The position numbers and the translations under genes were made by a program. A DNA stretch of 64,000 nucleotides from Nitrospiraceae bacterium (GTDB lineage Bacteria; Nitrospirota; Nitrospiria; Nitrospirales; Nitrospiraceae), in assembly GCA_019637075.1 (NCBI GenBank), contig JAHBWI010000005.1, positions 248,001 through 312,000 on the forward strand, in the 5' to 3' direction. Each line of letters opens with the position of its first letter. Within the stretch, counting starts at the first letter, position 1. The notes under the pieces are model-generated. The model had not been told where the DNA came from. It saw only the letters and a list, made by a program, of their open reading frames with translations, and ran no database searches. This document shows positions 1-64,000 of this stretch, one piece after another.

Positions 1-782
1 CCGACGAACAGCACGCATCGCTTCAGCAAGGCGGCAAACTGAAGCAGCGTAAACCGTCCCGCCACAACCACCGAAGCCGAGCGGGCCTCGCGCGCGACGG
101 CCTCCGCCACCGGACGCTCCCGATCATCCCCGCCCAACAATACGCGAAATCCATACCGCTCCGCCAAATGATCGGCCACTTGCGCATAACGCTCCTGCGG
201 CCACACCTTGAGTGAGTATCGGGCGCCTGGCTGCAACAACACCATCGGCACCGCACGATCTCGAACCGCTTCGCTGGTGCGTAGCCACTCCTCAACCACA
301 GCTTCATCGGACGACGATGGATACACGCGGGGCTGCCCCGGCTTGGGATCGAGACCGATCTCCCTCAGCGAACAGAGATCGTACTCGACGCGGTGGGAAT
401 CTGCCGGCCGAGGTTTCGCAACGGAGCTGTAAAGCAGCCCGCGCCAACGATGTTCTCCGTTGAACCCGACTCGCACCGGCGCCCCGGTCACGAGGCTCAG
501 CATGGCGGACCGATCACCGTCCGTCAGGTCGATGACACAATCGAATTGCCGCGCCCGAAGCTGGCGCAAGAATTCGATCTGCGCCGCGAGCGGCCCCTTC
601 TGGACGAAGAGCACGTGGTCCAAATCCGGATTGTTGGCCAGCACCGCCTCTGTTCCCCGATTGAGCAAGATCGTCAATCGAGCGGAGGGATAGGCTTGGC
701 GTATCTCGTGAAGGACAGGAGTCGACAGCAGCACGTCTCCGATATGCCGCAATTTGATGACCAGGATGTTCTGAAATGACAT
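1..782 (-). CDS. Glycosyltransferase family 9 (heptosyltransferase-like), 3' end cut by window edge
   Basis: Probably transfers a heptose-type sugar from a nucleotide donor to the LPS core on the cytoplasmic face of the inner membrane. The visible 260 codons begin at the ATG complementary to 780-782. The N-terminus carries the GT9 signature KLRHIGDVLLSTP near residue 9, and a second-domain segment LLQPGARYSLKVWP lies near residue 175. The frame stays open to base 1 and ends at LFVG, just before the usual NDSGPMH motif, so roughly 80-90 C-terminal residues lie outside the window. It starts 11 bases after the stop of the GT4 gene upstream, consistent with one operon. The family is clear; which sugar or acceptor is used cannot be told from sequence. 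Confidence 0.85.
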   Translation of the reverse strand, partial: MSFQNILVIKLRHIGDVLLSTPVLHEIRQAYPSARLTILLNRGTEAVLANNPDLDHVLFVQKGPLAAQIEFLRQLRARQFDCVIDLTDGDRSAMLSLVTGAPVRVGFNGEHRWRGLLYSSVAKPRPADSHRVEYDLCSLREIGLDPKPGQPRVYPSSSDEAVVEEWLRTSEAVRDRAVPMVLLQPGARYSLKVWPQERYAQVADHLAERYGFRVLLGGDDRERPVAEAVAREARSASVVVAGRFTLLQFAALLKRCVLFV

Positions 783-793
783 CGATCGATCCG

Positions 794-1897
794 TCAGGAG
801 CACAGGGTCCGGTACAACGCACTGGTTCGGACCGCGGCATCGTGCCAGGTAAAATGCGTGGGGCGTGCGGCCCCGCGTCGGCGAAGGTCGTCACGCAGCC
901 CCTCGTCCGCCAATACCGCCACGATCGCCTGCCCCAATGCCTCGGGGTCTTCCGGGTTCACCAACAACGCGGCGTCTCCCGCCACTTCCGGCAGCGCGGT
1001 TGTCGAAGACGTAATGGTCGGGGCCCCGCAAGCCATCGCCTCGAGTACCGGCATCCCGAAGCCTTCATACAGCGACGGAAAGACGAACACATCCGCCAAG
1101 GTGTAGAGCACACGGAGATCATCCCGATTCATTCTGCCGGGGCAACACACGAGCGACTCGAGCCCGAACTCGTTCGCCGTCTTGCGATAGCTCCCCATGG
1201 CATGCTCCGGATCACCGACCAAGACGACCGCCCGCCCCTTCAACTTGTCTCGACAACGGGCGACGGCCTGAAGAAAGCCGCGATGGTTCTTCCGTGGGTC
1301 GGCCCCCCCCACGAACAGGAGAAACCCCGCTTGCGGGAGTTCCAGCCTGCGTCGTACGTCGGCGCACAGCGCTTCATCCCGCACAGGCGCAAAGTCTTCG
1401 GACACGCCGTTGTGAATCACCACGATCCGTTCGCGCGAAACCCCGTACAAGGCCTCGATCTCACGCGCGGAGAACTCCGAAACCGTCACGACCGCCCGTG
1501 CCCGCCGTGCCGTATCCCGAGCCCGCTGGGTGGAGGCCGCCTGCCCGAACACCTTTGGGGAGTATTCCGGATGCCGCACCAGCCATAGGTCATGGATCGT
1601 GACCACGCCACCGCAGCGGCCGGTCGTATGCATTTTGAAATTGGGGCCGTGATACAGATCGAGCCGATCCCATGCTCCACGCCAGCGCATCAGCCAACGC
1701 GGCACTTCCATCCATTCGATCTTGTCCGAGCTCGCCCACCCTGCCGGCCGACCATCACGGAGAACCCCGGGCCGCACGTACCCGATATAGCGCAGTTCAT
1801 CCGGCAAGAGCAGCAGATTCTGCAGAAGGTGGTGCGTGTGCCAACCCACCCCACCCTTATCGCCGACAATCGAGGACGCATCGATGCCGATCCGCAT
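794..1897 (-). CDS. Glycosyltransferase family 4
   Basis: A 367-residue GT-B fold retaining glycosyltransferase, probably adding a sugar to the LPS core or O-chain in the cytoplasm. The N-terminus MRIGIDASSI with a glycine-rich acceptor-side loop (GDKGGVGWHTHHL) is typical. FVGGADPRKNHRG near residue 195 opens the donor domain, and SLYEGFGMPVLEAMACGAP near residue 280 is the E-x7-E donor-binding motif of GT4. The length is normal for the family. It follows the GT2 gene by only 5 bases and precedes the GT9 gene by 11, so all three are likely co-translated. Donor and acceptor are not predictable. Confidence 0.88.
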   Translation of the reverse strand: MRIGIDASSIVGDKGGVGWHTHHLLQNLLLLPDELRYIGYVRPGVLRDGRPAGWASSDKIEWMEVPRWLMRWRGAWDRLDLYHGPNFKMHTTGRCGGVVTIHDLWLVRHPEYSPKVFGQAASTQRARDTARRARAVVTVSEFSAREIEALYGVSRERIVVIHNGVSEDFAPVRDEALCADVRRRLELPQAGFLLFVGGADPRKNHRGFLQAVARCRDKLKGRAVVLVGDPEHAMGSYRKTANEFGLESLVCCPGRMNRDDLRVLYTLADVFVFPSLYEGFGMPVLEAMACGAPTITSSTTALPEVAGDAALLVNPEDPEALGQAIVAVLADEGLRDDLRRRGAARPTHFTWHDAAVRTSALYRTLCS

Positions 1898-1902
1898 CGA
1901 CC

Positions 1903-2718
1903 TTACGTGCCCCCTCTGCCTTCCAACCGGACCTGACTTGCCGGAAGCCTGCCTGCCTCACGGTTTGCCTGCAGCCGCTCCCAAGCCTTCGCATACTTCA
2001 CGAACGTGTGCAGCCCAGCAAACATCGCGACGATAATTCCATGAACCCCGTCGCGATACCCGCCCCGCATCACATACGTCTTGAAGATCGTCCCCACGTG
2101 GTGGGCGGCGATCGCCCAGGCTGAGATCGCGCGGGCATGTTTGAGTTTCTCGTCCGCGCCCAGCGTCGTGTACCACATCATTTTTCTGACATGGTGCCCG
2201 ATGGTGGGCATGCTGAAATGCACGAACGGTTCATGCAGCCGGACGATTCGCCCGTCAACCGTCAGATGTTCGTGCAGGCGCACGTCGTCATAGCGGCCGG
2301 AAGATTTCCGAAACAGACGTAGCTGATAGTCCGGGTAGATCCCCCCGCCTTCGATCCACTTCCCATAAAAGAAGTTTTTTCGGGGGATCTCGTACCCGCC
2401 GACGTCGTCGGCCGGTCTGGTCGCCAGCAATGTCTGAATCTCGCGCTGCAGGGAATCAGTCACCCGCTCGTCGGCGTCGACGATCAGGATCCAGTCGGCA
2501 GAAGCCTGATCCATGCCGAAATTCTTCTGCGGTCCGTACCCGGGCCAGGCCCTGACAAAGACGCGGGCGCCCACCTGCTCCGCAATCGCCACGGTCCGAT
2601 CGGTGCTTTCAGCATCGACGACGATACGCTCGTCCGCCCAGGCGACCGAGTCGAGACAGGCTCGGATGTTCGACTCCTCGTTCTTGGCAATGATCACCGC
2701 GGCCACGGTCATGGGCAT
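1903..2718 (-). CDS. Glycosyltransferase family 2 (WaaE/KdtX-like)
   Basis: A GT-A fold transferase of about 271 residues, probably acting on the LPS inner core. AAVIIAKNEESNIRACLDSV opens the nucleotide-binding half, EIVVDAES-type and DADERVTD sequences supply the metal-binding DXD (near residue 90), and the C-terminal YRDGVHGI segment is typical of WaaE-like enzymes. The frame is open to 2754, but the ATG at 2718 is preceded by GGAG at a good distance and removes a non-conserved leader. Another ATG lies two codons further in, at 2712. The next gene upstream in the operon (2785-3558) encodes a paralogue with the same C-terminal motif. The WaaE assignment is by general resemblance only. Confidence 0.85.
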   Translation of the reverse strand: MPMTVAAVIIAKNEESNIRACLDSVAWADERIVVDAESTDRTVAIAEQVGARVFVRAWPGYGPQKNFGMDQASADWILIVDADERVTDSLQREIQTLLATRPADDVGGYEIPRKNFFYGKWIEGGGIYPDYQLRLFRKSSGRYDDVRLHEHLTVDGRIVRLHEPFVHFSMPTIGHHVRKMMWYTTLGADEKLKHARAISAWAIAAHHVGTIFKTYVMRGGYRDGVHGIIVAMFAGLHTFVKYAKAWERLQANREAGRLPASQVRLEGRGGT

Positions 2719-2784
2719 GAGCGCTCCTGCATCGGATGGTTCATGGTCACCCAAGCCCGCCTGACGTGTCGGTACGACGGACCT

Positions 2785-3558
2785 CTATGACTGCTCCCGG
2801 CATAGTTCCCAGAATTTGGCGTATTTTAAAAACGTGTAATAGGCATAGAGGCCGGAGAGAATCAATCCCGGCACGCCGTCGCGAAATCCCTGTCGCTGCA
2901 GATACATTTTGGCGAACGCACCGAGCGGATGACTGATGAGCTGGTGCGTGGAAAACCGACGCCCCTGTTCCTTCAGCCGACGCGACATCAAATCCGAATA
3001 TCGATCCTGCTTTCTCAGGTAATGGTCGATATCCCGAAAGGGATATTGGAGCGCCGGCTGGGTCAAGTACCCCACCGGCCCGTCGCAATCGAAGCTCTCA
3101 TGCACCAGTTCCTGCCGATAGCGCAGCCGGCTCTTTCGAAAGAGTTGGGGCTGGCGATAGTCCGGATACCATCCGCAATGCCTGATCCACCGCCCCAGAA
3201 AATAATTCTTCCGCGGGACGAAATAGGCGTCGGCCTTGGGCCCCTCGTCCAATACCCGCCGAATCTCATCGCGCAGCTCCGGCGTCGAGCGTTCATCCGT
3301 ATCGAGGCTGAATATCCAGTCGTGCGTCGCGTGGGCGATCGCCTCGTTTCGCAGCCGCCCAAACCCGTGGAAGGCATGTTGGTAGACCTTCTCGGTAAAC
3401 TCGCGACTGATGGTCGCGGTCGCGTCGGTGCTGTGCGAGTCCACGACGATGAGTTCGTCCGCCCAGCGCACGGATTCCAGGCAAGCCCGCATGTTGGGCT
3501 CGTCGTTGAACGCGATCACCACGACCGACACTTTCGGCCCGTTCACGTTAGAGACCAT
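2785..3558 (-). CDS. Glycosyltransferase family 2 (WaaE/KdtX-like), paralogue of the next gene
   Basis: A 257-residue GT-A glycosyltransferase. KVSVVVIAFNDEPNMRACLE is the N-terminal donor-binding strand, DELIVVDSHSTDAT follows, SLDTDERSTPELRDEI holds the DXD motif near residue 90, and FRDGVPGLILSGLYAYY closes the protein in the same way as its neighbour. Its ATG at 3558 lies inside the last codons of the LtaS-like gene (11-base overlap), so translation is probably coupled. Two adjacent GT2 paralogues suggest two consecutive sugar additions of related chemistry. That is inference; the sugars are unknown. Confidence 0.86.
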   Translation of the reverse strand: MVSNVNGPKVSVVVIAFNDEPNMRACLESVRWADELIVVDSHSTDATATISREFTEKVYQHAFHGFGRLRNEAIAHATHDWIFSLDTDERSTPELRDEIRRVLDEGPKADAYFVPRKNYFLGRWIRHCGWYPDYRQPQLFRKSRLRYRQELVHESFDCDGPVGYLTQPALQYPFRDIDHYLRKQDRYSDLMSRRLKEQGRRFSTHQLISHPLGAFAKMYLQRQGFRDGVPGLILSGLYAYYTFLKYAKFWELCREQS

Positions 3559-5791
3559 TTTCGAATTGTTTCCACGACCAAATCCGATTCTTCTCCAACA
3601 GGGTATGGGCGGTCACCAAAAGCGCCTTCGTCCGGCGGAGCCGGTCGGCGATATCCGCATCGACAGCGTTTCGGTCAGTCGGTAACGAGGCAAGATTCAA
3701 CGGCACCGTCTGTACCTGATCCCGCACGACGGAATACAGCAAGAGCCCGTCGGCATCGGCCAAGCCGATCTGGTGAATGCCGCACAGCAGCGCCACATTG
3801 TTGACCATACAGTCGCCGGACACCAGACAGCTCAGGTCTCGCCCCACGAATGCGGCCTGCTTCGGAGCCAGCCCGGCCAATCCCAGCACGGTCGGGGCGA
3901 TGTCCACTTGGCTGCCGATGGTCGTGACCACACGCGGCCGGTAACCGAGTTCCTCGCGAAGCGACGGGTCGGCCCACAGAAACAGCGGAATCGTGTGATG
4001 GCCGACGAACTGTTCCGCGCCCCCTCGGCCGACCCGCTCATGCCGTCCGTGATCCCCAAGGATCAACACCACCGTGTTCTCGAGCAGGCCATCCTGCCTC
4101 AGTGCGTCGAACAACCGTTCGAGTTCCGCATCGACATACCGGAGCGTCGGAACATAGGGATCGGGATCGGACCGCAAAGCCGCCACATCGGGATGACGAA
4201 GCGGCACATCGTACGGATGATGGGTGTTCAAGGTCAATGTCGTGAGAAAGTACGGGTGCGTTCCGGATCGCAAGCTGCGGATGCGGTCGGCCATGAAATC
4301 AAACAGCGCCCCGTCGCTGATCCCAAGCCCCAGCCGCTCCGCATCGGCCGGAAAGCGACTCTCATCCAGAAAACGCTTCACGCCATTTCGACCCAGGAAC
4401 AGCGCGGTATGGTCCTGGTGATAGTCACGGTTGTAGCCCAGCACCATCTCCGTCTCGTAACCGGCCCGCTCCAGTACCGAAGGCAAACACAGATACTCAT
4501 GGGTGTAGCGGGATTTGATCGGGGATCGGCCGTAGCCGGAATAGAAAGAGCACAGAGTCGAAAAAATACCATGGTGCGTCTTGTCGCCGGGCGAGAAGAA
4601 ATTCTCGAAGTAGAGACCGTCCGCGCCCAGACGATCCAGAAACGGGGTCAGCCGTATCGCCCCTGGTTGATCCGCCGGCAGGAGGCGACCCAGCCCGTCG
4701 CGGTAGAGTTCCGTCACGTCGCTGTCCGTCGGAACATGCGGCCGGTAGGTCTGATCCACGCGTACGGATTTCCCGAGAAACCGCCGATCAAGCCCTTCGA
4801 TGAAGAACAGGATGACGTTCGGCGGCTTCCGAAGCGTCCGTCCGCGCGGCGCTTCCCGCTTGCGCACGAGGGGATAGTCCTCCGACACGAACTCCTGACC
4901 GTCTCCGAGGGTCGCACGGGCCAGACGAATCGCTTCCGGTACCTCCATGAGCGCTGCCACGCGGCTGGCCGCATTGCCCAGCCTGGTCGAGTAGCTGCCG
5001 TAAAGTACATCACCCGTGTACCACAGGGGATTTTGAGCCAACAAGTAGTAGGCGGAACTGGGGATATCAGCCCGCGCGATGGACCAAGGCCCCATGGGAT
5101 GGAACCCTGAAAAGCCGATCAGGACTGCCGCGAATGTCCCGGTGACGGTGCCGGTATGGCGAGCCGACTCTCGTTGCGCGAGGAACGGCGCGAGGACTCT
5201 GATAAAGAATGCGCGCCAGCAGAGAAACACCCCTACCTGTGCCAGCGCAAACCCCAGGACCCTTGGTCCCCACTTCGCAAGATCGCCGGCCTCTGCTTGG
5301 GTCTGCTTGCCGGCCTGACTCACCATCTGAGCAGATGATGCTGTGCCCCCCTCGCTCACAGACTTCGACAGAACATCCTCGAGATATTCGAAAAAGACAA
5401 GGTCGGGATGCTGCCGATTGTAGGTGTAGTACCCCATGTCGATCAGGAGGAAGAGGAGGAAGAACAGGCCGAGGACGGAGGCCGCTCCCCGTAGGATTCG
5501 AACCAGGAGCCTGTGCGGAAGATGGGCGCGGGATATTCGTCCGATGCCCCAGACCGGCAACCAGATACAGACCGTCGCCAAAGCCGCAAGGAGAATGGCG
5601 AGACTCGAGACGGTGAGGTCGGCACGAAACCCCGTGGCTAAGGTGTGCAGGAGTGTCCCGGCATCGGCCGGTTCAACCGCAAGGGTATCCGGCAACAGCA
5701 CCAGCCGGTGAGCCTGCTGCATCAGGAACAGCAGTCCCCACCAAAAGACCGCCACCCTCGCCAGCGACCAACGCTCTCCCGACCCGACCAT
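3548..5791 (-). CDS. LtaS-like membrane sulfatase/phosphatase-superfamily transferase (copy 1)
   Basis: An inner-membrane protein of about 747 residues. The first about 265 residues carry several hydrophobic helices, ending with the motif region around MGYYTYNRQHPD. The periplasmic catalytic half belongs to the alkaline-phosphatase superfamily. Visible metal and catalytic positions are FIEGLDRR (Glu near 332), PGDKTHHG (likely nucleophile Thr near 405), NTHHP (His near 524) and GDHGRH (Asp580, His581). Relatives transfer phosphoglycerol or phosphoethanolamine from phospholipids onto glycolipids or polysaccharides. The frame opens at a GTG at 5827, but the ATG at 5791 follows GGAG at 4 bases and is preferred. 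A second copy lies at 8774-10894. In this LPS cluster a head-group or phosphoglycerol decoration of LPS is plausible, but the substrate is unproven. Confidence 0.85.
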   Translation of the reverse strand: MVGSGERWSLARVAVFWWGLLFLMQQAHRLVLLPDTLAVEPADAGTLLHTLATGFRADLTVSSLAILLAALATVCIWLPVWGIGRISRAHLPHRLLVRILRGAASVLGLFFLLFLLIDMGYYTYNRQHPDLVFFEYLEDVLSKSVSEGGTASSAQMVSQAGKQTQAEAGDLAKWGPRVLGFALAQVGVFLCWRAFFIRVLAPFLAQRESARHTGTVTGTFAAVLIGFSGFHPMGPWSIARADIPSSAYYLLAQNPLWYTGDVLYGSYSTRLGNAASRVAALMEVPEAIRLARATLGDGQEFVSEDYPLVRKREAPRGRTLRKPPNVILFFIEGLDRRFLGKSVRVDQTYRPHVPTDSDVTELYRDGLGRLLPADQPGAIRLTPFLDRLGADGLYFENFFSPGDKTHHGIFSTLCSFYSGYGRSPIKSRYTHEYLCLPSVLERAGYETEMVLGYNRDYHQDHTALFLGRNGVKRFLDESRFPADAERLGLGISDGALFDFMADRIRSLRSGTHPYFLTTLTLNTHHPYDVPLRHPDVAALRSDPDPYVPTLRYVDAELERLFDALRQDGLLENTVVLILGDHGRHERVGRGGAEQFVGHHTIPLFLWADPSLREELGYRPRVVTTIGSQVDIAPTVLGLAGLAPKQAAFVGRDLSCLVSGDCMVNNVALLCGIHQIGLADADGLLLYSVVRDQVQTVPLNLASLPTDRNAVDADIADRLRRTKALLVTAHTLLEKNRIWSWKQFENGL

Positions 5792-5830
5792 GCGTCTCCA
5801 TTCACCTTGTCCCGCAGGACGTTCCACTCC

Positions 5831-6703
5831 CTAACAGCCCGCCGCCGCACAGGTCTGTGAGCCGTCGCGCACCAATCCGTCGTCGGTCATCGTGAGTCCG
5901 AGCCCTCGCAGGTAGCGCTGCACATCCTGATTGCGTTCGACCGCCCGCGCATCCTCCGGCGTCAGGAACGTCTTCCATCGCTGATCGAAGTAGTGAGCCT
6001 GCTTCTGCTTGATCCACTCGTAATCTTGCTTTTGAGTCCCATGGTGATCGCGATGCCAGTACTCGAGCTGCGACGGTTCATAGGGCAATCCGAGCCAGTC
6101 CATGGTGCGCTGCACCTGCACAGCCTGGTCCGTCGCCAGCTCTTCGTACGTGCAAAGGAGCGTATCCGTTTGCCGGCGATGAAGAAACTCCGTAATGCGT
6201 TGGTTCTCGGCCAACCACCGGTAGAGATAGACCTGAGTTTGCGGCATGGTTGCCAGCGGCAAGGCCCGGTGGGGGAATGCCCGCAGCGCTTGCCACCGCT
6301 GCTTCAGCTGACCCGGCCACGCAGGATAATACAGCGCCCAGCGTCGCAGCAGCGCTCTGGGATCCCGTATCAAATGGAGGTACTTGATGGCGTATCGTCG
6401 ATCGTCGACAAATCGCCCCGCCCAGGGGAGGCGTTTACTGTTATCGACCAGGAGGCTGATTCCGGCCCCGACACGTGAGAGCACGATGTCGTACACCTGA
6501 TCCACCTGCTCGGGGGCGATTCCGCCCAAGAGTCTGCACGCATCAAGAGAGCCGCAGGTGTGACACGTTCCACGATCCACGCGCTTGCGGAGATGATTGA
6601 CCTCTCCGATATGCACTGCGCGACTGTGGCTCCCCACCAGCAACGAAAGAAAATGGGAGCCGGCGTAGTTGGTCGAGAGGATATAGAGAATCGTTGGTTT
6701 CAT
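5831..6703 (-). CDS. Sulfotransferase-like P-loop protein
   Basis: A cytosolic protein of about 290 residues. The N-terminus MKPTILYILSTNYAGSHFL resembles the 5'-phosphosulfate loop of PAPS-dependent sulfotransferases, though the usual RSGT is replaced by NYAGS. LHLIRDPRALLRRW near residue 115 matches the 3'-phosphate-binding motif. A CHTCGSLDAC cluster near residue 50 (C-x2-C-x6-C) could bind metal. The open frame reaches 6835, but the ATG at 6703 fits family starts and removes a 109-base overlap with the kinase gene. It lies between an LtaS-like gene and a WaaP-like kinase. It may sulfate a glycan made by this cluster; because the first loop is atypical, the sulfotransferase call is on fold, not activity. 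Confidence 0.72.
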   Translation of the reverse strand: MKPTILYILSTNYAGSHFLSLLVGSHSRAVHIGEVNHLRKRVDRGTCHTCGSLDACRLLGGIAPEQVDQVYDIVLSRVGAGISLLVDNSKRLPWAGRFVDDRRYAIKYLHLIRDPRALLRRWALYYPAWPGQLKQRWQALRAFPHRALPLATMPQTQVYLYRWLAENQRITEFLHRRQTDTLLCTYEELATDQAVQVQRTMDWLGLPYEPSQLEYWHRDHHGTQKQDYEWIKQKQAHYFDQRWKTFLTPEDARAVERNQDVQRYLRGLGLTMTDDGLVRDGSQTCAAAGC

Positions 6704-6726
6704 ACGTATCGGCGACAAGTGAGCCG

Positions 6727-7560
6727 TCACGAGTTCTGCCGGCCTGTCTCTTTCCTCACGCGCAACCACCGCGCGTGGGCTAAGGGGGCAAACTCTTCGT
6801 GACGCAGGGCCTCCGTTTTGAGCGCCTGCCACCAACTTCGACGCTTGCGGATCCCTCGCACGTCACAATAGGCCGAGACCAGCCTGGCTGAATCCACCGG
6901 GCGGAGACGGGCCAGCTCCACGACACGTCTCCCCAATTTGACCAAATCACCCACCGCCCTGGCTTGGGAGAGAGCCGCGACCCGACTCACCCCATCCAAA
7001 TCAATCAGGCAGGCCTCGCCGTTCGGCAGTAGTCGAATGTTGGAGGGCTTGAGATCCCGATGCGCGAAGCCGGCGTGATGCAGCGAGCCGACCAGCCGCC
7101 CGATCGCGGCAAACCGCCCCACCCGGCCGCCATCCAATGCAACCAGGTCCGCCTCCCCTACGATCTCCTCCGTCACCAGATAGTTGGGTTTCGGCGGCAA
7201 CCCCGACTCGGCAACGCCCCATGCCAAGGGACACGCGGTCCTGACCCCGACAGACTCGAGCGCCAGCGCCATACGCCCGGCCCGCTCCGCCTGAGGCCCA
7301 CGCCCCAACATCTTGAGTGCCTGCACCCATCCGCGCGGGCGCCACCGTTTAATGACCAGGCCGTCTACCAAACCGACCGTGCAGGCATCGGAGTCTTTCA
7401 GCAGGATCGCCCGACCAAGCGCGCCATCAGGATTCTGCAAGAGGGGCGAAAGTCTGTGATCGAACCCTGACGAGCGGACCGACCACAGCACCGAACCGAA
7501 CCGAGCGGACCGATACACGCTTGTCGATCGTTCAGGCACAGCTCGCTCCCCGTCGAGCAC
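6727..7560 (-). CDS. WaaP/Kdo-kinase-like lipopolysaccharide kinase
   Basis: A 277-residue protein with a small-kinase fold. LVIKRW holds the likely ATP-binding Lys (about residue 71), HRDLKPSN at 167-174 is the catalytic loop, and LIDLDG at 185-190 replaces the DFG metal-binding segment, as in LPS heptose and Kdo kinases (WaaP, KdkA). It probably phosphorylates a core sugar in the cytoplasm before export, adding negative charge. Translation appears to start at the GTG at 7560, 12 bases beyond the stop of the GT4 gene upstream. A generic lipopolysaccharide kinase of unassigned site specificity is the safest reading. Confidence 0.8.
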   Translation of the reverse strand: MLDGERAVPERSTSVYRSARFGSVLWSVRSSGFDHRLSPLLQNPDGALGRAILLKDSDACTVGLVDGLVIKRWRPRGWVQALKMLGRGPQAERAGRMALALESVGVRTACPLAWGVAESGLPPKPNYLVTEEIVGEADLVALDGGRVGRFAAIGRLVGSLHHAGFAHRDLKPSNIRLLPNGEACLIDLDGVSRVAALSQARAVGDLVKLGRRVVELARLRPVDSARLVSAYCDVRGIRKRRSWWQALKTEALRHEEFAPLAHARWLRVRKETGRQNS

Positions 7561-7572
7561 CGGGCATCGAAC

Positions 7573-8769
7573 CTAGGCAGGACACAGCGCTTCGGCCTGC
7601 GCACGGCGAGCCACGATCTCGTGATACAACCCGAACAATTCTCTCGCATGGCGACGCATCGACAGGACTGAGGCCAAATCCGAAGCCTTGGCCGACATGG
7701 CCCCGAGGACGCGGTCGTCCCCTAACTGCTGCAAGGCGCGGGCAATCATCGGAACCTGATCCGGCGATTCGACGACGAACCCCGTTTCTCCGTCGCGAAT
7801 ACATTCGGACGAACCGTCGAACGAGGTCGTGACGCAGGGCACCCCGAGCGACAAGGCCTCCAACACGGTGCGGGAGCAGGGATCGTTATATGTCGGCAGC
7901 AGGCAGGCATCCGAGGCCCAGTAGAGTTCGGCCACATCATCCCTGCCGCCGAGAAACTGCACCCGATCCGCCAGCCCCTGCTGCTGCGCGTAGCGTTGGT
8001 AATACCCGATAGCGCCGCGCCCGACGACCAAGAGCCGCCAGCCCTGCCCCTCGGATAGGGCCATGGCGTCCATCACGCGAGCCAAACCTTTGCGTCGGAA
8101 ATTGTGACCGACGAAGATGGCGACCCGCTCCTGCGCTGCGATTCCGAGTCGCCGCCTATAATCCAACCGAATCTGCCGTCGATTCCCGGCCAACGGTTCC
8201 CGCACCCGGACTCCGTTAAACACTCGACGAAGCGACCGGCCCGACAGCCCGTAGGTCCGTTCAACTTGCCTCCCCACGTAGTCGCTCGGCACCACGACCA
8301 GCGGCGGATTGGCACCGCTGAGCAGGCGACGCTCCAGCCCGATCAACAGCCGATCCTTTCCATGGAACAGCTGACCGGCCTGCTTCAACAATCGCGCGAC
8401 CAACCCGCGCCGGGCCGCCACCGTCCGCTCCTGCCCCACCCGGACGAGCCCGCCCCGCGGCTGATAGACATCGCAACGCAAGCAGGGACGGATGGCATGG
8501 ACGATATCCCATCGCCCGCCTGCCACAAAGTGATCGGCGCGCGAGACAAAGTTGCGATATTGCAGTTCATCGGTCCAACCCTCCATGCCCAGCGCGTGCA
8601 CGTGCACACCGGCGGGAACATCGGCGCTGGTCTGCGTGATGACATGCGCCTCCACACCCAGGGCTGCAATCTCCGTCAGATAGTCGGCAGCGGATCGTTC
8701 CATGCCTCCGCGATTGGGGTCCAGATGCTCGATCAGGAAGGCCAGCTTGATGGGTGTGTCGGGAGCCAT
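7573..8769 (-). CDS. Glycosyltransferase family 4 (WaaG-like)
   Basis: A GT-B transferase of about 398 residues. The N-terminus IKLAFLIEHLDPNRGGMERS is the acceptor-domain start seen in WaaG-type enzymes. FVGHNFRRKGLARVMDAM near residue 215 opens the donor domain, and LPTYNDPCSRTVLEALSLG near residue 310 is the donor-binding E-containing motif. LPTYNDPCSRTVLE closely resembles the WaaG (LPS core glucosyltransferase I) motif. The frame extends to 8838, but the ATG at 8769, four bases after the stop of the LtaS-like gene upstream, is favoured. It probably adds the first hexose of the outer core; the donor sugar is uncertain. Confidence 0.86.
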   Translation of the reverse strand: MAPDTPIKLAFLIEHLDPNRGGMERSAADYLTEIAALGVEAHVITQTSADVPAGVHVHALGMEGWTDELQYRNFVSRADHFVAGGRWDIVHAIRPCLRCDVYQPRGGLVRVGQERTVAARRGLVARLLKQAGQLFHGKDRLLIGLERRLLSGANPPLVVVPSDYVGRQVERTYGLSGRSLRRVFNGVRVREPLAGNRRQIRLDYRRRLGIAAQERVAIFVGHNFRRKGLARVMDAMALSEGQGWRLLVVGRGAIGYYQRYAQQQGLADRVQFLGGRDDVAELYWASDACLLPTYNDPCSRTVLEALSLGVPCVTTSFDGSSECIRDGETGFVVESPDQVPMIARALQQLGDDRVLGAMSAKASDLASVLSMRRHARELFGLYHEIVARRAQAEALCPA

Positions 8770-8773
8770 ATCG

Positions 8774-10894
8774 TTACAACCGTTGACCGAACTCCCGCCA
8801 AGACCAAATATGATTGGAATCCAACGCCACGTTTGCAACCTCGTAGAGCGCCATCAGTTCCCGATAGGGCGGAAGCGAGAGCAATCGATCGGCCCCCCGC
8901 CATTCCTGGCGCAAGGAGAAATCCAACCCCACGTCCTGGAGCGTTTCGGTCCGGAAGGAATAGACGACCACGCCCTCGCGCGACACATGACCCACGAGGT
9001 TGTCATACACACTCGACACATAGGCACGGTTATCATCCAGGCAGTCACGCACCAGGGTACAGGACAGATCACGGCCGACGAAAGGGGCCACCGCAGGCAG
9101 CAACCCTATCAGCGCCAATGCGGTCGGCGCCACGTCGACTTGACTGGCAACCGTCGGAACCGTGCGAGGACGATAGCGATCAGGACTGCGAAGCGTGGGA
9201 TCCACCCAGATCATGAGCGGCGCGGAAAAATGCCCCACCGCCCGTTCCACATCCGTCTTGCCGATCGCTTCATGGCGCCCGTGATCCCCGAGCACGAAGA
9301 GGACCGTGTTCCGGAGCAGTCCCCTTCCGGCCAGATCCGTAAACACGCGCTCGAGTTCCAAATCCGTATACCGAAGGGCCGCGACATATTTATCGTCGAC
9401 CAGCTGCTGCAGCCGCTGCACGTCGGGATGATTCGAGGGCGCCGCGAACGGATGGTGGGTCGCCAGCGTCAGCGTCGTGAGGAAAAACGGCTGTTGGCTC
9501 CCCTGCAGCCGCTCAACGCGTTGAGCCCACAGATCGAACAATGCACCGTCGGCCAGCCCCAGCCTCGTACGCTCGGCATCGGGAGGAAAATCGCCCTCGT
9601 CCAATAATTGATGCAATCCGTTCCGTGACAGGAATGTCTGGAGGCGATTGAGGTCCCGATGCTGCCCGATCACCATCTCGGTGCGGTATCCGCCCCGCTG
9701 GAGCAAGGACGGCAGACAGAGATAGTCGTGGGCATAACGCGTCTTCATCGCCGCCGCACCCTGCCGCGGGTAGGTGCTGCAGAGGGTCGCGAACAACCCT
9801 CGCGAGGTCTGCACACCATTGGAGAAAAAATTCTCGAAATAGACGCTGTCGCTCCGCAACCGGTCGAGGAACGGGGTTCCCTGGATGCCGTTGTAGGTCT
9901 GTCCCAGATATCGGCGGTCCAACCCTTCGATGAAGAGAATCATCACATCCGGCTGCCCCTTGAGCCGAACGGCGCCGGAGTCGGGCCTCACCGGGCGGAC
10001 CAATGGGTAGCGAGCATCCAACACGCTGCCTTCGGCTCGAAGCATGTGCTGCGTGGTCCGCAGGGCCTCCTCGTAGGGAATCGCGTCGAGCCCGGCAATC
10101 CGTTCCTTGGAGTGGCGAGAGGTGAAGGCCACACGGAACGCTTCAGCCGCAAAGAGGAGCGGATTCTGTGCCAGCGTGTAGTAAACGGAACTGCCGATGT
10201 GCGCGATGCGGATTCCGTAGGGGCCGGTATGGTGAAACCCGGCGCCTCCTGCGACCAACCCGACGCAAAGCAAGGCGTTCGCCTGGAAACCCGACGCCGG
10301 ACGCCAGCGAATGATGGCGGGTCGGACCGCCGCCGAAAACAGCCACCACCACAATCCCACCGCAATGCCCTGCAACAGGAAGAAAGAGCTTACCCGTACG
10401 GCCCACTTGGCGCCTTCGCCCAACTCGGCGCCGGTTTGCTTGGCCGCCTGATCATTCGTTTCCGACGGGGTTGAGGGCGACGTCAGCAAATCGCCCACGT
10501 ATTCCAGAAAGACAAAATCCATATGCTGCCGGTTGAAGGTGTAGTACCCCATATCGACACAGAGCAGGATGAGCAGCAGAAGCGCCAACGATACACAGGC
10601 CGGTTGCAATGCCCGTTGAAACAGCCGTGCCGGAGCCGCTACCGTACCGCGGACTCGCTGCCAGCCCCATGACAACAGTGTCCCGAGACCGGCAAGGATC
10701 AGCGCCAGTACCAGCGCAGATGTCGCGGAGATGAAATCTCCCCGCAATCCCACCACGAATGTGTGCAGGAGGAGAGGAACGGTGGGCGTTTCCTGGGTCC
10801 AGGCGTCACGAAGGAGAAATAGGCGTTCGGCTACCTGCAGAACTACGAAAAGAATCCACCAAAACAGCACGCTTCTTCTGATCGTACCAGCCAT
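8774..10894 (-). CDS. LtaS-like membrane sulfatase/phosphatase-superfamily transferase (copy 2)
   Basis: A 706-residue paralogue of the copy at 3548-5791. Several transmembrane helices fill the first about 240 residues, including the shared MGYYTFNRQHMDFVFLEY segment. The periplasmic catalytic domain has FIEGLDRR (Glu323), GVQTSRG (likely nucleophile Thr363), ATHHP (His480/481) and GDHGRH (Asp537, His538). All key positions of the LtaS/arylsulfatase superfamily appear intact, so both copies should be active. The C-terminus IWSWREFGQRL matches the other copy's IWSWKQFENGL, so they are recent or constrained paralogues. Likely role: transfer of a phospholipid-derived head group to LPS or another envelope glycan; the product is unknown. 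Confidence 0.85.
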   Translation of the reverse strand: MAGTIRRSVLFWWILFVVLQVAERLFLLRDAWTQETPTVPLLLHTFVVGLRGDFISATSALVLALILAGLGTLLSWGWQRVRGTVAAPARLFQRALQPACVSLALLLLILLCVDMGYYTFNRQHMDFVFLEYVGDLLTSPSTPSETNDQAAKQTGAELGEGAKWAVRVSSFFLLQGIAVGLWWWLFSAAVRPAIIRWRPASGFQANALLCVGLVAGGAGFHHTGPYGIRIAHIGSSVYYTLAQNPLLFAAEAFRVAFTSRHSKERIAGLDAIPYEEALRTTQHMLRAEGSVLDARYPLVRPVRPDSGAVRLKGQPDVMILFIEGLDRRYLGQTYNGIQGTPFLDRLRSDSVYFENFFSNGVQTSRGLFATLCSTYPRQGAAAMKTRYAHDYLCLPSLLQRGGYRTEMVIGQHRDLNRLQTFLSRNGLHQLLDEGDFPPDAERTRLGLADGALFDLWAQRVERLQGSQQPFFLTTLTLATHHPFAAPSNHPDVQRLQQLVDDKYVAALRYTDLELERVFTDLAGRGLLRNTVLFVLGDHGRHEAIGKTDVERAVGHFSAPLMIWVDPTLRSPDRYRPRTVPTVASQVDVAPTALALIGLLPAVAPFVGRDLSCTLVRDCLDDNRAYVSSVYDNLVGHVSREGVVVYSFRTETLQDVGLDFSLRQEWRGADRLLSLPPYRELMALYEVANVALDSNHIWSWREFGQRL

Positions 10895-10911
10895 CGCTGT
10901 TCAACGGATTC

Positions 10912-12015
10912 CTAGGAGTTCGTGACACGCCGGTAGACACGCTCGAGTTCGTCGACCATGCGATCGAGGGAATAGCACCGCTCGACGGTGAGGCGACCTT
11001 CCCGCCCCAGCGACGCGCAGCGCGAGGGATCATCCAGCAAGAGACCGATCCGGTCGGCAAGGGCTTCGGCATCCCGCGGCGGAACGATCAACCCGGATAC
11101 CCCGTCCTTGACCACGTCGGGAATCGACCCGGTCGTGGTCGACACCACCGGCAACCCGATCGCCAGGGCCTGCATGAGCACCTGTGGAATGGTGTCGCCT
11201 TCGATCGTCGGGATCGCAAAAATCGTCAGGGAACGGAAGATATCCAGGAGATCGTCGCGGAAACCCAGCATCCGCACGTGCTGCGCGATGCCAAGCCGTT
11301 CGATCTGCGCCCGGATGTTTCGTTCCTCAGGTCCCTCTCCGACGATCAGAAACGTGACGCGCTGATGCTGTTTGAGCACTCGCGCGGCCGCCTCGACGAA
11401 GTAGGTGTGGCCTTTGTAGTCACGCAAATACGAAATCAGCCCGACCAGTCGCTGGTCGGATGGCAGCCCCAGCTCTTTGCGGATGTCCCGTAGCGGAGGC
11501 GCCGGGGAAAATTGCTCGACATCCAACCCGATGGGGAAGGCCGCTACGCGGTCCGGCGCCAGACCATCGCGCTGGATCAGGTCCTGCCGCGTGCGCTCGC
11601 CGCCCGTCACGATCACCATGTCGAACAGCCGGCGATAGAGCAGATGCGTCGCCGCGTTGTTCGTCAGCGGCGCGGAGATGTGCCGAGTCCGGATGACTTT
11701 CGGACGCGCCGAAAGGAGCTGCGCAGCCAGCGTCGCGATCCAACTGTCTCGCGAACTGTTGACGTGTACGATATCGGGCCGCTCACGGGCGATGAGGTTC
11801 CGGAAGGCCAAGATCGCCACCGGCATCCGCCATTGCCGCATGACCATCGGCTCCACATCGAGGCCCTTCTCCTTCGCCATGGCCATAATGGGACTGTTCG
11901 GTTCGAGCACCAACAGGACACGGTGGCCCCGCCGCACGAGCCGTTCCGCGTGCAACAGCACGGCCAATTCCTGGCCCCCGACCGTGGTGCTGGACTCAGC
12001 GATCACAATCTTCAC
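10912..12015 (-). CDS. Glycosyltransferase family 4
   Basis: A 367-residue GT-B transferase. The N-terminus MKIVIAESSTTVGGQELAVL has the glycine-containing acceptor loop, GLISYLRDYKGHTYFVEAA near residue 195 starts the donor domain, and FAIPTIEGDTIPQVLMQALA near residue 275 is the donor motif, where the common EGFG is replaced by EGDT. Such variants occur in LPS and capsule GT4 enzymes. It ends 17 bases before the second LtaS-like gene and starts 13 bases after the GT9 stop. Probably adds a core or side-chain sugar; specificity unknown. Confidence 0.87.
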   Translation of the reverse strand: MKIVIAESSTTVGGQELAVLLHAERLVRRGHRVLLVLEPNSPIMAMAKEKGLDVEPMVMRQWRMPVAILAFRNLIARERPDIVHVNSSRDSWIATLAAQLLSARPKVIRTRHISAPLTNNAATHLLYRRLFDMVIVTGGERTRQDLIQRDGLAPDRVAAFPIGLDVEQFSPAPPLRDIRKELGLPSDQRLVGLISYLRDYKGHTYFVEAAARVLKQHQRVTFLIVGEGPEERNIRAQIERLGIAQHVRMLGFRDDLLDIFRSLTIFAIPTIEGDTIPQVLMQALAIGLPVVSTTTGSIPDVVKDGVSGLIVPPRDAEALADRIGLLLDDPSRCASLGREGRLTVERCYSLDRMVDELERVYRRVTNS

Positions 12016-12028
12016 AAGCGTGCTACCT

Positions 12029-13075
12029 CTAAGTCCGAACGAGTTGTTGTCGCACCGCCCGCTCGACCTGCTCCGGGGTCACCCCGCCTAAGCACTCGAG
12101 CGGCACGGCATGGTTACAGCGGCGGCTTAAGCAAGGACGACAGGCCACCGGATGCGAGAGCACGATATGCCGGCTTCCATAGGGACCGGTTCGCTTTTCG
12201 TCTGTGGGACCGAACAGCGACACGACCGGTGTCCCGACCGCGGCGGCAATATGCATCGGGCCCGAGTCATTTGTCACCAGGACCGCAGCCCTTCGAAGAA
12301 AACCGGGCAGTAAGCCTACAGGGGTCTGTCCGGTGAGATCAACCGCTTTCGTCTGCATCAGGCTCTTCACGGCATCGGATTCCGGCTGTTCGGCCGGACC
12401 GCCGATCAGAACGACCGGCCCCGCCCCGCTCTTCTGCAACAGATCGGCCAACTGCGCAAAATGCCCGGCCGGCCACCGCTTGGTAAGCCAGCGGGCCGAG
12501 ACGTTCATGGCGATCCACCTCGTGCCGGAGATGCCGGCACGGTCCAGCAGAACCTCGATCGCCGCTTCATCGTCAGGCCGCCGGAGAAATTCGAATTGCG
12601 GCACGGTGGGACGCGGTGCCCCCAGGGCATCCGACACCAGCAGGTACCGGTCGACGGCATGCAGAGTGGCGCTGGGAACCGGGACCCGTTGCGTATAAAA
12701 AAAGGGACTGCCCTCTCGGGCATTGGCGAAGCCGATCCGCCGCGGGCAACCGGTCAGCCAGGTCATCGCCCCGCTTCGGAACAGGCCCTGAAGATCCACG
12801 ACCAGGTCGAACGCTGCGGCGCGCAGGGCAGGAACGTGGTTCAGCCACCCCGAAAGCCCGCCGCTTACGGCGCAGACTTCGTCCACGCCGCCGATTCGCT
12901 CCACGATCGGCGCCCATTGCTGCTTGACCAACCAGGTGACGCGCGCCTCCGGAAATCCGCGGCGTAACGACGCCACGGTCGGCATCGCATGCACGATATC
13001 CCCGAGGGAACTGGGCTTGACCATCAGCAGACGCCGCAAGGTGCCCATCGGCTGTGTGGAGGTAGCGGGCGTCAT
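12029..13075 (-). CDS. Glycosyltransferase family 9, LPS heptosyltransferase (WaaC/WaaF/WaaQ-like)
   Basis: A 348-residue protein with LLMVKPSSLGDIVHAMP near residue 15 (the GT9 N-terminal motif; SSLGDIVHA is WaaC-like) and VTNDSGPMHIAAAVGTPVV near residue 265, the ADP-heptose-binding motif. FGPTDEKRTGPYG and a Cys-rich tail (CRPCLSRRCNH) follow, as in bacterial heptosyltransferases. The open frame reaches 13135, but the ATG at 13075 overlaps the TGA of the WaaF-GmhB gene (ATGA), indicating coupled translation. SSLGDIVHA suggests heptosyltransferase I, acting on Kdo, which would complement the WaaF domain next to it. The I versus II split is inference. Confidence 0.87.
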   Translation of the reverse strand: MTPATSTQPMGTLRRLLMVKPSSLGDIVHAMPTVASLRRGFPEARVTWLVKQQWAPIVERIGGVDEVCAVSGGLSGWLNHVPALRAAAFDLVVDLQGLFRSGAMTWLTGCPRRIGFANAREGSPFFYTQRVPVPSATLHAVDRYLLVSDALGAPRPTVPQFEFLRRPDDEAAIEVLLDRAGISGTRWIAMNVSARWLTKRWPAGHFAQLADLLQKSGAGPVVLIGGPAEQPESDAVKSLMQTKAVDLTGQTPVGLLPGFLRRAAVLVTNDSGPMHIAAAVGTPVVSLFGPTDEKRTGPYGSRHIVLSHPVACRPCLSRRCNHAVPLECLGGVTPEQVERAVRQQLVRT

Positions 13076-14772
13076 GGCTGGTTCTGTGCGGAGACGGGCG
13101 GCGAGGGATCGGACTGCCCCCGGCCCAGGATCCATCCAACCGCGTCCGCCAGCCCTTCGGCTACATGGTCCGGTGCCATGCCCCGCTCCCGCAACTCAGC
13201 CAACGCCTCTGCTCCGGACGGACCGCTCATGACGAGAACGCTGCGTGCGCCGATGCGTTTCGCCAACTCGATATCGCGCGCGCTGTCTCCTACCATATAG
13301 GCACGAGTCGGATCGATTCGGAGCTCCTCAACGGCACGGTCGACCATCCCCGTCGCCGGCTTCCGGCAGTCGCAGCCGTCATTCGGGTGATGCGGACAGA
13401 CATAGAGCCCATCGAGCCGGACGCCTTCGGCCGCGAGACGGTCCACGAGCTTCCCATGAATGATCTCAAGCGCTTCCAGAGTGAGGTATCCGCGTGCGAC
13501 GCCGGATTGATTCGTGACCACGACCAGCCTCGCCCCGGCCTTCTGCAATTCAGCGAGCGCCGGTCCGACTCCCGGCAGGAGTCGCAATTCCTCCGGGGTC
13601 TTGATGTACCCCGTATCTTCGTTGATCGTCCCGTCACGATCCAAAAACACCGTGACACCCGCCAGGCTCCCCCCTGCCGACTCGCGAGCAGGCGCCTGGG
13701 GCGCGGTTTCCACTGTCGGGACCACGAGGGGCAGCAGAGTCGCCGCCTGGTACACCTGATCGACCGTCACGGCCGTCATGCACCGGTGATCGATCGGACA
13801 TTCCCGCAGCAGGCAGGGGGCGCAGGCGACAGGCTGCCGCATGAGTTGCGCCGCCACGCGGTAAGGCGACGTGGCCTGCCAGTCGGTCGGCCCGAACACC
13901 GCGACGAGCGGCACATCGAACGCCGCGGCGACGTGCATAGGGCCGGTATCATTGGTCAAAAAGAGTTGGCAGCGTTTGACGAGCGCGAGCAATTCGCGGA
14001 CCGTCGTCTGCCCCGAACACACGACGGTGCGGGCCTTGATCTGTGCTGCGATGGATTTCCCCAGCTGTTCTTCCCCTTTTGCGCCGAGAATCGCCACGGC
14101 TACGCGCCCTCGCACCCTGGCTTGCGTATCCTTCACCAAGCGATTGACGACCTCGGCATACCGCTCCGGCAGCCACCGCTTCGCTTGCCCATAGGTCGAG
14201 CCGGGGTTCACGCCGATCACGACATCCCCCGGCGCGATACCGGCGTCGGCCAGACGGATCTTCATCGCCTCCGCTTCCTCTTGAGTGACGAAGAGGCGCG
14301 GTGCCGGAGGCGTCCCTTGCCCGCCCAGCGGCTTCAACATATCCCAGTAGTACTCGACTTGATGTTTGCCGCTCTTGCGGCCGGGCGGCGAAACCGGGTC
14401 CGTCAACAGCAGGCCACGCCCGTCGGTGGCATAGCCGAAGCGGCGGGGGATGCCGGCCAGGAAACTCAACAGCGCCGCCTCGAACGCGTTTTGAAACAGG
14501 ATGGCCAAGTCGAAACGATGACGGCGCAGGACACCAGCCAGCGTCCACTTCCCGGCCAGGCCTGCGTGCCGGCCGCGATCGTCGTAGACCAGCATGCGAT
14601 TCACGGCAGGATGGTTGGCCAGCAGTTCGGCAATGCCCGGTTTCACCAACAGCGTGACGTCGGCTTCCGGAAACAACGCACGGACAAGATCCAAGGCCGG
14701 CTCGCACATGACGGCGTCGCCAAGCCAATTCGGCCCTCGCACGACGATCCGACGGACAGCTTCCTTACGCAC
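13072..14772 (-). CDS. Fusion: heptosyltransferase II (WaaF) + heptose-bisphosphate phosphatase (GmhB)
   Basis: A single 566-residue frame joins two steps of heptose metabolism. Residues 1 to about 348 are a complete GT9/WaaF: VRGPNWLGDAVM at 11-22 and FLTNDTGPMHVAAAFDVPLV near 271-290. After a linker of about 25 residues rich in Ala, Pro and Glu comes a complete HAD-IIIA phosphatase (372 to about 550): DRDGT at 378-382, TNQSG near 420, the zinc-binding CPHHPNDGCDC at 459-469 and VGDS at 494-497. GmhB removes the 7-phosphate of heptose-1,7-bisphosphate on the way to ADP-heptose, which WaaF then uses. Start is a GTG at 14772, overlapping the end of lpxK by 8 bases. Both halves look catalytically intact. 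Confidence 0.92.
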   Translation of the reverse strand: MRKEAVRRIVVRGPNWLGDAVMCEPALDLVRALFPEADVTLLVKPGIAELLANHPAVNRMLVYDDRGRHAGLAGKWTLAGVLRRHRFDLAILFQNAFEAALLSFLAGIPRRFGYATDGRGLLLTDPVSPPGRKSGKHQVEYYWDMLKPLGGQGTPPAPRLFVTQEEAEAMKIRLADAGIAPGDVVIGVNPGSTYGQAKRWLPERYAEVVNRLVKDTQARVRGRVAVAILGAKGEEQLGKSIAAQIKARTVVCSGQTTVRELLALVKRCQLFLTNDTGPMHVAAAFDVPLVAVFGPTDWQATSPYRVAAQLMRQPVACAPCLLRECPIDHRCMTAVTVDQVYQAATLLPLVVPTVETAPQAPARESAGGSLAGVTVFLDRDGTINEDTGYIKTPEELRLLPGVGPALAELQKAGARLVVVTNQSGVARGYLTLEALEIIHGKLVDRLAAEGVRLDGLYVCPHHPNDGCDCRKPATGMVDRAVEELRIDPTRAYMVGDSARDIELAKRIGARSVLVMSGPSGAEALAELRERGMAPDHVAEGLADAVGWILGRGQSDPSPPVSAQNQP

Positions 14773-15847
14773 GCCCCTCCTGCATGACCACGGCGAGCTT
14801 CAGCCGCAATAGTTGTGTCAACCGTTCCCGCCCCACCACGATCTCCGTCTGTAAACGCACCGCCCACCAGACATCGTCGGGGGACAAGAACGGCACGACT
14901 TTCCCGGCATCCTTTTCGGTCGTCACCGCCAATTCAGCGCCACAGGCCTTCGTCCGTTGCCGAATTCGTTCGACGATCTCAGCGGTATAGTGCGCATGGT
15001 CCCGAAAGTCCAGAGTCTCCCGCACGACAATCCCAAGCGCCTTTGCCAGCGCGTGGAATGAGCCCGAGTTGCCCACCCCGCTGAACAGCAAGGCCGGGGC
15101 ATCCTTCAACGCATCCGCCGTTTTCGTCTCGTTTCCCCCGATCCGTTGAAACGAGTCGGCCCGGAATTGCACGAGCACCGGCGCGGGCAAAGGCCCACAG
15201 GCTTGCGTCAAACACCGCCAAACCGGTTCAGCTTCGACCGCGCTCCCGGCGCGTGTGATCAGGATGGCATCGGCGCGTCGTGCAGCCGTGATCGGCTCCC
15301 GCAATCGTCCGAAGGGCAAGGCAGCCTGAATTCCCTCGGGATCGCTTGCATCCACGAGCAACAAATCCACATCCCGATGGAGGCGCAGGTGCTGAAACCC
15401 GTCGTCCAGCACGAAACAGTCGACGGGAGCCTGCTGCAACACCCATGTTCCGAGTGCGACGCGATCCGCCCCGACCGCCACGATCGCCCCGGGACAGCGG
15501 GACGCGATCAGGTAAGGCTCATCCCCCGCTTCCTCAGCGGACGCCAGCAACCTTCGTCCATCGGACACGAGCAACTGCGCCGCCGAGCTGCGCCGGCGAT
15601 AGCCCCGGCTCAACACGGCAACCCGCTTGCCTTGCCCGGTCAACTGCTCGACGAGATGGATCACGACCGGCGTCTTTCCGGTGCCCCCGACCGTCAGATT
15701 GCCGACGCTGACCACCGGCCTCGGAAGCCGAGTCCTGGTAGGCCAACCCCTTCGATACAGCCAGGCCCTGAATCTTGCCGCAACTTCGTAGGGTACCCCG
15801 GCCCACCGGCGCCAAGAACTACCCGCCCGCCCCTGCCCCATGCTCAT
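14765..15847 (-). CDS. lpxK: Tetraacyldisaccharide 4'-kinase LpxK
   Basis: Phosphorylates the 4'-position of tetraacyldisaccharide-1-phosphate to make lipid IVA at the inner-membrane face. VVSVGNLTVGGTGKTP (P-loop, residues 45-60) is diagnostic, and the short N-terminal amphipathic segment MGQGRAGSSWRRWAGVPY... is the membrane-associating region. DDGFQHLRLHRDVDLLLVD near residue 145 is the conserved catalytic/Walker B area. Length (360) is normal. Its ATG overlaps the waaA stop (ATGA at 15844-15847), and its own stop overlaps the waaF-gmhB GTG. Membership in the lipid A operon supports the call. Confidence 0.95.
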   Translation of the reverse strand: MSMGQGRAGSSWRRWAGVPYEVAARFRAWLYRRGWPTRTRLPRPVVSVGNLTVGGTGKTPVVIHLVEQLTGQGKRVAVLSRGYRRRSSAAQLLVSDGRRLLASAEEAGDEPYLIASRCPGAIVAVGADRVALGTWVLQQAPVDCFVLDDGFQHLRLHRDVDLLLVDASDPEGIQAALPFGRLREPITAARRADAILITRAGSAVEAEPVWRCLTQACGPLPAPVLVQFRADSFQRIGGNETKTADALKDAPALLFSGVGNSGSFHALAKALGIVVRETLDFRDHAHYTAEIVERIRQRTKACGAELAVTTEKDAGKVVPFLSPDDVWWAVRLQTEIVVGRERLTQLLRLKLAVVMQEGRA

Positions 15848-17202
15848 GGCCTGCGGCGCTCCGACCGCTCCACTACCGCTCCTTCCGCGGTACCGAGATG
15901 CGGCGATTCAATCGGAAGGTACGACGAAATGACGTCGAGCGTCCGCTCGAGCGCCCCCTGGTTCCGGCGCACCACCTCTCTAGCCGATTCACCCATGTGG
16001 CGCGCGGCGGCGGGATCGCGCAACAGGGACGCCACGGCACGGATCAGTTCGTCCGCGGTATGGACCACGCGACCGCCACCCGATTGGACCAGCAACCCCG
16101 CCACCTCGGCGCAATGGTCGGTGTAGGGTCCGAATAACACCGGCGTCCCCCAGGCCGACGGTTCCAACAGATTGTGGCCGCCGATCGGAACCAGCGTACC
16201 CCCCACCAGGCTCACAGCCGCATCCCGATAGAGTAAGGCGAGTTCGCCTCGCGTATCCAACACCATCGCACGAGGGCCGGTCCCCGGCATGCGTCCGTCA
16301 CCTTGGCTACGCCGGAACACGGGCAAGCCGGCCGCCCGGAGCGCCTCTTCCACCTGCGACGCTCGCTCGATATGTCGCGGCGCCAGCACGAGCAGCAGAT
16401 CGGGAAACTCTTCCGTCAAGGTCCTATAGGCCGCGATGAGGACGTCTTCCTCTCCGGGATGGGTGCTACCTGCCACGAATAATCGTTCCTTTTCGCCGAC
16501 CCCGAGCGATGCGCGCGAGACGGTCGTGCCGGACGCGCTCGCGGTCGGCATCGGCTGATCGAACTTGATGTTGCCGGTACAACGGACGCGAGACTTGTCG
16601 GCTCCGAGATCGATCACCCGTTGCGCGTCACGATCCGATTGCATGAGACATACGTCGACCATGGAGAGCATGGTTCGATAGAAATCCCGAATCACCGGCA
16701 ACCGCTGGCGCTCGTAGGATCGGGTGGAGAGCCGACCATTGACCAGGATCGAGGGAATGCCGCGCCGGCGAAGGGCCCGCAGGATATTGGGCCACAACTC
16801 CGTTTCGACGAAAAGGTAGAGATTCGGGCGAACCTGATCCAGCGCCTGCTCCACGACCCAAGAAAAGTCGAGCGGCGCGTACCGATGTTCGGCAATCCCG
16901 GCGAGCCGTTGCTCCACCGCTTCCCGGCCCGTCTCGGTGACGGTCGACACGACCAACCTTGCATGGGAATAGCGGTCCCGAAGGCGCCGGACGAGCGGAA
17001 CGACCGCCACGACCTCGCCGAGCGACACGGCGTGAATCCAGATAACCACCGGCGGTCCATCGGCCGTGGACCGTCCGGTTGCTTCGGACGCGAGACCCAA
17101 CCGCTGGGGCAGACCGCGGCGACAACGCTGCTTCGACAGGAGCACGAGAAGGATGACGGGGGAAATCGCGATGAGGAGAGCGTTATAGAGCAGATACCAC
17201 AT
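15844..17202 (-). CDS. waaA: 3-deoxy-D-manno-octulosonic acid (Kdo) transferase WaaA/KdtA
   Basis: Adds Kdo from CMP-Kdo to lipid IVA. The 452-residue protein begins with an N-terminal membrane anchor (YLLYNALLIAISPVILLVLL), then WIHAVSLGEVVAVVPLV with the catalytic Glu region near residue 60, FVETELWPNILR near 130, and the GT-B donor domain with GGTLVPIGGHNLLEPSAWG near 335. All are standard for GT30. The ATG at 17202 shares its first base with the TAA ending the corrected frame of the upstream acyltransferase (TAATG), good evidence for coupling. Whether it is mono- or bifunctional cannot be seen. Confidence 0.95.
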   Translation of the reverse strand: MWYLLYNALLIAISPVILLVLLSKQRCRRGLPQRLGLASEATGRSTADGPPVVIWIHAVSLGEVVAVVPLVRRLRDRYSHARLVVSTVTETGREAVEQRLAGIAEHRYAPLDFSWVVEQALDQVRPNLYLFVETELWPNILRALRRRGIPSILVNGRLSTRSYERQRLPVIRDFYRTMLSMVDVCLMQSDRDAQRVIDLGADKSRVRCTGNIKFDQPMPTASASGTTVSRASLGVGEKERLFVAGSTHPGEEDVLIAAYRTLTEEFPDLLLVLAPRHIERASQVEEALRAAGLPVFRRSQGDGRMPGTGPRAMVLDTRGELALLYRDAAVSLVGGTLVPIGGHNLLEPSAWGTPVLFGPYTDHCAEVAGLLVQSGGGRVVHTADELIRAVASLLRDPAAARHMGESAREVVRRNQGALERTLDVISSYLPIESPHLGTAEGAVVERSERRRP

Positions 17203-17869
17203 TACGGACTCGTCCCGAGGACGGCGGCCTCAGCCTCGTTGGTCATGCGGTTCAGCCGGAACTCCAACTCCTGACGCACGCGCTCCATTTCCTCAGGCGA
17301 CGAGTCGCGCGACACCGTGAGGGGCTCCCCCCAAAGAAAGACTCCTTGCGCGAACGGATAGGGCATGATGAAACGGTCCCAGCTCGCAAAGAGTTTTTTT
17401 TTGAGCAGCCGAACGCCAACGGGACGATCGGCAACCCCGTGGCCTTCGCCAGCTGAATGACGCCCAGCTTGGCGACCTGCCGAGGGCCTTTCGGGCCGTC
17501 CGGCGTGATTACAAGGTCTACCCCGGATCGTCCGAGCCGGATCAACTCACGCAACGCCTCGGTGCCGCCGCGGGTACTCGAGCCACGGACAGCCTGCAGT
17601 CCGAATCTCGCGATGATCCGGCAAATCAATTCTCCGTCGCCGTGCCGGCTGATGAGCACATGGGCCTCGGATCCACGGTAGGCATAGGGCATCATCAGCT
17701 GCTGCGCGTGCCAGAAGGTAATGATCATGCGCTTGCCCTGTCTCAGAAGACCGTCGACATGCTCCGCGCCTTCAACTCGCCACCGCATCGAGGCATGGAG
17801 ACTGCGGATCACCCCGTAGCCGAACGGCGGCACCAGCGCAAACTTGAGGCGCGTGATCACCGGTTTCAT
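17202..17869 (-). CDS. DUF374 lysophospholipid/lipid A late acyltransferase-like (LpxJ-type), interrupted by a one-base frameshift
   Basis: The frame begins with MKPVITRLKFALVPPFGYG at 17869 and shows ITFWHAQQLMMPYAY (acyltransferase HX-type motif), SRHGDGELI, RGSSTRGGTEALREL and VITPDGPKGPRQ, all DUF374 hallmarks. At an A9 run (17394-17402 on the plus strand as T9) the frame breaks after GCSKK. Read straight, it gives unrelated sequence ending at 17252. With one extra A it continues as LFASWDRFIMPYPFAQGVFL and so on for 63 residues, to a TAA that overlaps the waaA start. That gives a normal length of 222 residues. LpxJ, a lipid A late acyltransferase of epsilonproteobacteria, belongs to DUF374, and the site between msbA and waaA fits that role. 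Sequencing error, slippage or recent mutation are all possible. Confidence 0.85.
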
Positions 17870-17900
17870 GAGACTACCCACTCGACGTTCCCCCCGGAAC

Positions 17901-19646
17901 CTACTGCGACAACATATCTGCGAACTGCAGGCTGTGCAGCCGCTTGTACATTCCGCCCTTGCGCAACAATTCCTCGTGTGAGCCGATCTCGACAACCCTG
18001 CCCCGATCCAAGACGACGATGCGGTCGGCGTTTTGGATCGTCGAGAGCCGGTGCGCCACCACCAGCGTCGTGCGGTTCTTCATCAAGTTGGCCAGCGCCA
18101 TCTGCACGACCCGTTCGGATTGCGTGTCCAACGCCGAGGTGGCTTCATCCAAGATCAGAATCGGCGGATCCCGCAGGATGGCGCGGGCGATCGCGAGTCG
18201 TTGACGTTCACCGCCGGAAAGTTTCAGACCGCGTTCGCCGATCACGGTTTCGTACCCCTGCGGCAGCTTCTCGATGAACTCGTGGGCGAAGGCCAGCCGG
18301 GCCGCCGCTTCCACTTCGGCCGGCGTCGCACTGGCTCTGCCGTAGCCGATGTTGTTGCGGATCGTGTCATCGAACAGGACGACTTCCTGGGAGACGATGC
18401 CGATTTGCGCCCTCACGGAACGGAGCGTGCACTCGCGCAGGTCGATGTCGTCGATCAGGATTTGGCCCTCGGTCGGCTCATAATATCGCGGGAGCAGGCT
18501 GACCAGGGTCGTCTTGCCGCTGCCGCTGCTGCCGACGAAAGCCAGCACCTCCCCGGCCCGGATCGTGAGATCGATCTTGTCGAGGGCCACCATGGCCTGG
18601 CCTTCGTAGCGGAACGACACGCCGCGGAATTCGATGGATCGGCTGATCGGAGGAATATCCTTCGTCCCGGCGTTGGATTCCTGTTCCGTCTGAAGATCCA
18701 GGACCTCGAATACCCGCTCTGCCGCGGCCAGCGCCTGCTGCACCGTGTTGTTCGCGCCGGAGAGTCGCCGAATCGGCGCATAGGCCATGAACATGGCGGC
18801 GAGGAAGGAGAAGAATGCGCCCGGGGTCATTTCGTCATGGATCACCAAGTACCCACCGTACCAGATGATACCGGCTACGCCCAATACGCCGATGACCTCC
18901 ATGTGCGAAGAGCCCAACGACGAGACTTGAATCGCCTTCATGGTCGTGTGGATGAAGGCGTCGTTGCTCCGGCGGAACCGTTTGGCCTCTTCCTCCTCCC
19001 GGCCGAAGGACTTCACCATCCGAATCCCGGACAGCGCTTCCTGCAGCGTCGAAGCCATGTCACCCATGCGCTCCTGCCCGCGTGTCGCGAGTTTGCGCAG
19101 CCGCTGCCCCATCCGCACCATCGTGACTACGGCCAACGGCACCACGACGATGGAGATCATCGCCAGTTTCCAATTTTGGTAGATGATCACCCCGATCATG
19201 GCCAGGAAGGTCAGGCCTTGCTGAAAGATATCCTTCAACACGCCGGCGATGGCATTCGCCATTAAACTCACGTCGTTGATGACCCGCGATACCAGGCGGC
19301 CCGAGGTATTCGTGTCGTGAAAGCGGACCGGCAGATGCACCAACTTCGTGAACAACTGTTCACGGATGTCGCCGATGACCTGGTTCCCGACATAATTCAT
19401 CAAATAATTTTGACCATAGTTGAAGATACCCTTCAGCACCGCCACGGCCAGGATGGCCAGCGGGAGGACGACCAACAACCGTTCGTCGCGGCTGATGAAC
19501 AGGCCGTCGAGGACGGGCTTTACCAGCCACGCATAGGCCGCCGAAAGCCCGGCGACGAGAATCGCGCAAATGAAAGCCGCTCCCAACCGGAACCGGTAGG
19601 GGTCCAAATAACGGACCAGTCGCAAATACTGCTTCATGCCCGACAT
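17901..19646 (-). CDS. msbA: Lipid A export ABC transporter MsbA
   Basis: Half-transporter that flips lipid A-core across the inner membrane at ATP cost. Residues 1 to about 320 form the six-helix exporter domain, and residues about 340-581 the ATPase: GSSGSGKTT (Walker A, near 377), a Q-loop at IGIVSQEVVLFDD, LSGGERQRLAIARAILRDPP (signature, near 485) and ILILDEATSALD (Walker B). Length 581 matches E. coli MsbA. It starts at 19646 or at the next in-frame ATG (19637), which makes an ATGA overlap with the lpxB stop. The placement directly after lpxB and before the acyltransferase and waaA supports MsbA over other exporters. Confidence 0.94.
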   Translation of the reverse strand: MSGMKQYLRLVRYLDPYRFRLGAAFICAILVAGLSAAYAWLVKPVLDGLFISRDERLLVVLPLAILAVAVLKGIFNYGQNYLMNYVGNQVIGDIREQLFTKLVHLPVRFHDTNTSGRLVSRVINDVSLMANAIAGVLKDIFQQGLTFLAMIGVIIYQNWKLAMISIVVVPLAVVTMVRMGQRLRKLATRGQERMGDMASTLQEALSGIRMVKSFGREEEEAKRFRRSNDAFIHTTMKAIQVSSLGSSHMEVIGVLGVAGIIWYGGYLVIHDEMTPGAFFSFLAAMFMAYAPIRRLSGANNTVQQALAAAERVFEVLDLQTEQESNAGTKDIPPISRSIEFRGVSFRYEGQAMVALDKIDLTIRAGEVLAFVGSSGSGKTTLVSLLPRYYEPTEGQILIDDIDLRECTLRSVRAQIGIVSQEVVLFDDTIRNNIGYGRASATPAEVEAAARLAFAHEFIEKLPQGYETVIGERGLKLSGGERQRLAIARAILRDPPILILDEATSALDTQSERVVQMALANLMKNRTTLVVAHRLSTIQNADRIVVLDRGRVVEIGSHEELLRKGGMYKRLHSLQFADMLSQ

Positions 19647-20764
19647 TCCGCCAGGACGACATCCGCCGCCCGTTCCGAAGCCCCCGGCCCGCCCAGGGCT
19701 TCACGCACCTTCGCCAACGAAGCCCTCATGCGATCATAGGCCGTGCGATCGCCGAGGAGCCGTTCGATCTCGACCACCAGCCGCTCTCCGGTCGCTTCAT
19801 CGTGAATGAGTTCCGGCACGACCGTCTCACCGGCCACCAGATTCGCCAGCCCGATCCAGGGCACGCGGATCAGAAGCCGGGCCAACAGATAGGTCACGCG
19901 CGACGACGCGCGGTAGAAGAGAATCATCGGGGTGCCGATGACCGCGGCCTGCAGCGTCGAGGTCCCGGACTTCACCAACAGGAGATCGGAGGCCGCCATC
20001 ACTTCACTCGACTGGTCGCGCACGATGCGAATCGGCGAGGGACTGTCCCGCACCAGCTCGTCCAAGGCGCCTTCCGGGACCGAGGATGCCTGCGCCACGA
20101 GGAATTGCATCTTCGGGTTTCGAGCCGCCAAGCGGCGCACGGCATCGCGCAGAATGGGAATGTGTTGTTCCAATTCTCCCCTGCGACTGCCGGGGAACAG
20201 CCCGATCACAGGTCCATCGGACAGGCCCAGCCGATTCCTGATGGCAGCCCGATCGTACGAGGGCGCCACTTCGTCCAGCAATGGATTCCCGACGAAGGTA
20301 CAGGGAACACCGGCCCGACGGTACAACTCACGCTCAAAGGGCAGAATGGAGACCACGTGGTCGACGCGCCGCTGAATCCAGCGGATGCGTCCTTTGCGCC
20401 AGGCCCAGACTTGGGGAGCGATGTAGTACAGGACCCGCCGCCCCGCCGCCTTGGCGACGCGCGCGAAATGAAAGTTCAAGCCGGGATTGTCGATCAAGAC
20501 CACGAGATCCCAGGCCTCTGAGGCAATGACGTTCCTAATGCGACGAACCCGGTTGACCAGTGCGGCCACCTTGGACGGCCCGATCAGGCCCATGACATCG
20601 AGCTGCGGAATTCCCGATACCAACTCGGCCCCGGCCTCCTGCATGTGCTTCCCGCCGATTCCGACGATCCGGAGCGAAGGAGCCTTCCGTTTAAGCGCCT
20701 GCACCAAGTGAGCGCCATGGAGATCCCCGGAGGCCTCGCCGGTGATGATCAGGACATTCGGCAT
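19634..20764 (-). CDS. lpxB: Lipid-A-disaccharide synthase LpxB
   Basis: Condenses UDP-2,3-diacylglucosamine with lipid X to the tetraacyl disaccharide-1-phosphate. MPNVLIITGEASGDLHGAHL is the canonical N-terminus and fixes the start at 20764, although the frame is open nearly 300 bases further upstream with low-complexity, non-homologous sequence. Other conserved stretches are VLYYIAPQVWAWRKGR (near residue 115), PFERELYRRAGVPCTFVGNP, GLFPGSRRGELEQHIP and KSGTSTLQAAVIGTPMI. Length (376) is typical. It follows the oxidoreductase by 37 bases and overlaps msbA. Confidence 0.96.
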   Translation of the reverse strand: MPNVLIITGEASGDLHGAHLVQALKRKAPSLRIVGIGGKHMQEAGAELVSGIPQLDVMGLIGPSKVAALVNRVRRIRNVIASEAWDLVVLIDNPGLNFHFARVAKAAGRRVLYYIAPQVWAWRKGRIRWIQRRVDHVVSILPFERELYRRAGVPCTFVGNPLLDEVAPSYDRAAIRNRLGLSDGPVIGLFPGSRRGELEQHIPILRDAVRRLAARNPKMQFLVAQASSVPEGALDELVRDSPSPIRIVRDQSSEVMAASDLLLVKSGTSTLQAAVIGTPMILFYRASSRVTYLLARLLIRVPWIGLANLVAGETVVPELIHDEATGERLVVEIERLLGDRTAYDRMRASLAKVREALGGPGASERAADVVLAECRA

Positions 20765-20801
20765 ACCCACCCCTTGGCGGCAGCACTCGCCCGAGGCTGC
20801 C

Positions 20802-21797
20802 TCACGTCGCGGACCGAACGGAAGCGCCGCCGGCAACCGAAACGTCGCCGTCCGCCTGCCGCTGCACGAACGCGCCAATCGCCGCCAAGATCCGATGAGC
20901 CAGCTCAAGCGCGGCGGCTCCGTCTTCGCCGGAGACCACCGGGCGAGTCCCTGACGCCACCGAACCCACAAACGACTCCAACTCCATCCGCAGGGGTTCC
21001 TCATCACCGCCTTTGAACTGTTCCACCTCGATGGTCGGCTTGGTCCCCTCGCCCTGGACACGCTTGGAGATGGCGGCTTGCCGGGTCTGAAAATCGATGG
21101 ACAGGTAATGCTGCTTTTGGAAGACCCGCAACCGGCGCATCTTCGTGGCCGAAATCCGGCTGGCCGTCAGGTTGGCCACACAACCGCCGGCGAAGGCGAT
21201 CCGGGCGTTGGCAATATCGATACTGGAAGACAGCACCGCCACACCGGCGGCCCGCACGTCCTCCACCGGTCCGGGGTTGAACGACAGCACGAGGTCCAGA
21301 TCATGAATCATCAGGTCCGACACGACGTCCACGTCCGTCCCCCGTTCGACGAACGGACTGAGCCGGTGGCACTCGATGAACGCTGGCCGAACGATGTGGG
21401 GACGCATCAACTGCATGATCGGGTTGAACCGCTCGCTGTGCCCGACCTGCAGCACGGATCTCTGTCGCTTCGCCAGATCGACCAACTCGCGGGCTTCGGC
21501 CACGGTCACGGCGATGGGCTTTTCGACGAGGACATGTTTTCCAGCCTCAAGACAGGCCTTGGCCGCAGCGTAGTGCGCGGAGGTCGGCGCGGCGACACTT
21601 ACAATTTCGACGTCGTTCAACAAATCCTTGATGCGTTGATAGGAGGAGACACCGTGGCGATCCGCGATCAGTTTCGCACGACTCGGGTCCGTGTCGTACA
21701 CCCCGACCAAGCTCACCCCCGGCAACGTCGCATAGTGCCGGGCATGGTGCTGCCCTAAGTGCCCCACACCGATTACGCCGGCCCGCAACCGCTTCAT
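20802..21797 (-). CDS. Gfo/Idh/MocA-family NAD(P)-dependent oxidoreductase, GnnA candidate
   Basis: A 331-residue sugar dehydrogenase-like protein. The Rossmann motif GVIGVGHLGQHHAR occupies residues 7-20, VLVEKPIAV (catalytic Lys at about 93) is the family hallmark, and SDLMIHDLDLVLSF holds the conserved His of the C-terminal domain. The start at 21797 gives a normal N-terminus; the frame is open to 21851 but would overlap lpxI. It sits between lpxI and lpxB. In some bacteria GnnA, of this family, oxidises UDP-GlcNAc so that GnnB can aminate it to give diamino-sugar lipid A. No aminotransferase is adjacent here, so the GnnA role is a hypothesis. Confidence 0.85.
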   Translation of the reverse strand: MKRLRAGVIGVGHLGQHHARHYATLPGVSLVGVYDTDPSRAKLIADRHGVSSYQRIKDLLNDVEIVSVAAPTSAHYAAAKACLEAGKHVLVEKPIAVTVAEARELVDLAKRQRSVLQVGHSERFNPIMQLMRPHIVRPAFIECHRLSPFVERGTDVDVVSDLMIHDLDLVLSFNPGPVEDVRAAGVAVLSSSIDIANARIAFAGGCVANLTASRISATKMRRLRVFQKQHYLSIDFQTRQAAISKRVQGEGTKPTIEVEQFKGGDEEPLRMELESFVGSVASGTRPVVSGEDGAAALELAHRILAAIGAFVQRQADGDVSVAGGASVRSAT

Positions 21798-21822
21798 GCC
21801 CCTTCCATCCCCACCGGCCACT

Positions 21823-22698
21823 CTATCCTTGTCTTTCGGCATCCGCCCCATACCCGACGATCGCGATGCCGGCCCGGTCGGCCTTCTCGATTGTCACTTC
21901 CCGATCCAGCAGAATGCTCCGTCCCGCCTCGAGCGCCAGCACCGATGCCTTGACCGCTTCCATGGTTTCGATGGTGCGCGGCCCGACGGCCGGCAGATCG
22001 AACCGCAGATCCTGCTGCGGCTTGCACCGTTTCACGACGACGGCCCCGCCATGGGCCAACTCGCCTCCGCGGCGAATCGCCCCGTCGGTCCCTTCGACCG
22101 CTTCTACGGCCACGATGACCCGGTCCTTCACCACCACACATTGCCCGATGTCCAGCAAACCGATCTGCTTCCCGATGTCCCATCCGTAGCGGATGTCGTC
22201 CCATTCCTTCTTGTTGGGCTCGCGCGAGGTCAAGGTGCCTGGTTCGACAAGGATGCCGGACAAACCGAACGTCGACTCCCTGATCCGGATCCCCTCTTTT
22301 TCGATTTCCTCCGCCACCGCGCGCAGGATCTCATCGTCCTTCAGATTGACGAGCCGGGCAGCCAAGGCCAGGGCGCGAAAATCCGGCCGCATCGTAGTGA
22401 ACACATGGGTCTTGCGAATACCGCCGAGCATGACCGCTTGGCTGACGCCGTCGCCCTTGAGCGCTTCGATCAGTTTGTTGAACTGGCCGATTTTGATCCA
22501 GTGGATGCGCTCGACATGCCGTTCCAACTCCGGTTCGGTTTCGCCTTCATGGGCGACCGCAGAGACCGCATACCCCAGCTTCCTTGCATTTTCCGCAAAG
22601 ATAATGGGAAACCGGCCGTTGCCGGCGATCAGACCGATTCGCTGCCCTGCGCCGCCCGGCATATTCCCGGCGGGCCCGGCATCAAACTGCTTACTCAT
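21823..22698 (-). CDS. lpxI: UDP-2,3-diacylglucosamine pyrophosphatase LpxI
   Basis: A 291-residue member of the LpxI (formerly DUF1009) family, which hydrolyses UDP-2,3-diacylglucosamine to lipid X in organisms lacking LpxH. Characteristic blocks are GLIAGNGRFPIIFAENAR (about 21-38), KIGQFNKLIEALKGDGV, VMLGGIRK, FLLDIG-like QIGLLDIGQCVVVKDRVIVA, EAVEGTDGAIRRGGEL and LPAVGPRTIETM. The start overlaps the lpxA end by 8 bases. Its place between lpxA and lpxB agrees with the pathway. I see no LpxH-type gene in the window. Confidence 0.94.
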   Translation of the reverse strand: MSKQFDAGPAGNMPGGAGQRIGLIAGNGRFPIIFAENARKLGYAVSAVAHEGETEPELERHVERIHWIKIGQFNKLIEALKGDGVSQAVMLGGIRKTHVFTTMRPDFRALALAARLVNLKDDEILRAVAEEIEKEGIRIRESTFGLSGILVEPGTLTSREPNKKEWDDIRYGWDIGKQIGLLDIGQCVVVKDRVIVAVEAVEGTDGAIRRGGELAHGGAVVVKRCKPQQDLRFDLPAVGPRTIETMEAVKASVLALEAGRSILLDREVTIEKADRAGIAIVGYGADAERQG

Positions 22699-23500
22699 CC
22701 TCGCCTTCCTGCTCCTTGCCGACCGACCGGCAAATGCCCCGCTTCGTGCCTTCCATGAAGCGCACCACCTGCATGACGTCCTGATTCTGTCCGTAGGACG
22801 CTTTGGCCAATTTCACGGCTTCGGCGACACGATGACCGGAACGAAACAGTACCTCATAGGCATGTTTCAGGGCGGAGATGCGGTCCGAAGAAAATCCGTG
22901 TCGCCGCAACCCGATCGAATTCAATCCGTACATTCGGGCACGGTACCCTCCGGCGGCGCGCATGAACGGCGGAAGATCCTGCCCGAGCGCGCAACAGCCG
23001 CCCACCATCGAGTAGGGCCCGATCCGGACGAACTGGTGGATTCCCGAGAGGCCCCCGATAATCGCATGGTCGCCGATCTCGATATGTCCGGCCAGACTTG
23101 CGGCATTCGCCAGGATCAGGTGATTTCCCAAGTGACAATCATGCGCCACGTGGACATACGCCATGAGAAAGTTGTGATCGCCGATCGTCGTACTGCCGCC
23201 GCCCTGCACCGTGGCCCGATTGACGGTCACATATTCGCGCAGCACGTTGTCATGACCGATCACGACCTTGGTCGGCTCACCTTTGTAGTGCGTGTGTTGC
23301 GGCGGCCCCCCCACCGACACGAAGGGATGCAGCTCGCATCGCTCCCCGATGTCCGTCCACCCGTCGATGCAGACATGGGCGAGCACTCGAGTCCCCTTGC
23401 CGATGGTGACGTGTTCGCCGACGACGGAATAGGGTCCCACTTCGACATCGTCCGCCAGCACCGCCTTGGGATGAATCACCGCGGTTGGATGTATTCTCAC
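22691..23500 (-). CDS. lpxA: UDP-N-acetylglucosamine acyltransferase LpxA
   Basis: First lipid A step: transfers 3-hydroxyacyl from ACP to the 3-position of UDP-GlcNAc (or UDP-GlcNAc3N in some bacteria). The 269-residue sequence is a left-handed beta-helix with hexapeptide repeats, as in HPTAVIHPKAVLADDVEVGP, and contains the catalytic-His neighbourhood MAYVHVAHDCHLGNHL (near residue 125). A helical C-terminal domain follows. The start is a GTG at 23500, preceded by GGAGGAG with 4 bases between. Length is standard. A 130-base gap separates it from fabZ and holds no gene I can support. Confidence 0.95.
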   Translation of the reverse strand: MRIHPTAVIHPKAVLADDVEVGPYSVVGEHVTIGKGTRVLAHVCIDGWTDIGERCELHPFVSVGGPPQHTHYKGEPTKVVIGHDNVLREYVTVNRATVQGGGSTTIGDHNFLMAYVHVAHDCHLGNHLILANAASLAGHIEIGDHAIIGGLSGIHQFVRIGPYSMVGGCCALGQDLPPFMRAAGGYRARMYGLNSIGLRRHGFSSDRISALKHAYEVLFRSGHRVAEAVKLAKASYGQNQDVMQVVRFMEGTKRGICRSVGKEQEGEDE

Positions 23501-23630
23501 TCAACTCCTCCTCGCACTGGCCTGGATCGCGGTCACAACTTCGCGGCCCACCGCGCCTCCGGCCGGCTGTCTCTGGTTGGTCGGAACCCGCGCAGGCGCG
23601 CTCCGTGGTCGGTACGATCCCGGTGCCGGC

Positions 23631-24086
23631 TCATGCCCCTTGGGCCGGCTTTTCATCCGTGACCATCGCCGTGACTTCCGCCTCGCAGACCAACTCGGAT
23701 TCCACGTAGGCCTTGCCCTGCATCTTCCAGAACGGCGCCCGCTTCTTCAGCACGTCGACCTCGAGACGCAACACGTCGCCCGGCAGGACCGGCTTGCGGA
23801 ACTTGGCGGCGTCGATGCCGGTGAGATACACCACCGGCCGCCCCACGTTTCCGAGCGATTTGAAGGCCAACACGCCGCCCACCTGAGCCAACGCTTCCAG
23901 AATTAGGACGCCGGGCATCACCGGACGCCCGGGAAAATGGCCCGTGAAAAACGGTTCGTTGACCGTGACATTCTTGATCCCCACGATCCGGCGATCCGGA
24001 TCCAGCTCTTGAATCTTGTCGACGAGCAGAAACGGATAGCGGTGGGGAAGCACCGCCTGTACCTGCACATTGTCCATCACTGACAT
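23631..24086 (-). CDS. fabZ: 3-hydroxyacyl-ACP dehydratase FabZ
   Basis: Dehydrates 3-hydroxyacyl-ACP in fatty acid synthesis; the same substrates feed LpxA and LpxD. The 151-residue protein has [13 protein letters not shown] (about 13-25), [20 protein letters not shown] with the catalytic His50 and Glu64, and a hot-dog fold length. It lies between ompH and lpxA as in many LPS operons, although the usual lpxD neighbour is missing here. Starts at ATG 24086; a second in-frame ATG three codons in is possible. Confidence 0.95.
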
Positions 24087-24132
24087 CAGCCCGCCTCCCT
24101 GGTTACCGACGACGAGGGCGTCGTCGCCCGGC

Positions 24133-24681
24133 TCATTTGTTCTGGCGATCGAATTCCTTGATCACCTTCTCGGTCAGATCGACCGAGGGATGCCCATAGA
24201 TGATGATCTTGATCGTGGCCTCGTTGCCTTTGTCGATGATCGCCGTGAAGCCTTCCTTCTGAGCGACCGCGGACGCCGCGCCCTGAATCTTCTGCGCGAA
24301 CTCGGCGACCATGGCCCGCTGCTTCTCCTGGACCTCGCGGTTGAAATCCTGAATCCGCCGTTGATAGGCCTCGAGCTTGGTCCGGAACTGCGCCTGCCGG
24401 TCCTTCTTGGCATCCTCGGTCAAGCTGGCGTCCTGCATACCGGCTTCGAGTTCCTTGAGCTCCTGATCATCCGAATCGATGATCTTCTGGCGCGTCGTCG
24501 AATAGGTTTTCAACTCCTCCAGCGCCCGCTTGCCCGCGACGGATCGTTCGACCACCGCTTGCTGATCCATCATCGCCACCTTAAACGAGTCCGCCGCCGA
24601 CGCCGATGACGTCAGCCACAGCGCGATCGCCGCGCCCGCACCCGCAATGACCCCAAGTCGTACCTTCATAGGGCTCCTCAT
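24133..24681 (-). CDS. OmpH/Skp-family periplasmic chaperone
   Basis: A 182-residue protein with an N-terminal signal peptide (VIAGAGAAIALWLTSSASAA, likely cleaved after SASAA near residue 29), then a long coiled coil rich in Lys, Glu, Gln and Arg (about 45-135) and the C-terminal AIIDKGN-type segment of OmpH. Skp-type trimers hold unfolded outer-membrane proteins on the way to BamA, which is encoded two genes upstream in the operon. The ATG overlaps the stop of the OmpH-like lipoprotein gene (ATGA). The homologous upstream gene suggests tandem duplication. Confidence 0.88.
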   Translation of the reverse strand: MRSPMKVRLGVIAGAGAAIALWLTSSASAADSFKVAMMDQQAVVERSVAGKRALEELKTYSTTRQKIIDSDDQELKELEAGMQDASLTEDAKKDRQAQFRTKLEAYQRRIQDFNREVQEKQRAMVAEFAQKIQGAASAVAQKEGFTAIIDKGNEATIKIIIYGHPSVDLTEKVIKEFDRQNK

Positions 24682-25253
24682 GGATACTGCCGATTGAATT
24701 CCTCGATCACTTGAGCCGACACATCGACCGTATCGTCGAAAAAGATCGTCGGCCCACCCCGGCCCCGATCCAGTACGAGTTGCAGGCTCAGGCGCTTCGC
24801 GACCTTGCCCGAGATGCCCTCCAACTTGTCCCGGAAGCCGTCCAACACTTCCTTCTGCTTATCCGCCACTTCCCGGTTCAGATCCCCGACCTTCTGCTGA
24901 TACTCCGCCATCCGCCGGCGGAATTGCTCCTCTCGCTCGCGCTTCGCGGTCGGGCTGAGCACGCTGCCCTGCTTCATGAAATCTTCTTCCATCCGGCGCA
25001 GCTCTTTCTCTTCCATTTCGATCAGCGCCTGCCGGTTCTTCGTGAACGAGGCCAGCGCGTCCTTCGCCTTCTTGCCGACGTTGGTGTCGTTCAACACCCG
25101 CTGAGGATCGACGACCCCGACCCGGACAGACGAGGGCACAGTGACATTGCTCGAGCGACAGCCGCCGCTCACCAAGGCCCAGGCGACAATCACCGCGCAA
25201 AGTGAAGCCCGTAGGAACACCGACTGATTCAGACTGACGTGTGCAGGTAGCAT
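24678..25253 (-). CDS. OmpH/Skp-family protein with lipoprotein signal
   Basis: A 191-residue OmpH-like protein. The N-terminal hydrophobic stretch CAVIVAWALVSGGC ends in a lipobox-like VSGGC (Cys near residue 32), so it is probably lipid-anchored, unlike its soluble paralogue next door. The rest is a charged coiled coil (about 65-140) followed by a LQLVLDRGRGGPTIFF segment equivalent to the OmpH C-terminus. It follows bamA by 17 bases. It may be an inner- or outer-membrane-tethered holdase; the location is inferred from the lipobox alone. Confidence 0.82.
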   Translation of the reverse strand: MLPAHVSLNQSVFLRASLCAVIVAWALVSGGCRSSNVTVPSSVRVGVVDPQRVLNDTNVGKKAKDALASFTKNRQALIEMEEKELRRMEEDFMKQGSVLSPTAKREREEQFRRRMAEYQQKVGDLNREVADKQKEVLDGFRDKLEGISGKVAKRLSLQLVLDRGRGGPTIFFDDTVDVSAQVIEEFNRQYP

Positions 25254-25270
25254 GTATCAACCTATCCTGA

Positions 25271-27595
25271 TCAGAACAGCGACCCGATCGTAAATTCAAA
25301 CACGCCCCTCCGCTCGGTGGGGCGTGGTTCCAAATTGATGCCGTAGGCGGCCCGCAACGGACCGAACGGCGAAATCCAGCGCGCTTCGAACCCCACGGTT
25401 TTCCGAAGCTTGTTGAGACTGACGGTCTCGTGGTCGTCGAAACCGGTCCCATAGTCGAAAAAGAGGACCCCGTTGAGCTTGGCCTCGGAACTGATCGTAA
25501 AAATGAAGTCGTTGTTGAAGATCAGTTCCTTGGCGGAGCCCAGCAATGAGCCCGACGGCGTGACGGGCCCCGCTCGGCCGAACACGAATCCGCGCATCGT
25601 GTTGATGCCGCCGACAAAGAAACGCTCGGTCAACGGAATGGGTTTCCCCTCGAGCCCTTGCGTGAACCCATAGCGGGCATGGATGGAAAAGCGCGTGTCA
25701 TAGAGCAACGGCGTGTACTTAATGACATCGAAGAACATCTTATAGAAGTGGTTCGTCCCCCCCAGCGCCGGTGTGCCGTAGTCGGCACCGATTTGCATCC
25801 GCCACCCGGTCCGCGGATCGAGGTAATAGTCGCGGGTGTCCCGGAAGATCGACGTCCGGATGCCGGTGGAGGACTGATTGCCGAGCTGGCGGCAAATCAA
25901 GGGAATGACGTCGGGGCAAAGCCCTTCCTGCGGGTCTCTGTAGGTAATCTGCTCCGCGAACAGGCTGACGCTGCCGTTCACATATTCGGACAACCACCGG
26001 CTCCAAGTTGCGCTGGCGCCCGCCTTGGATTCGAAATAGGAAATATAATTGGTAATGGTCCGATAGATGTCCAGCTGCAAGGCATTGTACGAATCGTTCA
26101 CGTACGGATTGCGGAACGTCACCAACCCCAATGACCGTTGCTGGCCCAACTGCCCCCGGATACGCCCCAACCACCCGTTGCCGCCCAGATTGCCTTCCGT
26201 GATATCCGCGATCGCCACCAATTTGTCGAGCGTACTGAACCCGCCGCCGATGCTGAACTGTCCGGTCGGCTTTTCTTTCACCTTCACGTTCAAGTCGACC
26301 TTGTCGGCATCGACCTGCTGCGGCAAGATTTCGACGGTCTCGAAGAAGTTGAGGTTGTTCAAACGCTGGAAGCTTCGCTTCAAAGCCAGCGTGTCGATCA
26401 CATCCTGCTCGTCCAGCCGGAGTTCCCGCCGGATCACGTTGTCGCGGGTCTTGTCATTGCCGTTGATGTGGATCTCGCGAATCCGCATCATCTCGCCTTC
26501 CTTGACGTTCAGCAGGATCGATGCGGTCTTGGTGTTGTTGTCTGGATTGACGTTCGGGACGACGTCCGCAAACGCATACCCTTTCGCTCCGTAGAGGTCG
26601 GTGATGCGGGTGATTTCACCGCGAATCTTGGCGCGCTGGAAGATCTCGCCCGGCTTGATCCCCAGTCCTTCCCGTAATTCGTGATCCTCAAAGACCGTAT
26701 TGCCCCGGAACCCGATCTCGGCCACCGTGTAGGGTTCACCCTCGACGATCGTATAACTGACCTCGAACCACTTCTTGTCGTTGCTCAACTCGATCGCAGG
26801 CTGGCCGATCTGAACGTTCAAGTAGCCTTTGTTCAGATACACCTCCCGCATACGCTCGATGTCGTTGGCCACCTCTTCCCGTTTGAGCACCCCGGCATCC
26901 GACAGAATCGACGGAACCTTCAGCTGCGTGACCAGGCCATACCAGGGGATCCACTCGCGGGTGGCCATCACCTTGAACATTTCTTCCTTGGTCGCCGCCC
27001 GCATGCCGTCGAATTTTACCGCCCGCACCTTGGCCTTGGTCCCCTCCTTGATGAAGAAGGTCAGGCGTTTCCGGTCCTCATCGACGGTTTGAATAACCGG
27101 CACGACCTGGCAATTGAAATATCCGTCTTCCTGATAGGCCAGCCGGACCTTGTCCGCGCTTTCTTTCGCCTGCTGTTGATCGAGAAACGTCTGGCTCTTG
27201 ATCGTAACTTTTTCTTTGAGCTTGTCGTCGCTGAGTTCCTCGTTCCCATCAAACACGATTTCGGTGATGAACGGCTTCTCGCGCACGACGAACATGATCG
27301 CGACGCCTTGAGGCCCCGGCTCGGTCTCGACCTGCACGTCTTCGAAGTAGCCCGTGTCATAGAGGATCTTGACTTGAGCGCGAAGCGCGTCCGCCGTGTA
27401 CGGATCGTTCGCCTTCAGCGTCAGCCGGCCTTCGATGGCCTGCAGTTCGATACGCTTGTTGCCCTTGATCGTGACCGAGGCCACACGCGAAGCGCCCTCC
27501 TCCGCCAGCAACATGCTTGCCGCGCCGGCCGCGTAGAGCGCTACAATCGTCGATATAAGTATCAACACCCAGTGCGTGCGTCCCGTCTGTCCCAC
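25271..27595 (-). CDS. bamA: Outer membrane protein assembly factor BamA
   Basis: Essential Omp85 protein that folds and inserts beta-barrel proteins. After a signal peptide come five POTRA repeats (about residues 35-430; first SVTIKGNKRIELQAIEGRL) and a C-terminal 16-strand barrel with the conserved RGF motif (INTMRGFVFGRAGPV, near 685) and a terminal aromatic, FTIGSLF. The frame opens at a TTG at 27631, but the GTG at 27595 is preceded by AAAAGGAT at 4 bases and gives a compact signal peptide; I prefer it (774 residues). A strong promoter-like sequence lies about 200 bases upstream. It heads the envelope operon. Confidence 0.93.
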   Translation of the reverse strand: MGQTGRTHWVLILISTIVALYAAGAASMLLAEEGASRVASVTIKGNKRIELQAIEGRLTLKANDPYTADALRAQVKILYDTGYFEDVQVETEPGPQGVAIMFVVREKPFITEIVFDGNEELSDDKLKEKVTIKSQTFLDQQQAKESADKVRLAYQEDGYFNCQVVPVIQTVDEDRKRLTFFIKEGTKAKVRAVKFDGMRAATKEEMFKVMATREWIPWYGLVTQLKVPSILSDAGVLKREEVANDIERMREVYLNKGYLNVQIGQPAIELSNDKKWFEVSYTIVEGEPYTVAEIGFRGNTVFEDHELREGLGIKPGEIFQRAKIRGEITRITDLYGAKGYAFADVVPNVNPDNNTKTASILLNVKEGEMMRIREIHINGNDKTRDNVIRRELRLDEQDVIDTLALKRSFQRLNNLNFFETVEILPQQVDADKVDLNVKVKEKPTGQFSIGGGFSTLDKLVAIADITEGNLGGNGWLGRIRGQLGQQRSLGLVTFRNPYVNDSYNALQLDIYRTITNYISYFESKAGASATWSRWLSEYVNGSVSLFAEQITYRDPQEGLCPDVIPLICRQLGNQSSTGIRTSIFRDTRDYYLDPRTGWRMQIGADYGTPALGGTNHFYKMFFDVIKYTPLLYDTRFSIHARYGFTQGLEGKPIPLTERFFVGGINTMRGFVFGRAGPVTPSGSLLGSAKELIFNNDFIFTISSEAKLNGVLFFDYGTGFDDHETVSLNKLRKTVGFEARWISPFGPLRAAYGINLEPRPTERRGVFEFTIGSLF

Positions 27596-27796
27596 TACGA
27601 TCCTTTTATTACGCGACGGGAATGCAGGCAATGATGGCCCAAGAGGTCGAGAGCGGAACCAAGGGACGAACGGCCGTCGTGCGTCGCGCGACGTTCAGCG
27701 CAACGTCCCGCCGCCGACTTCCGCCATCGAAGGCACCAGGGTGCCGTTCTGTGCGCAGCACAACCGCGAGTTCGAAAAGATTTCTAAAACTCCCGG

Positions 27797-27825
27797 ATTA
27801 TATTGACCACATTTTGCAATGTAAA
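27797..27825 (-). promoter_or_regulatory. Promoter for the bamA operon
   Basis: On the minus strand TTTACA (27820-27825) is followed after 17 bases by a perfect TATAAT (27797-27802), a near-consensus sigma-70 promoter. The start point would be near 27790, leaving a leader of about 195 bases before the GTG at 27595. Sequence match only. Confidence 0.65.
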
Positions 27826-27882
27826 GGAGTTTCCCCGCGCGGCAAGCGGCGAATACGACGCGGCGCGAGAGGGCGTGAAATC

Positions 27883-27911
27883 TTGACTTCATTCAGTTCA
27901 TCACATACTAT
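27883..27911 (+). promoter_or_regulatory. Promoter for galU (apparently leaderless)
   Basis: TTGACT (27883-27888), a 17-base spacer and TACTAT (27906-27911) match the sigma-70 consensus well. The expected start point, about 7 bases past the -10, falls at 27918-27919, which is the A of the galU ATG. No ribosome-binding site lies in front of that ATG. Confidence 0.65.
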
Positions 27912-27918
27912 CCGGCGT

Positions 27919-28860
27919 ATGGCACGTACAGACGTTCGGAAAGCTATCATCCCCGCAGCCGGTCTTGGCACACGATTTCTTCCCGCCACGAAAGCTTCTC
28001 CAAAAGAGATGCTGCCGTTGGTCGACAAGCCCCTCATTCAATATGTCGTCGAGGAAGCGGTCGCGTCGGGCATCGAAGACATCATCGTCATCACGGGGCG
28101 CGGCAAACGCGCCATCGAAGACCACTTCGACCGCTCGCTCGAACTGGAAGAAAATCTCAAAGGCAGCGGGAAGGCGCAGGTTCTCAACCAGATTCGGCAC
28201 ATTTCGAATCTCGCCAACTTTTGTTACGTCCGGCAATCGGAAGCGTTGGGCCTGGGGCATGCCGTCTTGTGCGCCCAACACCTGATCGGCGACGAACCCT
28301 TCGCCGTCATTCTCGGCGATGAAATCATCGACGCGCCGGTCCCCGGACTCGCCCAGCTCATCCACATTTACAAGAAACGCAAAGGCGCCGTGCTGGGCGT
28401 GCAGGAAGTTCCGCACCAGGAAGTGAGCCGATACGGCATCGTCTCCGCGCGACGAATGGGCACGGGCCTCCACCGTGTCAGCGACCTCGTTGAAAAACCG
28501 GCGCCCGCGGACGCACCGTCCAATCTCGCCGTCATCGGAAGGTACGTGTTGCCTCCGGAGATCTTCCCCATTCTGCGCAAGACCCCCCCGGGAAAAAACG
28601 GCGAGATCCAGCTGACCGACGCGCTCCGACAGCTCGTGCGGCAGGCCCCGATGTTCGCGCATGAGGTGCAGGGGCAGCGCCACGACGCGGGCGACAAGTT
28701 GGGCTTCCTGATCGCAACCGTCGAATTCGCACTCAAGAACCCGTCATTGGGGCCGGCGTTCGGCGACTATCTCCAACAGCGCCTTCGATCCTCGGTCGCC
28801 GAAAATCGCCGCAGGACAAACGGCCGGGCGAACCAGGCCCGGGAACGCGCCTCCAGTTAA
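27919..28860 (+). CDS. galU: UTP-glucose-1-phosphate uridylyltransferase GalU
   Basis: Makes UDP-glucose for LPS core and other glycans. The 313-residue sequence has KAIIPAAGLGTRFLPATKA (residues 8-26, nucleotide-binding), EMLPLVDKPLIQYVVEEA, VRQSEALGLGHAVLCAQ and VEKPAPADAPSNLAVIGRYV, all typical. The family N-terminus fixes the start at ATG 27919 although the frame is open upstream. A promoter ends only 7 bases before this ATG, so the transcript may be leaderless. It is transcribed away from the envelope cluster whose glycosyltransferases may use its product. Confidence 0.95.
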   Translation: MARTDVRKAIIPAAGLGTRFLPATKASPKEMLPLVDKPLIQYVVEEAVASGIEDIIVITGRGKRAIEDHFDRSLELEENLKGSGKAQVLNQIRHISNLANFCYVRQSEALGLGHAVLCAQHLIGDEPFAVILGDEIIDAPVPGLAQLIHIYKKRKGAVLGVQEVPHQEVSRYGIVSARRMGTGLHRVSDLVEKPAPADAPSNLAVIGRYVLPPEIFPILRKTPPGKNGEIQLTDALRQLVRQAPMFAHEVQGQRHDAGDKLGFLIATVEFALKNPSLGPAFGDYLQQRLRSSVAENRRRTNGRANQARERASS

Positions 28861-28945
28861 TTCCTCACGCGGATGGCCCACACTCAACGCGTTGTGGCCG
28901 CGCAACAGCGAACCCTAGACCTTCCACCCACGATACGGGAGTCTC

Positions 28946-31441
28946 ATGGCTGAAGCATCTGAGCAGGAATTCTCGAGCAATCAGAACTTGGAACCGCCGG
29001 ACCAACTCCCCTTGCTGCCCGTGCGGGACATCGTCGTGTTCCCCTACATGGTGCTGCCGCTGTTCGTCGGGCGCGAGATGTCGATCAAGGCGATCGAGGC
29101 CGCGCTGGCGGGCAACCGCATGATCTTCCTCGCTACCCAGAAATCGCTCGACGTCGAAAATCCTCAACCGGACGACATCCATGCCGTGGGCACCGTCGGC
29201 ATCATCATGCGGATGCTGAAACTGCCCGACGAACGCATCAAGATCCTGGTGCAGGGTCTCGCCAAAGGCCGGATCGAGGAATACATCCAGAACGATCCTT
29301 ATTACTCAGTGCGGATCGAGAAATTGGTTGAGACGAAACAGGCCGGGTCCACGCTCGAGACCGAGGCGGTCATGCGCACCGTCAAGGAGCAGATCGAACG
29401 GATCGTCAGCCTCGGCAAAGTGTTGATCCCCGACGTCATGGTCGTGATCGAGAACCTGGAGGACCCGGGACGCCTCGCCGACATGGTGGCCTCCAACCTC
29501 GGACTCAAGGTCGACGTGACGCAAGCCGTGCTCGAAATCGTCGATCCGATCCAGCGCCTTCGCCATGTCAGCGAAATTCTCGCGAAGGAAATCGAAGTCC
29601 TCTCCATGCAGCAAAAGATCCAGGCGCAAGCCAAGGGGGAGATGGACAAGACCCAGCGGGAATACTTCCTGCGCGAGCAGCTCAAGGCGATCCAAAAGGA
29701 ACTCGGCGAGTTGGACGAACGGGCCGAAGAGGTCGCGGAATTTCGCAAGCGCATCAAAGACGCGAAGATGCCCGAGAAGGTCCTCAAGGAAACCGAGAAA
29801 CAACTCAAGCGCCTTGAAAAGATGCACCCCGATACGGCGGAATCCGCCACGGTCCGGACCTATCTGGAATGGATGGTCGAGCTTCCCTGGGCCAAGAAGT
29901 CCAAGGACAACCTCGATCTGAAAGCCGCCATGAAGGTTCTGAACGAGGACCATTACGATCTCGAAAAGGTCAAGGAACGGATCATCGAGTACCTCGCCGT
30001 CCGCAAGCTCAAAGAAAAGATGAAGGGTCCGATCCTCTGTTTCGTCGGACCTCCCGGCGTCGGGAAAACTTCGTTGGGCAAATCAATCGCCCGCGCCCTC
30101 GGCCGCGAATTCGTTCGTATCAGCCTGGGCGGCGTCCGAGATGAGGCGGAGATCCGAGGCCACCGGCGGACCTACGTCGGCGCCCTGCCCGGCCGCATCA
30201 TTCAAGGAATGAAACAAGCCGGGACGAACAACCCCGTTTTCATGCTGGACGAAGTCGACAAGGTCGGCATGGACTTCCGTGGCGATCCCTCGGCGGCCCT
30301 GCTCGAGGTCCTGGACCCCGAACAAAACAACACCTTCACCGACCACTACCTGGGCGTGCCGTTCGACTTGACCGAAGTGATGTTCGTGACGACGGCCAAC
30401 CTGATCGATCCCATCCTGCCCGCCCTGCGGGATCGAATGGAGGTCATCGATATCCCGGGCTATACGGAGGAAGAGAAACTCGGCATCGCGCAAAAGTATC
30501 TGATTCCCCGCCAGATGAACGAACACGGTATCACGGAAAAGCACGTGCGCATCGGCGAACCGGCCATCCGGCAAGTCGTGACGCATTACACCCGCGAGGC
30601 CGGTGTACGGAACCTGGAACGCGAAATCGCCAACCTCATGCGGAAGGTGGCCAAGAAAGTCGCCGAAGGGAAGACGCAGTGCCAGATCATTGATGAGTCC
30701 AATCTGCACAAGTTCCTCGGCGTGCCCAAATACGTGCCCGAAGCCGAACTCGAAAAGGACGAGATCGGGGTCGCCACGGGTCTCGCTTGGACAGAAAGCG
30801 GCGGTGACGTGCTGTACATCGAGGCTACGGTCATGAAGGGCAAAGGACAGCTCACGCTCACCGGACATTTGGGTGACGTGATGAAGGAATCCGCCCAGGC
30901 GGCATTGAGCTATGTCCGGTCCCGCGAGAAGACGCTGGGCATCAATCCGGACATGTTCGCCAAGAACGATATCCATATCCACGTGCCGGCCGGTGCCATT
31001 CCGAAGGACGGACCTTCGGCCGGCATCACAATGGCCACCGCCATTGCGTCGGCGCTGGCTCAGATTCCCACCCGGCGGGACCTGGCCATGACCGGTGAGA
31101 TCACGCTGCGCGGTCGAGTCCTGCCGATCGGCGGTCTGAAGGAGAAGATCCTCGCGGCCAAACGCGCGAAACTTTCGACGGTCGTACTCCCGAAACGCAA
31201 TAAGAAGGACCTAGAGGAAATCCCGAAGCACTTGCTGAAGGGAATCGACCTCTGCTTCGTCGATACCATGGACGACGTCATTCACGCCGCATTGCGCCGG
31301 ACTCCGTCCGGCAAAGCCAATGCCGCCACACCGAAGGGCGCGAGAGAGAAGGCCGCCCGTGCCGGCAAATCCAAGCGCGGTGCGGTCCCGGCTCGCCGAG
31401 GTATGCAGATGCCTGCGGCATCGCCGTCCCTCTCGCACTGA
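28946..31441 (+). CDS. lon: ATP-dependent protease Lon
   Basis: A cytosolic AAA+ serine protease of 831 residues, close to the usual length. Domains: LON substrate-binding N-domain (about 25-220, begins [20 protein letters not shown]), coiled coil, AAA module with GPPGVGKTS (Walker A, about 368) and [11 protein letters not shown] (Walker B), and the C-terminal protease with [11 protein letters not shown] (catalytic Ser about 691) and the Lys in the following conserved block [14 protein letters not shown] (about 734). A short Ala/Lys/Arg-rich tail extends past the protease domain. GGGAG lies about 7 bases before the ATG. It is the first of two ATP-dependent proteolysis systems in the window. 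Confidence 0.96.
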
Positions 31442-31518
31442 GACGACCACGATGACGGGCGCGTGCGAATGGAACGGGCCGCGTCGGATACAGGACGCGG
31501 GCCGTAGGACCAGCTGAT

Positions 31519-32571
31519 ATGCCGGCTCGCGCCGCCCGTCCATCATCACCCCTGGCCAGCGAATTCGCTCTCATCCGCTCCCTGCAGCGGCACTACGCGC
31601 GTGCGGATCGCGATATCGTACGGGGAATCGGCGACGACACAGCCGTACTCCGCTGCTCCTCCGCCAACCAGCTGTTGATCACGACGGATCTCCTGGCGGA
31701 AGGCGTGCACTTTGATCTCCGCTCCTCATCCTTGGAAGACATCGGCTACCGCGCCGCCATGGCCAACCTGAGCGACATCGCCGCCATGGGCGGCATCCCT
31801 CGGTTTCTCCTGGTCGCCCTCGCTATCCCATCGACCTGCTCGGGTGCGCAGATCCGCCGTCTTTACCGAGGCATGATGCAAGCAGCCACCCCCCACAGGG
31901 TCCGCCTCATCGGCGGGGATACGTCCTCCTCCCGGCAGGGACTGTTCCTCAGTATTACGTTGACCGGCACGGCACGTCCGGGTCGAGCGCTGCTGCGATC
32001 AGGCGCCAGCGCCGGAGACTTTCTCTACGTCACGGGGACGATCGGAGATTCCCATGCCGGCCTGAGCCTCCTCGGCGCGCACGGTTCGCTTCGGCAAACG
32101 CTCCGCCAGTCCGACGTCCGGTTTCTGCTGCGTCGGCACCATCGCCCGACCGCACGGGTCGCCGAAGGGCAATGGCTTGCGTCCCATTCCCTGGCCTCGT
32201 CAGCCATCGACCTCTCGGACGGATTGAGCGGCGATGTGCGTCACATTTGCGAGGAGAGCGGCGTCGGTGTCGCCGTACAGGCTACGGCGCTTCCTGTCTC
32301 ACCGGCTTGTCGTGCGTTCGCGCGGGCAGCCGGGTTGGTGCCGGAAGAGGTGGCCCTCACGGGGGGCGAAGACTATGAATTGTTGTTCACCGTGCCCCGC
32401 GGGAAGCATGCACGTTTCAAGAGGTTGGCGGCAGGGACGGCCTTCCGCTTTACCTGCATCGGTGAAATGACAACCATGCGTGAAGGTCTGCGCCTCCACG
32501 CGTCTACCGGCGAGCGCCTGCCGCTGCCGGCCTTGAGTTACGAACACTTCTCGAGACCGTCCACGACCTGA
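31519..32571 (+). CDS. thiL: Thiamine-monophosphate kinase ThiL
   Basis: Phosphorylates thiamine monophosphate to the active cofactor thiamine diphosphate. The 350-residue protein has the PurM/AIR-synthetase-like fold: GIGDDTAVL (about 36-44, metal/ATP), ITTDLLAEGVHFDL, GYRAAMANLSDIAAMGG, RLIGGDTSSSRQ, AIDLSDGLSGDVRHI and LTGGEDYELLFTVP are all ThiL signatures. It is separated from the thiSGE operon by about 17 kb and from lon by 77 bases. Start ATG at 31519; TAGGACC about 8 bases upstream is a weak binding site. Confidence 0.94.
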   Translation: MPARAARPSSPLASEFALIRSLQRHYARADRDIVRGIGDDTAVLRCSSANQLLITTDLLAEGVHFDLRSSSLEDIGYRAAMANLSDIAAMGGIPRFLLVALAIPSTCSGAQIRRLYRGMMQAATPHRVRLIGGDTSSSRQGLFLSITLTGTARPGRALLRSGASAGDFLYVTGTIGDSHAGLSLLGAHGSLRQTLRQSDVRFLLRRHHRPTARVAEGQWLASHSLASSAIDLSDGLSGDVRHICEESGVGVAVQATALPVSPACRAFARAAGLVPEEVALTGGEDYELLFTVPRGKHARFKRLAAGTAFRFTCIGEMTTMREGLRLHASTGERLPLPALSYEHFSRPSTT

Positions 32572-32596
32572 GTGGACCAACGAAATCGGCGCACTA

Positions 32597-33076
32597 GTGG
32601 CGGACGTTCGCTCACTCTTTCGACAACTGCTGCATCTGGATGAATCCCCGCATCGTACGGCCCTCGCCTTCGCGATCGGCGCCTTCATCGCATTTTCGCC
32701 GACCTACGGCTTGCACATGATCATGGTCGGGTTCTGCACCTGGGCGTTTCGCCTGAATGTAGTCGCCTTGCTGGCCGGAGCCTTCATCAACAACCCCTGG
32801 ACCCTGATTCCCATCCTTGGCGCAACCTACTGGACGGGAGCCGTCATCCTCGGCCGCTCGGAGGTCCCGTCCTTCGAATGGCACGACTTGAGTTTCATGG
32901 GCATTTACCATCAAGTGAGTCCGCATGCCTGGCCATTTTTTCTGGGCGGTACCATCCTCAGCATCCTCGGCGGCCTCTGTTCCTACCCCCTGGCCTATTG
33001 GCTGATCCGCCGTTACCGCAAAGCCAGACAGTCGACCCTCCACACGCCATTGCCCCCTTCTCGCAACCTGGGCTAA
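32597..33076 (+). CDS. DUF2062 membrane protein
   Basis: A 159-residue protein of unknown function with about three membrane helices. The DUF2062 core is the AFAIGAFIAFSPTYGLHMI and INNPWTLIPIL region (residues 28-75). It starts at the GTG at 32597, 25 bases after thiL. Members often sit near glycosyltransferases or cell-envelope genes, but no molecular activity is established. It ends just before the HD phosphohydrolase gene, so the three are probably one transcript. Confidence 0.8.
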   Translation: MADVRSLFRQLLHLDESPHRTALAFAIGAFIAFSPTYGLHMIMVGFCTWAFRLNVVALLAGAFINNPWTLIPILGATYWTGAVILGRSEVPSFEWHDLSFMGIYHQVSPHAWPFFLGGTILSILGGLCSYPLAYWLIRRYRKARQSTLHTPLPPSRNLG

Positions 33077-33090
33077 GATCCCCACAGGCT

Positions 33091-34512
33091 ATGAAACTTC
33101 CTCCCGCACAACCTCCCGCTCCCTACGACGGGTCGGCCTTGATTGCCGATCCAATCCATGAATATGTCTCATTCACGGTCCCCTTTGCGACGCCGGACCC
33201 GACGGAACGGACGGAAAAGGATCTGATCGATTCCCCCTGGGTCCAACGCTTGCGCTACATCTACCAGTTGCAGAGCGCGCGCTGGGTCTATCCGTCCGCC
33301 GAACATACGCGATTCGTGCACTCGCTGGGCACGATGCACGTGGCCGGACGTTTTGCCCGGCACCTCTACCCGTTCCTCAAGAAAGCGGCGCCCGATACGC
33401 CCTCGGCGGCGTTTGTGGAAGAGTTCCTGCGCATTACCGCGCTGGTCCATGACATCGGCCACGGGCCGTTTTGTCATTTCTTCGACGACAATTTTCTTCA
33501 CGGCTTCGGCTTGTCCCACGAGAAACTTGGACAGATCATCGTGCGCGACCATCTTGGTCCCATCATCCGCAAGCTCCGTCGTAGCCCCTCCGGTCCCTTC
33601 GACCGCGGCGAAGAGTTGAACCCGGATCTCATTGCGCACGTCATCCTCAAGGAGAAGGGCAAGGACAACTCTCGCATTCCGCGCTGGATCAACATGCTCC
33701 AGCCGGTGATCTCGGGAAGCTATACGGCGGATAACCTGGACTATGTCCTACGCGATTCCTATATGTGCGGGGTGGCCGTCGGCCCGGTGGATCTCACGCG
33801 GCTGATCCACTACACGATCATCACCGGCAAGGGCTTCACGATTCACAAGACGGGCCTCCCGGCGTTACAGATGTTCCTCAACACCCGGATGTATCTCTAC
33901 TCGAACGTCTACTATCACCGGACGACAAGAGCCATCGACATCCACCTGCGGGACATCTTCGGTGAGACGATGAAACTCCTCTTTCCCGGCGATCCGCGGA
34001 AACGAATGGGCGACTACTTGACGCTGACCGACTGGTCGCTGCTCGAAGAGGTGCGGAACTGGAAACGCGCGGGCCGCGGCATCAAACGGCGGCTGCATCA
34101 GGAATGGTCGCGCATCCTGCATCGGGACGTAAAATGGAAGATGGCCTACAGCACGGTTCTGAAGGAGAAGGGGAAAGAGCGCGGGCTCGACTTTCCCAGC
34201 CATGAACAGTTCCAGCAACAGATCCAAAAGGAACTGCCCCCTTCTCTCCGCAACGTGCAGTTCCGGGTCGACATGGCGCCGCTTGACCCACGCCCGGACC
34301 CGAAAGACACCCGAGGCATTCCACTGTTCGTCTACGACCCCGGGACCACGGGCGTCTCCACAGAACCATTGGAGGAATTCTTAGACCTCCTCCCCACCAG
34401 GCTCGTACAATTCCGCCTGTACGCGCTGGACCATGACCAGGATGCCGCGCTGTCTCGTGCCGCCGCCACGGTCCTCAATAAGACTCCTTCGAGCCTCGAA
34501 ACGAACTTCTAG
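33091..34512 (+). CDS. HD-domain phosphohydrolase (SAMHD1/dGTPase-like, COG1078)
   Basis: A 473-residue cytosolic protein. Start ATG at 33091; the open frame extends upstream inside the DUF2062 gene. The HD metal site is visible: EHTRFVHSLGTMHVAG (His) near residue 70, ITALVHDIGHGPFCHFFDD (HD) near 115 and SGSYTADNLDYVLRDSY (Asp) near 215. This arrangement is that of the SAMHD1-like HD superfamily, some of which hydrolyse dNTPs to nucleosides. No regulatory SAM domain is seen. The physiological substrate in this organism is unknown; a nucleotide-pool role is inference. Confidence 0.85.
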   Translation: MKLPPAQPPAPYDGSALIADPIHEYVSFTVPFATPDPTERTEKDLIDSPWVQRLRYIYQLQSARWVYPSAEHTRFVHSLGTMHVAGRFARHLYPFLKKAAPDTPSAAFVEEFLRITALVHDIGHGPFCHFFDDNFLHGFGLSHEKLGQIIVRDHLGPIIRKLRRSPSGPFDRGEELNPDLIAHVILKEKGKDNSRIPRWINMLQPVISGSYTADNLDYVLRDSYMCGVAVGPVDLTRLIHYTIITGKGFTIHKTGLPALQMFLNTRMYLYSNVYYHRTTRAIDIHLRDIFGETMKLLFPGDPRKRMGDYLTLTDWSLLEEVRNWKRAGRGIKRRLHQEWSRILHRDVKWKMAYSTVLKEKGKERGLDFPSHEQFQQQIQKELPPSLRNVQFRVDMAPLDPRPDPKDTRGIPLFVYDPGTTGVSTEPLEEFLDLLPTRLVQFRLYALDHDQDAALSRAAATVLNKTPSSLETNF

Positions 34513-34565
34513 CTCCCCAAGCCAATCTTGCGGCGCCGGACAAAATCTGACAGGCCCTAGGATTT

Positions 34566-34579
34566 GTACTAAGTACTAA
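34566..34579. repeat. Tandem GTACTAA direct repeat upstream of the PAS kinase gene
   Basis: GTACTAA occurs twice head-to-tail (34566-34572 and 34573-34579), and the overlap also forms the palindrome GTACTAAGTAC (34566-34576, one central mismatch base). It lies about 165 bases before the histidine kinase start. It could be a regulator site, but it is short. Confidence 0.35.
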
Positions 34580-34636
34580 TATCTCTAACTCAGCCGCAAA
34601 ATCCCCTACATAATGCTCGCGCATAATTGGTACGAT

Positions 34637-34719
34637 AGGCACGCTTGGCGATGCGCCGGCAACTTTTCATCTCGTGCCTCAAGCACCCGAGCCCGACGGC
34701 AAGATACGCCATCCGGGTG
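34637..34719 (+). other. Two hairpins in the leader of the PAS histidine kinase gene
   Basis: AGGCACG (34637-34643) pairs perfectly with CGTGCCT (34673-34679) and encloses a small GGCG-ATG-CGCC hairpin (34647-34657). A second stem pairs CACCCG (34684-34689) with CGGGTG (34714-34719) around a GGC/GCC inner pair. Both precede the AAGGAGG ribosome-binding site at about 34732. No known riboswitch consensus was recognised. Confidence 0.4.
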
Positions 34720-34742
34720 GGCATCTCCGCCAAGGAGGACGG

Positions 34743-37505
34743 ATGATGGACCATCCATCGACCGTAGGCGACCGGTGGGCCTTCACTCCATCGATCCGAC
34801 TCGGATATGCGGCGATCATCGCCCTGATCGCCGCTATCTTTCTGTTGGACGGGTTCACACCGCTCGGGATCCCCATCTGGGTCCTGTATCTTGTTCCACT
34901 GGCACTCGCGTCCCGGCGGGGAGCCGATAGCAACACCTACGTGGTTGCGGGAACCTGTGCCTTCCTGACCGCATTGGGCTTCGTCATTTCTCCTCAAATC
35001 GGGGGCGTTCCGCTTTGGGTCCCGATCATCAATCGCGCGCTGTTTTCCTTACTCCTTCCCTTGCTCGCCTTCCTGATCACCCGCCATCAGAAGCTCACGC
35101 AGGAATTGATCGCCCATGCTGCGCTGCAAGTCGAACACAGGGCGCTCCAAGCGCAGGAATCCGCCCTTCAAAAAGCCGCGGCCGACATTCAAGACCTATA
35201 CGACCACGCTCCCTGCGGGTACCACTCCCTCGATGCCCAGACTAAGATCATATCGATCAACCAAACAGAGCTCGACTGGCTCGGCTATAGTCGGGAAGAA
35301 CTAGTCGGCAAAATCTGTTTCCTCGATTTGGTCACTCCCGCCTCTGCCCGCATCATTCAACAGCGGTTCCCTCGCTTTATCGAGGACGGGTTGATCCAGG
35401 ATGTGGAACTCGAGCTCGTTCGCAAGAACGGAACGATCCTTCCCGTCCTCCTCAGCGGCACAGCCATCAAAAATTCCGAAGGCCGCTTCATCGCCAGCCG
35501 GTCGATCCTCATCGACAACACCGCGCGCAGGGCAGCCGAAACTGTGCTACGGCGCAGCCACGAGGCACTCGAGGCGACCGTCGCCGAGCGAGCGGCCGAA
35601 CTCGTAACCGTCAATGATCGGCTGGAGACTGAGTTGCGGCAAGGACGGGCCATGGCGGAGATTCTACGAGTCAGCGAGGCCCGCTTCCGCGAACTCGTCG
35701 AATCGCTGCCGCAACTCATTTGGACTGCTCAATCCGACGGGCTCTGCGACTACTTGAGCCCGCAGTGGATTCGCTATACCGGCTTGGCCGCCACCGGCCT
35801 GTTGGGATCAGGTCTAACCGACGCGGTGCACCCGGACGACCGCCGGACTGTCTCGGAGAGTTGGGCCGCCGCAGTGGCCAGAGGGAAGCCCTTTGAGGGG
35901 GAATGTCGTCTGAGGGGCGCCGATGGCTGCTACCGCTGGTTTCACACGAAGGCAGTCCCCCTGCACGATGGAACAGGCTCCGTCGCGAAATGGCTCGGCA
36001 GCAGCACCGACATCGACGATCGGAAACGCGGCGAAGCCAACCAGGCTAGGCTGGCCGCCATCGTGGAATCCTCATCCGACGCCATCATCAGCACCACTCT
36101 GGACGACCATATCCTAACCTGGAACCAAGCGGCGGAGCGCATGTTCGGATACCGCACGGAGGAGGTGCTCGGCCGGTCCGCTTCAGTGATAGTTCCTGCC
36201 CAACACCGCGACCACATCACGACCGTCATTGAGCAGGTGAAGATGGGGGCGCAGATCAGCCAACTCGAAACCCAGCGCCAGCGCCGAGACGGAGAGGGCC
36301 TTGAGGTGTCCTTGGCCATCTCTCCCATCAAAGATGCGGATGGCCGGCTGCTTGGCATCTCCACGATCGCACGTGATATTACCGAGCGGAAACGAACCGA
36401 GCGGGAACTGACGCAGCTCCGTCGGCTGATCGAGCTGTCCCACGATCCCATCTTCGCCTGGGATCTGCATCAGGGCATCGTGGAATGGAACCGCGGCTGC
36501 GAACTCCTTTACGGCTACAGCAAGGCGGAAGCCGTCGGCTGCCCCAGCCCTGTGCTGCTGCGATCCATCTTTCCTCAGCCGTTGGACGAGATAGTCGCCA
36601 CCATGGAACGCACCGGCGAATGGACCGGCGAGATCCGACAACGGACCAAGGACGGACGTGAGGTGATCGTGGAGAGCCGTCTGAGCTTGCGGCACACCGA
36701 CGACCGCAGCCTGATCCTCGAAACCAGCCGCGATATCACCGAACAACGACAGGCCGAACTGACGATTCTTCGCAAGAACAAGGACCTGGAAACCCTGCTG
36801 TTCGTCACCTCCCACGACTTGAAAGAGCCGCTGCGAGCCATTGAGAGCTTCTCTCTGCTGCTGGAGGAACGATACGCCGACCGACTCGACGACAAGGGAC
36901 GCGATTTTCTTCGGCGCACCATCCGGGCGACGCAACGGCTGGATCAGCTGCTCACCGACATCCTCAACCTCTCGCGAGCCCAACGCATGGACGTACCCGC
37001 GCAAGACGTGGAGGCCGAAGCCCTCGTCAAGGAGGTCCTTCGCCAGCTCGAACCCCGAATCAAGGAGACCCGGGCTCGAATCGTGATCCGATCGCCGTTG
37101 CCCCGACTCCGGGTCAATCCGACTTGGGCCACGCAAGGGCTCTATAACCTGATCGCGAATGCCTTGAAGTTTTCCCGCCCCGGCGAGTCTCCCGACATCG
37201 AAATCGCCGCCTATGAAAGCGAAGGAAATGCCGAAGAAAAGATGCGAGGCTTGGTCGTCAGCGATCGCGGTCCCGGTATACCCTCAGAGCATCGGGAAAG
37301 AATCTTCCAGTTGTTTGCCCGCATTGTCGGCCGAGAGGTGGAGGGTACGGGGGCGGGCCTCGCGATCGTTCGTCAGGTTGCGGAACGGCACGGTGGGCGG
37401 GCTTGGGTGGAAGACCGTCAGGGTGGCGGATCGAATTTCATCATGACCTTCGCCCAATCGAACCCGGAGAGCGAGACGCTGCGACAGGCGGAGGCTGCAG
37501 GATGA
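34743..37505 (+). CDS. Membrane PAS-domain sensor histidine kinase
   Basis: A sensor kinase of about 920 residues. Four hydrophobic segments (about 20-105) form an N-terminal membrane domain. Four PAS/PAC units follow (about 140-250, 310-420, 440-545 and 555-670), then HisKA with the phospho-accepting His in SHDLKEP (about 691) and HATPase_c with the N box NLIANALKFS, G1 DRGPGIP and G2 GTGAGLAIV. The ATG at 34743 follows AAGGAGG at 4 bases; the frame is open 69 bases further upstream. It heads a run of four two-component genes and is followed by none with a DNA-binding output. The input signal is unknown; PAS domains may bind ligand or a cofactor. Confidence 0.88.
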   Translation: MMDHPSTVGDRWAFTPSIRLGYAAIIALIAAIFLLDGFTPLGIPIWVLYLVPLALASRRGADSNTYVVAGTCAFLTALGFVISPQIGGVPLWVPIINRALFSLLLPLLAFLITRHQKLTQELIAHAALQVEHRALQAQESALQKAAADIQDLYDHAPCGYHSLDAQTKIISINQTELDWLGYSREELVGKICFLDLVTPASARIIQQRFPRFIEDGLIQDVELELVRKNGTILPVLLSGTAIKNSEGRFIASRSILIDNTARRAAETVLRRSHEALEATVAERAAELVTVNDRLETELRQGRAMAEILRVSEARFRELVESLPQLIWTAQSDGLCDYLSPQWIRYTGLAATGLLGSGLTDAVHPDDRRTVSESWAAAVARGKPFEGECRLRGADGCYRWFHTKAVPLHDGTGSVAKWLGSSTDIDDRKRGEANQARLAAIVESSSDAIISTTLDDHILTWNQAAERMFGYRTEEVLGRSASVIVPAQHRDHITTVIEQVKMGAQISQLETQRQRRDGEGLEVSLAISPIKDADGRLLGISTIARDITERKRTERELTQLRRLIELSHDPIFAWDLHQGIVEWNRGCELLYGYSKAEAVGCPSPVLLRSIFPQPLDEIVATMERTGEWTGEIRQRTKDGREVIVESRLSLRHTDDRSLILETSRDITEQRQAELTILRKNKDLETLLFVTSHDLKEPLRAIESFSLLLEERYADRLDDKGRDFLRRTIRATQRLDQLLTDILNLSRAQRMDVPAQDVEAEALVKEVLRQLEPRIKETRARIVIRSPLPRLRVNPTWATQGLYNLIANALKFSRPGESPDIEIAAYESEGNAEEKMRGLVVSDRGPGIPSEHRERIFQLFARIVGREVEGTGAGLAIVRQVAERHGGRAWVEDRQGGGSNFIMTFAQSNPESETLRQAEAAG

Positions 37506-37665
37506 CGGCCGATCCCTGGCTCTCCCGATCAACCAATCCAGCTCTCAACAATCCGATGACGACGCCAAGCGACCGTGTCGGTCATTTTTATCGGTCACCG
37601 CCCCGAACGACCATTTCAGTTCAAACGGCGGCGACTCCCCTACACAAGCCCTTTCTTGGTGACGT

Positions 37666-40116
37666 ATGCATGTGCTGCTGATAGAGGATAACGAGGACGA
37701 CGCGCGACTGATCCAAGAAGCCCTATCCGAACACTCGCCCTACTTTTTCACGTTGGATTGGGTCGACCGGCTCGACGCCGCCTTTCTCCGGCTGCAACAC
37801 AAGGCCGCCGACGCCATCCTGCTCGACCTGTCGCTCCCCGATAGTCGCGGTCTCGCCACCCTGGACAAAGTCAGGGCCCAAGTAGCCGAGGCGCCCGTCG
37901 TCGTCCTCACCGGTCTGGACGATGAAGTCGTCGCCGAGGAAGCCCTGCGTCATGGCGCACAGGACTACCTGGTCAAGGGCCGCTTCAACGGCGACTCACT
38001 GCGACGCTCGATCAGATACGCGCTGGGAAGACACCAGGTCGAACAGGCCCTTCGCAAAAGCGAGGAGCAGTTTCAATTGGTCTGCCTGGCCACGCGGGAC
38101 GTGATCTGGGACTGGGACATCGAAACGGATACATCCCAGAGGAACGAGGCATACGAAACCGAATTCGGCTACGACCAGCGGACGCAGCACAACGGGTGGT
38201 CCGTCTGGTCGGAGCGACTGCATCCGGACGACCGGCCCGGCATCGTGGCGGACATGACGAAGATCCTGCGTTCAGGCCAACATATCTGGAGCGGCGAATA
38301 TCGGTTCCGCCGGGCGGACGGGACCTATGCGTACGTGATCGATCGCGCCTACGTCGTCCGGAAGCCCGACGGCACGCCCCGCCGCATGATCGGCGCGATG
38401 ACGGATATTACGGAGCGCCATCAGGCCGCCACGTTGACTGCCACTCAAGTAGCAATCTCGTTCGCGCTCGAGGAGGCCGTGTCCTTGAGCGAAGCGGTCC
38501 CCAAGATCATTCGTGCGGTCTGCGAACTCAAAGGGTGGGCACTCGGTGCGTTTTGGGTGGTCAACACGAAGACGAAGGTCTTGCGCTGCAACGCCCTTTG
38601 GCATCAGGCGGAGTTTCAGGCGGAGGAGTTTGCGGTCCTGTATCGGTCGCTCTCTCTGACGCCGGGGATGGGCTTGGCAGGACAGGTGTTGAAATCAGGG
38701 AATGCCCTGCTGACGGCGGATATTTTAAGCGACCCCACCTTTCCAGCAGCAAACGAAGCGAAGCGGATCGGCCTACGCGGGGGGATCGCCTTCCCTATCC
38801 ATAAGGGCAATGATATTCTCGGCATCATGGAATTCCTGACGCAAGACGTCCTCCACCCGACCGACAACACCCTGCACGTGGTCTCCGACCTCGGCGATAA
38901 AGTCAGCCAGTTTCTGGAACAGAAAGACCTGGAGCGGCAATTGCGTCAGGCCCAAAAAATGGACGCTCTCGGCCGAATGGCGGGTGGCATCGCGCATGAC
39001 TTCAATAATTTGCTCACGGTCATCAACAGTTGGAGCGAGTTGTTGCTTGCCGATCCCAACGCAGACCCTCGCGCGCGACGCGGTCTCCTGCAGATTCGCG
39101 ACGCCGGAACAAAAGCGGCGGGCCTGACGCGCCAACTCCTGGCCTTTACCCGCCATCAAGTCACCATGACGCAGGTCCTGAATCTCAATGACCGTGTGAC
39201 GGATATCGTCGAACTGATGCGGCGCGTGATCGGCGAAGACATCGACCTGGTCGTGACGCTGGACCCAACGCTGGGCATGATCGAGGCCGACCCAGGCCAG
39301 ATCGAACAGGTCGTCATGAACCTGGTGGTGAACGCCCGCGATGCCATGCCGAAGGGCGGACGGCTCGATCTTCAGACAAAGGAGGTCGAGATTTCCGGAC
39401 CCGATCCATCCTGGCACGATCCGCTACAGCCAGGCGCCTACGTGACGCTGTCGGTTCGGGACAACGGCTGCGGGATGGATGCGGAGACGATGTCGCACAT
39501 CTTCGAGCCGTTCTACACGACGAAGGATCTGGGCAAAGGCACCGGGCTCGGCCTCTCGACGGTCTATGGGATCGTCAAGCAGGGAGGCGGCACGATCGGC
39601 GTGCAGAGCGAACCGGGGATCGGCACCACCTTCACGATTTACCTGCCAAGAGTGGTCAAAGAGCCGGCAGCCTTGCCGCGTCCGAAACCGGAACCCGAGC
39701 GTGCGAGCACCGGGGGGACGATCCTGCTCATCGAGGACGACGATATGGTCCGGACGCTCGCCCAGTCCGTGCTCGCCGACCAGCGATATTCGGTCATTTC
39801 AGCCCGCAACGCGGAAGAAGCCCTCTCCATCTCCCGCCGGCCGGATACAAACATCGCGCTGCTGGTGACGGATGTCACCATGCCCGGCACGGTCGGTACA
39901 GCCTTGGCGACGGAAATCACCGCCTCACGGCCGGACGTGAAGGTGATCATTACATCGGGTGATGGAAACCGGAACCCCGAGGTTGAGACGACTTTCGGAA
40001 GCCGGGTCACTTTTCTCGAGAAGCCCTATACGCCCGACTCGCTGATGCGCGCGGTGCGGGAGGCTCTTGAGCCTCCCGCCGAGATGCCGAGGACATCGTC
40101 GCGCACACTCACCTGA
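37666..40116 (+). CDS. Hybrid histidine kinase: REC-PAS-GAF-HisKA-HATPase-REC
   Basis: An 816-residue soluble protein. The N-terminal receiver (1-125) has DNEDD acidic residues and a phospho-acceptor Asp54 in ILLDLSLPDS. Then come PAS (about 140-250), GAF (about 265-410, LTPGMGLAGQVLKSGNALL), HisKA with RMAGGIAHDFNNLL (about 437-450), HATPase_c with FEPFYTTKDLGKGTGLGLST, and a second receiver (about 685-805) with Asp near 735 in LVTDVTMPG. It lies 160 bases after the first kinase gene. A phosphorelay intermediate between a membrane sensor and the small receiver downstream is the natural reading. Its first receiver closely resembles that of the gene at 40597. Confidence 0.9.
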   Translation: MHVLLIEDNEDDARLIQEALSEHSPYFFTLDWVDRLDAAFLRLQHKAADAILLDLSLPDSRGLATLDKVRAQVAEAPVVVLTGLDDEVVAEEALRHGAQDYLVKGRFNGDSLRRSIRYALGRHQVEQALRKSEEQFQLVCLATRDVIWDWDIETDTSQRNEAYETEFGYDQRTQHNGWSVWSERLHPDDRPGIVADMTKILRSGQHIWSGEYRFRRADGTYAYVIDRAYVVRKPDGTPRRMIGAMTDITERHQAATLTATQVAISFALEEAVSLSEAVPKIIRAVCELKGWALGAFWVVNTKTKVLRCNALWHQAEFQAEEFAVLYRSLSLTPGMGLAGQVLKSGNALLTADILSDPTFPAANEAKRIGLRGGIAFPIHKGNDILGIMEFLTQDVLHPTDNTLHVVSDLGDKVSQFLEQKDLERQLRQAQKMDALGRMAGGIAHDFNNLLTVINSWSELLLADPNADPRARRGLLQIRDAGTKAAGLTRQLLAFTRHQVTMTQVLNLNDRVTDIVELMRRVIGEDIDLVVTLDPTLGMIEADPGQIEQVVMNLVVNARDAMPKGGRLDLQTKEVEISGPDPSWHDPLQPGAYVTLSVRDNGCGMDAETMSHIFEPFYTTKDLGKGTGLGLSTVYGIVKQGGGTIGVQSEPGIGTTFTIYLPRVVKEPAALPRPKPEPERASTGGTILLIEDDDMVRTLAQSVLADQRYSVISARNAEEALSISRRPDTNIALLVTDVTMPGTVGTALATEITASRPDVKVIITSGDGNRNPEVETTFGSRVTFLEKPYTPDSLMRAVREALEPPAEMPRTSSRTLT

Positions 40117-40147
40117 GCCACTCGGCTCCGCATGGAAGGAAGAAACA

Positions 40148-40588
40148 ATGACCGTACGACCCATCGATATTTTGATTGTGGAAGACAACGAGGATGATGT
40201 GGTGTTGATCCGGGAGGCTTTCGCGGAAGGCAAACTTGTCAACAACGTCAGCATCGCCAGGGACGGCGAGGAAGCCCTGGCGTATCTGCGTGGAGAAGGG
40301 CCCTTTAAGCAGGTGCCCCTTCCAGGCATCGTCCTCCTCGACATCAACATGCCCAAGAAAAACGGATTCGAAGTCTTGACGGAACTCAAGGCCGACCCAC
40401 ACCTCAAGGCCCTGCCGGTCGTCATGTTGACGGTCAGTGAGCGCGAGGAGGACATCGTGCGCTCATTTTCAGAAGGCGCCTGCTCCTATGTCCGGAAGCC
40501 GGTTACCCTGAAACGCTTTATCACCGTGATCAAGGAGTTCGAACTCTACTGGACCCTGGTCTCCCGGATTCCCCCTATCACAAGGTAG
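40148..40588 (+). CDS. Single-domain response regulator (Rcp1-like)
   Basis: A 146-residue receiver with no output domain. DILIVEDNEDDVVLIREAF (about 7-25), phospho-acceptor Asp65 in IVLLDINMPKKNG, the switch Thr in VVMLTVSERE and Lys in CSYVRKPV complete the active site. The longer insertion around GEGPFKQVPLPG is typical of the Rcp1 type, usually partners of phytochrome- or PAS-type kinases. It starts at ATG 40148 and is followed by the receiver-kinase gene after 8 bases. A shuttle or phosphate sink between the kinases on either side is likely. Confidence 0.92.
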   Translation: MTVRPIDILIVEDNEDDVVLIREAFAEGKLVNNVSIARDGEEALAYLRGEGPFKQVPLPGIVLLDINMPKKNGFEVLTELKADPHLKALPVVMLTVSEREEDIVRSFSEGACSYVRKPVTLKRFITVIKEFELYWTLVSRIPPITR

Positions 40589-40596
40589 GTCCCGGC

Positions 40597-41739
40597 ATGA
40601 CCAAGAAAGCCCCACACGGCCGATCAGTACACGAGAACGCCTCCATGGCAAAACCCCTCGCCCATTACCGTGTCTTGCTGATCGAGGACAATGAGGATGA
40701 TGCCGCGTTGGTTCGACATGCCCTGACGGCTCGCCCGGGATTCGTCTGGGATCTGGACTGGGTCGATCGGCTCGAGGTCGGGGCGGCGGCGCTTGCGGAA
40801 CACCCCTACCAGGTCGTGCTCCTGGACTTATCGTTGCCGGATAGTCGTGGGCTCGATGGGCTCACATCACTGGCGCACAAATTTCAAGACACGCCGATCG
40901 TCGTGGTGACGGGCATGGAAGATGAAGCCATCGCGCTTGACGCGCTCCGCAAAGGGGCCCAGGACTACGTGACCAAGGAGAGGATCGACCCGTACACGCT
41001 CGCGCACACCATGCGTTATGCCATGGAGCGCAAGCGCGAGGAATGCGTTTTGCGGCGCACGACCGCGGAGTTGCGCGCGCTCAGCGCTCACGTACAGCAG
41101 GTCCGGGAGGATGAGCGTGCCCGCATTGCCAGAGACCTGCACGACGAACTCGGACAGCGGCTCGTCGGGTTGAAGATCGCCATCGCCCGGTTGGAACAAG
41201 CGTCGAATCCCGTCGGGCTGGCATATGAAGAAATGGCTCCGCGCACACAGGCGATGACCGGTATGGTCAACGACACGATTTCCACCATCCGCAGCTTGGT
41301 AAGGCAGTTACGGCCGCCAGTGCTTGATCACCTCACCCTCGTGGAATCATTGGCTTGGCTTGCGCATGATTTTGAGCAGCGAACCGGGATTACCTGCCGA
41401 TTCCATTCCGGTGCCATCACCGCCACACTCGCCCCGCAGGAAGCCAGCTCCGTCTTTCGCGTCGTGCAGGAGGCCCTGACCAATGTCGTGCGGCATGCGG
41501 GCGCTTCCCATGTAGACATTCGGCTCAACGAGCGGCAGAACACCTTACACCTGACCGTACAGGACGACGGACGGGGCATTACCACCGCACAGGCACGCGG
41601 GCGCGATTCGTTCGGACTCATGGGCATCCGGGAGCGGGTGTTGTCGCTGTCCGGCACGTTGGAGGTGGAAGGGCACGAGGGAGGAGGAACCTGCCTGCAT
41701 CTTACGATCCCGGGCCGCAGGGAAACCGCGAACGGGTAG
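40597..41739 (+). CDS. Receiver-HisKA_3 histidine kinase (NarX-like transmitter)
   Basis: A 380-residue fusion of a receiver (about 20-145; phospho-Asp77 in VVLLDLSLPDSRG) to a NarX/DegS-type transmitter. The HisKA_3 dimerisation/phospho-acceptor motif RIARDLHDELGQRL places the His at about 182, and the C-terminal HATPase has QEALTNVVRHAGASHV and DDGRGI. The GTP-like order is receiver first, so kinase activity is probably controlled by phosphorylation from the upstream hybrid kinase. NarL-type response regulators are the usual partners of HisKA_3, but none is in the window. SD AGGTAGG precedes ATG 40597; an internal ATG (40645) is less likely. Confidence 0.9.
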   Translation: MTKKAPHGRSVHENASMAKPLAHYRVLLIEDNEDDAALVRHALTARPGFVWDLDWVDRLEVGAAALAEHPYQVVLLDLSLPDSRGLDGLTSLAHKFQDTPIVVVTGMEDEAIALDALRKGAQDYVTKERIDPYTLAHTMRYAMERKREECVLRRTTAELRALSAHVQQVREDERARIARDLHDELGQRLVGLKIAIARLEQASNPVGLAYEEMAPRTQAMTGMVNDTISTIRSLVRQLRPPVLDHLTLVESLAWLAHDFEQRTGITCRFHSGAITATLAPQEASSVFRVVQEALTNVVRHAGASHVDIRLNERQNTLHLTVQDDGRGITTAQARGRDSFGLMGIRERVLSLSGTLEVEGHEGGGTCLHLTIPGRRETANG

Positions 41740-41770
41740 CGTCAGGGCGAAATGCGGATGAATACGCGCG

Positions 41771-42793
41771 TCAGCGATTGTCCCCGCCGACGGCGGAGGA
41801 GGCATCCGGAGTTCTTGACGGCTGGCCCGGAACGGCCAGCATCGGATGGGGAAACGCGGGGTGGGTCGGGAACGGCAGATCCAGCATCGCGTAGGGATTG
41901 ACGCGGGCACCGCCCACCTTCATGCCCCAGTGCAGATGCGGTCCTGTCGCACGGCCCGTGGCGCCGACCTTCCCGATCACCTGGCCGGTCTTGATCAAGT
42001 CGCCTTCTTTTACGAGCACATCCGCGAGGTGAAAATACATCGAATAGAGGCCCAGCCCGTGGTCCAGGTAGATTCCCCGTCCGGAAAAAATATGGTCGAC
42101 GACGAGCCGCACCACCCCATCATTGCTGGCAATGACGTCGGTACCCATCGGCGCGCCGATGTCCTCGCCGTTGTGAGGATTCCTGGCCTGGCCGTTCATG
42201 ATCCTGACGCTGCCGAAAATACCGGTGCGCTTGCCGTGCACCGGTTCCACGAAACCTGTCTGCCACAGGCGCATGCCTGATTCCTCTGCCAGCACCCTGC
42301 GTACCTGTTCTTGCTCGGCCTTCCACCGCGCCGTCGCCTTCTCGTCCAGATCGACTTTCTCCTTCGGCAGTTTGAGATGCTCGACCGCAAACTTTTCCTT
42401 CCCCACGAGCACATGGTAGCTGAAGTGCCGAATCTGTTCGCCCAATTGCGCGTCCACGATCAGTTCATGGGTGCCGGGCACGTCTTGTAGGTCGATGCCG
42501 AGCAGGCCCAAATACCCGCCGCTCTCACCGCCGGCCGGGTCCTGGAAAAAGCTGACGGTCCGCCCCAGAAACCTCCCCTGCACTTTCGCCGCGTCCTTGA
42601 GCCCCGGCACCTTGACCAAGAGCACCTGCCCTTGCTTGCCGCTGTATTGCCCATCCACTCCCTGCGGCGGCGGCGGGGTATTCGGAAACAGTTCGACCGG
42701 AAACACGCTGACGAGCAACACCACGGCCATGATGATGAAGCGATCCAGCCGAGACATGCTGAGAGGGGGGAGCGTGTCGTTCATGATCGTCAT
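41771..42793 (-). CDS. M23-family metallopeptidase, membrane-anchored
   Basis: A 340-residue zinc endopeptidase predicted to cut peptidoglycan. A single N-terminal hydrophobic helix (about 18-37) acts as signal/anchor, the middle about 45-190 is an immunoglobulin-like N-terminal domain, and the LytM domain holds NPHNGEDIGAP (His207, Asp211), YFHL (His255) and PHLHWGM (His286/His288). All zinc ligands are present, so it should be active. Its ATG at 42793 overlaps the pafA TGA (ATGA), so it is translationally coupled to the proteasome operon, an unexpected partner. Periplasmic location follows from the signal. Confidence 0.88.
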   Translation of the reverse strand: MTIMNDTLPPLSMSRLDRFIIMAVVLLVSVFPVELFPNTPPPPQGVDGQYSGKQGQVLLVKVPGLKDAAKVQGRFLGRTVSFFQDPAGGESGGYLGLLGIDLQDVPGTHELIVDAQLGEQIRHFSYHVLVGKEKFAVEHLKLPKEKVDLDEKATARWKAEQEQVRRVLAEESGMRLWQTGFVEPVHGKRTGIFGSVRIMNGQARNPHNGEDIGAPMGTDVIASNDGVVRLVVDHIFSGRGIYLDHGLGLYSMYFHLADVLVKEGDLIKTGQVIGKVGATGRATGPHLHWGMKVGGARVNPYAMLDLPFPTHPAFPHPMLAVPGQPSRTPDASSAVGGDNR

Positions 42794-44166
42794 CGATAAA
42801 ATCGTAGCCCGGAGACTTGCGAGACCAATTCTTCGACGCGGCGGTTCACGGCACTGAAGGGATCCATGCACAGAATCGTCTCTTCCCAGTAGCCGTTCAG
42901 CTTCAAGTATGTCCAATCCACGGTGTAGGATCGGTTTTTCGCCCGCGCAAACCTGATAAAGTCACCGCGCACTTTCGCCCGTGTGGTCTGCGGGGGAACC
43001 GACATGGCCCGCTGGACCGCTTCTTCGTCCACGATCCGCTCAGCCATGCCCTTGTTCTCCAAGAGATAATACAACCCCCTGGTTCGTTTCACGTCATGAA
43101 ATTGTAAATCCAGCAGAAAGACCCGAGGGTCGTCCCACCCGCAGCCCTTCTTGTCCACGTACGACTGAACAAGATGCTTCTTCATGACCCAGTCGACTTC
43201 CCGCACCAGCAACATCGGATCTTCTTCCAGTCGGTCGATCACCGAAACCCATTTCTGCAACACATCGTCCAACACTGCTTCATGCTCTTGGGTGTCCAAG
43301 AAGTCCTTGGCCCGTTCGATGTACGCACGCTGAATCTCAATGGCCGTCATCTGCCGGCCGTCGTCCAATTTGACCTTCTTGTTCAGCGTAGGGTCGCGTG
43401 AGATCTCACGGATGGCCTTGACGGGATCTTCGAGTTCCATCCCCGTCACCGTGTAACCGGCCTCGACCATCGACAACACCAGGGCCGCGGTCCCGACCTT
43501 CAAATAGGTCGCATACTCCGACATGTTCGAGTCGCCCACGATGATGTGGAGCCGGCGGTACTTCTCGGCATCGGCATGCGGCTCGTCTCTGGTATTGATG
43601 ATGCTTCGGGATGACGTCGTCGACGACGAGGTTTTCTCGTGAATGTGCTGGGCCCGTTGCGAGATGAAATACTGCGGCTTACCGGAGACCTTGAGCACCT
43701 TCCCCGCGCCGGAGAAGATCTGCCGCGTCACGAAGAACGGGATCAGTTGCTCTGTGACCTTCCAAAAATCCACGTCCCGACGCATTAAGTAGTTCTCGTG
43801 GCACCCATAGGTGTTACCCAGCGAGTCGGTGTTGTTCTTGAAAATGTAAATTTCTCCCGACAGGCCTTCCTCCCGGAGTCGTTCCTCCGCAGCCGGCAAG
43901 CAAGCTTCCAACAGCCGTTCTCCGGCTTTGTCGTGCACGACGAGATCCAGGATGTTGTCGCACTCGGGGGTCGAATACTCGGGATGGCAGCCGGTGTCCT
44001 GATAAAATCGTGCGCCGTTCACGAGGAAGGCGTTGGACGGCCAACTGTTGGGAATGAGCCCTTCGAAAATGTAGCCCAGCACCTTTTCCATCGGCAGATA
44101 AATCCGCCCGTTCGGGGAAAAGATCAGGCCGTATTCATTCTCAAGGCCGAAGATGCGTTGTTTCAT
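42790..44166 (-). CDS. pafA: Pup-type ligase PafA
   Basis: ATP-dependent carboxylate-amine ligase that conjugates a Pup/UBact-type modifier to Lys of target proteins. The 458-residue protein begins MKQRIFGLENEYGLIFSP, with the metal-binding Glu of the glutamine-synthetase-like fold at residue 9. The catalytic Asp57 is in FYQDTGCHPEYSTPEC. KNNTDSLGNTYGCHENYL near 120 is the ATP site, and the C-terminal about 80 residues form the modifier-binding domain. The preferred start at 44166 drops six residues from the open frame. A gap of 213 bases separates it from prcA; I found no modifier gene in it. Confidence 0.93.
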   Translation of the reverse strand: MKQRIFGLENEYGLIFSPNGRIYLPMEKVLGYIFEGLIPNSWPSNAFLVNGARFYQDTGCHPEYSTPECDNILDLVVHDKAGERLLEACLPAAEERLREEGLSGEIYIFKNNTDSLGNTYGCHENYLMRRDVDFWKVTEQLIPFFVTRQIFSGAGKVLKVSGKPQYFISQRAQHIHEKTSSSTTSSRSIINTRDEPHADAEKYRRLHIIVGDSNMSEYATYLKVGTAALVLSMVEAGYTVTGMELEDPVKAIREISRDPTLNKKVKLDDGRQMTAIEIQRAYIERAKDFLDTQEHEAVLDDVLQKWVSVIDRLEEDPMLLVREVDWVMKKHLVQSYVDKKGCGWDDPRVFLLDLQFHDVKRTRGLYYLLENKGMAERIVDEEAVQRAMSVPPQTTRAKVRGDFIRFARAKNRSYTVDWTYLKLNGYWEETILCMDPFSAVNRRVEELVSQVSGLRFYR

Positions 44167-44379
44167 CTGGTGCGGGCACCTCACTGCCCAGGACTTTCAG
44201 AATACACTGCGGGGGCTTCAGCTTCAATATATCGGATACTTTAGGCACCGGCACACAACCCCACGCCCAGACGGAAATCCCGGGTGCGCGGGCGGACCGG
44301 CCGACCACGCTGCCGCGGCTCCCTGTCCCATGCGAGAAGGTTGACGGTCAGTGCGGGAACGGTGCGAAGGGCGAGAAAC

Positions 44380-45063
44380 CTAGGAGAGGAGCTGACGGAT
44401 ATCCGAGATCGCGAGCCGCCGAAACTTGCGGCCGGACCTAGTCCGATCCAGGACCGCCACCTCGAGGTTTTCGGCTGGAATCTTTTGGGTCGCGACCTGC
44501 TCGAGAGCGGCAAGGCACAGAACCAGCCCGGTCTTAAGCGTCGGCGGCTGGGCATTGCTGTGCTCCCGGAGATAGGTCTGCACGTTTTCGGCGCGGCCGC
44601 CGATCACCGCGAACTTCTTCTCGTCGACAATGCTCCCGTCGAACGAGATTCGGTAGATTTCGTTGGCCTGGCCGTTGTGACCGACCTGGACCACCAGAAT
44701 TTCCACCTCAAGCGGCTTCACATCCTGACCGAAGGCCGTGCCGAGGCTCTGGGAGTAGGCATTGGAGAGGGAGCGGGCACTGACGTCTTCACGGCTGTAC
44801 ATGTAGCCGGTCAAATCGGCATGCCGGATCCCCGCCTTGCGCAAATGTTCGAACTCGCTGTACTTGCCGGCGCCTGCAAAGGCGATGCTGTCGTACACTT
44901 CCGAGACCTTGTGGAGCGACGCGCTGGGGTTGTCGGCCGCCAGCAGCACACCGTCCACATACTCCAGCGCGATGATGGAGCGACCCTTGGCGATGCCCTT
45001 TTTGGCATACTCCGCCTTGTCCTGCATCATCTGTTCGGGAGAGACGTAATACGGTAACGCCAT
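44380..45063 (-). CDS. prcA: 20S proteasome alpha subunit PrcA
   Basis: Structural ring subunit that gates the proteasome core. The 227-residue sequence, starting MALPYYVSPEQMMQDKAEYA, resembles actinobacterial PrcA: ALEYVDGVLLAADNPSASLHK (about 31-51), YDSIAFAGAGKYSEFEHLR and the ADLTGYMYSREDVSAR loop. There is no catalytic N-terminal Thr, as expected for alpha subunits. SD AAGGAG precedes the ATG, and the prcB stop is 3 bases upstream. The flanking order arc-dop-prcB-prcA-pafA matches the actinobacterial operon. Confidence 0.93.
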   Translation of the reverse strand: MALPYYVSPEQMMQDKAEYAKKGIAKGRSIIALEYVDGVLLAADNPSASLHKVSEVYDSIAFAGAGKYSEFEHLRKAGIRHADLTGYMYSREDVSARSLSNAYSQSLGTAFGQDVKPLEVEILVVQVGHNGQANEIYRISFDGSIVDEKKFAVIGGRAENVQTYLREHSNAQPPTLKTGLVLCLAALEQVATQKIPAENLEVAVLDRTRSGRKFRRLAISDIRQLLS

Positions 45064-45066
45064 CGG

Positions 45067-45888
45067 CTAACTTCTCCTTCGGTCGACCATCATGGCTTCA
45101 TAGATTCCACGGATGCGGTCTTCAGTGACATCGGTAATGCCCGATTCGCTCACAATCTTTGCGGTCGGATAGATTCCACGAAGCAGGTCGGGTCCCCCGG
45201 TTCCCACATCCTCGTCCGCGGCATTGTAGAGAGCTCGGAGCGCCAACTGCAGGGCATCCTGCTCCGGCAACGCCGGGCGATAGTGCTCGCGCATCGTATT
45301 GCGCGCATCCTTCCCGCCCGAGCCGATCGCATGGTGATCGGATTCCTCGTAGCGACCGCCGGTGATGTCGTATTTGAAAATGCGGCCTTCTTTGCGTTTG
45401 AGATCGTAACCGACATAGAGGGGCATCACAACCAAGCCCTGAAAGACCATCGGCAGGTTGGCCTTGACCATCTGGCCGAGTTTGTTGGCCTTCCCCTCGC
45501 AGGACAGTTGCACCCCCTCGAGCTTCTCGTAGTGCTCCAGTTCGGTCTGGAACAGTTTGGCCATTTCGATACAAGGGCCTGCCGCGCCGGCGATGGCCAT
45601 CGCGGAGTAATCATCGATGCGGAAGACTTTCTCGATGCGCCGGTCCGCGATCTGAAACCCTTCCGTGGCGCGCCGGTCTCCGGCGATGATGACGCCATCG
45701 CGGTATTTGACGGCCAGGACCGTCGTCCCGTGCGGCACGGGCATCGAGCCCGAGCGGCCGGATTCCTGGGCCATCGGCACCCGTTGATTCAAATCTTTAT
45801 GCCCGGGAGTCAATTCTGGATGATGCTGGGTGAGGAAATCGAAAAAACTGGATCCCTCGGATGGTGGCAAAAAAGGCCCTGTTTTCAT
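45067..45888 (-). CDS. prcB: 20S proteasome beta subunit PrcB
   Basis: Catalytic subunit. A propeptide of 54 residues, containing EGSSFFDFLTQHHPELTPG as in mycobacterial PrcB, precedes the cleavage site HG/TTVLAVKY; the mature protein begins at Thr55. Downstream AGDRRATEGFQIADRRIEKV carries the catalytic-site Lys and Asp, and DEDVGTGGPDLLRGIYP closes the active-site region. Total length 273. The 13-base gap to dop leaves no space for a modifier gene there, where actinobacteria usually have pup. Confidence 0.95.
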   Translation of the reverse strand: MKTGPFLPPSEGSSFFDFLTQHHPELTPGHKDLNQRVPMAQESGRSGSMPVPHGTTVLAVKYRDGVIIAGDRRATEGFQIADRRIEKVFRIDDYSAMAIAGAAGPCIEMAKLFQTELEHYEKLEGVQLSCEGKANKLGQMVKANLPMVFQGLVVMPLYVGYDLKRKEGRIFKYDITGGRYEESDHHAIGSGGKDARNTMREHYRPALPEQDALQLALRALYNAADEDVGTGGPDLLRGIYPTAKIVSESGITDVTEDRIRGIYEAMMVDRRRS

Positions 45889-45901
45889 TCCGTCATCGCC
45901 G

Positions 45902-47401
45902 TCAGGTGGAAAGTTTCGCCAAGAGGACCGCTGCGGTCTCTGACTGGGCCAACAACTCCCCGGTCAAGGCTTCGTTGCCGCGCAGCGGATCCATTAATGG
46001 CACACGTTTGATCTTGTTCTGCCCCACATCGAACATCACGGAGGTCCAACTCACTCCGTACACCGAAGTGGGATAGCGCTTCACACATTGTCCGCGGAAA
46101 TAGGCCCTGGTTCCGGTCGGCGGATTGAACTCCGCCCGGGCAATTTCGTCTTCCAACACGACGCGCTCGATCATGTGGCTCCGTTCGAGCGTGTAGTAGA
46201 GCCCCTTTTCTGGGCGGACATCGTGATATTGCAGGTCCATGAGCCGGATTCTCGGATCGTCCCACCCGCAGCCCTTGCGATCCATATACGACTCGATGAG
46301 ATGCCGTTTGGCCACCCAGTCGAGTTCGCGCACCAGCAGGTGCGGATCGCGTTCGAGCCGATCAAGGACATCTTCCCAGCGCACAAGGATATCCTTTGTG
46401 ACCTGATCGATGTCGCGACAGGCGTAATACCGCTGCGCAGCTTTTAAAAACGCCCGCTGCACTTCGATGGCCGTGATGGGCGTCCCATCGGTCCGCTTGA
46501 GCGTTTCACGGACCTGCAGATCTCGCGACACCTCTTTGATGGCGCGTACGGGATCCGCGAGGTCAATGCGCGGCACCTCAGCACCGGCCTCGAGCAATTC
46601 GAGAACGATGGACAAGGTGCCGACTTTGAGATACGTCGACAGCTCGGCCATGTTCGCGTCGCCCACGATCACGTGGAAACGGCGATACTTCCCCGGATCC
46701 GAATGCGGTTCATCTCGCGTGTTGATGATAGGCCGCTTCACCATTGTATTGAGATCCACCAGCGTCTCAAAAAAATCCGCGCGCTGCGAGATCTGGTATT
46801 CCGTCTGGCTCGTCTGATTCTCGGCGCCGACCTTGCCCGCACCCGCATAGATCAAGCGCGTCACCAGAAACGGCGTCATGGTTTGGATGATGCGATCGAA
46901 AGGCACCGCCCGCGACACCATATAGTCTTCGTGATAGCCGTAACTGTTGCCTTTGCCGTCCGAATTGTTCTTGTACAGCACGAACTGCTCACGGCCGCGG
47001 GCCTTCACGACCCCCTCGAGCGCCTGCGCCATGATCCGCTCACCGATCCGCTCGAAGGCCACGATTTCCCGCGCCGTCGTACATTCGGGCGTCGAATACT
47101 CCGGATGTGCGCCGTCCACGTAGAGACGGCCGCCGTTGGCCAACACCTTGTTCAGCTGACGGTTGTAGTCGGGACCGGGCCGCTCGCGTTCCCCTTCCAC
47201 CTCGAAGCCACGAGCATCCAGCAACGGATTCTCGTTCTCGTAGTCCCACACCGCGTGAGGCGAGGGCAAGTGAGGGTAATAGCCGATGACGTGGATGGAG
47301 TTCGCCACCGGATCCGTGGCGTTCGGATCCCGACTGGCGATACCAAATTCAGTCTCCGTGCCGATGACACGGGGATGGGTGCGAGCGTCAGATTCTTTCA
47401 T
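45902..47401 (-). CDS. dop: Dop, deamidase/depupylase of the Pup-proteasome system
   Basis: Removes or prepares the Pup-like modifier: deamidates a C-terminal Gln where present and cleaves conjugates. The 499-residue PafA paralogue has VIGTETEFGIAS (about 12-23), a Dop-type longer loop DPVANSIHVIGYYPHLPSPHAV, and the catalytic Asp96 in YVDGAHPEYSTPEC. KNNSDGKGNSYGYHEDYM is the ATP site. It is distinguished from PafA by the WDYENENPLLDARGFEV block. It lies between arc and prcB with no overlap, 15 bases after arc. The start at 47401 is assumed. Confidence 0.93.
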   Translation of the reverse strand: MKESDARTHPRVIGTETEFGIASRDPNATDPVANSIHVIGYYPHLPSPHAVWDYENENPLLDARGFEVEGERERPGPDYNRQLNKVLANGGRLYVDGAHPEYSTPECTTAREIVAFERIGERIMAQALEGVVKARGREQFVLYKNNSDGKGNSYGYHEDYMVSRAVPFDRIIQTMTPFLVTRLIYAGAGKVGAENQTSQTEYQISQRADFFETLVDLNTMVKRPIINTRDEPHSDPGKYRRFHVIVGDANMAELSTYLKVGTLSIVLELLEAGAEVPRIDLADPVRAIKEVSRDLQVRETLKRTDGTPITAIEVQRAFLKAAQRYYACRDIDQVTKDILVRWEDVLDRLERDPHLLVRELDWVAKRHLIESYMDRKGCGWDDPRIRLMDLQYHDVRPEKGLYYTLERSHMIERVVLEDEIARAEFNPPTGTRAYFRGQCVKRYPTSVYGVSWTSVMFDVGQNKIKRVPLMDPLRGNEALTGELLAQSETAAVLLAKLST

Positions 47402-47416
47402 GAAATGTCCGGCGCC

Positions 47417-49186
47417 TTAGAGGTAGTGCCCAGTAGTGACGGTCTCGATTTGTCGAGACTCCGCCGGCCCGCCGCTGATCGTCCGGAGGTGGACGATCTT
47501 TTCGCCCTTCTTACCCGCCACCTTGGCCCAATCGTCCGGATTGGTGGTGTTGGGCAGATCTTCATGCTCCTTGAATTCTTCTCGGATTGCACGCACAAGA
47601 TCCTCGGACCGCAAGCCGGCCCCTTCCTGTGCGATGGCTCGCTTGACCGCATACTTCTTGGCACGGGAAACGATGCCTTCGATCAAAGCGCCGCTCGCAA
47701 AATCCTTGAAGTAGAGCACTTCTTTCTCGCCATTCGCGTATGTCACTTCAATGAACTTGTTCTCCTCGGACGTGGCGTACATCGCCTCGACCGTCATCTT
47801 GATGAGCGCATCGACCAATGCCCGGGCGTCCCCACCGTGCTGTTTCAAATCGCCTTCTGCGAAGGGCAGATCGGTGGTCACGTACTTGGAGAAAATATCT
47901 CGAGCCGCGGTCACGTCGGGGCGACCCACTTTGACCTTCACATCCAATCGTCCCGCGCGCAACACTGCCGGGTCGATGAGATCTTGCCGGTTGCTGGCCC
48001 CGATCACAATGACATTGTTCAGCCGCTCCACCCCGTCGATTTCCGAGAGGAACTGCGGCACGATCGTGGATTCGATGTCCGAGGAAATCCCCGTGCCTCG
48101 CGTGCGGAACAGCGCGTCCATTTCGTCGAAGAAGACGATCACCGGATGGCCGTGATCAGCCCGCTCCTTGGCCTTCTGGAAGACCTCCCGGACCTGGCGC
48201 TCCGACTCGCCGACATACTTACTGAGAAGCTCCGGTCCCTTCACGTGAAGGAAGTAGCTCCGGAGCTGTTTCCCCTTGAGATGACCGAGCTTCTTCGCGA
48301 TGGAATTGGCCACCGCCTTCGCAATCAGCGTCTTGCCGCACCCCGGCGGGCCATAGAGAAGCACGCCTTTCGGCGCACTGAGTTTATAGTCCTGGAAAAT
48401 ATGCGGATAGAGGAACGGCAGCTCGACCGCATCGCGGACCTGCTCGATCTCACGCTGGAGGCCGCCGATGTGTTCATAGTCGACATCGGGTACCTCTTCG
48501 AGCACCAACTCCTCCGCTTCCGACTTCGGCAGCTTCTCGATCACGCAACCTGATCGTGGGTCATAGAGCAAGTGGTCGCCCACGCTCAGACGCTCGGCCA
48601 CGAGCGGCTCCCCGAGCTCAGCCACCTTCTCTTCGTCGAAGTGTAACGTCACCAGGGCCCGATTGCCTTCGAGACCGGCCTTCAAGCGGACAACTTCGCC
48701 CTGTACGTCAAAGCCGCGGGCTTCGATGACGTTCAATGCTTCGTTGAGAATGACCTCCTGGCCTTTACGCAAGTCCTTCCCCTTCACGGAAGGATGCAGG
48801 CTCACCTTCATCTTGCGGCCGGACACGTAGACGTTTCCGGTGCCATCGTCATTCAAACTGGTGAAGATGCCGTATGTTGAGGGCGGCGCCGTCAGCTTTT
48901 CGACTTCGGCGCGGAGTGCTTCGATTTGGGATTTGGCTTCTTGGAGAGTGGCGACCAGTTTTTCGTTCTGCTTGGTCGCCTGTTCGAGCTGGTAGCGCGA
49001 CTGATAGAGTCGACGAATCTCCTCCTCCATCGACTGGATTTGGACGCGGAGTTTTTCGGCCTCGCGCGCGTGATCGTCGTTTTTGTGAATCACGTCCCCA
49101 TCTCCGTCAGAGAGTTTCTTGGTGATGCGCTTGACGGAATCACGTAAGGACCGGAGTCGGCCTGGACTCCCTTTGGATTCGGCCAT
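47417..49186 (-). CDS. arc: Proteasomal AAA+ ATPase ARC/Mpa
   Basis: Unfoldase ring that feeds tagged proteins into the 20S core. In the 589-residue protein a coiled coil (about 35-100) binds the modifier, and two OB-fold domains (about 100-225) follow. The AAA module has YGPPGCGKTLIAKAVA (Walker A, about 278-292), VIVFFDEMDALFRTRGTG (Walker B, about 349) and GASNRQDLIDPAVLRAGR. The last residues GHYL resemble the HbYX-type gate-opening tail (Mpa ends QYL). The ATG at 49186 starts MAESKGSPGR; twelve upstream codons are non-homologous. A promoter lies about 60 bases upstream. Confidence 0.93.
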   Translation of the reverse strand: MAESKGSPGRLRSLRDSVKRITKKLSDGDGDVIHKNDDHAREAEKLRVQIQSMEEEIRRLYQSRYQLEQATKQNEKLVATLQEAKSQIEALRAEVEKLTAPPSTYGIFTSLNDDGTGNVYVSGRKMKVSLHPSVKGKDLRKGQEVILNEALNVIEARGFDVQGEVVRLKAGLEGNRALVTLHFDEEKVAELGEPLVAERLSVGDHLLYDPRSGCVIEKLPKSEAEELVLEEVPDVDYEHIGGLQREIEQVRDAVELPFLYPHIFQDYKLSAPKGVLLYGPPGCGKTLIAKAVANSIAKKLGHLKGKQLRSYFLHVKGPELLSKYVGESERQVREVFQKAKERADHGHPVIVFFDEMDALFRTRGTGISSDIESTIVPQFLSEIDGVERLNNVIVIGASNRQDLIDPAVLRAGRLDVKVKVGRPDVTAARDIFSKYVTTDLPFAEGDLKQHGGDARALVDALIKMTVEAMYATSEENKFIEVTYANGEKEVLYFKDFASGALIEGIVSRAKKYAVKRAIAQEGAGLRSEDLVRAIREEFKEHEDLPNTTNPDDWAKVAGKKGEKIVHLRTISGGPAESRQIETVTTGHYL

Positions 49187-49247
49187 CGTCCTACTCGTCG
49201 GATCGTTCGAAAGCCTTGCCAACCATTGCAGTCCAAGTCTTTTTCGG

Positions 49248-49276
49248 ATTCTATCACCCGCCTATGGGGTGGTCAA
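49248..49276 (-). promoter_or_regulatory. Promoter for the proteasome operon
   Basis: On the minus strand TTGACC (49271-49276), 17 bases, TAGAAT (49248-49253) gives a good sigma-70 match, placing the start near 49241 and a leader of about 55 bases before arc. Confidence 0.6.
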
Positions 49277-49348
49277 CAGGACCGGCGCAATGCGTGAACC
49301 GATAATCCACCTGCACGACATAGCAACGTACAACTCACTCTGCATCCC

Positions 49349-49972
49349 TCACTTCACCGCATCGAGCAGTTCACGCGCAGCAGCACCGACGTTGCCCGCA
49401 GCGAGCAACGCGGAGATCACGGCCACTCCGTGAGCGCCGGCCCTCCGCATGTCCCGCGCACGAGCCGCCGTGACACCGCCGATTCCGAAAATCGGAATGC
49501 GCACCCGCGATGCGGCTTCCTCCAGAACACGCAATCCCAGCGGAGCGCCGAACTCCCGCTTCGAAGGCGTCTCATAGATGGGACCGAGCACGACAAAATC
49601 CGCTCCCTGATCTTCCGCGGCACGCACGCCATCGACGCTGTGCACCGATACCGCAACCAACTGTTCAGGCGCCAACAATTTTCTGACGACTGCAGCAGGA
49701 AGACTCGTTTCGCGAAGGTGCACACCCGCCGTCGGCAGGACCATAGCCAGATCGGCACGGTCGTTGATCAGCAACTTCGCGCCTTGCGCCATGACCGCCC
49801 GTCGCAAGGGCTCGGCCAGCGCCAGCAGATCTCTGGTTCCGAGGTCACGTTCCCGCAATTGAATGGCACGCACACCGGCGCGCATCGCGAGATCAAGAAC
49901 GGATAGGAGAGGACGCCCCGCAGTTTGGTGACGATCCGTCACCAAATAGAGACGAAAGTCAATTCGAGCCAT
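49349..49972 (-). CDS. thiE: Thiamine phosphate synthase ThiE family
   Basis: Couples HMP-diphosphate with thiazole phosphate to give thiamine monophosphate. The 207-residue TIM barrel has RAIQLRERDL (about 35-44, pyrophosphate-binding QLRxK-type), KLLINDRAD (about 85), GVHLRE, LGPIYETPSKREFG (about 126) and FGIGGVTAARA with phosphate-binding glycines. The relaxed GPIYETPSK leaves the TenI subfamily as a minor alternative. It is the last gene of the thi operon, 115 bases after thiG. Confidence 0.86.
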   Translation of the reverse strand: MARIDFRLYLVTDRHQTAGRPLLSVLDLAMRAGVRAIQLRERDLGTRDLLALAEPLRRAVMAQGAKLLINDRADLAMVLPTAGVHLRETSLPAAVVRKLLAPEQLVAVSVHSVDGVRAAEDQGADFVVLGPIYETPSKREFGAPLGLRVLEEAASRVRIPIFGIGGVTAARARDMRRAGAHGVAVISALLAAGNVGAAARELLDAVK

Positions 49973-50087
49973 CCGGGGAAAAATCTGAGCCTAAGCGGTG
50001 AGTCCTAACCTTCTCCTGCGTATGAACAGCGACCCAGGTTCAGTACTCACCTCACGACTTGGAACTGATCACTGACCACTACACTGC

Positions 50088-50867
50088 CTAGAGCATGCCC
50101 TCGATAGGGCTGCTCGCCGTCGCATAGAGCTTTCTCGGAATACGTCCGGCCTTGTAGGCAAGCCGACCGGCCCACACGGCATATTTCATGGCTTCGGCCA
50201 TGGCGATCGGATCCTTTGCTCCGGCAATCGCGGTGTTCATCAACACCGCATCGGCACCATACTCCATCGCCAGCGCGGCATCCGAAGCCGTCCCGACTCC
50301 GGCATCCACGATGACCGGCACCTTCACGGTCTCCATGATAATTTTCAGATTGTAAGGGTTGCGAATCCCGAGGCCGGATCCGATGGGCGCAGCCAAAGGC
50401 ATCACAGCCGGGCAGCCGATGTCGACCAACCGCTGGGCCACAATCGGGTCATCGTTCGTATAGGGCAAAACAACGAAGCCTTCCTTCACCAGAATTTTTG
50501 CGGCTTCGATCAGGCCGGCCGTATCCGGGAAAAGCGTCTTCTCATCGCCGATGACTTCCAATTTCACCAAGTCTGAGACGCCGGCCGCCCGAGCCAATCG
50601 CGCGTAGCGTACCGCGTCCTCCACCGTATAACAGCCCGCCGTGTTCGGCAGGATGATGTACTTCTTCGGATCGAGGTAGTCGAGCAGATTCTCCTTTGAC
50701 CGATCCGTGATATTCACACGACGCACGGCAACCGTCACAACCTCGGCGCCGGACACTTCGATTGCCTTCTGCGTCTCGACGAAGTTCTTATACTTTCCGG
50801 TGCCCACCCACAGACGGGACTTGAATTCCCGTCCGGCAATCACCAAACGATCGTTGGTCGTATCCAT
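50088..50867 (-). CDS. thiG: Thiazole synthase ThiG
   Basis: Forms the thiazole phosphate ring from DXP, a glycine-derived imine and ThiS thiocarboxylate. The 259-residue TIM barrel has [10 protein letters not shown] (about 19-28), [28 protein letters not shown] (about 70-90), [16 protein letters not shown] with the Schiff-base Lys near 102, and [20 protein letters not shown]. It is transcribed with thiS (6-base gap). Length and motifs are standard. Confidence 0.96.
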
Positions 50868-50873
50868 AGTCGA

Positions 50874-51080
50874 TTACCCCGCTCCGCCACCGATGAAGCT
50901 TAAAATTTCCACGCGGTCTCCATCGCGGAGGCCACGGGTGTCAAAATCCTTCCGATCGAGAATTTCCAGATTCAACTCGACCGCGACCCGGTCCGTCCGG
51001 ATATCCAACTCGCGAAGGAGCGCCGCGACGGTCTGTCCGTCGCTGATACCTCGCGATTCCCCGTTGACCTGGATTTTCAT
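50874..51080 (-). CDS. thiS: Sulfur carrier protein ThiS (atypical C-terminus)
   Basis: A small beta-grasp sulfur donor for thiazole formation. The 68 residues begin MKIQVNGESRGISDGQTVAALL and end SFIGGGAG. Normal ThiS ends in Gly-Gly, which is adenylated and converted to the thiocarboxylate; here Ala-Gly follows the triple glycine, so the GG is not terminal. Either the tail is trimmed by a protease or the terminal AG functions differently. The codons read cleanly into TAA, so this is not an obvious frameshift. It is the promoter-proximal thi gene. Confidence 0.87.
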   Translation of the reverse strand: MKIQVNGESRGISDGQTVAALLRELDIRTDRVAVELNLEILDRKDFDTRGLRDGDRVEILSFIGGGAG

Positions 51081-51100
51081 GCCTGAAATTTCCGTGGTTC

Positions 51101-51130
51101 ATCCTATGCAACGAGAAATCCGATTGTCAA
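51101..51130 (-). promoter_or_regulatory. Promoter for thiSGE
   Basis: On the minus strand a perfect TTGACA (51125-51130), an 18-base spacer and TAGGAT (51101-51106) precede thiS. The start would be near 51094, leaving only about 14 bases of leader, too short for a TPP riboswitch. Confidence 0.6.
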
Positions 51131-51194
51131 CCAAGCGTGAACCGACTTGCCAGTGCGGGGGAATTGCGATCAGAATGGCGTCCGAGGAACGACG

Positions 51195-51692
51195 ATGGCC
51201 CAGAGCGAACAGATCCATCAACTCGCCCAACTCTTTCGCGCCATGGCGGACCTGCTGGCGGCCAGGCGGGCCAATCCCTATCGGGTTCGCGCCTACCGCC
51301 GGGCGGCGGACTCATTGATGGCCTTGGAAGGTGACGTCGCGGAGATGGCCAGGCAAGATCAGCTGGAAGACATTCCGGGAATCGGCCGCGACCTTGCCGA
51401 TAAGATCCGAGAGTTCCTTGCGACCGGCACGCTGCGGGCGTACGAAGAACTCAAAACGCCCTTGCCCAAGGAAGTGGAAGACTGGGCAACGCTGCCGGGC
51501 CTCTCCAATGCCCTGGTGAGCTACCTCTACATGCGGCTGGGCATCCGCACCCTGGACGACCTGCAAGCCCTGGTCAAATCTCACCTGCTTCGGACGCTGC
51601 CGGGATTTACCGGAACGGAAGAGTCGTTACTCGACGCAATCGGAGAACGACAAGCTTCCGCCTCGACTACGAAACCGGCCGAAGCTCCTTGA
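51195..51692 (+). CDS. Helix-hairpin-helix protein resembling the N-terminal domain of PolX
   Basis: A 165-residue protein. Residues about 10-60 (LAQLFRAMADLLAARRANPY, RVRAYRRAADSL) resemble the 8-kDa N-terminal domain of family-X DNA polymerases. Residues about 65-80 (LEDIPGIGRDLADKIREFLA) are a helix-hairpin-helix DNA-binding motif, with a second hairpin-like part near LRTLPGFTGTEESLL. The polymerase palm and the PHP nuclease domain of bacterial PolX are absent. The start at 51195 (MAQSEQ) is chosen by similarity. It ends by overlapping the convergent S41 gene by 26 bases. A DNA-end-binding role is inference. Confidence 0.75.
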   Translation: MAQSEQIHQLAQLFRAMADLLAARRANPYRVRAYRRAADSLMALEGDVAEMARQDQLEDIPGIGRDLADKIREFLATGTLRAYEELKTPLPKEVEDWATLPGLSNALVSYLYMRLGIRTLDDLQALVKSHLLRTLPGFTGTEESLLDAIGERQASASTTKPAEAP

Positions 51693-53016
51693 AGATCTTC
51701 CAGGTCTTCAACAGTTCAACCGCCTTCTGCAATTGGACGTCGTCTTCGAGGGGCACATCGCCAGCCGCATCGGCGCTCTGAGCCGGTGCACCGGTTCCGT
51801 TCTTGTGCGTGTCATCAGCCGGTTTGGACGGCGTGGCCGGTTCTTTGGCGGGCGACGGCGCCTTTGCCGACTTCGGATCGGCCTCTTTGCCGTCCTTCTC
51901 TTTTGCGGCAACCTGCTGCTGCGCCTTGACGACGATATCCGGCGTGATGCCGGTGGACTGAATGGAACGTCCTTTGGGTGTGTAGTATTTGGCCGTCGTC
52001 AATCGAAGGCCGGATCCGTCACCGAGCGGAAGGATCGTCTGGACGGAACCCTTGCCAAACGACGTCGACCCGACAATCACCGCGCGTCCCCAATCTTGCA
52101 AGGCACCGGCTACGATCTCCGATGCGCTGGCTGATCCCTCATTCACCAGCACGATCATGGGAGAGTCTTCAAGGGTCTCCTTCGTCTTAGAGAACCACTC
52201 GTCCTTCTTGCCTTCTCGCCCCTTCGTATAGACGATCAGTTTCCCGTTCCCGACGAACTGCTCGGATACATCCACTGCGGCGGTCAGGAGACCTCCGGGG
52301 TTGTTCCGCAGGTCCAGAATGGTGCCCTGTACCTTCTGCTCCTTGAAGTGTTTCAGCGCCCGTGTGAGATCCTTACCCGTCGCCTCTTGGAACTGAGTCA
52401 ACCGGACATAGCCGATCGTGTTATCGATCACCTTGAATTTCACGCTCTCAATCTTGATGGTATCGCGCACCAACGAGAACATGAGCGGATCCGGGGTGCC
52501 GTCGCGCTGAATCGTGAGGTTGACCTTGGTCCCGCGAGGTCCGCGCATCTTCTGCACGGCATCCATGAGGGTCAGGTCCTTCGTCGGCTCGTCGTTGACC
52601 TTGGTGATGTAGTCGCCGGCCTTGATGCCGGCGCGGAAGGCCGGCGTGCCTTCGATCGGGGCGATCACCGCCAGGCGGTTCTCTTTCACGCCGATCTGAA
52701 TACCGACGCCGCCGAACTCACCCTTCGTCTCGACCTGCATTTCCTTATACATCTCGGGGGTCATATAAGCGGAGTGGGGATCCAAGGTCGACAGCATCCC
52801 GCGAATAGCCCCCTGCACCAGATCCTTGCTCTTGGTCTCGTCCACATAGTGCTTTTGCACTTGTTGCAGGACCTCGGTAAACGTCCGGAGTTCCTCATAG
52901 GTTTCGGACGCATGGCCGGTCCGCTCCAACCCCTTCTCGACGAAGAGGCCGATGCCCAAGGACAACATGACCATCAGCAAGAGGTACAACCACCGCCGGC
53001 TGCGCTGCTGTTCCAT
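51667..53016 (-). CDS. ctpA: Carboxy-terminal processing protease (S41, CtpA-like)
   Basis: A periplasmic serine protease of about 449 residues. An N-terminal hydrophobic segment (about 9-25) is a signal/anchor, a PDZ domain (about 100-185, GGVGIQIGVKENRLAVIAPI) recognises C-termini, and the catalytic core has NEGSASASE with Ser297 and FGKGS with Lys322; the 25-residue spacing equals that of CtpA. A Lys/Ala/Pro-rich tail (about 370-430) follows. The start at 53016 has GGAAGGAA upstream; the frame is open 33 bases more. Following FtsEX-EnvC, it may trim cell-wall enzymes or lipoproteins. Confidence 0.9.
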   Translation of the reverse strand: MEQQRSRRWLYLLLMVMLSLGIGLFVEKGLERTGHASETYEELRTFTEVLQQVQKHYVDETKSKDLVQGAIRGMLSTLDPHSAYMTPEMYKEMQVETKGEFGGVGIQIGVKENRLAVIAPIEGTPAFRAGIKAGDYITKVNDEPTKDLTLMDAVQKMRGPRGTKVNLTIQRDGTPDPLMFSLVRDTIKIESVKFKVIDNTIGYVRLTQFQEATGKDLTRALKHFKEQKVQGTILDLRNNPGGLLTAAVDVSEQFVGNGKLIVYTKGREGKKDEWFSKTKETLEDSPMIVLVNEGSASASEIVAGALQDWGRAVIVGSTSFGKGSVQTILPLGDGSGLRLTTAKYYTPKGRSIQSTGITPDIVVKAQQQVAAKEKDGKEADPKSAKAPSPAKEPATPSKPADDTHKNGTGAPAQSADAAGDVPLEDDVQLQKAVELLKTWKIFKELRPVS

Positions 53017-53049
53017 ATCGTCAGTTCCTTCCTTCCCTCGGTCCCACAT

Positions 53050-54246
53050 CTACCGCTTATTAGTAAGCCACATGAGCGGATCAACCGGCTCAGCACCCTC
53101 ACGAAGTTCAAAATAGAGGGTACTTTCCCCCGTCATACCGGTATCCCCGGTTTCCCCGATCGTGTCTCCCGCATCGATGCGAGCCCCGACTGTGGTCAAG
53201 ATCTTCGAGGCATGGGCATACAACGAGAAGACCCCGTTGGCGTGATCTACGATTATAACCAGTCCGTAGCCTTTCAACCAGTCCGCATACGCGACCTGCC
53301 CGCCGGACACAGCCCGTATATTACTCCCTTCTGCGGCCCGAATCTCAATACCTTTTCGCTGGATATACGTGTTGAAGGTCGGGTGCTTCTGCCGCCCGAA
53401 ATACGACACCACCTGGCCGTCGGTCGGCCAGAGCAGCGTCCCCTTGAGGGCCCGTAGCCCACCCGTGGCCGACGGCGGCCGCGCGGCAGCCGCGCGGCGG
53501 CGAGTTTCGAGCTCTTTCAACAAGCTATCCACCCGAGCGGCAGACTTTTCGAGTTCCTCGACCGCACGGTCGTAGGATTCTTTCTGCTGCGTGATTTTTG
53601 CCAGGTAGACCTTCTTTTCCTTTTTTAAGCCGTGGATTTGTGCCAACTTTTGCTCAGTGTTGGTCTTATAGGCCAAGATGCCCCTGCGGGCCTCCTCCCG
53701 TTCATGCTCAACCTCGGCCATCCGATCGGCATCCTTCCGATAGGTCTCCACGACCTGGTACTCACGCTGGGATACGGCCGAGAGATATTGGAATCGCCGT
53801 TGAAAATCTGCATAGGATCCGGCGGCCAGGAGGGTCTTGAGGTGCCCGAAGCGGCCTTCGACGTACTGCACGCGCAACCGAGCGGCAATCGCGTCTTGCC
53901 GCTCATCGATGCGTTCGGCCAACCGGGACAGCTGCACGCTCATTTGTTCGATCTCGTGATCCTTTTTTCGCAACTGTTTGAGAATATCCTGATGCTCTTG
54001 CCGATGGCGCACTAAACGCTCATCGAGCGACTGCAATCCCTGCAACACGGATTCCCGCTTTTTTTCCGCCTCATCGGACTTCTTGCGTTTCTCTTCGATC
54101 GTCCCACGCAGCTTCTCCAGCGTCTTCTTTTCCTGTTCGATCTTGTCAGTGTACGTGTCTTTCTTCTCGGCCTGCGCCAAGCCGGATAGCATACCCAACG
54201 CCGTGACAAACGGCACCATCGCACACCATGCCGTCCGATGGTTCAT
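53050..54246 (-). CDS. envC: EnvC-like murein hydrolase activator (degenerate LytM)
   Basis: A periplasmic partner of FtsEX that switches on amidases at division. A signal peptide (about 10-27, ends GLAQA), a long coiled coil (about 30-285) and a LytM domain (about 295-398) make up the 398 residues. LytM ligands are lost: YIQRKGIEI has Arg and Glu where His and Asp bind zinc in active enzymes, and LYFELREG lacks the HxH. So it is an activator, not a protease. The ATG at 54246 overlaps the ftsX TGA; the next gene is the S41 protease. Confidence 0.88.
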   Translation of the reverse strand: MNHRTAWCAMVPFVTALGMLSGLAQAEKKDTYTDKIEQEKKTLEKLRGTIEEKRKKSDEAEKKRESVLQGLQSLDERLVRHRQEHQDILKQLRKKDHEIEQMSVQLSRLAERIDERQDAIAARLRVQYVEGRFGHLKTLLAAGSYADFQRRFQYLSAVSQREYQVVETYRKDADRMAEVEHEREEARRGILAYKTNTEQKLAQIHGLKKEKKVYLAKITQQKESYDRAVEELEKSAARVDSLLKELETRRRAAAARPPSATGGLRALKGTLLWPTDGQVVSYFGRQKHPTFNTYIQRKGIEIRAAEGSNIRAVSGGQVAYADWLKGYGLVIIVDHANGVFSLYAHASKILTTVGARIDAGDTIGETGDTGMTGESTLYFELREGAEPVDPLMWLTNKR

Positions 54247-55142
54247 GCCCGCCCTTCTCCAAACCGGACGAGGGATAAAAAGCTGCCGGCAAAGCCAAGA
54301 AACAACCCGACCATTACCAGCACGGCGCACATCTCCAATGGAAAGAACGTCAAGAGCGAATCCACTCCGAGGAAGCGGCTGGTGGACCTGATCTCATGGC
54401 GGAACAATTCAAAACCGGTTTTCAGGATGACCAGGGAGAGGGCGCTACCCAAGAAGCCCAACGCAGCCCCTTCGAGCAAATACGGCACCCTGATGAACGC
54501 TTTGGTGGCGCCGATCAAGCTCAGGATTTCGATCTCCTCCCGTCTGGAGTACAGGGCCAAACGAATCGTATTGGCAATGATGGTGACCGAGGCGGCGGAG
54601 AGAATCACGCCGACGATAATGGCGGCAGCTTCAATGTAGCGGACGATGCTCGCCAAGGCGTCGACCCACTCCTGGTTGTATTGAACCTGTCCGACCCCTG
54701 GTATGAGTTTGGCTCGGTCTGCCCATCGTCGAACCGCATCGGACGACCGAGCCTCGGCGGTCAAGGTCACCACAAAGGACGCCGGCAAGGGATTCTGGCC
54801 GAGCCCCTGCAACAGATGGGAATCGGCCGGGAACTGTTTCTGAAAATCGGCCAGCGCCTGCTCCTTGGACACATAAGTCAACGAGGCGATGCTGCGGTCC
54901 GATCTGAGCTGTCGCTCCACATCGCCAATAGTCTGGCTCGTCAACTCATCCTGCAGATACACAATGACCTGAATGTCCTGTTCGAGGGAAAGGGCCATGC
55001 TGCGCAGGTTCACGTACAGCAGCAGAAACACGCCCACGCAAGCAAAGGTAAAGGCCGTCGTCGCCACGGCCACCATCGTGGTGGTGCGATTGATCAGGAC
55101 GTTGGCCGCTGCTTCTCGGAGCAGGTAGAAGACCCGCCTCAC
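54243..55142 (-). CDS. ftsX: Cell division membrane protein FtsX
   Basis: Membrane subunit of FtsEX with four predicted helices (around residues 22-45, 170-195, 225-245 and 270-290) and a large periplasmic loop of about 120 residues after the first helix. FtsX transmits ATP hydrolysis by FtsE to EnvC outside the membrane. Start is a GTG sharing bases with the ftsE stop (GTGA). Length (299) is typical. It carries no enzymatic motif; recognition is by topology and order. Confidence 0.92.
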   Translation of the reverse strand: MRRVFYLLREAAANVLINRTTTMVAVATTAFTFACVGVFLLLYVNLRSMALSLEQDIQVIVYLQDELTSQTIGDVERQLRSDRSIASLTYVSKEQALADFQKQFPADSHLLQGLGQNPLPASFVVTLTAEARSSDAVRRWADRAKLIPGVGQVQYNQEWVDALASIVRYIEAAAIIVGVILSAASVTIIANTIRLALYSRREEIEILSLIGATKAFIRVPYLLEGAALGFLGSALSLVILKTGFELFRHEIRSTSRFLGVDSLLTFFPLEMCAVLVMVGLFLGFAGSFLSLVRFGEGRA

Positions 55143-55807
55143 ACAACCACCTTCTCGCGCGACATCACCTTCCCCTGCTCCAAGACAATGACACGCCGAT
55201 TGACCTGCTCGAGCACCTTCGGATCATGCGTCGCCACCATCACCGTCGTCCCGCGCGCATTGATAAGTTTGAAGAGTTCGATGATCTCGCTGGTCAGTTC
55301 GGGATCGAGATTGCCGGTCGGTTCGTCGGCGAGCAGGACGATCGGTCCGTTGACGATCGCACGGGCGATACAGACCCGCTGTTGCTCCCCGGTCGACAGT
55401 CCCTGCGGATACAGATCCTTCCTCCGATCCAGTCCGACGGCACGCAGCGCTTCGGTCACCTTCCGCCGGATATCGGTTGTCGACGCGCCCTGGACCAGCA
55501 AGGGCAATGACACATTGTCGAAGATCGTTTTCTTCGGCAACAGCCGGAAGTCCTGAAAGACGATACCCACACGCCGGCGAAGCGCGGGAATTTCCGACGG
55601 CCGCAGCTTCGACACGTTGCGCCCCTCGACGAAAATTTGACCTTCATCCGGTTGTTCGGCCGCGATCAGCAACTTCAGCAGCGTCGACTTCCCCGCTCCA
55701 CTCGGTCCCATGAGCAGGATGAATTCACCCTTCTCAATTTCCAAATTGATGTCGGAGAGGGCCGGCCTCCGATCAAAAGTCTTTGAGACGTGAAAGAGTT
55801 GGATCAT
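55139..55807 (-). CDS. ftsE: Cell division ATPase FtsE
   Basis: The ATP-binding subunit of FtsEX, 222 residues. MGPSGAGKSTLLKLL (Walker A, about 33-47), LSTGEQQRVCIARAIVNGP (signature, about 140) and VLLADEPTGNLDPEL (Walker B) are canonical, and the FtsE-like N-terminus MIQLFHVSKTF is present. It precedes ftsX, followed by envC, so the divisome hydrolase-activation trio is intact. A gap of 89 bases without a supportable gene separates it from yraN. Confidence 0.95.
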   Translation of the reverse strand: MIQLFHVSKTFDRRPALSDINLEIEKGEFILLMGPSGAGKSTLLKLLIAAEQPDEGQIFVEGRNVSKLRPSEIPALRRRVGIVFQDFRLLPKKTIFDNVSLPLLVQGASTTDIRRKVTEALRAVGLDRRKDLYPQGLSTGEQQRVCIARAIVNGPIVLLADEPTGNLDPELTSEIIELFKLINARGTTVMVATHDPKVLEQVNRRVIVLEQGKVMSREKVVV

Positions 55808-55896
55808 GAAGACAGACCCGTCAGATTAGGACCGTCGGTTCGTCAGGGTGGCATTCGATGGTCGACACACCCCGGGATGGGGAACGCCCCGCCTCC

Positions 55897-56283
55897 CTAC
55901 CATCGCAGATCATCCCCCTGCACGTCGAACGCATTCGCAATATGTTGCAGATCGACAGACCCGTCAGGGTGATCCTGGAACAATACCACATCGAACCGGC
56001 AGGGCTGCCCGTGGATCCGATGCCGCGCCAAATAGAGCGCAGCGAGTTGAACCACCTTCGCCTGCTTGCGGAGCGTCACCGCCTCGGACGCCCCTCCGAA
56101 CACCTCGGAACGGCGGCGCTTGACCTCGACGAACACCAACACGCCTCGATCTTCCGCAACAAGGTCCAACTCTCCCAGCGGGAAGCGAATGTTTCGCCCG
56201 AGGATCTTGAATCCCTTGCGCCGGAGATAGTCTTCCGCCTGCCGCTCGCCCTCGTCTCCTAGCTTGCGGCGTGAGTCGCGCAT
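55897..56283 (-). CDS. yraN: YraN/UPF0102-family endonuclease-like protein
   Basis: A 128-residue protein with the restriction-endonuclease-like fold. LGDEGERQAEDYLRRKGFKI (about 7-26), GELDLVAEDRG (catalytic Asp, about 39) and FVEVKRRR (about 51-58) form the D-ExK nuclease core. A precise function is unknown, though UPF0102 members are proposed DNA repair or Holliday-junction enzymes. It directly follows rnhB (10 bases), as in many genomes. Confidence 0.88.
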   Translation of the reverse strand: MRDSRRKLGDEGERQAEDYLRRKGFKILGRNIRFPLGELDLVAEDRGVLVFVEVKRRRSEVFGGASEAVTLRKQAKVVQLAALYLARHRIHGQPCRFDVVLFQDHPDGSVDLQHIANAFDVQGDDLRW

Positions 56284-56293
56284 GGTCGGAAAG

Positions 56294-56977
56294 TCACACC
56301 GTCCGGACGTTCATGGCCTCGGTGCGAGAGACAGCAGTCGCCATTGCATCCCGCACCGGCGCGAAGCTTCGCCGGTGGATGGGACATGGTCCGTACGTAC
56401 GCAGGAAACGGAGATGTTCCGGAGTCCCATACCCCTTGTGAACCGAAAAATTGTACGAGGGAAACGTCCGGTGATACTCATCCATCAGGCGGTCACGAGT
56501 CACCTTGGCCAAGATGGACGCGGCTGCAATCGAGCGCGACAGACCATCCCCCTTGATGACTGACTTTTGCGGCAATGCGATGGTAGGGAGTGTCAGGGCA
56601 TCGAGGAGGAGGAAATCCGGCGGCGGTGTGAGCAAGGCCACCGCACGCTGCATGGCCAAGCGGGTGGCTTCGAGGATGTTCAGGCGGTCGATTTCCTCTT
56701 CGCTTGCACTTCCCACGGCGCTGGCCACCGCGCGCCGGAGAATCACATCATAGAGCCGATTTCGATCCGCTTCGTCGAGTTGTTTGGAATCGTCCAATCC
56801 CGGCAGGACACAGCCACGGGGAAGGATGACCGCGGCGGCCACGACCGGGCCGGCCAGGGGGCCACGCCCGGCCTCGTCCAGGCCTGCGATCCGCCGATAT
56901 CCGCACCGGCGGGCCTCCACCTCGAAGCACTCGGTGGGGCCCCCTGTCATCAGGCCCTGCGTACGCGACACACGCAT
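56294..56977 (-). CDS. rnhB: Ribonuclease HII RnhB
   Basis: Removes RNA from RNA-DNA hybrids and single ribonucleotides. GLDEAGRGPLAGPVVAAAV (catalytic Asp-Glu) opens the protein, DSKQLDEADRNRLYDVIL follows, and LLLDALTLP and KVTRDRLMDEYH give the remaining acidic residues. The start is uncertain: the frame opens at TTG 56986, with in-frame ATGs at 56977 and 56950. It lies in the rpsP-rimM-trmD-rplS operon. Confidence 0.92.
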   Translation of the reverse strand: MRVSRTQGLMTGGPTECFEVEARRCGYRRIAGLDEAGRGPLAGPVVAAAVILPRGCVLPGLDDSKQLDEADRNRLYDVILRRAVASAVGSASEEEIDRLNILEATRLAMQRAVALLTPPPDFLLLDALTLPTIALPQKSVIKGDGLSRSIAAASILAKVTRDRLMDEYHRTFPSYNFSVHKGYGTPEHLRFLRTYGPCPIHRRSFAPVRDAMATAVSRTEAMNVRTV

Positions 56978-57007
56978 GCCCCTCAACTGATGTGTGGTGG
57001 CAACGCG

Positions 57008-57421
57008 TCAGGCCTTGGCGCCCGCCGTGGCGGTTTCCGCTGCAGCCCCGCTGTTCTGCTGCGACCGGCTCTCGGCCGAAAACTCGCGGTCTTCCACCTT
57101 GGCAAACTTGCCTTTCTTGGTGCGCAGATAATACAGCTTGGCGCGACGCACGCGACCTTGCCGAACGACATCGACCTTGGCGACGCTCGGGGAATGGACC
57201 GGGAATATACGCTCGACCCCAACCCCATAAGACAGTTTGCGAACGGTAAAGGTCTCGCTATTGAGCGTCCCCTTCCGTGCGATCACGGTCCCTTCATACA
57301 CCTGAATGCGCTCTTTCTCACCTTCTACCACCTTCACGTGAACGCGAACGGTATCCCCGATCTCGAACGTGGGCACCGTCTTCTTAGTTAAGGATCGCTG
57401 GATCCGCTCTAACCGATTCAT
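57008..57421 (-). CDS. rplS: 50S ribosomal protein L19
   Basis: Large-subunit protein at the subunit interface. [19 protein letters not shown] begins the 137-residue sequence; [49 protein letters not shown] and RRAKLYYLR are conserved. A non-conserved C-terminal tail of about 20 residues ([19 protein letters not shown]) extends past the family core. The ATG at 57421 is preferred over the earlier in-frame start. It follows trmD. Confidence 0.96.
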
Positions 57422-57530
57422 GATCTTCTCCTCCTCGTCTCTAGGAACTGGAACGTGTAAAAAACCGACAACGATGCTGTGACTCCACACAATTTCTTCC
57501 GGCCATGTCTGCCTCGGTGAGCGTGACCGG

Positions 57531-58322
57531 CTAGTCGCCCCGTCGTCCCGCGCAGGCAGAGGCCAGACTTTCCTGCATGACCTCGATCAACAACTGCTGA
57601 TCCTCTTTACCCAATACTCGGTCCCGCAGCAGATCGGGCCGTTTCTGATAGGTATTACGGATCGCTTCCTTTCGCCGCCACACGCGGATACGTTCATGGT
57701 TTCCCGATACCAGCACATCGGGAACCCCCATCCCTCGCACCTCGGCAGGTCTCGTGTAGTGCGGATACTCGAGCAAGGCCTCGGAAAAAGACTCTTCCTC
57801 CGCGGAAGCCTGATCGCCCAATACACCGGGAACCAACCGGGCCGCCGCGTCGATCATTACCAACGCCGCCAATTCCCCTCCGGTCAGCACATAATCACCG
57901 ACCGAAATCTCCTCGGGATGCAGGGCCAGACGGACTCGCTCATCGATGCCCTCATAGTGGCCGCACAGAAACACGATCGGCCGCGCATCCTCCGCCAGCG
58001 ACTTCGCAAGCTCCTGGGAGAAGGGGCGCCCCTGCGGTGACGGCATCACGATGCGCACATTCGCATCAATCGGGTTCGCCGCCCCATATTGGTCGCAAAG
58101 GGCCTCCACTGCCAGGAAAATCGGCTCGGCTTTCATCACCATCCCGGCGCCGCCGCCGTACGGCACATCGTCGGCTGTCTTATGCCGATCAAACGTAAAG
58201 TCCCGAAGGTTCCTGACAGACACCTCCAAGAGCCCCTTTTCCTGGGCACGCTTCAACATGCTTTGACCGAGGACCGGCGCAACCATGTCCGGAAACAATG
58301 TCAGCACTGCGCAGCGCATCAT
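57531..58322 (-). CDS. trmD: tRNA (guanine37-N1)-methyltransferase TrmD
   Basis: Methylates G37 next to the anticodon to prevent frameshifting. The 263-residue SPOUT protein has [19 protein letters not shown] (about 4-22), [16 protein letters not shown] (SAM-binding loop), [13 protein letters not shown] and [20 protein letters not shown] (the knot). Its ATG overlaps the rimM stop (ATGA), and the ATG one codon later is an alternative. The rpsP-rimM-trmD-rplS order is conserved widely. Confidence 0.96.
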
Positions 58323-58843
58323 GCAGTTTCCAATAGCCCGTCCGGGAGCCGTACCATCATGGTGCGGGCCTCGACGTCGACGGCCATCACAACCTGCTTG
58401 GCCGCCGGAACGAGCACCTCTCTCCCGTTTTGTCGCACTAGGAATACCTGATTGCCCGACAGATCTATGACATCCTCGATCGTCCCGATGGGCCCCCGGG
58501 ATTCATCCTGAACGGCCATGCCGATCAGATCACACTCGTAGTACTGCCCGGACGGCAGTTTAGGCACCTCTCCGCGGGGGATGCGAATCCATCCGCCGCG
58601 AAACTCCGCGACCTGTTCGGGTGCCGTAAAGACATCGAAGCCGACAATGAACGTGTCGCCGCCAGGACGAACATGGGTGACCTTAGCATCGAGGACCCTC
58701 CCCCCCGCAGCCACCAGGGTCACCTGCCGAAGCCCTTCAAACCGACCAGGCACGTCACTGAGGGAACGTACGCGCGCTTCTCCCCGCACACCGAATGGCC
58801 GTTCGATCCTGCCGACCGTCACGAGTTCCGTCTGATCGACCAT
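58319..58843 (-). CDS. rimM: 16S rRNA processing protein RimM
   Basis: Helps 30S assembly with ribosomal protein S19. LVTVGRIERPFGVRGEARV (about residues 7-25) is the N-terminal motif. FEGLRQVTL, then DLIGMAVQDESRGPIGTIED and LVRQNGREVLVPA (PRC-barrel half), complete the 174 residues. The start at 58843 (MVDQTEL) fits the family; the frame is open to 58900. No strong ribosome-binding site is seen at either candidate. Confidence 0.93.
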   Translation of the reverse strand: MVDQTELVTVGRIERPFGVRGEARVRSLSDVPGRFEGLRQVTLVAAGGRVLDAKVTHVRPGGDTFIVGFDVFTAPEQVAEFRGGWIRIPRGEVPKLPSGQYYECDLIGMAVQDESRGPIGTIEDVIDLSGNQVFLVRQNGREVLVPAAKQVVMAVDVEARTMMVRLPDGLLETA

Positions 58844-58906
58844 GGTGAAGTGAGAAGGACCAGGGTCGCAAAAAGTCGTGCGCCCGCCCCTTTCCCTCAT
58901 GCCAGG

Positions 58907-59224
58907 TTACTTCTTCGTCTTCGCCGCCTTCTCCGGCTTCTCTGATTTCTCTGCCTTCTCGGACTTTTCCGTTTCAAACTGCTTCCAGACGCCGTGACGC
59001 TTGAGCAGGGTCCGCACGGTCGTCGTCGGTTGGGCACCATGCCGCAGCCAGGTCAACACGCGCTCCTGCTTCAAATCCGGAACCGCCGGGTTCTTCAGCG
59101 GATCGAAAATACCGAGGATCTCCAGGAACCGCCCGTCGCGCGGCTTGCGTGAATCTGCCGCCACCACTCGATACATCGGTCGCTTGTGCCGCCCCGTTCG
59201 TGCCAATCTCAAATGAACCGCCAC
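58907..59224 (-). CDS. rpsP: 30S ribosomal protein S16
   Basis: A 105-residue small-subunit protein. MAVHLRLARTGRHKRPMYRV at the N-terminus and GRFLEILGIFDPLKN are diagnostic. The C-terminal 20 residues are Lys/Glu-rich repeats (EKSEKAEKSEKPEKAAKTKK), an extension beyond the usual about 85. Start is a GTG at 59224 with GGAGGAG about 6 bases upstream. It follows ffh by 48 bases. Confidence 0.95.
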   Translation of the reverse strand: MAVHLRLARTGRHKRPMYRVVAADSRKPRDGRFLEILGIFDPLKNPAVPDLKQERVLTWLRHGAQPTTTVRTLLKRHGVWKQFETEKSEKAEKSEKPEKAAKTKK

Positions 59225-59272
59225 GTTACTCCTCCTTCATCCTGTTATTAAATGACACTGATGATTGACTCT

Positions 59273-60619
59273 TCACATTCCCCGTAACATTTGCGCCAGT
59301 TGACGCCGTCCGCCGACTCCCGACATGACCTTGGCGATCTTCTTCGCCTGCAAAAACTGCTTGATGAGCCGATTCACTTCCTGCACGCTCGTACCACTCC
59401 CGCGCGCAATACGTTTCTTTCGGCTCCCATTGATCAACGTATGGTCCCGCCGCTCACGCCTCGTCATCGAATCGATGATGGCCGCCACGCGGTTCATTTC
59501 TTTTTCCGGCAACCCGCTGTTCGCCAGATCTTTGAGCTTCTGCCCGCCGGGCAACATTCCCAAAATCTGTTCGAACGTGCCGAGCTTGTTCATCTGTCCC
59601 AACTGCGACCGAAAGTCTTCCAGCGTAAAGCTGTTGCTGGTCAACTTCTTTTGCGCCGCCTCGGCCTCCTCCCGCGAAAACGTCTCCTGAGCCTTTTCGA
59701 TCAGCGACAGCACATCGCCCATGCCCAGAATCCGCGAGGCCATGCGGTCCGGATGGAACGGTTCCAAGGCATCGAGTTTTTCACCCATGCCGAGAAACTT
59801 GATCGGTTTCTGCGTGACCGCGCGGATGGAGAGCACCGCGCCGCCGCGCGCATCACCTTCGACCTTGGTCAGAATCACCCCGGTGAGACCTACGCGCTGG
59901 TCAAACTGGGCGGCCATATTGACCGCATCCTGGCCGGTCATGGCATCGGCGACCAGGAGGACTTCCTGCGGCTTAACCGCTTCCTTGACAGCGACCAACT
60001 CGCCCATCAATTCGTCGTCGATGTGTAAGCGACCGCCGGTGTCGAGCACGACGACGTCGTACCCCTGCTCACGCCCGCGCAGAACACCCCGCTCGCAAAT
60101 GCGCACGACATCCGCGCGGGATGCGTCGACTTGATCGAAACGGTGCACGTCCACACCCAGATCCCGTCCCAGGCTCGACAATTGATCGCCTGCAGCCGGT
60201 CGCCGCGGATCGGCCGCAACGAGCAGCACACGTTTTCCCTGGGTCTTGAACAAACGGGCCAACTTGCCCGACGTGGTGGTCTTTCCGGCGCCCTGCAACC
60301 CCACCATCATGATGATGGTGGGAGGCATCGACGCCAGGCTGATGCCGGCACGCTCCCCGCCCATCATGCCGCGGAGTTCGTCCCAGACAACCTTCACGAC
60401 CTGATGTCCCGGCGTGAGGCTCTTCAGGACTTCCTGACCGACCGCCTTCTCACGGACTCGCTCCAGGAACTCTTTGACGACCTTGAAGTTGACGTCAGCC
60501 TCGAGCAAAGCCAGACGAACTTCCTTCAGTGCCTCACCGATGTTGTCCTCGGTGAGCACACCTTGGCCACGAAGCTTTTTAAGTATCCGTTCGAATTTTT
60601 CGCTTAGCGCGTCAAGCAC
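59273..60619 (-). CDS. ffh: Signal recognition particle protein Ffh (SRP54)
   Basis: GTPase subunit of SRP for co-translational targeting of membrane proteins. The 448-residue protein has the N helical bundle, the G domain with MVGLQGAGKTTTSGKLA (about 105-121), VAADPRRPAAGDQL, DTGGRL and TKVEGDARGG, and the methionine-containing M domain with SRKKRIARGSGTSVQEVNRL. The start is a GTG at 60619. It heads the ffh-rpsP-rimM-trmD-rplS group. I did not recognise an SRP RNA gene in the window. Confidence 0.95.
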   Translation of the reverse strand: MLDALSEKFERILKKLRGQGVLTEDNIGEALKEVRLALLEADVNFKVVKEFLERVREKAVGQEVLKSLTPGHQVVKVVWDELRGMMGGERAGISLASMPPTIIMMVGLQGAGKTTTSGKLARLFKTQGKRVLLVAADPRRPAAGDQLSSLGRDLGVDVHRFDQVDASRADVVRICERGVLRGREQGYDVVVLDTGGRLHIDDELMGELVAVKEAVKPQEVLLVADAMTGQDAVNMAAQFDQRVGLTGVILTKVEGDARGGAVLSIRAVTQKPIKFLGMGEKLDALEPFHPDRMASRILGMGDVLSLIEKAQETFSREEAEAAQKKLTSNSFTLEDFRSQLGQMNKLGTFEQILGMLPGGQKLKDLANSGLPEKEMNRVAAIIDSMTRRERRDHTLINGSRKKRIARGSGTSVQEVNRLIKQFLQAKKIAKVMSGVGGRRQLAQMLRGM

Positions 60620-60932
60620 GAGCCACCACTACACAGGACGATCGAAATCCTCACTTCGCCCGGATTACCGATCACCTGGAAAAATCTGGGAAAAGAGCAT
60701 CGGGCAGTCTATAGAAGGGGGGAGCATGAAGTCAAGGTAGTTCCTACGCGCGTTCGTCTTTCAAAACACCAGCCCAATCAATGGGATTGGCTCTTATGAG
60801 ACCCGCCGTTCCCCGGGCCATTCCGCAGCAAGCTGCGGCTGGCATGCATTTTGTTGACATCAAATTAGGCTTCCGATAAGGTGCCGAACTAACAGGTATT
60901 ATCACGATTTTGCCAACGAGGAGAGTCACCGG
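60620..60932. other. Intergenic region between divergent ffh and DUF4321 genes
   Basis: This 313-base gap holds no supportable gene. Two small hairpins are present: an AGCCCAATC/GATTGGCT stem (60771-60779 with 60785-60792, one bulge) and CCGCAGC-AA-GCTGCGG (60823-60838). Neither is followed by a T-run. A promoter for the DUF4321 gene lies at 60854-60882. A 61-codon open frame on the minus strand (60744-60929) has no coding support. Confidence 0.6.
60854..60882 (+). promoter_or_regulatory. Promoter upstream of the DUF4321 gene
   Basis: A perfect TTGACA (60854-60859), a 17-base spacer and TAAGGT (60877-60882). The -35 is strong and the -10 modest. About 45 bases of leader follow, with GGAGAG before the ATG. 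Confidence 0.5.
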
Positions 60933-61193
60933 ATGAGAAAATCGATCGGCATGCTGCTGATCTTTATCCTGATCGGAGGAATGCTGGGCGGGATCTTCGG
61001 AGAGATCCTGCGGGTGATGGCTCCCAATGGCGCAATTCAGAACATCTTTGCCAGCAACTTTTCACCCGGCATCAATCCGCCGCTCAGCATCGATCTCGTG
61101 CTGCTCAAATTCACCCTCGGATTCAGCCTCAAGGTGAATTTGCTGAGCGTCTTGGGCATGTTCCTCGGAGCCTACCTGTACAAGCAGATGTAA
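60933..61193 (+). CDS. DUF4321 small membrane protein
   Basis: An 86-residue protein with two hydrophobic stretches (about 4-30, SIGMLLIFILIGGMLGGIFG, and about 55-82) and a polar loop between. This is the DUF4321 pattern, function unknown. SD GGAGAG precedes the ATG at 60933 by about 8 bases. It is a single-gene unit, converging with uvrB. Confidence 0.82.
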   Translation: MRKSIGMLLIFILIGGMLGGIFGEILRVMAPNGAIQNIFASNFSPGINPPLSIDLVLLKFTLGFSLKVNLLSVLGMFLGAYLYKQM

Positions 61194-61272
61194 CCCTCGT
61201 ACGGCTATGGGAAGCACAGCGCGTCCTCCGTGGTCGGTCATGAGTGGGCTGTGGCGGCCGACGAACGTGGGC

Positions 61273-63270
61273 CTAAGACTTCAACTCAAGGTTTTGCATC
61301 CGTAACGCACGGATGCGGTTCCGCAGTTCCGCCGCCCGCTCGAATTCCAACCGCTTGGCCGCCGCCTTCATTTCCGCTTCCAGACGCGCCACGACCTGCA
61401 CTTGGTCCTCATTGGCTTTGTAGGAGGTCGAAGCCTCGGCCGCCAGGTCCAATTGCACATAGTCTACCTCGGCAGCGGCATATTCCAGCGCAGGAATGCT
61501 CTTCCGCACGCTCTCCGGCGTAATCCCATGGGCCTCGTTGTAGGCAGCCTGGATCGCCCGCCGCCTGGCGGTTTCTTCCATCGCCACCCGCATAGAGTCC
61601 GTCACCGTATCACCGTAGAACAGCACACGCCCATCCACATTCCTCGCCGCACGACCCGCCGTTTGGATCAATGACCGATAGGAGCGGAGGTACCCCTCCT
61701 TGTCCGCATCCAGAATCGCCACCAAACTGACTTCGGGCAAATCCAAACCTTCGCGCAACAGGTTGATCCCGACCAGTACATCAAACGTCCCGACCCGCAG
61801 ACTGCGAATGATCTCAGCCCGCTCCAACGTCTTGATGTCCGAATGCAGGTACCGCACTTTGACGCCCAGCTCGTGATAATACTCCGTGAGATCTTCCGCC
61901 ATCCGCTTCGTCAACGTTGTCACAAGCACCCGGTTTTTCTTGGCCACCTCTGCCTTCACTTCGCCAAGCAGATCGTCGACCTGCCCCTTGGCAGGGCGCA
62001 CCTCGATCACCGGATCCATCAAACCGGTCGGGCGGATGATCTGCTCGACGACCTCGCCCCTGGCATGCTCAAGCTCGTAAGGACCAGGTGTCGCCGACAC
62101 ATACACGACTTGATTCAAACAGTGTTCGAACTCCGCAAACTTCAACGGACGATTGTCGACCGCCGACGGCAACCGAAATCCATAGTCGACCAGCGTTCGC
62201 TTCCGAGAAAAATCTCCCTCGTACATCCCGCCAACCTGAGGCACCGTCGCATGGGATTCGTCCACGATCAGGAGAAAATCCTTGGGAAAGTAATCCAACA
62301 ACGTCGGCGGCGGCTCACCCGGGGCACGACCGCTCAAGTGACGCGAATAGTTTTCGATGCCATGGCAGTAGCCCATCGCCCGGATCATCTCGAGGTCGAA
62401 CTTGGTCCGTTGCTCGATCCGTTGAGCCTCCAGCAACTGGCCATTCTTGGTGAAGGCCGCGATTCGCGCGTCCAACTCTTCTTCGATACCGGTAATGGCC
62501 CGCTCATACCGGTCCGGCGCAATGAGATAGTGCGTATTGGGATAGATCGCGATCTTCGGCAATTTTCCAAGCGACTTGCCGGTCAGGGGATCGATCTCGT
62601 GAATGGCATCCACCGTATCGCCGAACAACTCGATTCGCACCGATTTTGCCTCGGAGGACGCGGGAAAAATTTCAACGACGTCGCCCCGCGCGCGAAACGT
62701 GCCGCGATGGAAGTCCACATCGTTGCGCGCATATTGAATCTCCACCAGTTTGGAGAGTATCTGCTCGCGCCGAACCTCCATGCCCTCTTCGAGATAGACC
62801 AACATGTCGTGGTACACCTCTGGCGATCCCAGGCCGTAAATGCAGGAAACCGACGAAACGATCAACACATCGTTGCGCTGCAGCAGCGAGGCCGTGGCGG
62901 CATGGCGCATCTGATCGATGGCATCGTTGATCGAAGAATCTTTTGCGATGTATGTGTCGCTTTGCGGAATGTAGGCTTCCGGCTGGTAATAATCGTAATA
63001 GCTGATGAAGTATTCGACTGCGTTGTGCGGAAAGAACTGTTTGAACTCCTGATAGAGTTGGCCCGCCAGCGTCTTGTTGTGCACCAGCACCAGCGTCGGT
63101 TTCTGCACCCGCTCGACCAAGTTGGCCATCGTGAAGGTCTTGCCGGAACCGGTCACGCCGAGTAAGACTTGGTGCTTCTTTCCGGCCAAGACACCGGCGG
63201 TCAATTTTTCAATCGCCTGGCCTTGGTCACCGCAAGGTTTGAAGGGCGCGTCGAGCTTGAAAGGCGGCAT
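61273..63270 (-). CDS. uvrB: UvrABC excinuclease subunit B
   Basis: Damage-verification helicase of nucleotide excision repair, 665 residues. [16 protein letters not shown] (Walker A, about 38-53), the beta-hairpin region [33 protein letters not shown] (Walker B), [20 protein letters not shown] (motif V) and a C-terminal UVR motif ([13 protein letters not shown], about 645) are all present. The start ATG at 63270 begins [10 protein letters not shown]. It is divergent from an S24/LexA-like repressor gene only about 130 bases away, so damage control by that repressor is plausible. Confidence 0.97.
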
Positions 63271-63368
63271 CGTGTAGGCATCTTAACACGTTCGATTCTC
63301 CAGCGAACGCATCACAGTCGCGTGGCGTAGGGTTATCGTTCTTCGGCAATGCACGCCTTTCGGCCCCC

Positions 63369-63407
63369 TTGACGGAGCCGACTCGTTATGTAACGATTCG
63401 TTACATG
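63369..63407 (+). promoter_or_regulatory. Promoter with palindromic operator covering the -10 and start codon of the XRE-S24 gene
   Basis: TTGACG (63369-63374), 16 bases and TAACGA (63391-63396) form a promoter. The perfect palindrome ATGTAACGATTCGTTACAT (63388-63406, 9-base arms around one central base) covers the -10, the expected start point and the first two bases of the ATG at 63405. Together with an upstream CGTTA at 63384-63388 it gives three alternating CGTTA half-sites. This suggests self-repression and a leaderless transcript. Confidence 0.65.
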
Positions 63408-63950
63408 CGGCCGAGCGACCTCAAAAAAGCCCGCCAGACCCTTGGGCTCACACAGGAACAGCTCGCCGAGCGGCTGAAAACCACCCGCCAGACCATCGCG
63501 CGGTACGAACTTGGCACCCACAAGATCCCGTTTGCCGTGCGGCTGGCCGTCGATCACCTGACGGCTGGAGCGCGCATTCCCCTGGCCGGAATGGTGGCCG
63601 CCGGCGATCCGATCGAGCCGATTCCGCAGACCGAAATCGCGGAGGTGCCGCCCGGCATGGTGGGACGCGGCGAGACCTTTGCGCTACGGGTCAAGGGCGA
63701 GTCGATGCGGGACGAGGGTATTCTCCCCGGCGATCTCGTCATCGTCCAGAAGCAGGCGACCGCCCGTAACGGTCAGACGATCATCGCGTTGGTCAACAAC
63801 GAGGCCACGATCAAGACCTACTACCGCAAAGGCAGCGTGATCGAACTGCGCCCAGCGAATGAAACGATGGCACCGATCGTGATCAAACCGACCGACTCCC
63901 TGCGGATCGAAGGCCTGGTGATCGGAGTCATTCGATACTGCCGCAAGTAG
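63405..63950 (+). CDS. XRE-family HTH / S24 LexA-like self-cleaving repressor
   Basis: A 181-residue repressor. Residues 1-55 are a Cro/CI-type HTH (RPSDLKKARQTLGLTQEQLA, KTTRQTIARYELG) rather than the winged helix of LexA. The C-terminal S24 domain has an Ala-Gly cleavage site in GMVAAGDP (Ala66-Gly67), catalytic Ser100 in KGESM and Lys137 in NNEATIKTYY. The 37-residue Ser-Lys spacing equals E. coli LexA (119/156). The ATG at 63405 begins the domain; the frame is open 36 bases upstream. RecA-stimulated cleavage and control of the divergent uvrB are inferred from family and location. Confidence 0.88.
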   Translation: MRPSDLKKARQTLGLTQEQLAERLKTTRQTIARYELGTHKIPFAVRLAVDHLTAGARIPLAGMVAAGDPIEPIPQTEIAEVPPGMVGRGETFALRVKGESMRDEGILPGDLVIVQKQATARNGQTIIALVNNEATIKTYYRKGSVIELRPANETMAPIVIKPTDSLRIEGLVIGVIRYCRK

Positions 63951-64000
63951 GACGGGATACTGAGACATATGCGACAAAAACCTGCTTGCAGAGAGTTTAT

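Follow-up and report, generated by a model that had tools for sequence, protein, structure and literature searches.

The Repressor Locus

The window, that is the whole 64,000-nucleotide stretch of DNA analysed here, comes from a Nitrospiraceae genome that spans 4.06 Mb on 22 contigs and has Nitrospira as its nearest named relatives. Close to its end, a repressor gene and uvrB point away from each other across a gap of 134 nt, confirming the divergent arrangement that was read from the sequence at the outset, and a palindrome lies over the repressor start. The features of the locus are as follows.

61273..63270, minus strand: uvrB, the divergent neighbour, adjacent only in the CGATTCG clade and probably not under operator control
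63280..63285, minus strand: -10-like box TAAGAT of uvrB, conserved, 9 nt before the uvrB ATG (L101 has one base changed beside the box)
63369..63374, plus strand: -35 element TTGACG of the repressor promoter, a TTGACA-like hexamer in the same place in 84/84 relatives
63384..63388, plus strand: third CGTTA half-site, absent from L007-L009, L101, L201 and L202, all of which share the operator
63388..63406, no strand: palindromic operator ATGTAACGATTCGTTACAT, which spans the -10 region, reaches two bases into the start codon and changes clade by clade with the recognition helix
63405..63950, plus strand: XRE-S24 (head-swapped LexA) repressor, 181 aa, with HTH_3 and Peptidase_S24 domains and its ATG inside the operator
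63486..63512, plus strand: recognition-helix region, residues 28-36, one of the operator-matched variants
63600..63605, plus strand: Ala66-Gly67, the LexA-type self-cleavage bond, invariant in 39 relatives
63702..63704, plus strand: catalytic Ser100, invariant in 39 relatives
63813..63815, plus strand: catalytic Lys137, invariant in 39 relatives
63986..64000, plus strand: start of a dnaE2 C-terminal remnant frame (tblastn), which continues beyond the window (G000:C5:311986-312600)

The repressor passes the NCBIfam lexA cut-off (122.8 > 110.95) through its C-terminal part, and the spacing of 37 between Ser100 and Lys137 equals that in E. coli LexA. An AlphaFold (AF2) model with a mean pLDDT of 84.8 matches LexA C-terminal domains over residues 57-178 (Z ~15) and XRE domains over residues 1-54 (Z ~11, rmsd 0.9), the latter part having an all-helical XRE fold. 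The sequence-only reading had described a Cro-type HTH on a LexA-like repressor that keeps the LexA cleavage site and the Ser/Lys dyad at LexA spacing, and both halves of that description hold. The protein shares with canonical LexA the S24 C-terminal domain with its Ala-Gly bond and dyad; the winged-helix DNA-binding domain PF01726 of canonical LexA has no match in the repressor or in its genome. A PF01381-type head joined to an S24 domain is the arrangement of the XRE(HTH_3)-S24 proteins of Bacteroidetes.

In its C-terminal domain the repressor is 58-61% identical to the winged-helix LexA of Desulfobacterota (L046-L048) and only ~38% identical to the LexA of a few genomes in the same family. 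We infer that the head was exchanged within a LexA lineage, which would have placed a Cro/CI-type head on a LexA body. Strong matches to the repressor come only from two families, both in one order (77 of the 295 genomes of the phylum have them), and near-full-length scores were counted by hand in 117 of 147 family genomes. The six family genomes that encode a LexA winged-helix protein of at least ~180 aa give only weak matches to the repressor family (E ~1e-25) or none, and no genome was found to hold both a strong repressor match and a true full-length LexA.

The Cro/CI-type head could also belong to a CI-like repressor from a prophage, captured or still resident, that acts on phage functions rather than on SOS genes, the more so as lambda-like phages have leaderless repressor genes that overlap their operators (PMC4488713). 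Such an origin is very improbable, since the C-terminal domain is nearer to LexA than to CI in sequence and in fold, phage genes are absent from the surroundings read, and the gene occurs across the order with imuB-dnaE2 as its partner.

An Operator at the Start Codon

The palindrome ATGTAACGATTCGTTACAT (63388-63406) is a perfect one of 19 bases, with 9-base arms and a 1-base centre, and the repressor ATG at 63405-63407 shares its A and T with the last two bases of the palindrome. By itself it is weak evidence, because the window holds three perfect 9+1+9 palindromes where 0.3 are expected in first-order Markov sequence; it was made certain as an operator by its position and its conservation in relatives. 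The comparison covered 63 loci from named genomes and many more from family genomes, which gave 84 distinct repressors. A matching operator, a TGTnnC-N5-GnnACA-type palindrome, was found for 84/84, and for 83 of them it is at the ATG, with the palindrome ending on that codon or one codon earlier and no ribosome-binding site. In the sole exception (L032, 972-1032) the operator is set back upstream by another 18 nt, and this is the one case in which a ribosome-binding site precedes the ATG. A related operator pattern was present in 114 of 147 family genomes, and a reversed control gave almost no matches.

A TTGACA-like -35 lies 20-22 nt 5' of the operator in all 84 relatives, compared with 2.4% in shuffled upstream sequence. 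The -10 within the operator is weak in the window, and a generic sigma-70 promoter scan found nothing. Counted from the A of the ATG, the TTGACA stands at -36 to -40, which should place the transcription start on the ATG or a few bases off, and this fixed distance suggests that the repressor mRNA is most likely leaderless or nearly so, without a ribosome-binding site. The conserved layout of -35, operator and ATG likewise supports autoregulation. The relatives thus sustain the earlier proposals of a palindrome over promoter and first codon, of a start codon inside the operator of a leaderless (or near-leaderless) transcript and of a self-regulated repressor. The third CGTTA half-site, to which attention had also been drawn, does exist at 63384-63388; it is unique to the window genome and probably due to chance, because the six nearest relatives with the same operator do not have it.

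The strongest evidence that each repressor would bind its own operator comes from the half-site and the recognition helix, which change together on a repressor tree computed without the helix columns. The commonest half-site, AACCA, goes with the helix TTR(M/V/I/T), and the derived types are listed here by half-site, helix and distribution.

AACGA, helix TTRQT: the window clade, support 98
ATCCA, helix KRKRLA: one clade
GACCA, helix KTTRRS: one clade
GACAA, helix GRTRRS: one clade
AACAT, helix QLSRMT: one clade

Both operator halves are altered symmetrically in 4/5 of these derived clades. The number of perfect palindromes expected per window (~0.3), and the two others actually present, could be taken to mean that this one arose by chance beside an ordinary XRE regulator. 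That explanation has a negligible probability and was ruled out, as the palindrome keeps the same place in relatives and its changes are matched by those of the recognition helix.

Probable Targets in Relatives and the Position of uvrB

Most orthologs open a repressor-imuB-dnaE2 operon, and where imuB-dnaE2 is located elsewhere in the genome it carries its own copy of the operator. Among 57 followed sites, none of them picked as a known self site, 26 stood before imuB-dnaE2, 23 before the gene of a ~120-aa protein, 5 before further repressor copies and 3 in other places. The acidic active-site residues of the Y family are missing, as judged by eye, from the ImuB of relatives, which is what one expects of an ImuB. 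In one lineage (L033-L044, e.g., L044:4555-7798) the repressor heads genes for a ~236-aa weakly RadA-like protein, a 96-aa protein and a B-family DNA polymerase. Neither recA nor other classic SOS genes were among the targets at the stringency used. An SOS-type regulon of imuB-dnaE2 lends comparative support to the SOS-like switch that had been suggested. A check for further palindromes before repair genes, which had also been proposed, found operators ahead of imuB-dnaE2 in relatives; in the window genome, matching operators precede the two repressor genes only. The Bacteroidetes-type pattern, with an operator both in the repressor promoter and ahead of genes for error-prone polymerases, is accordingly seen in relatives, and in the window genome for the own gene alone.

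The ~120-aa protein (L148:3131-3514, L151:2635-2991 on the minus strand, L152:3034-3387 and 20 further loci) has, in most cases, an operator that overlaps its start codon, and it ends in a conserved QLRLF-like C-terminus, which we take to resemble beta-clamp-binding motifs. It gave no Pfam or NCBIfam match, and it is predicted to be mostly beta, with weak SH3/Tudor-like fold matches only (Z ~7). The protein is a candidate for a new mutasome subunit. At the start codon of a separate 408-aa gene (L183:1714-2937) there are TTGACC and an operator-like TGTAACCATTGGTTCCATG, making the gene a possible extra target.

The location of uvrB next to the repressor had led to the idea of an SOS switch in which one shared operator controls both divergent genes. 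The divergent pair is kept in seven related genomes, the two promoters stand nearly back to back in relatives, and FddR of Francisella does control itself and a divergent gene (PMC13148647). Against this, those seven genomes (window, L007-L009, L101, L201 and L202) all belong to the AACGA clade; uvrB was not seen beside the repressor in the other loci read, and the followed targets include no uvrB site outside the adjacent clade. Moreover, uvrB comes with a conserved -10-like box of its own, and measured upstream from the likely uvrB start the centre of the operator is ~69 nt away in L007 and ~125 nt away in the window; the operator lies at least 60 nt outside the uvrB promoter. Because of that distance, direct repression of uvrB by the operator appears unlikely, and the shared switch as a whole is improbable. 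As the main target, uvrB was ruled out by position and distribution.

A Repressor That Probably Outlasted Its Operon

An intact imuB-dnaE2 follows the repressor in most orthologs and is missing in the window genome, where a DnaE2 stub is all that is left. The remnant frame opens 35 nt past the repressor stop codon and shows 67% identity to residues 745-924 of the L007 DnaE2 (tblastn) before a frameshift; imuB and DnaE2 residues 1-744, three quarters of dnaE2, are missing downstream of the repressor. No other close, high-identity ImuB or DnaE2 was found in the assembly. The target operon is judged to be gutted because imuB is absent, dnaE2 is reduced to a stub and the assembly has no other close copy; what remains would be an orphan, self-repressed regulator with its operator, misassembly being possible. 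A single draft assembly, of 22 contigs and with 4.94% contamination, shows the deletion; it is the one genome of its genus that was compared, and an assembly artefact that hides an intact operon in the organism would fit such a draft. This is unlikely, given that the remnant is also frameshifted and that its lost partners do not turn up elsewhere in the assembly.

The window genome encodes a paralog of the repressor on contig C1 (L157:5635-6186, minus strand), which stands alone, is 61% identical and has the same layout of operator and start with TGTAACCATTGGTTACATG. Its CCATTGG operator has 2 mismatches to that of the window copy, and cross-regulation between the two is possible. A search of the window genome for operators with up to 3 mismatches gave the two repressor operators and one poor 3-mismatch match, a looser pattern gave no additional palindromic site, and the dinB-like genes have no operator upstream. 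A 12-kb contig (G000:C17) carries close relatives of genes on G000:C4, dinB-like with neighbours (L158, L159), possibly through contamination or a second strain.

Proposed Mechanism

These findings make it quite probable that the repressor is the SOS mutagenesis regulator of Nitrospirales, repressing itself through an operator at its start codon, and that in the window genome imuB-dnaE2 has been lost and uvrB is a bystander. By analogy with LexA, a repressor dimer would bind TGTAACGATTCGTTACA, which lies over the -10 and the start of transcription and translation, and the bound dimer would block RNA polymerase and so repress its own gene, as the comparative data suggest. Upon DNA damage, RecA filaments are expected to trigger self-cleavage at Ala66-Gly67 by Ser100/Lys137 in the manner of LexA, and cleavage would lift the repression. 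In relatives, derepression would turn on imuB-dnaE2 for error-prone lesion bypass, in the repressor's operon or in a separate one with the same operator, together with the small conserved protein; in the window genome, the only other matching site is the operator of the paralog. The pairing of repressor and operator, the overlap of promoter and start codon, the membership of the regulon and the loss of the operon here can be read from the genomes compared, and dimer binding, RecA-dependent cleavage and induction by DNA damage would follow by analogy with LexA.

A wider reading has about an even chance of being right. It holds that the whole order runs SOS mutagenesis with a Cro-headed LexA, that the operators, fused to the start codons of leaderless genes, were rewritten at least five times along with the helix, and that the minimal regulon includes an undescribed protein with a clamp-binding-like tail, perhaps a mutasome subunit. 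Nitrospira are major oxidisers of nitrite, and canonical LexA is missing from most of their genomes. The comparative data yield a regulator, an operator code and a regulon that can all be put to the test. The five changes in which helix and operator match can serve directly as data for studies of protein-DNA recognition, and a probable case of regulon decay, in which the repressor outlasts its target operon, is seen in the window.

Comparison with Known Systems

No description of SOS control in Nitrospira was found in the open-access papers searched, where a search for Nitrospira and LexA gave nothing relevant. Canonical LexA (PF01726-PF00717) has the same cleavage site, Ser/Lys dyad, C-terminal domain and repair-polymerase targets, whereas the Nitrospirales repressor is without the winged helix and has a different operator. 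In the lexA-regulated imuA-imuB-dnaE2 mutagenesis cassette (PMC3919608, PMC6511836), an SOS repressor likewise stands over imuB and dnaE2, and it is the first gene of the operon in many Nitrospirales orthologs. In contrast to that cassette, imuA was not seen in the Nitrospirales operon, the repressor is the head-swapped form, and one lineage has the RadA-like protein, the 96-aa protein and the B-family polymerase instead. The lambda-like phage cI/cro system also has a leaderless repressor mRNA that starts at the AUG and an operator at the promoter (PMC4488713); the Nitrospirales gene differs in being chromosomal, with a single operator per gene and repair partners.

Bacteroidetes use an HTH_3-S24 non-canonical LexA for their SOS response (PMC8565304). 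There, too, a PF01381-type head with an S24 peptidase replaces canonical LexA, the operator is a palindrome with a 5-base centre, autoregulation is combined with error-prone polymerase targets, and the motif diverges among paralogs (e.g., TTAC-AAATT-GTAA). The Nitrospirales system belongs to another phylum, has the motif TGTnnC-N5-GnnACA with the operator fused to the start codon and a body ~60% identical to Desulfobacterota LexA, and its regulon, as seen, is smaller. FddR is an S24 repressor of Francisella with a small damage network (PMC13148647); it resembles the Nitrospirales repressor in its phage-type head, palindrome autoregulation and paralogs in some genomes. However, FddR groups with lambdoid repressors, controls a divergent gene and uses the motif GTG-N11-CAC, whereas the Nitrospirales repressor has a LexA-like body and its main target downstream. 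The combination seen in Nitrospirales, in which a LexA body goes with start-codon operators and a distinct minimal regulon, was not found in the open-access papers searched and appears to be a new variant. It would be the third case of XRE-S24-based SOS control, and one that apparently arose through a head exchange within LexA, not through capture of a phage repressor.
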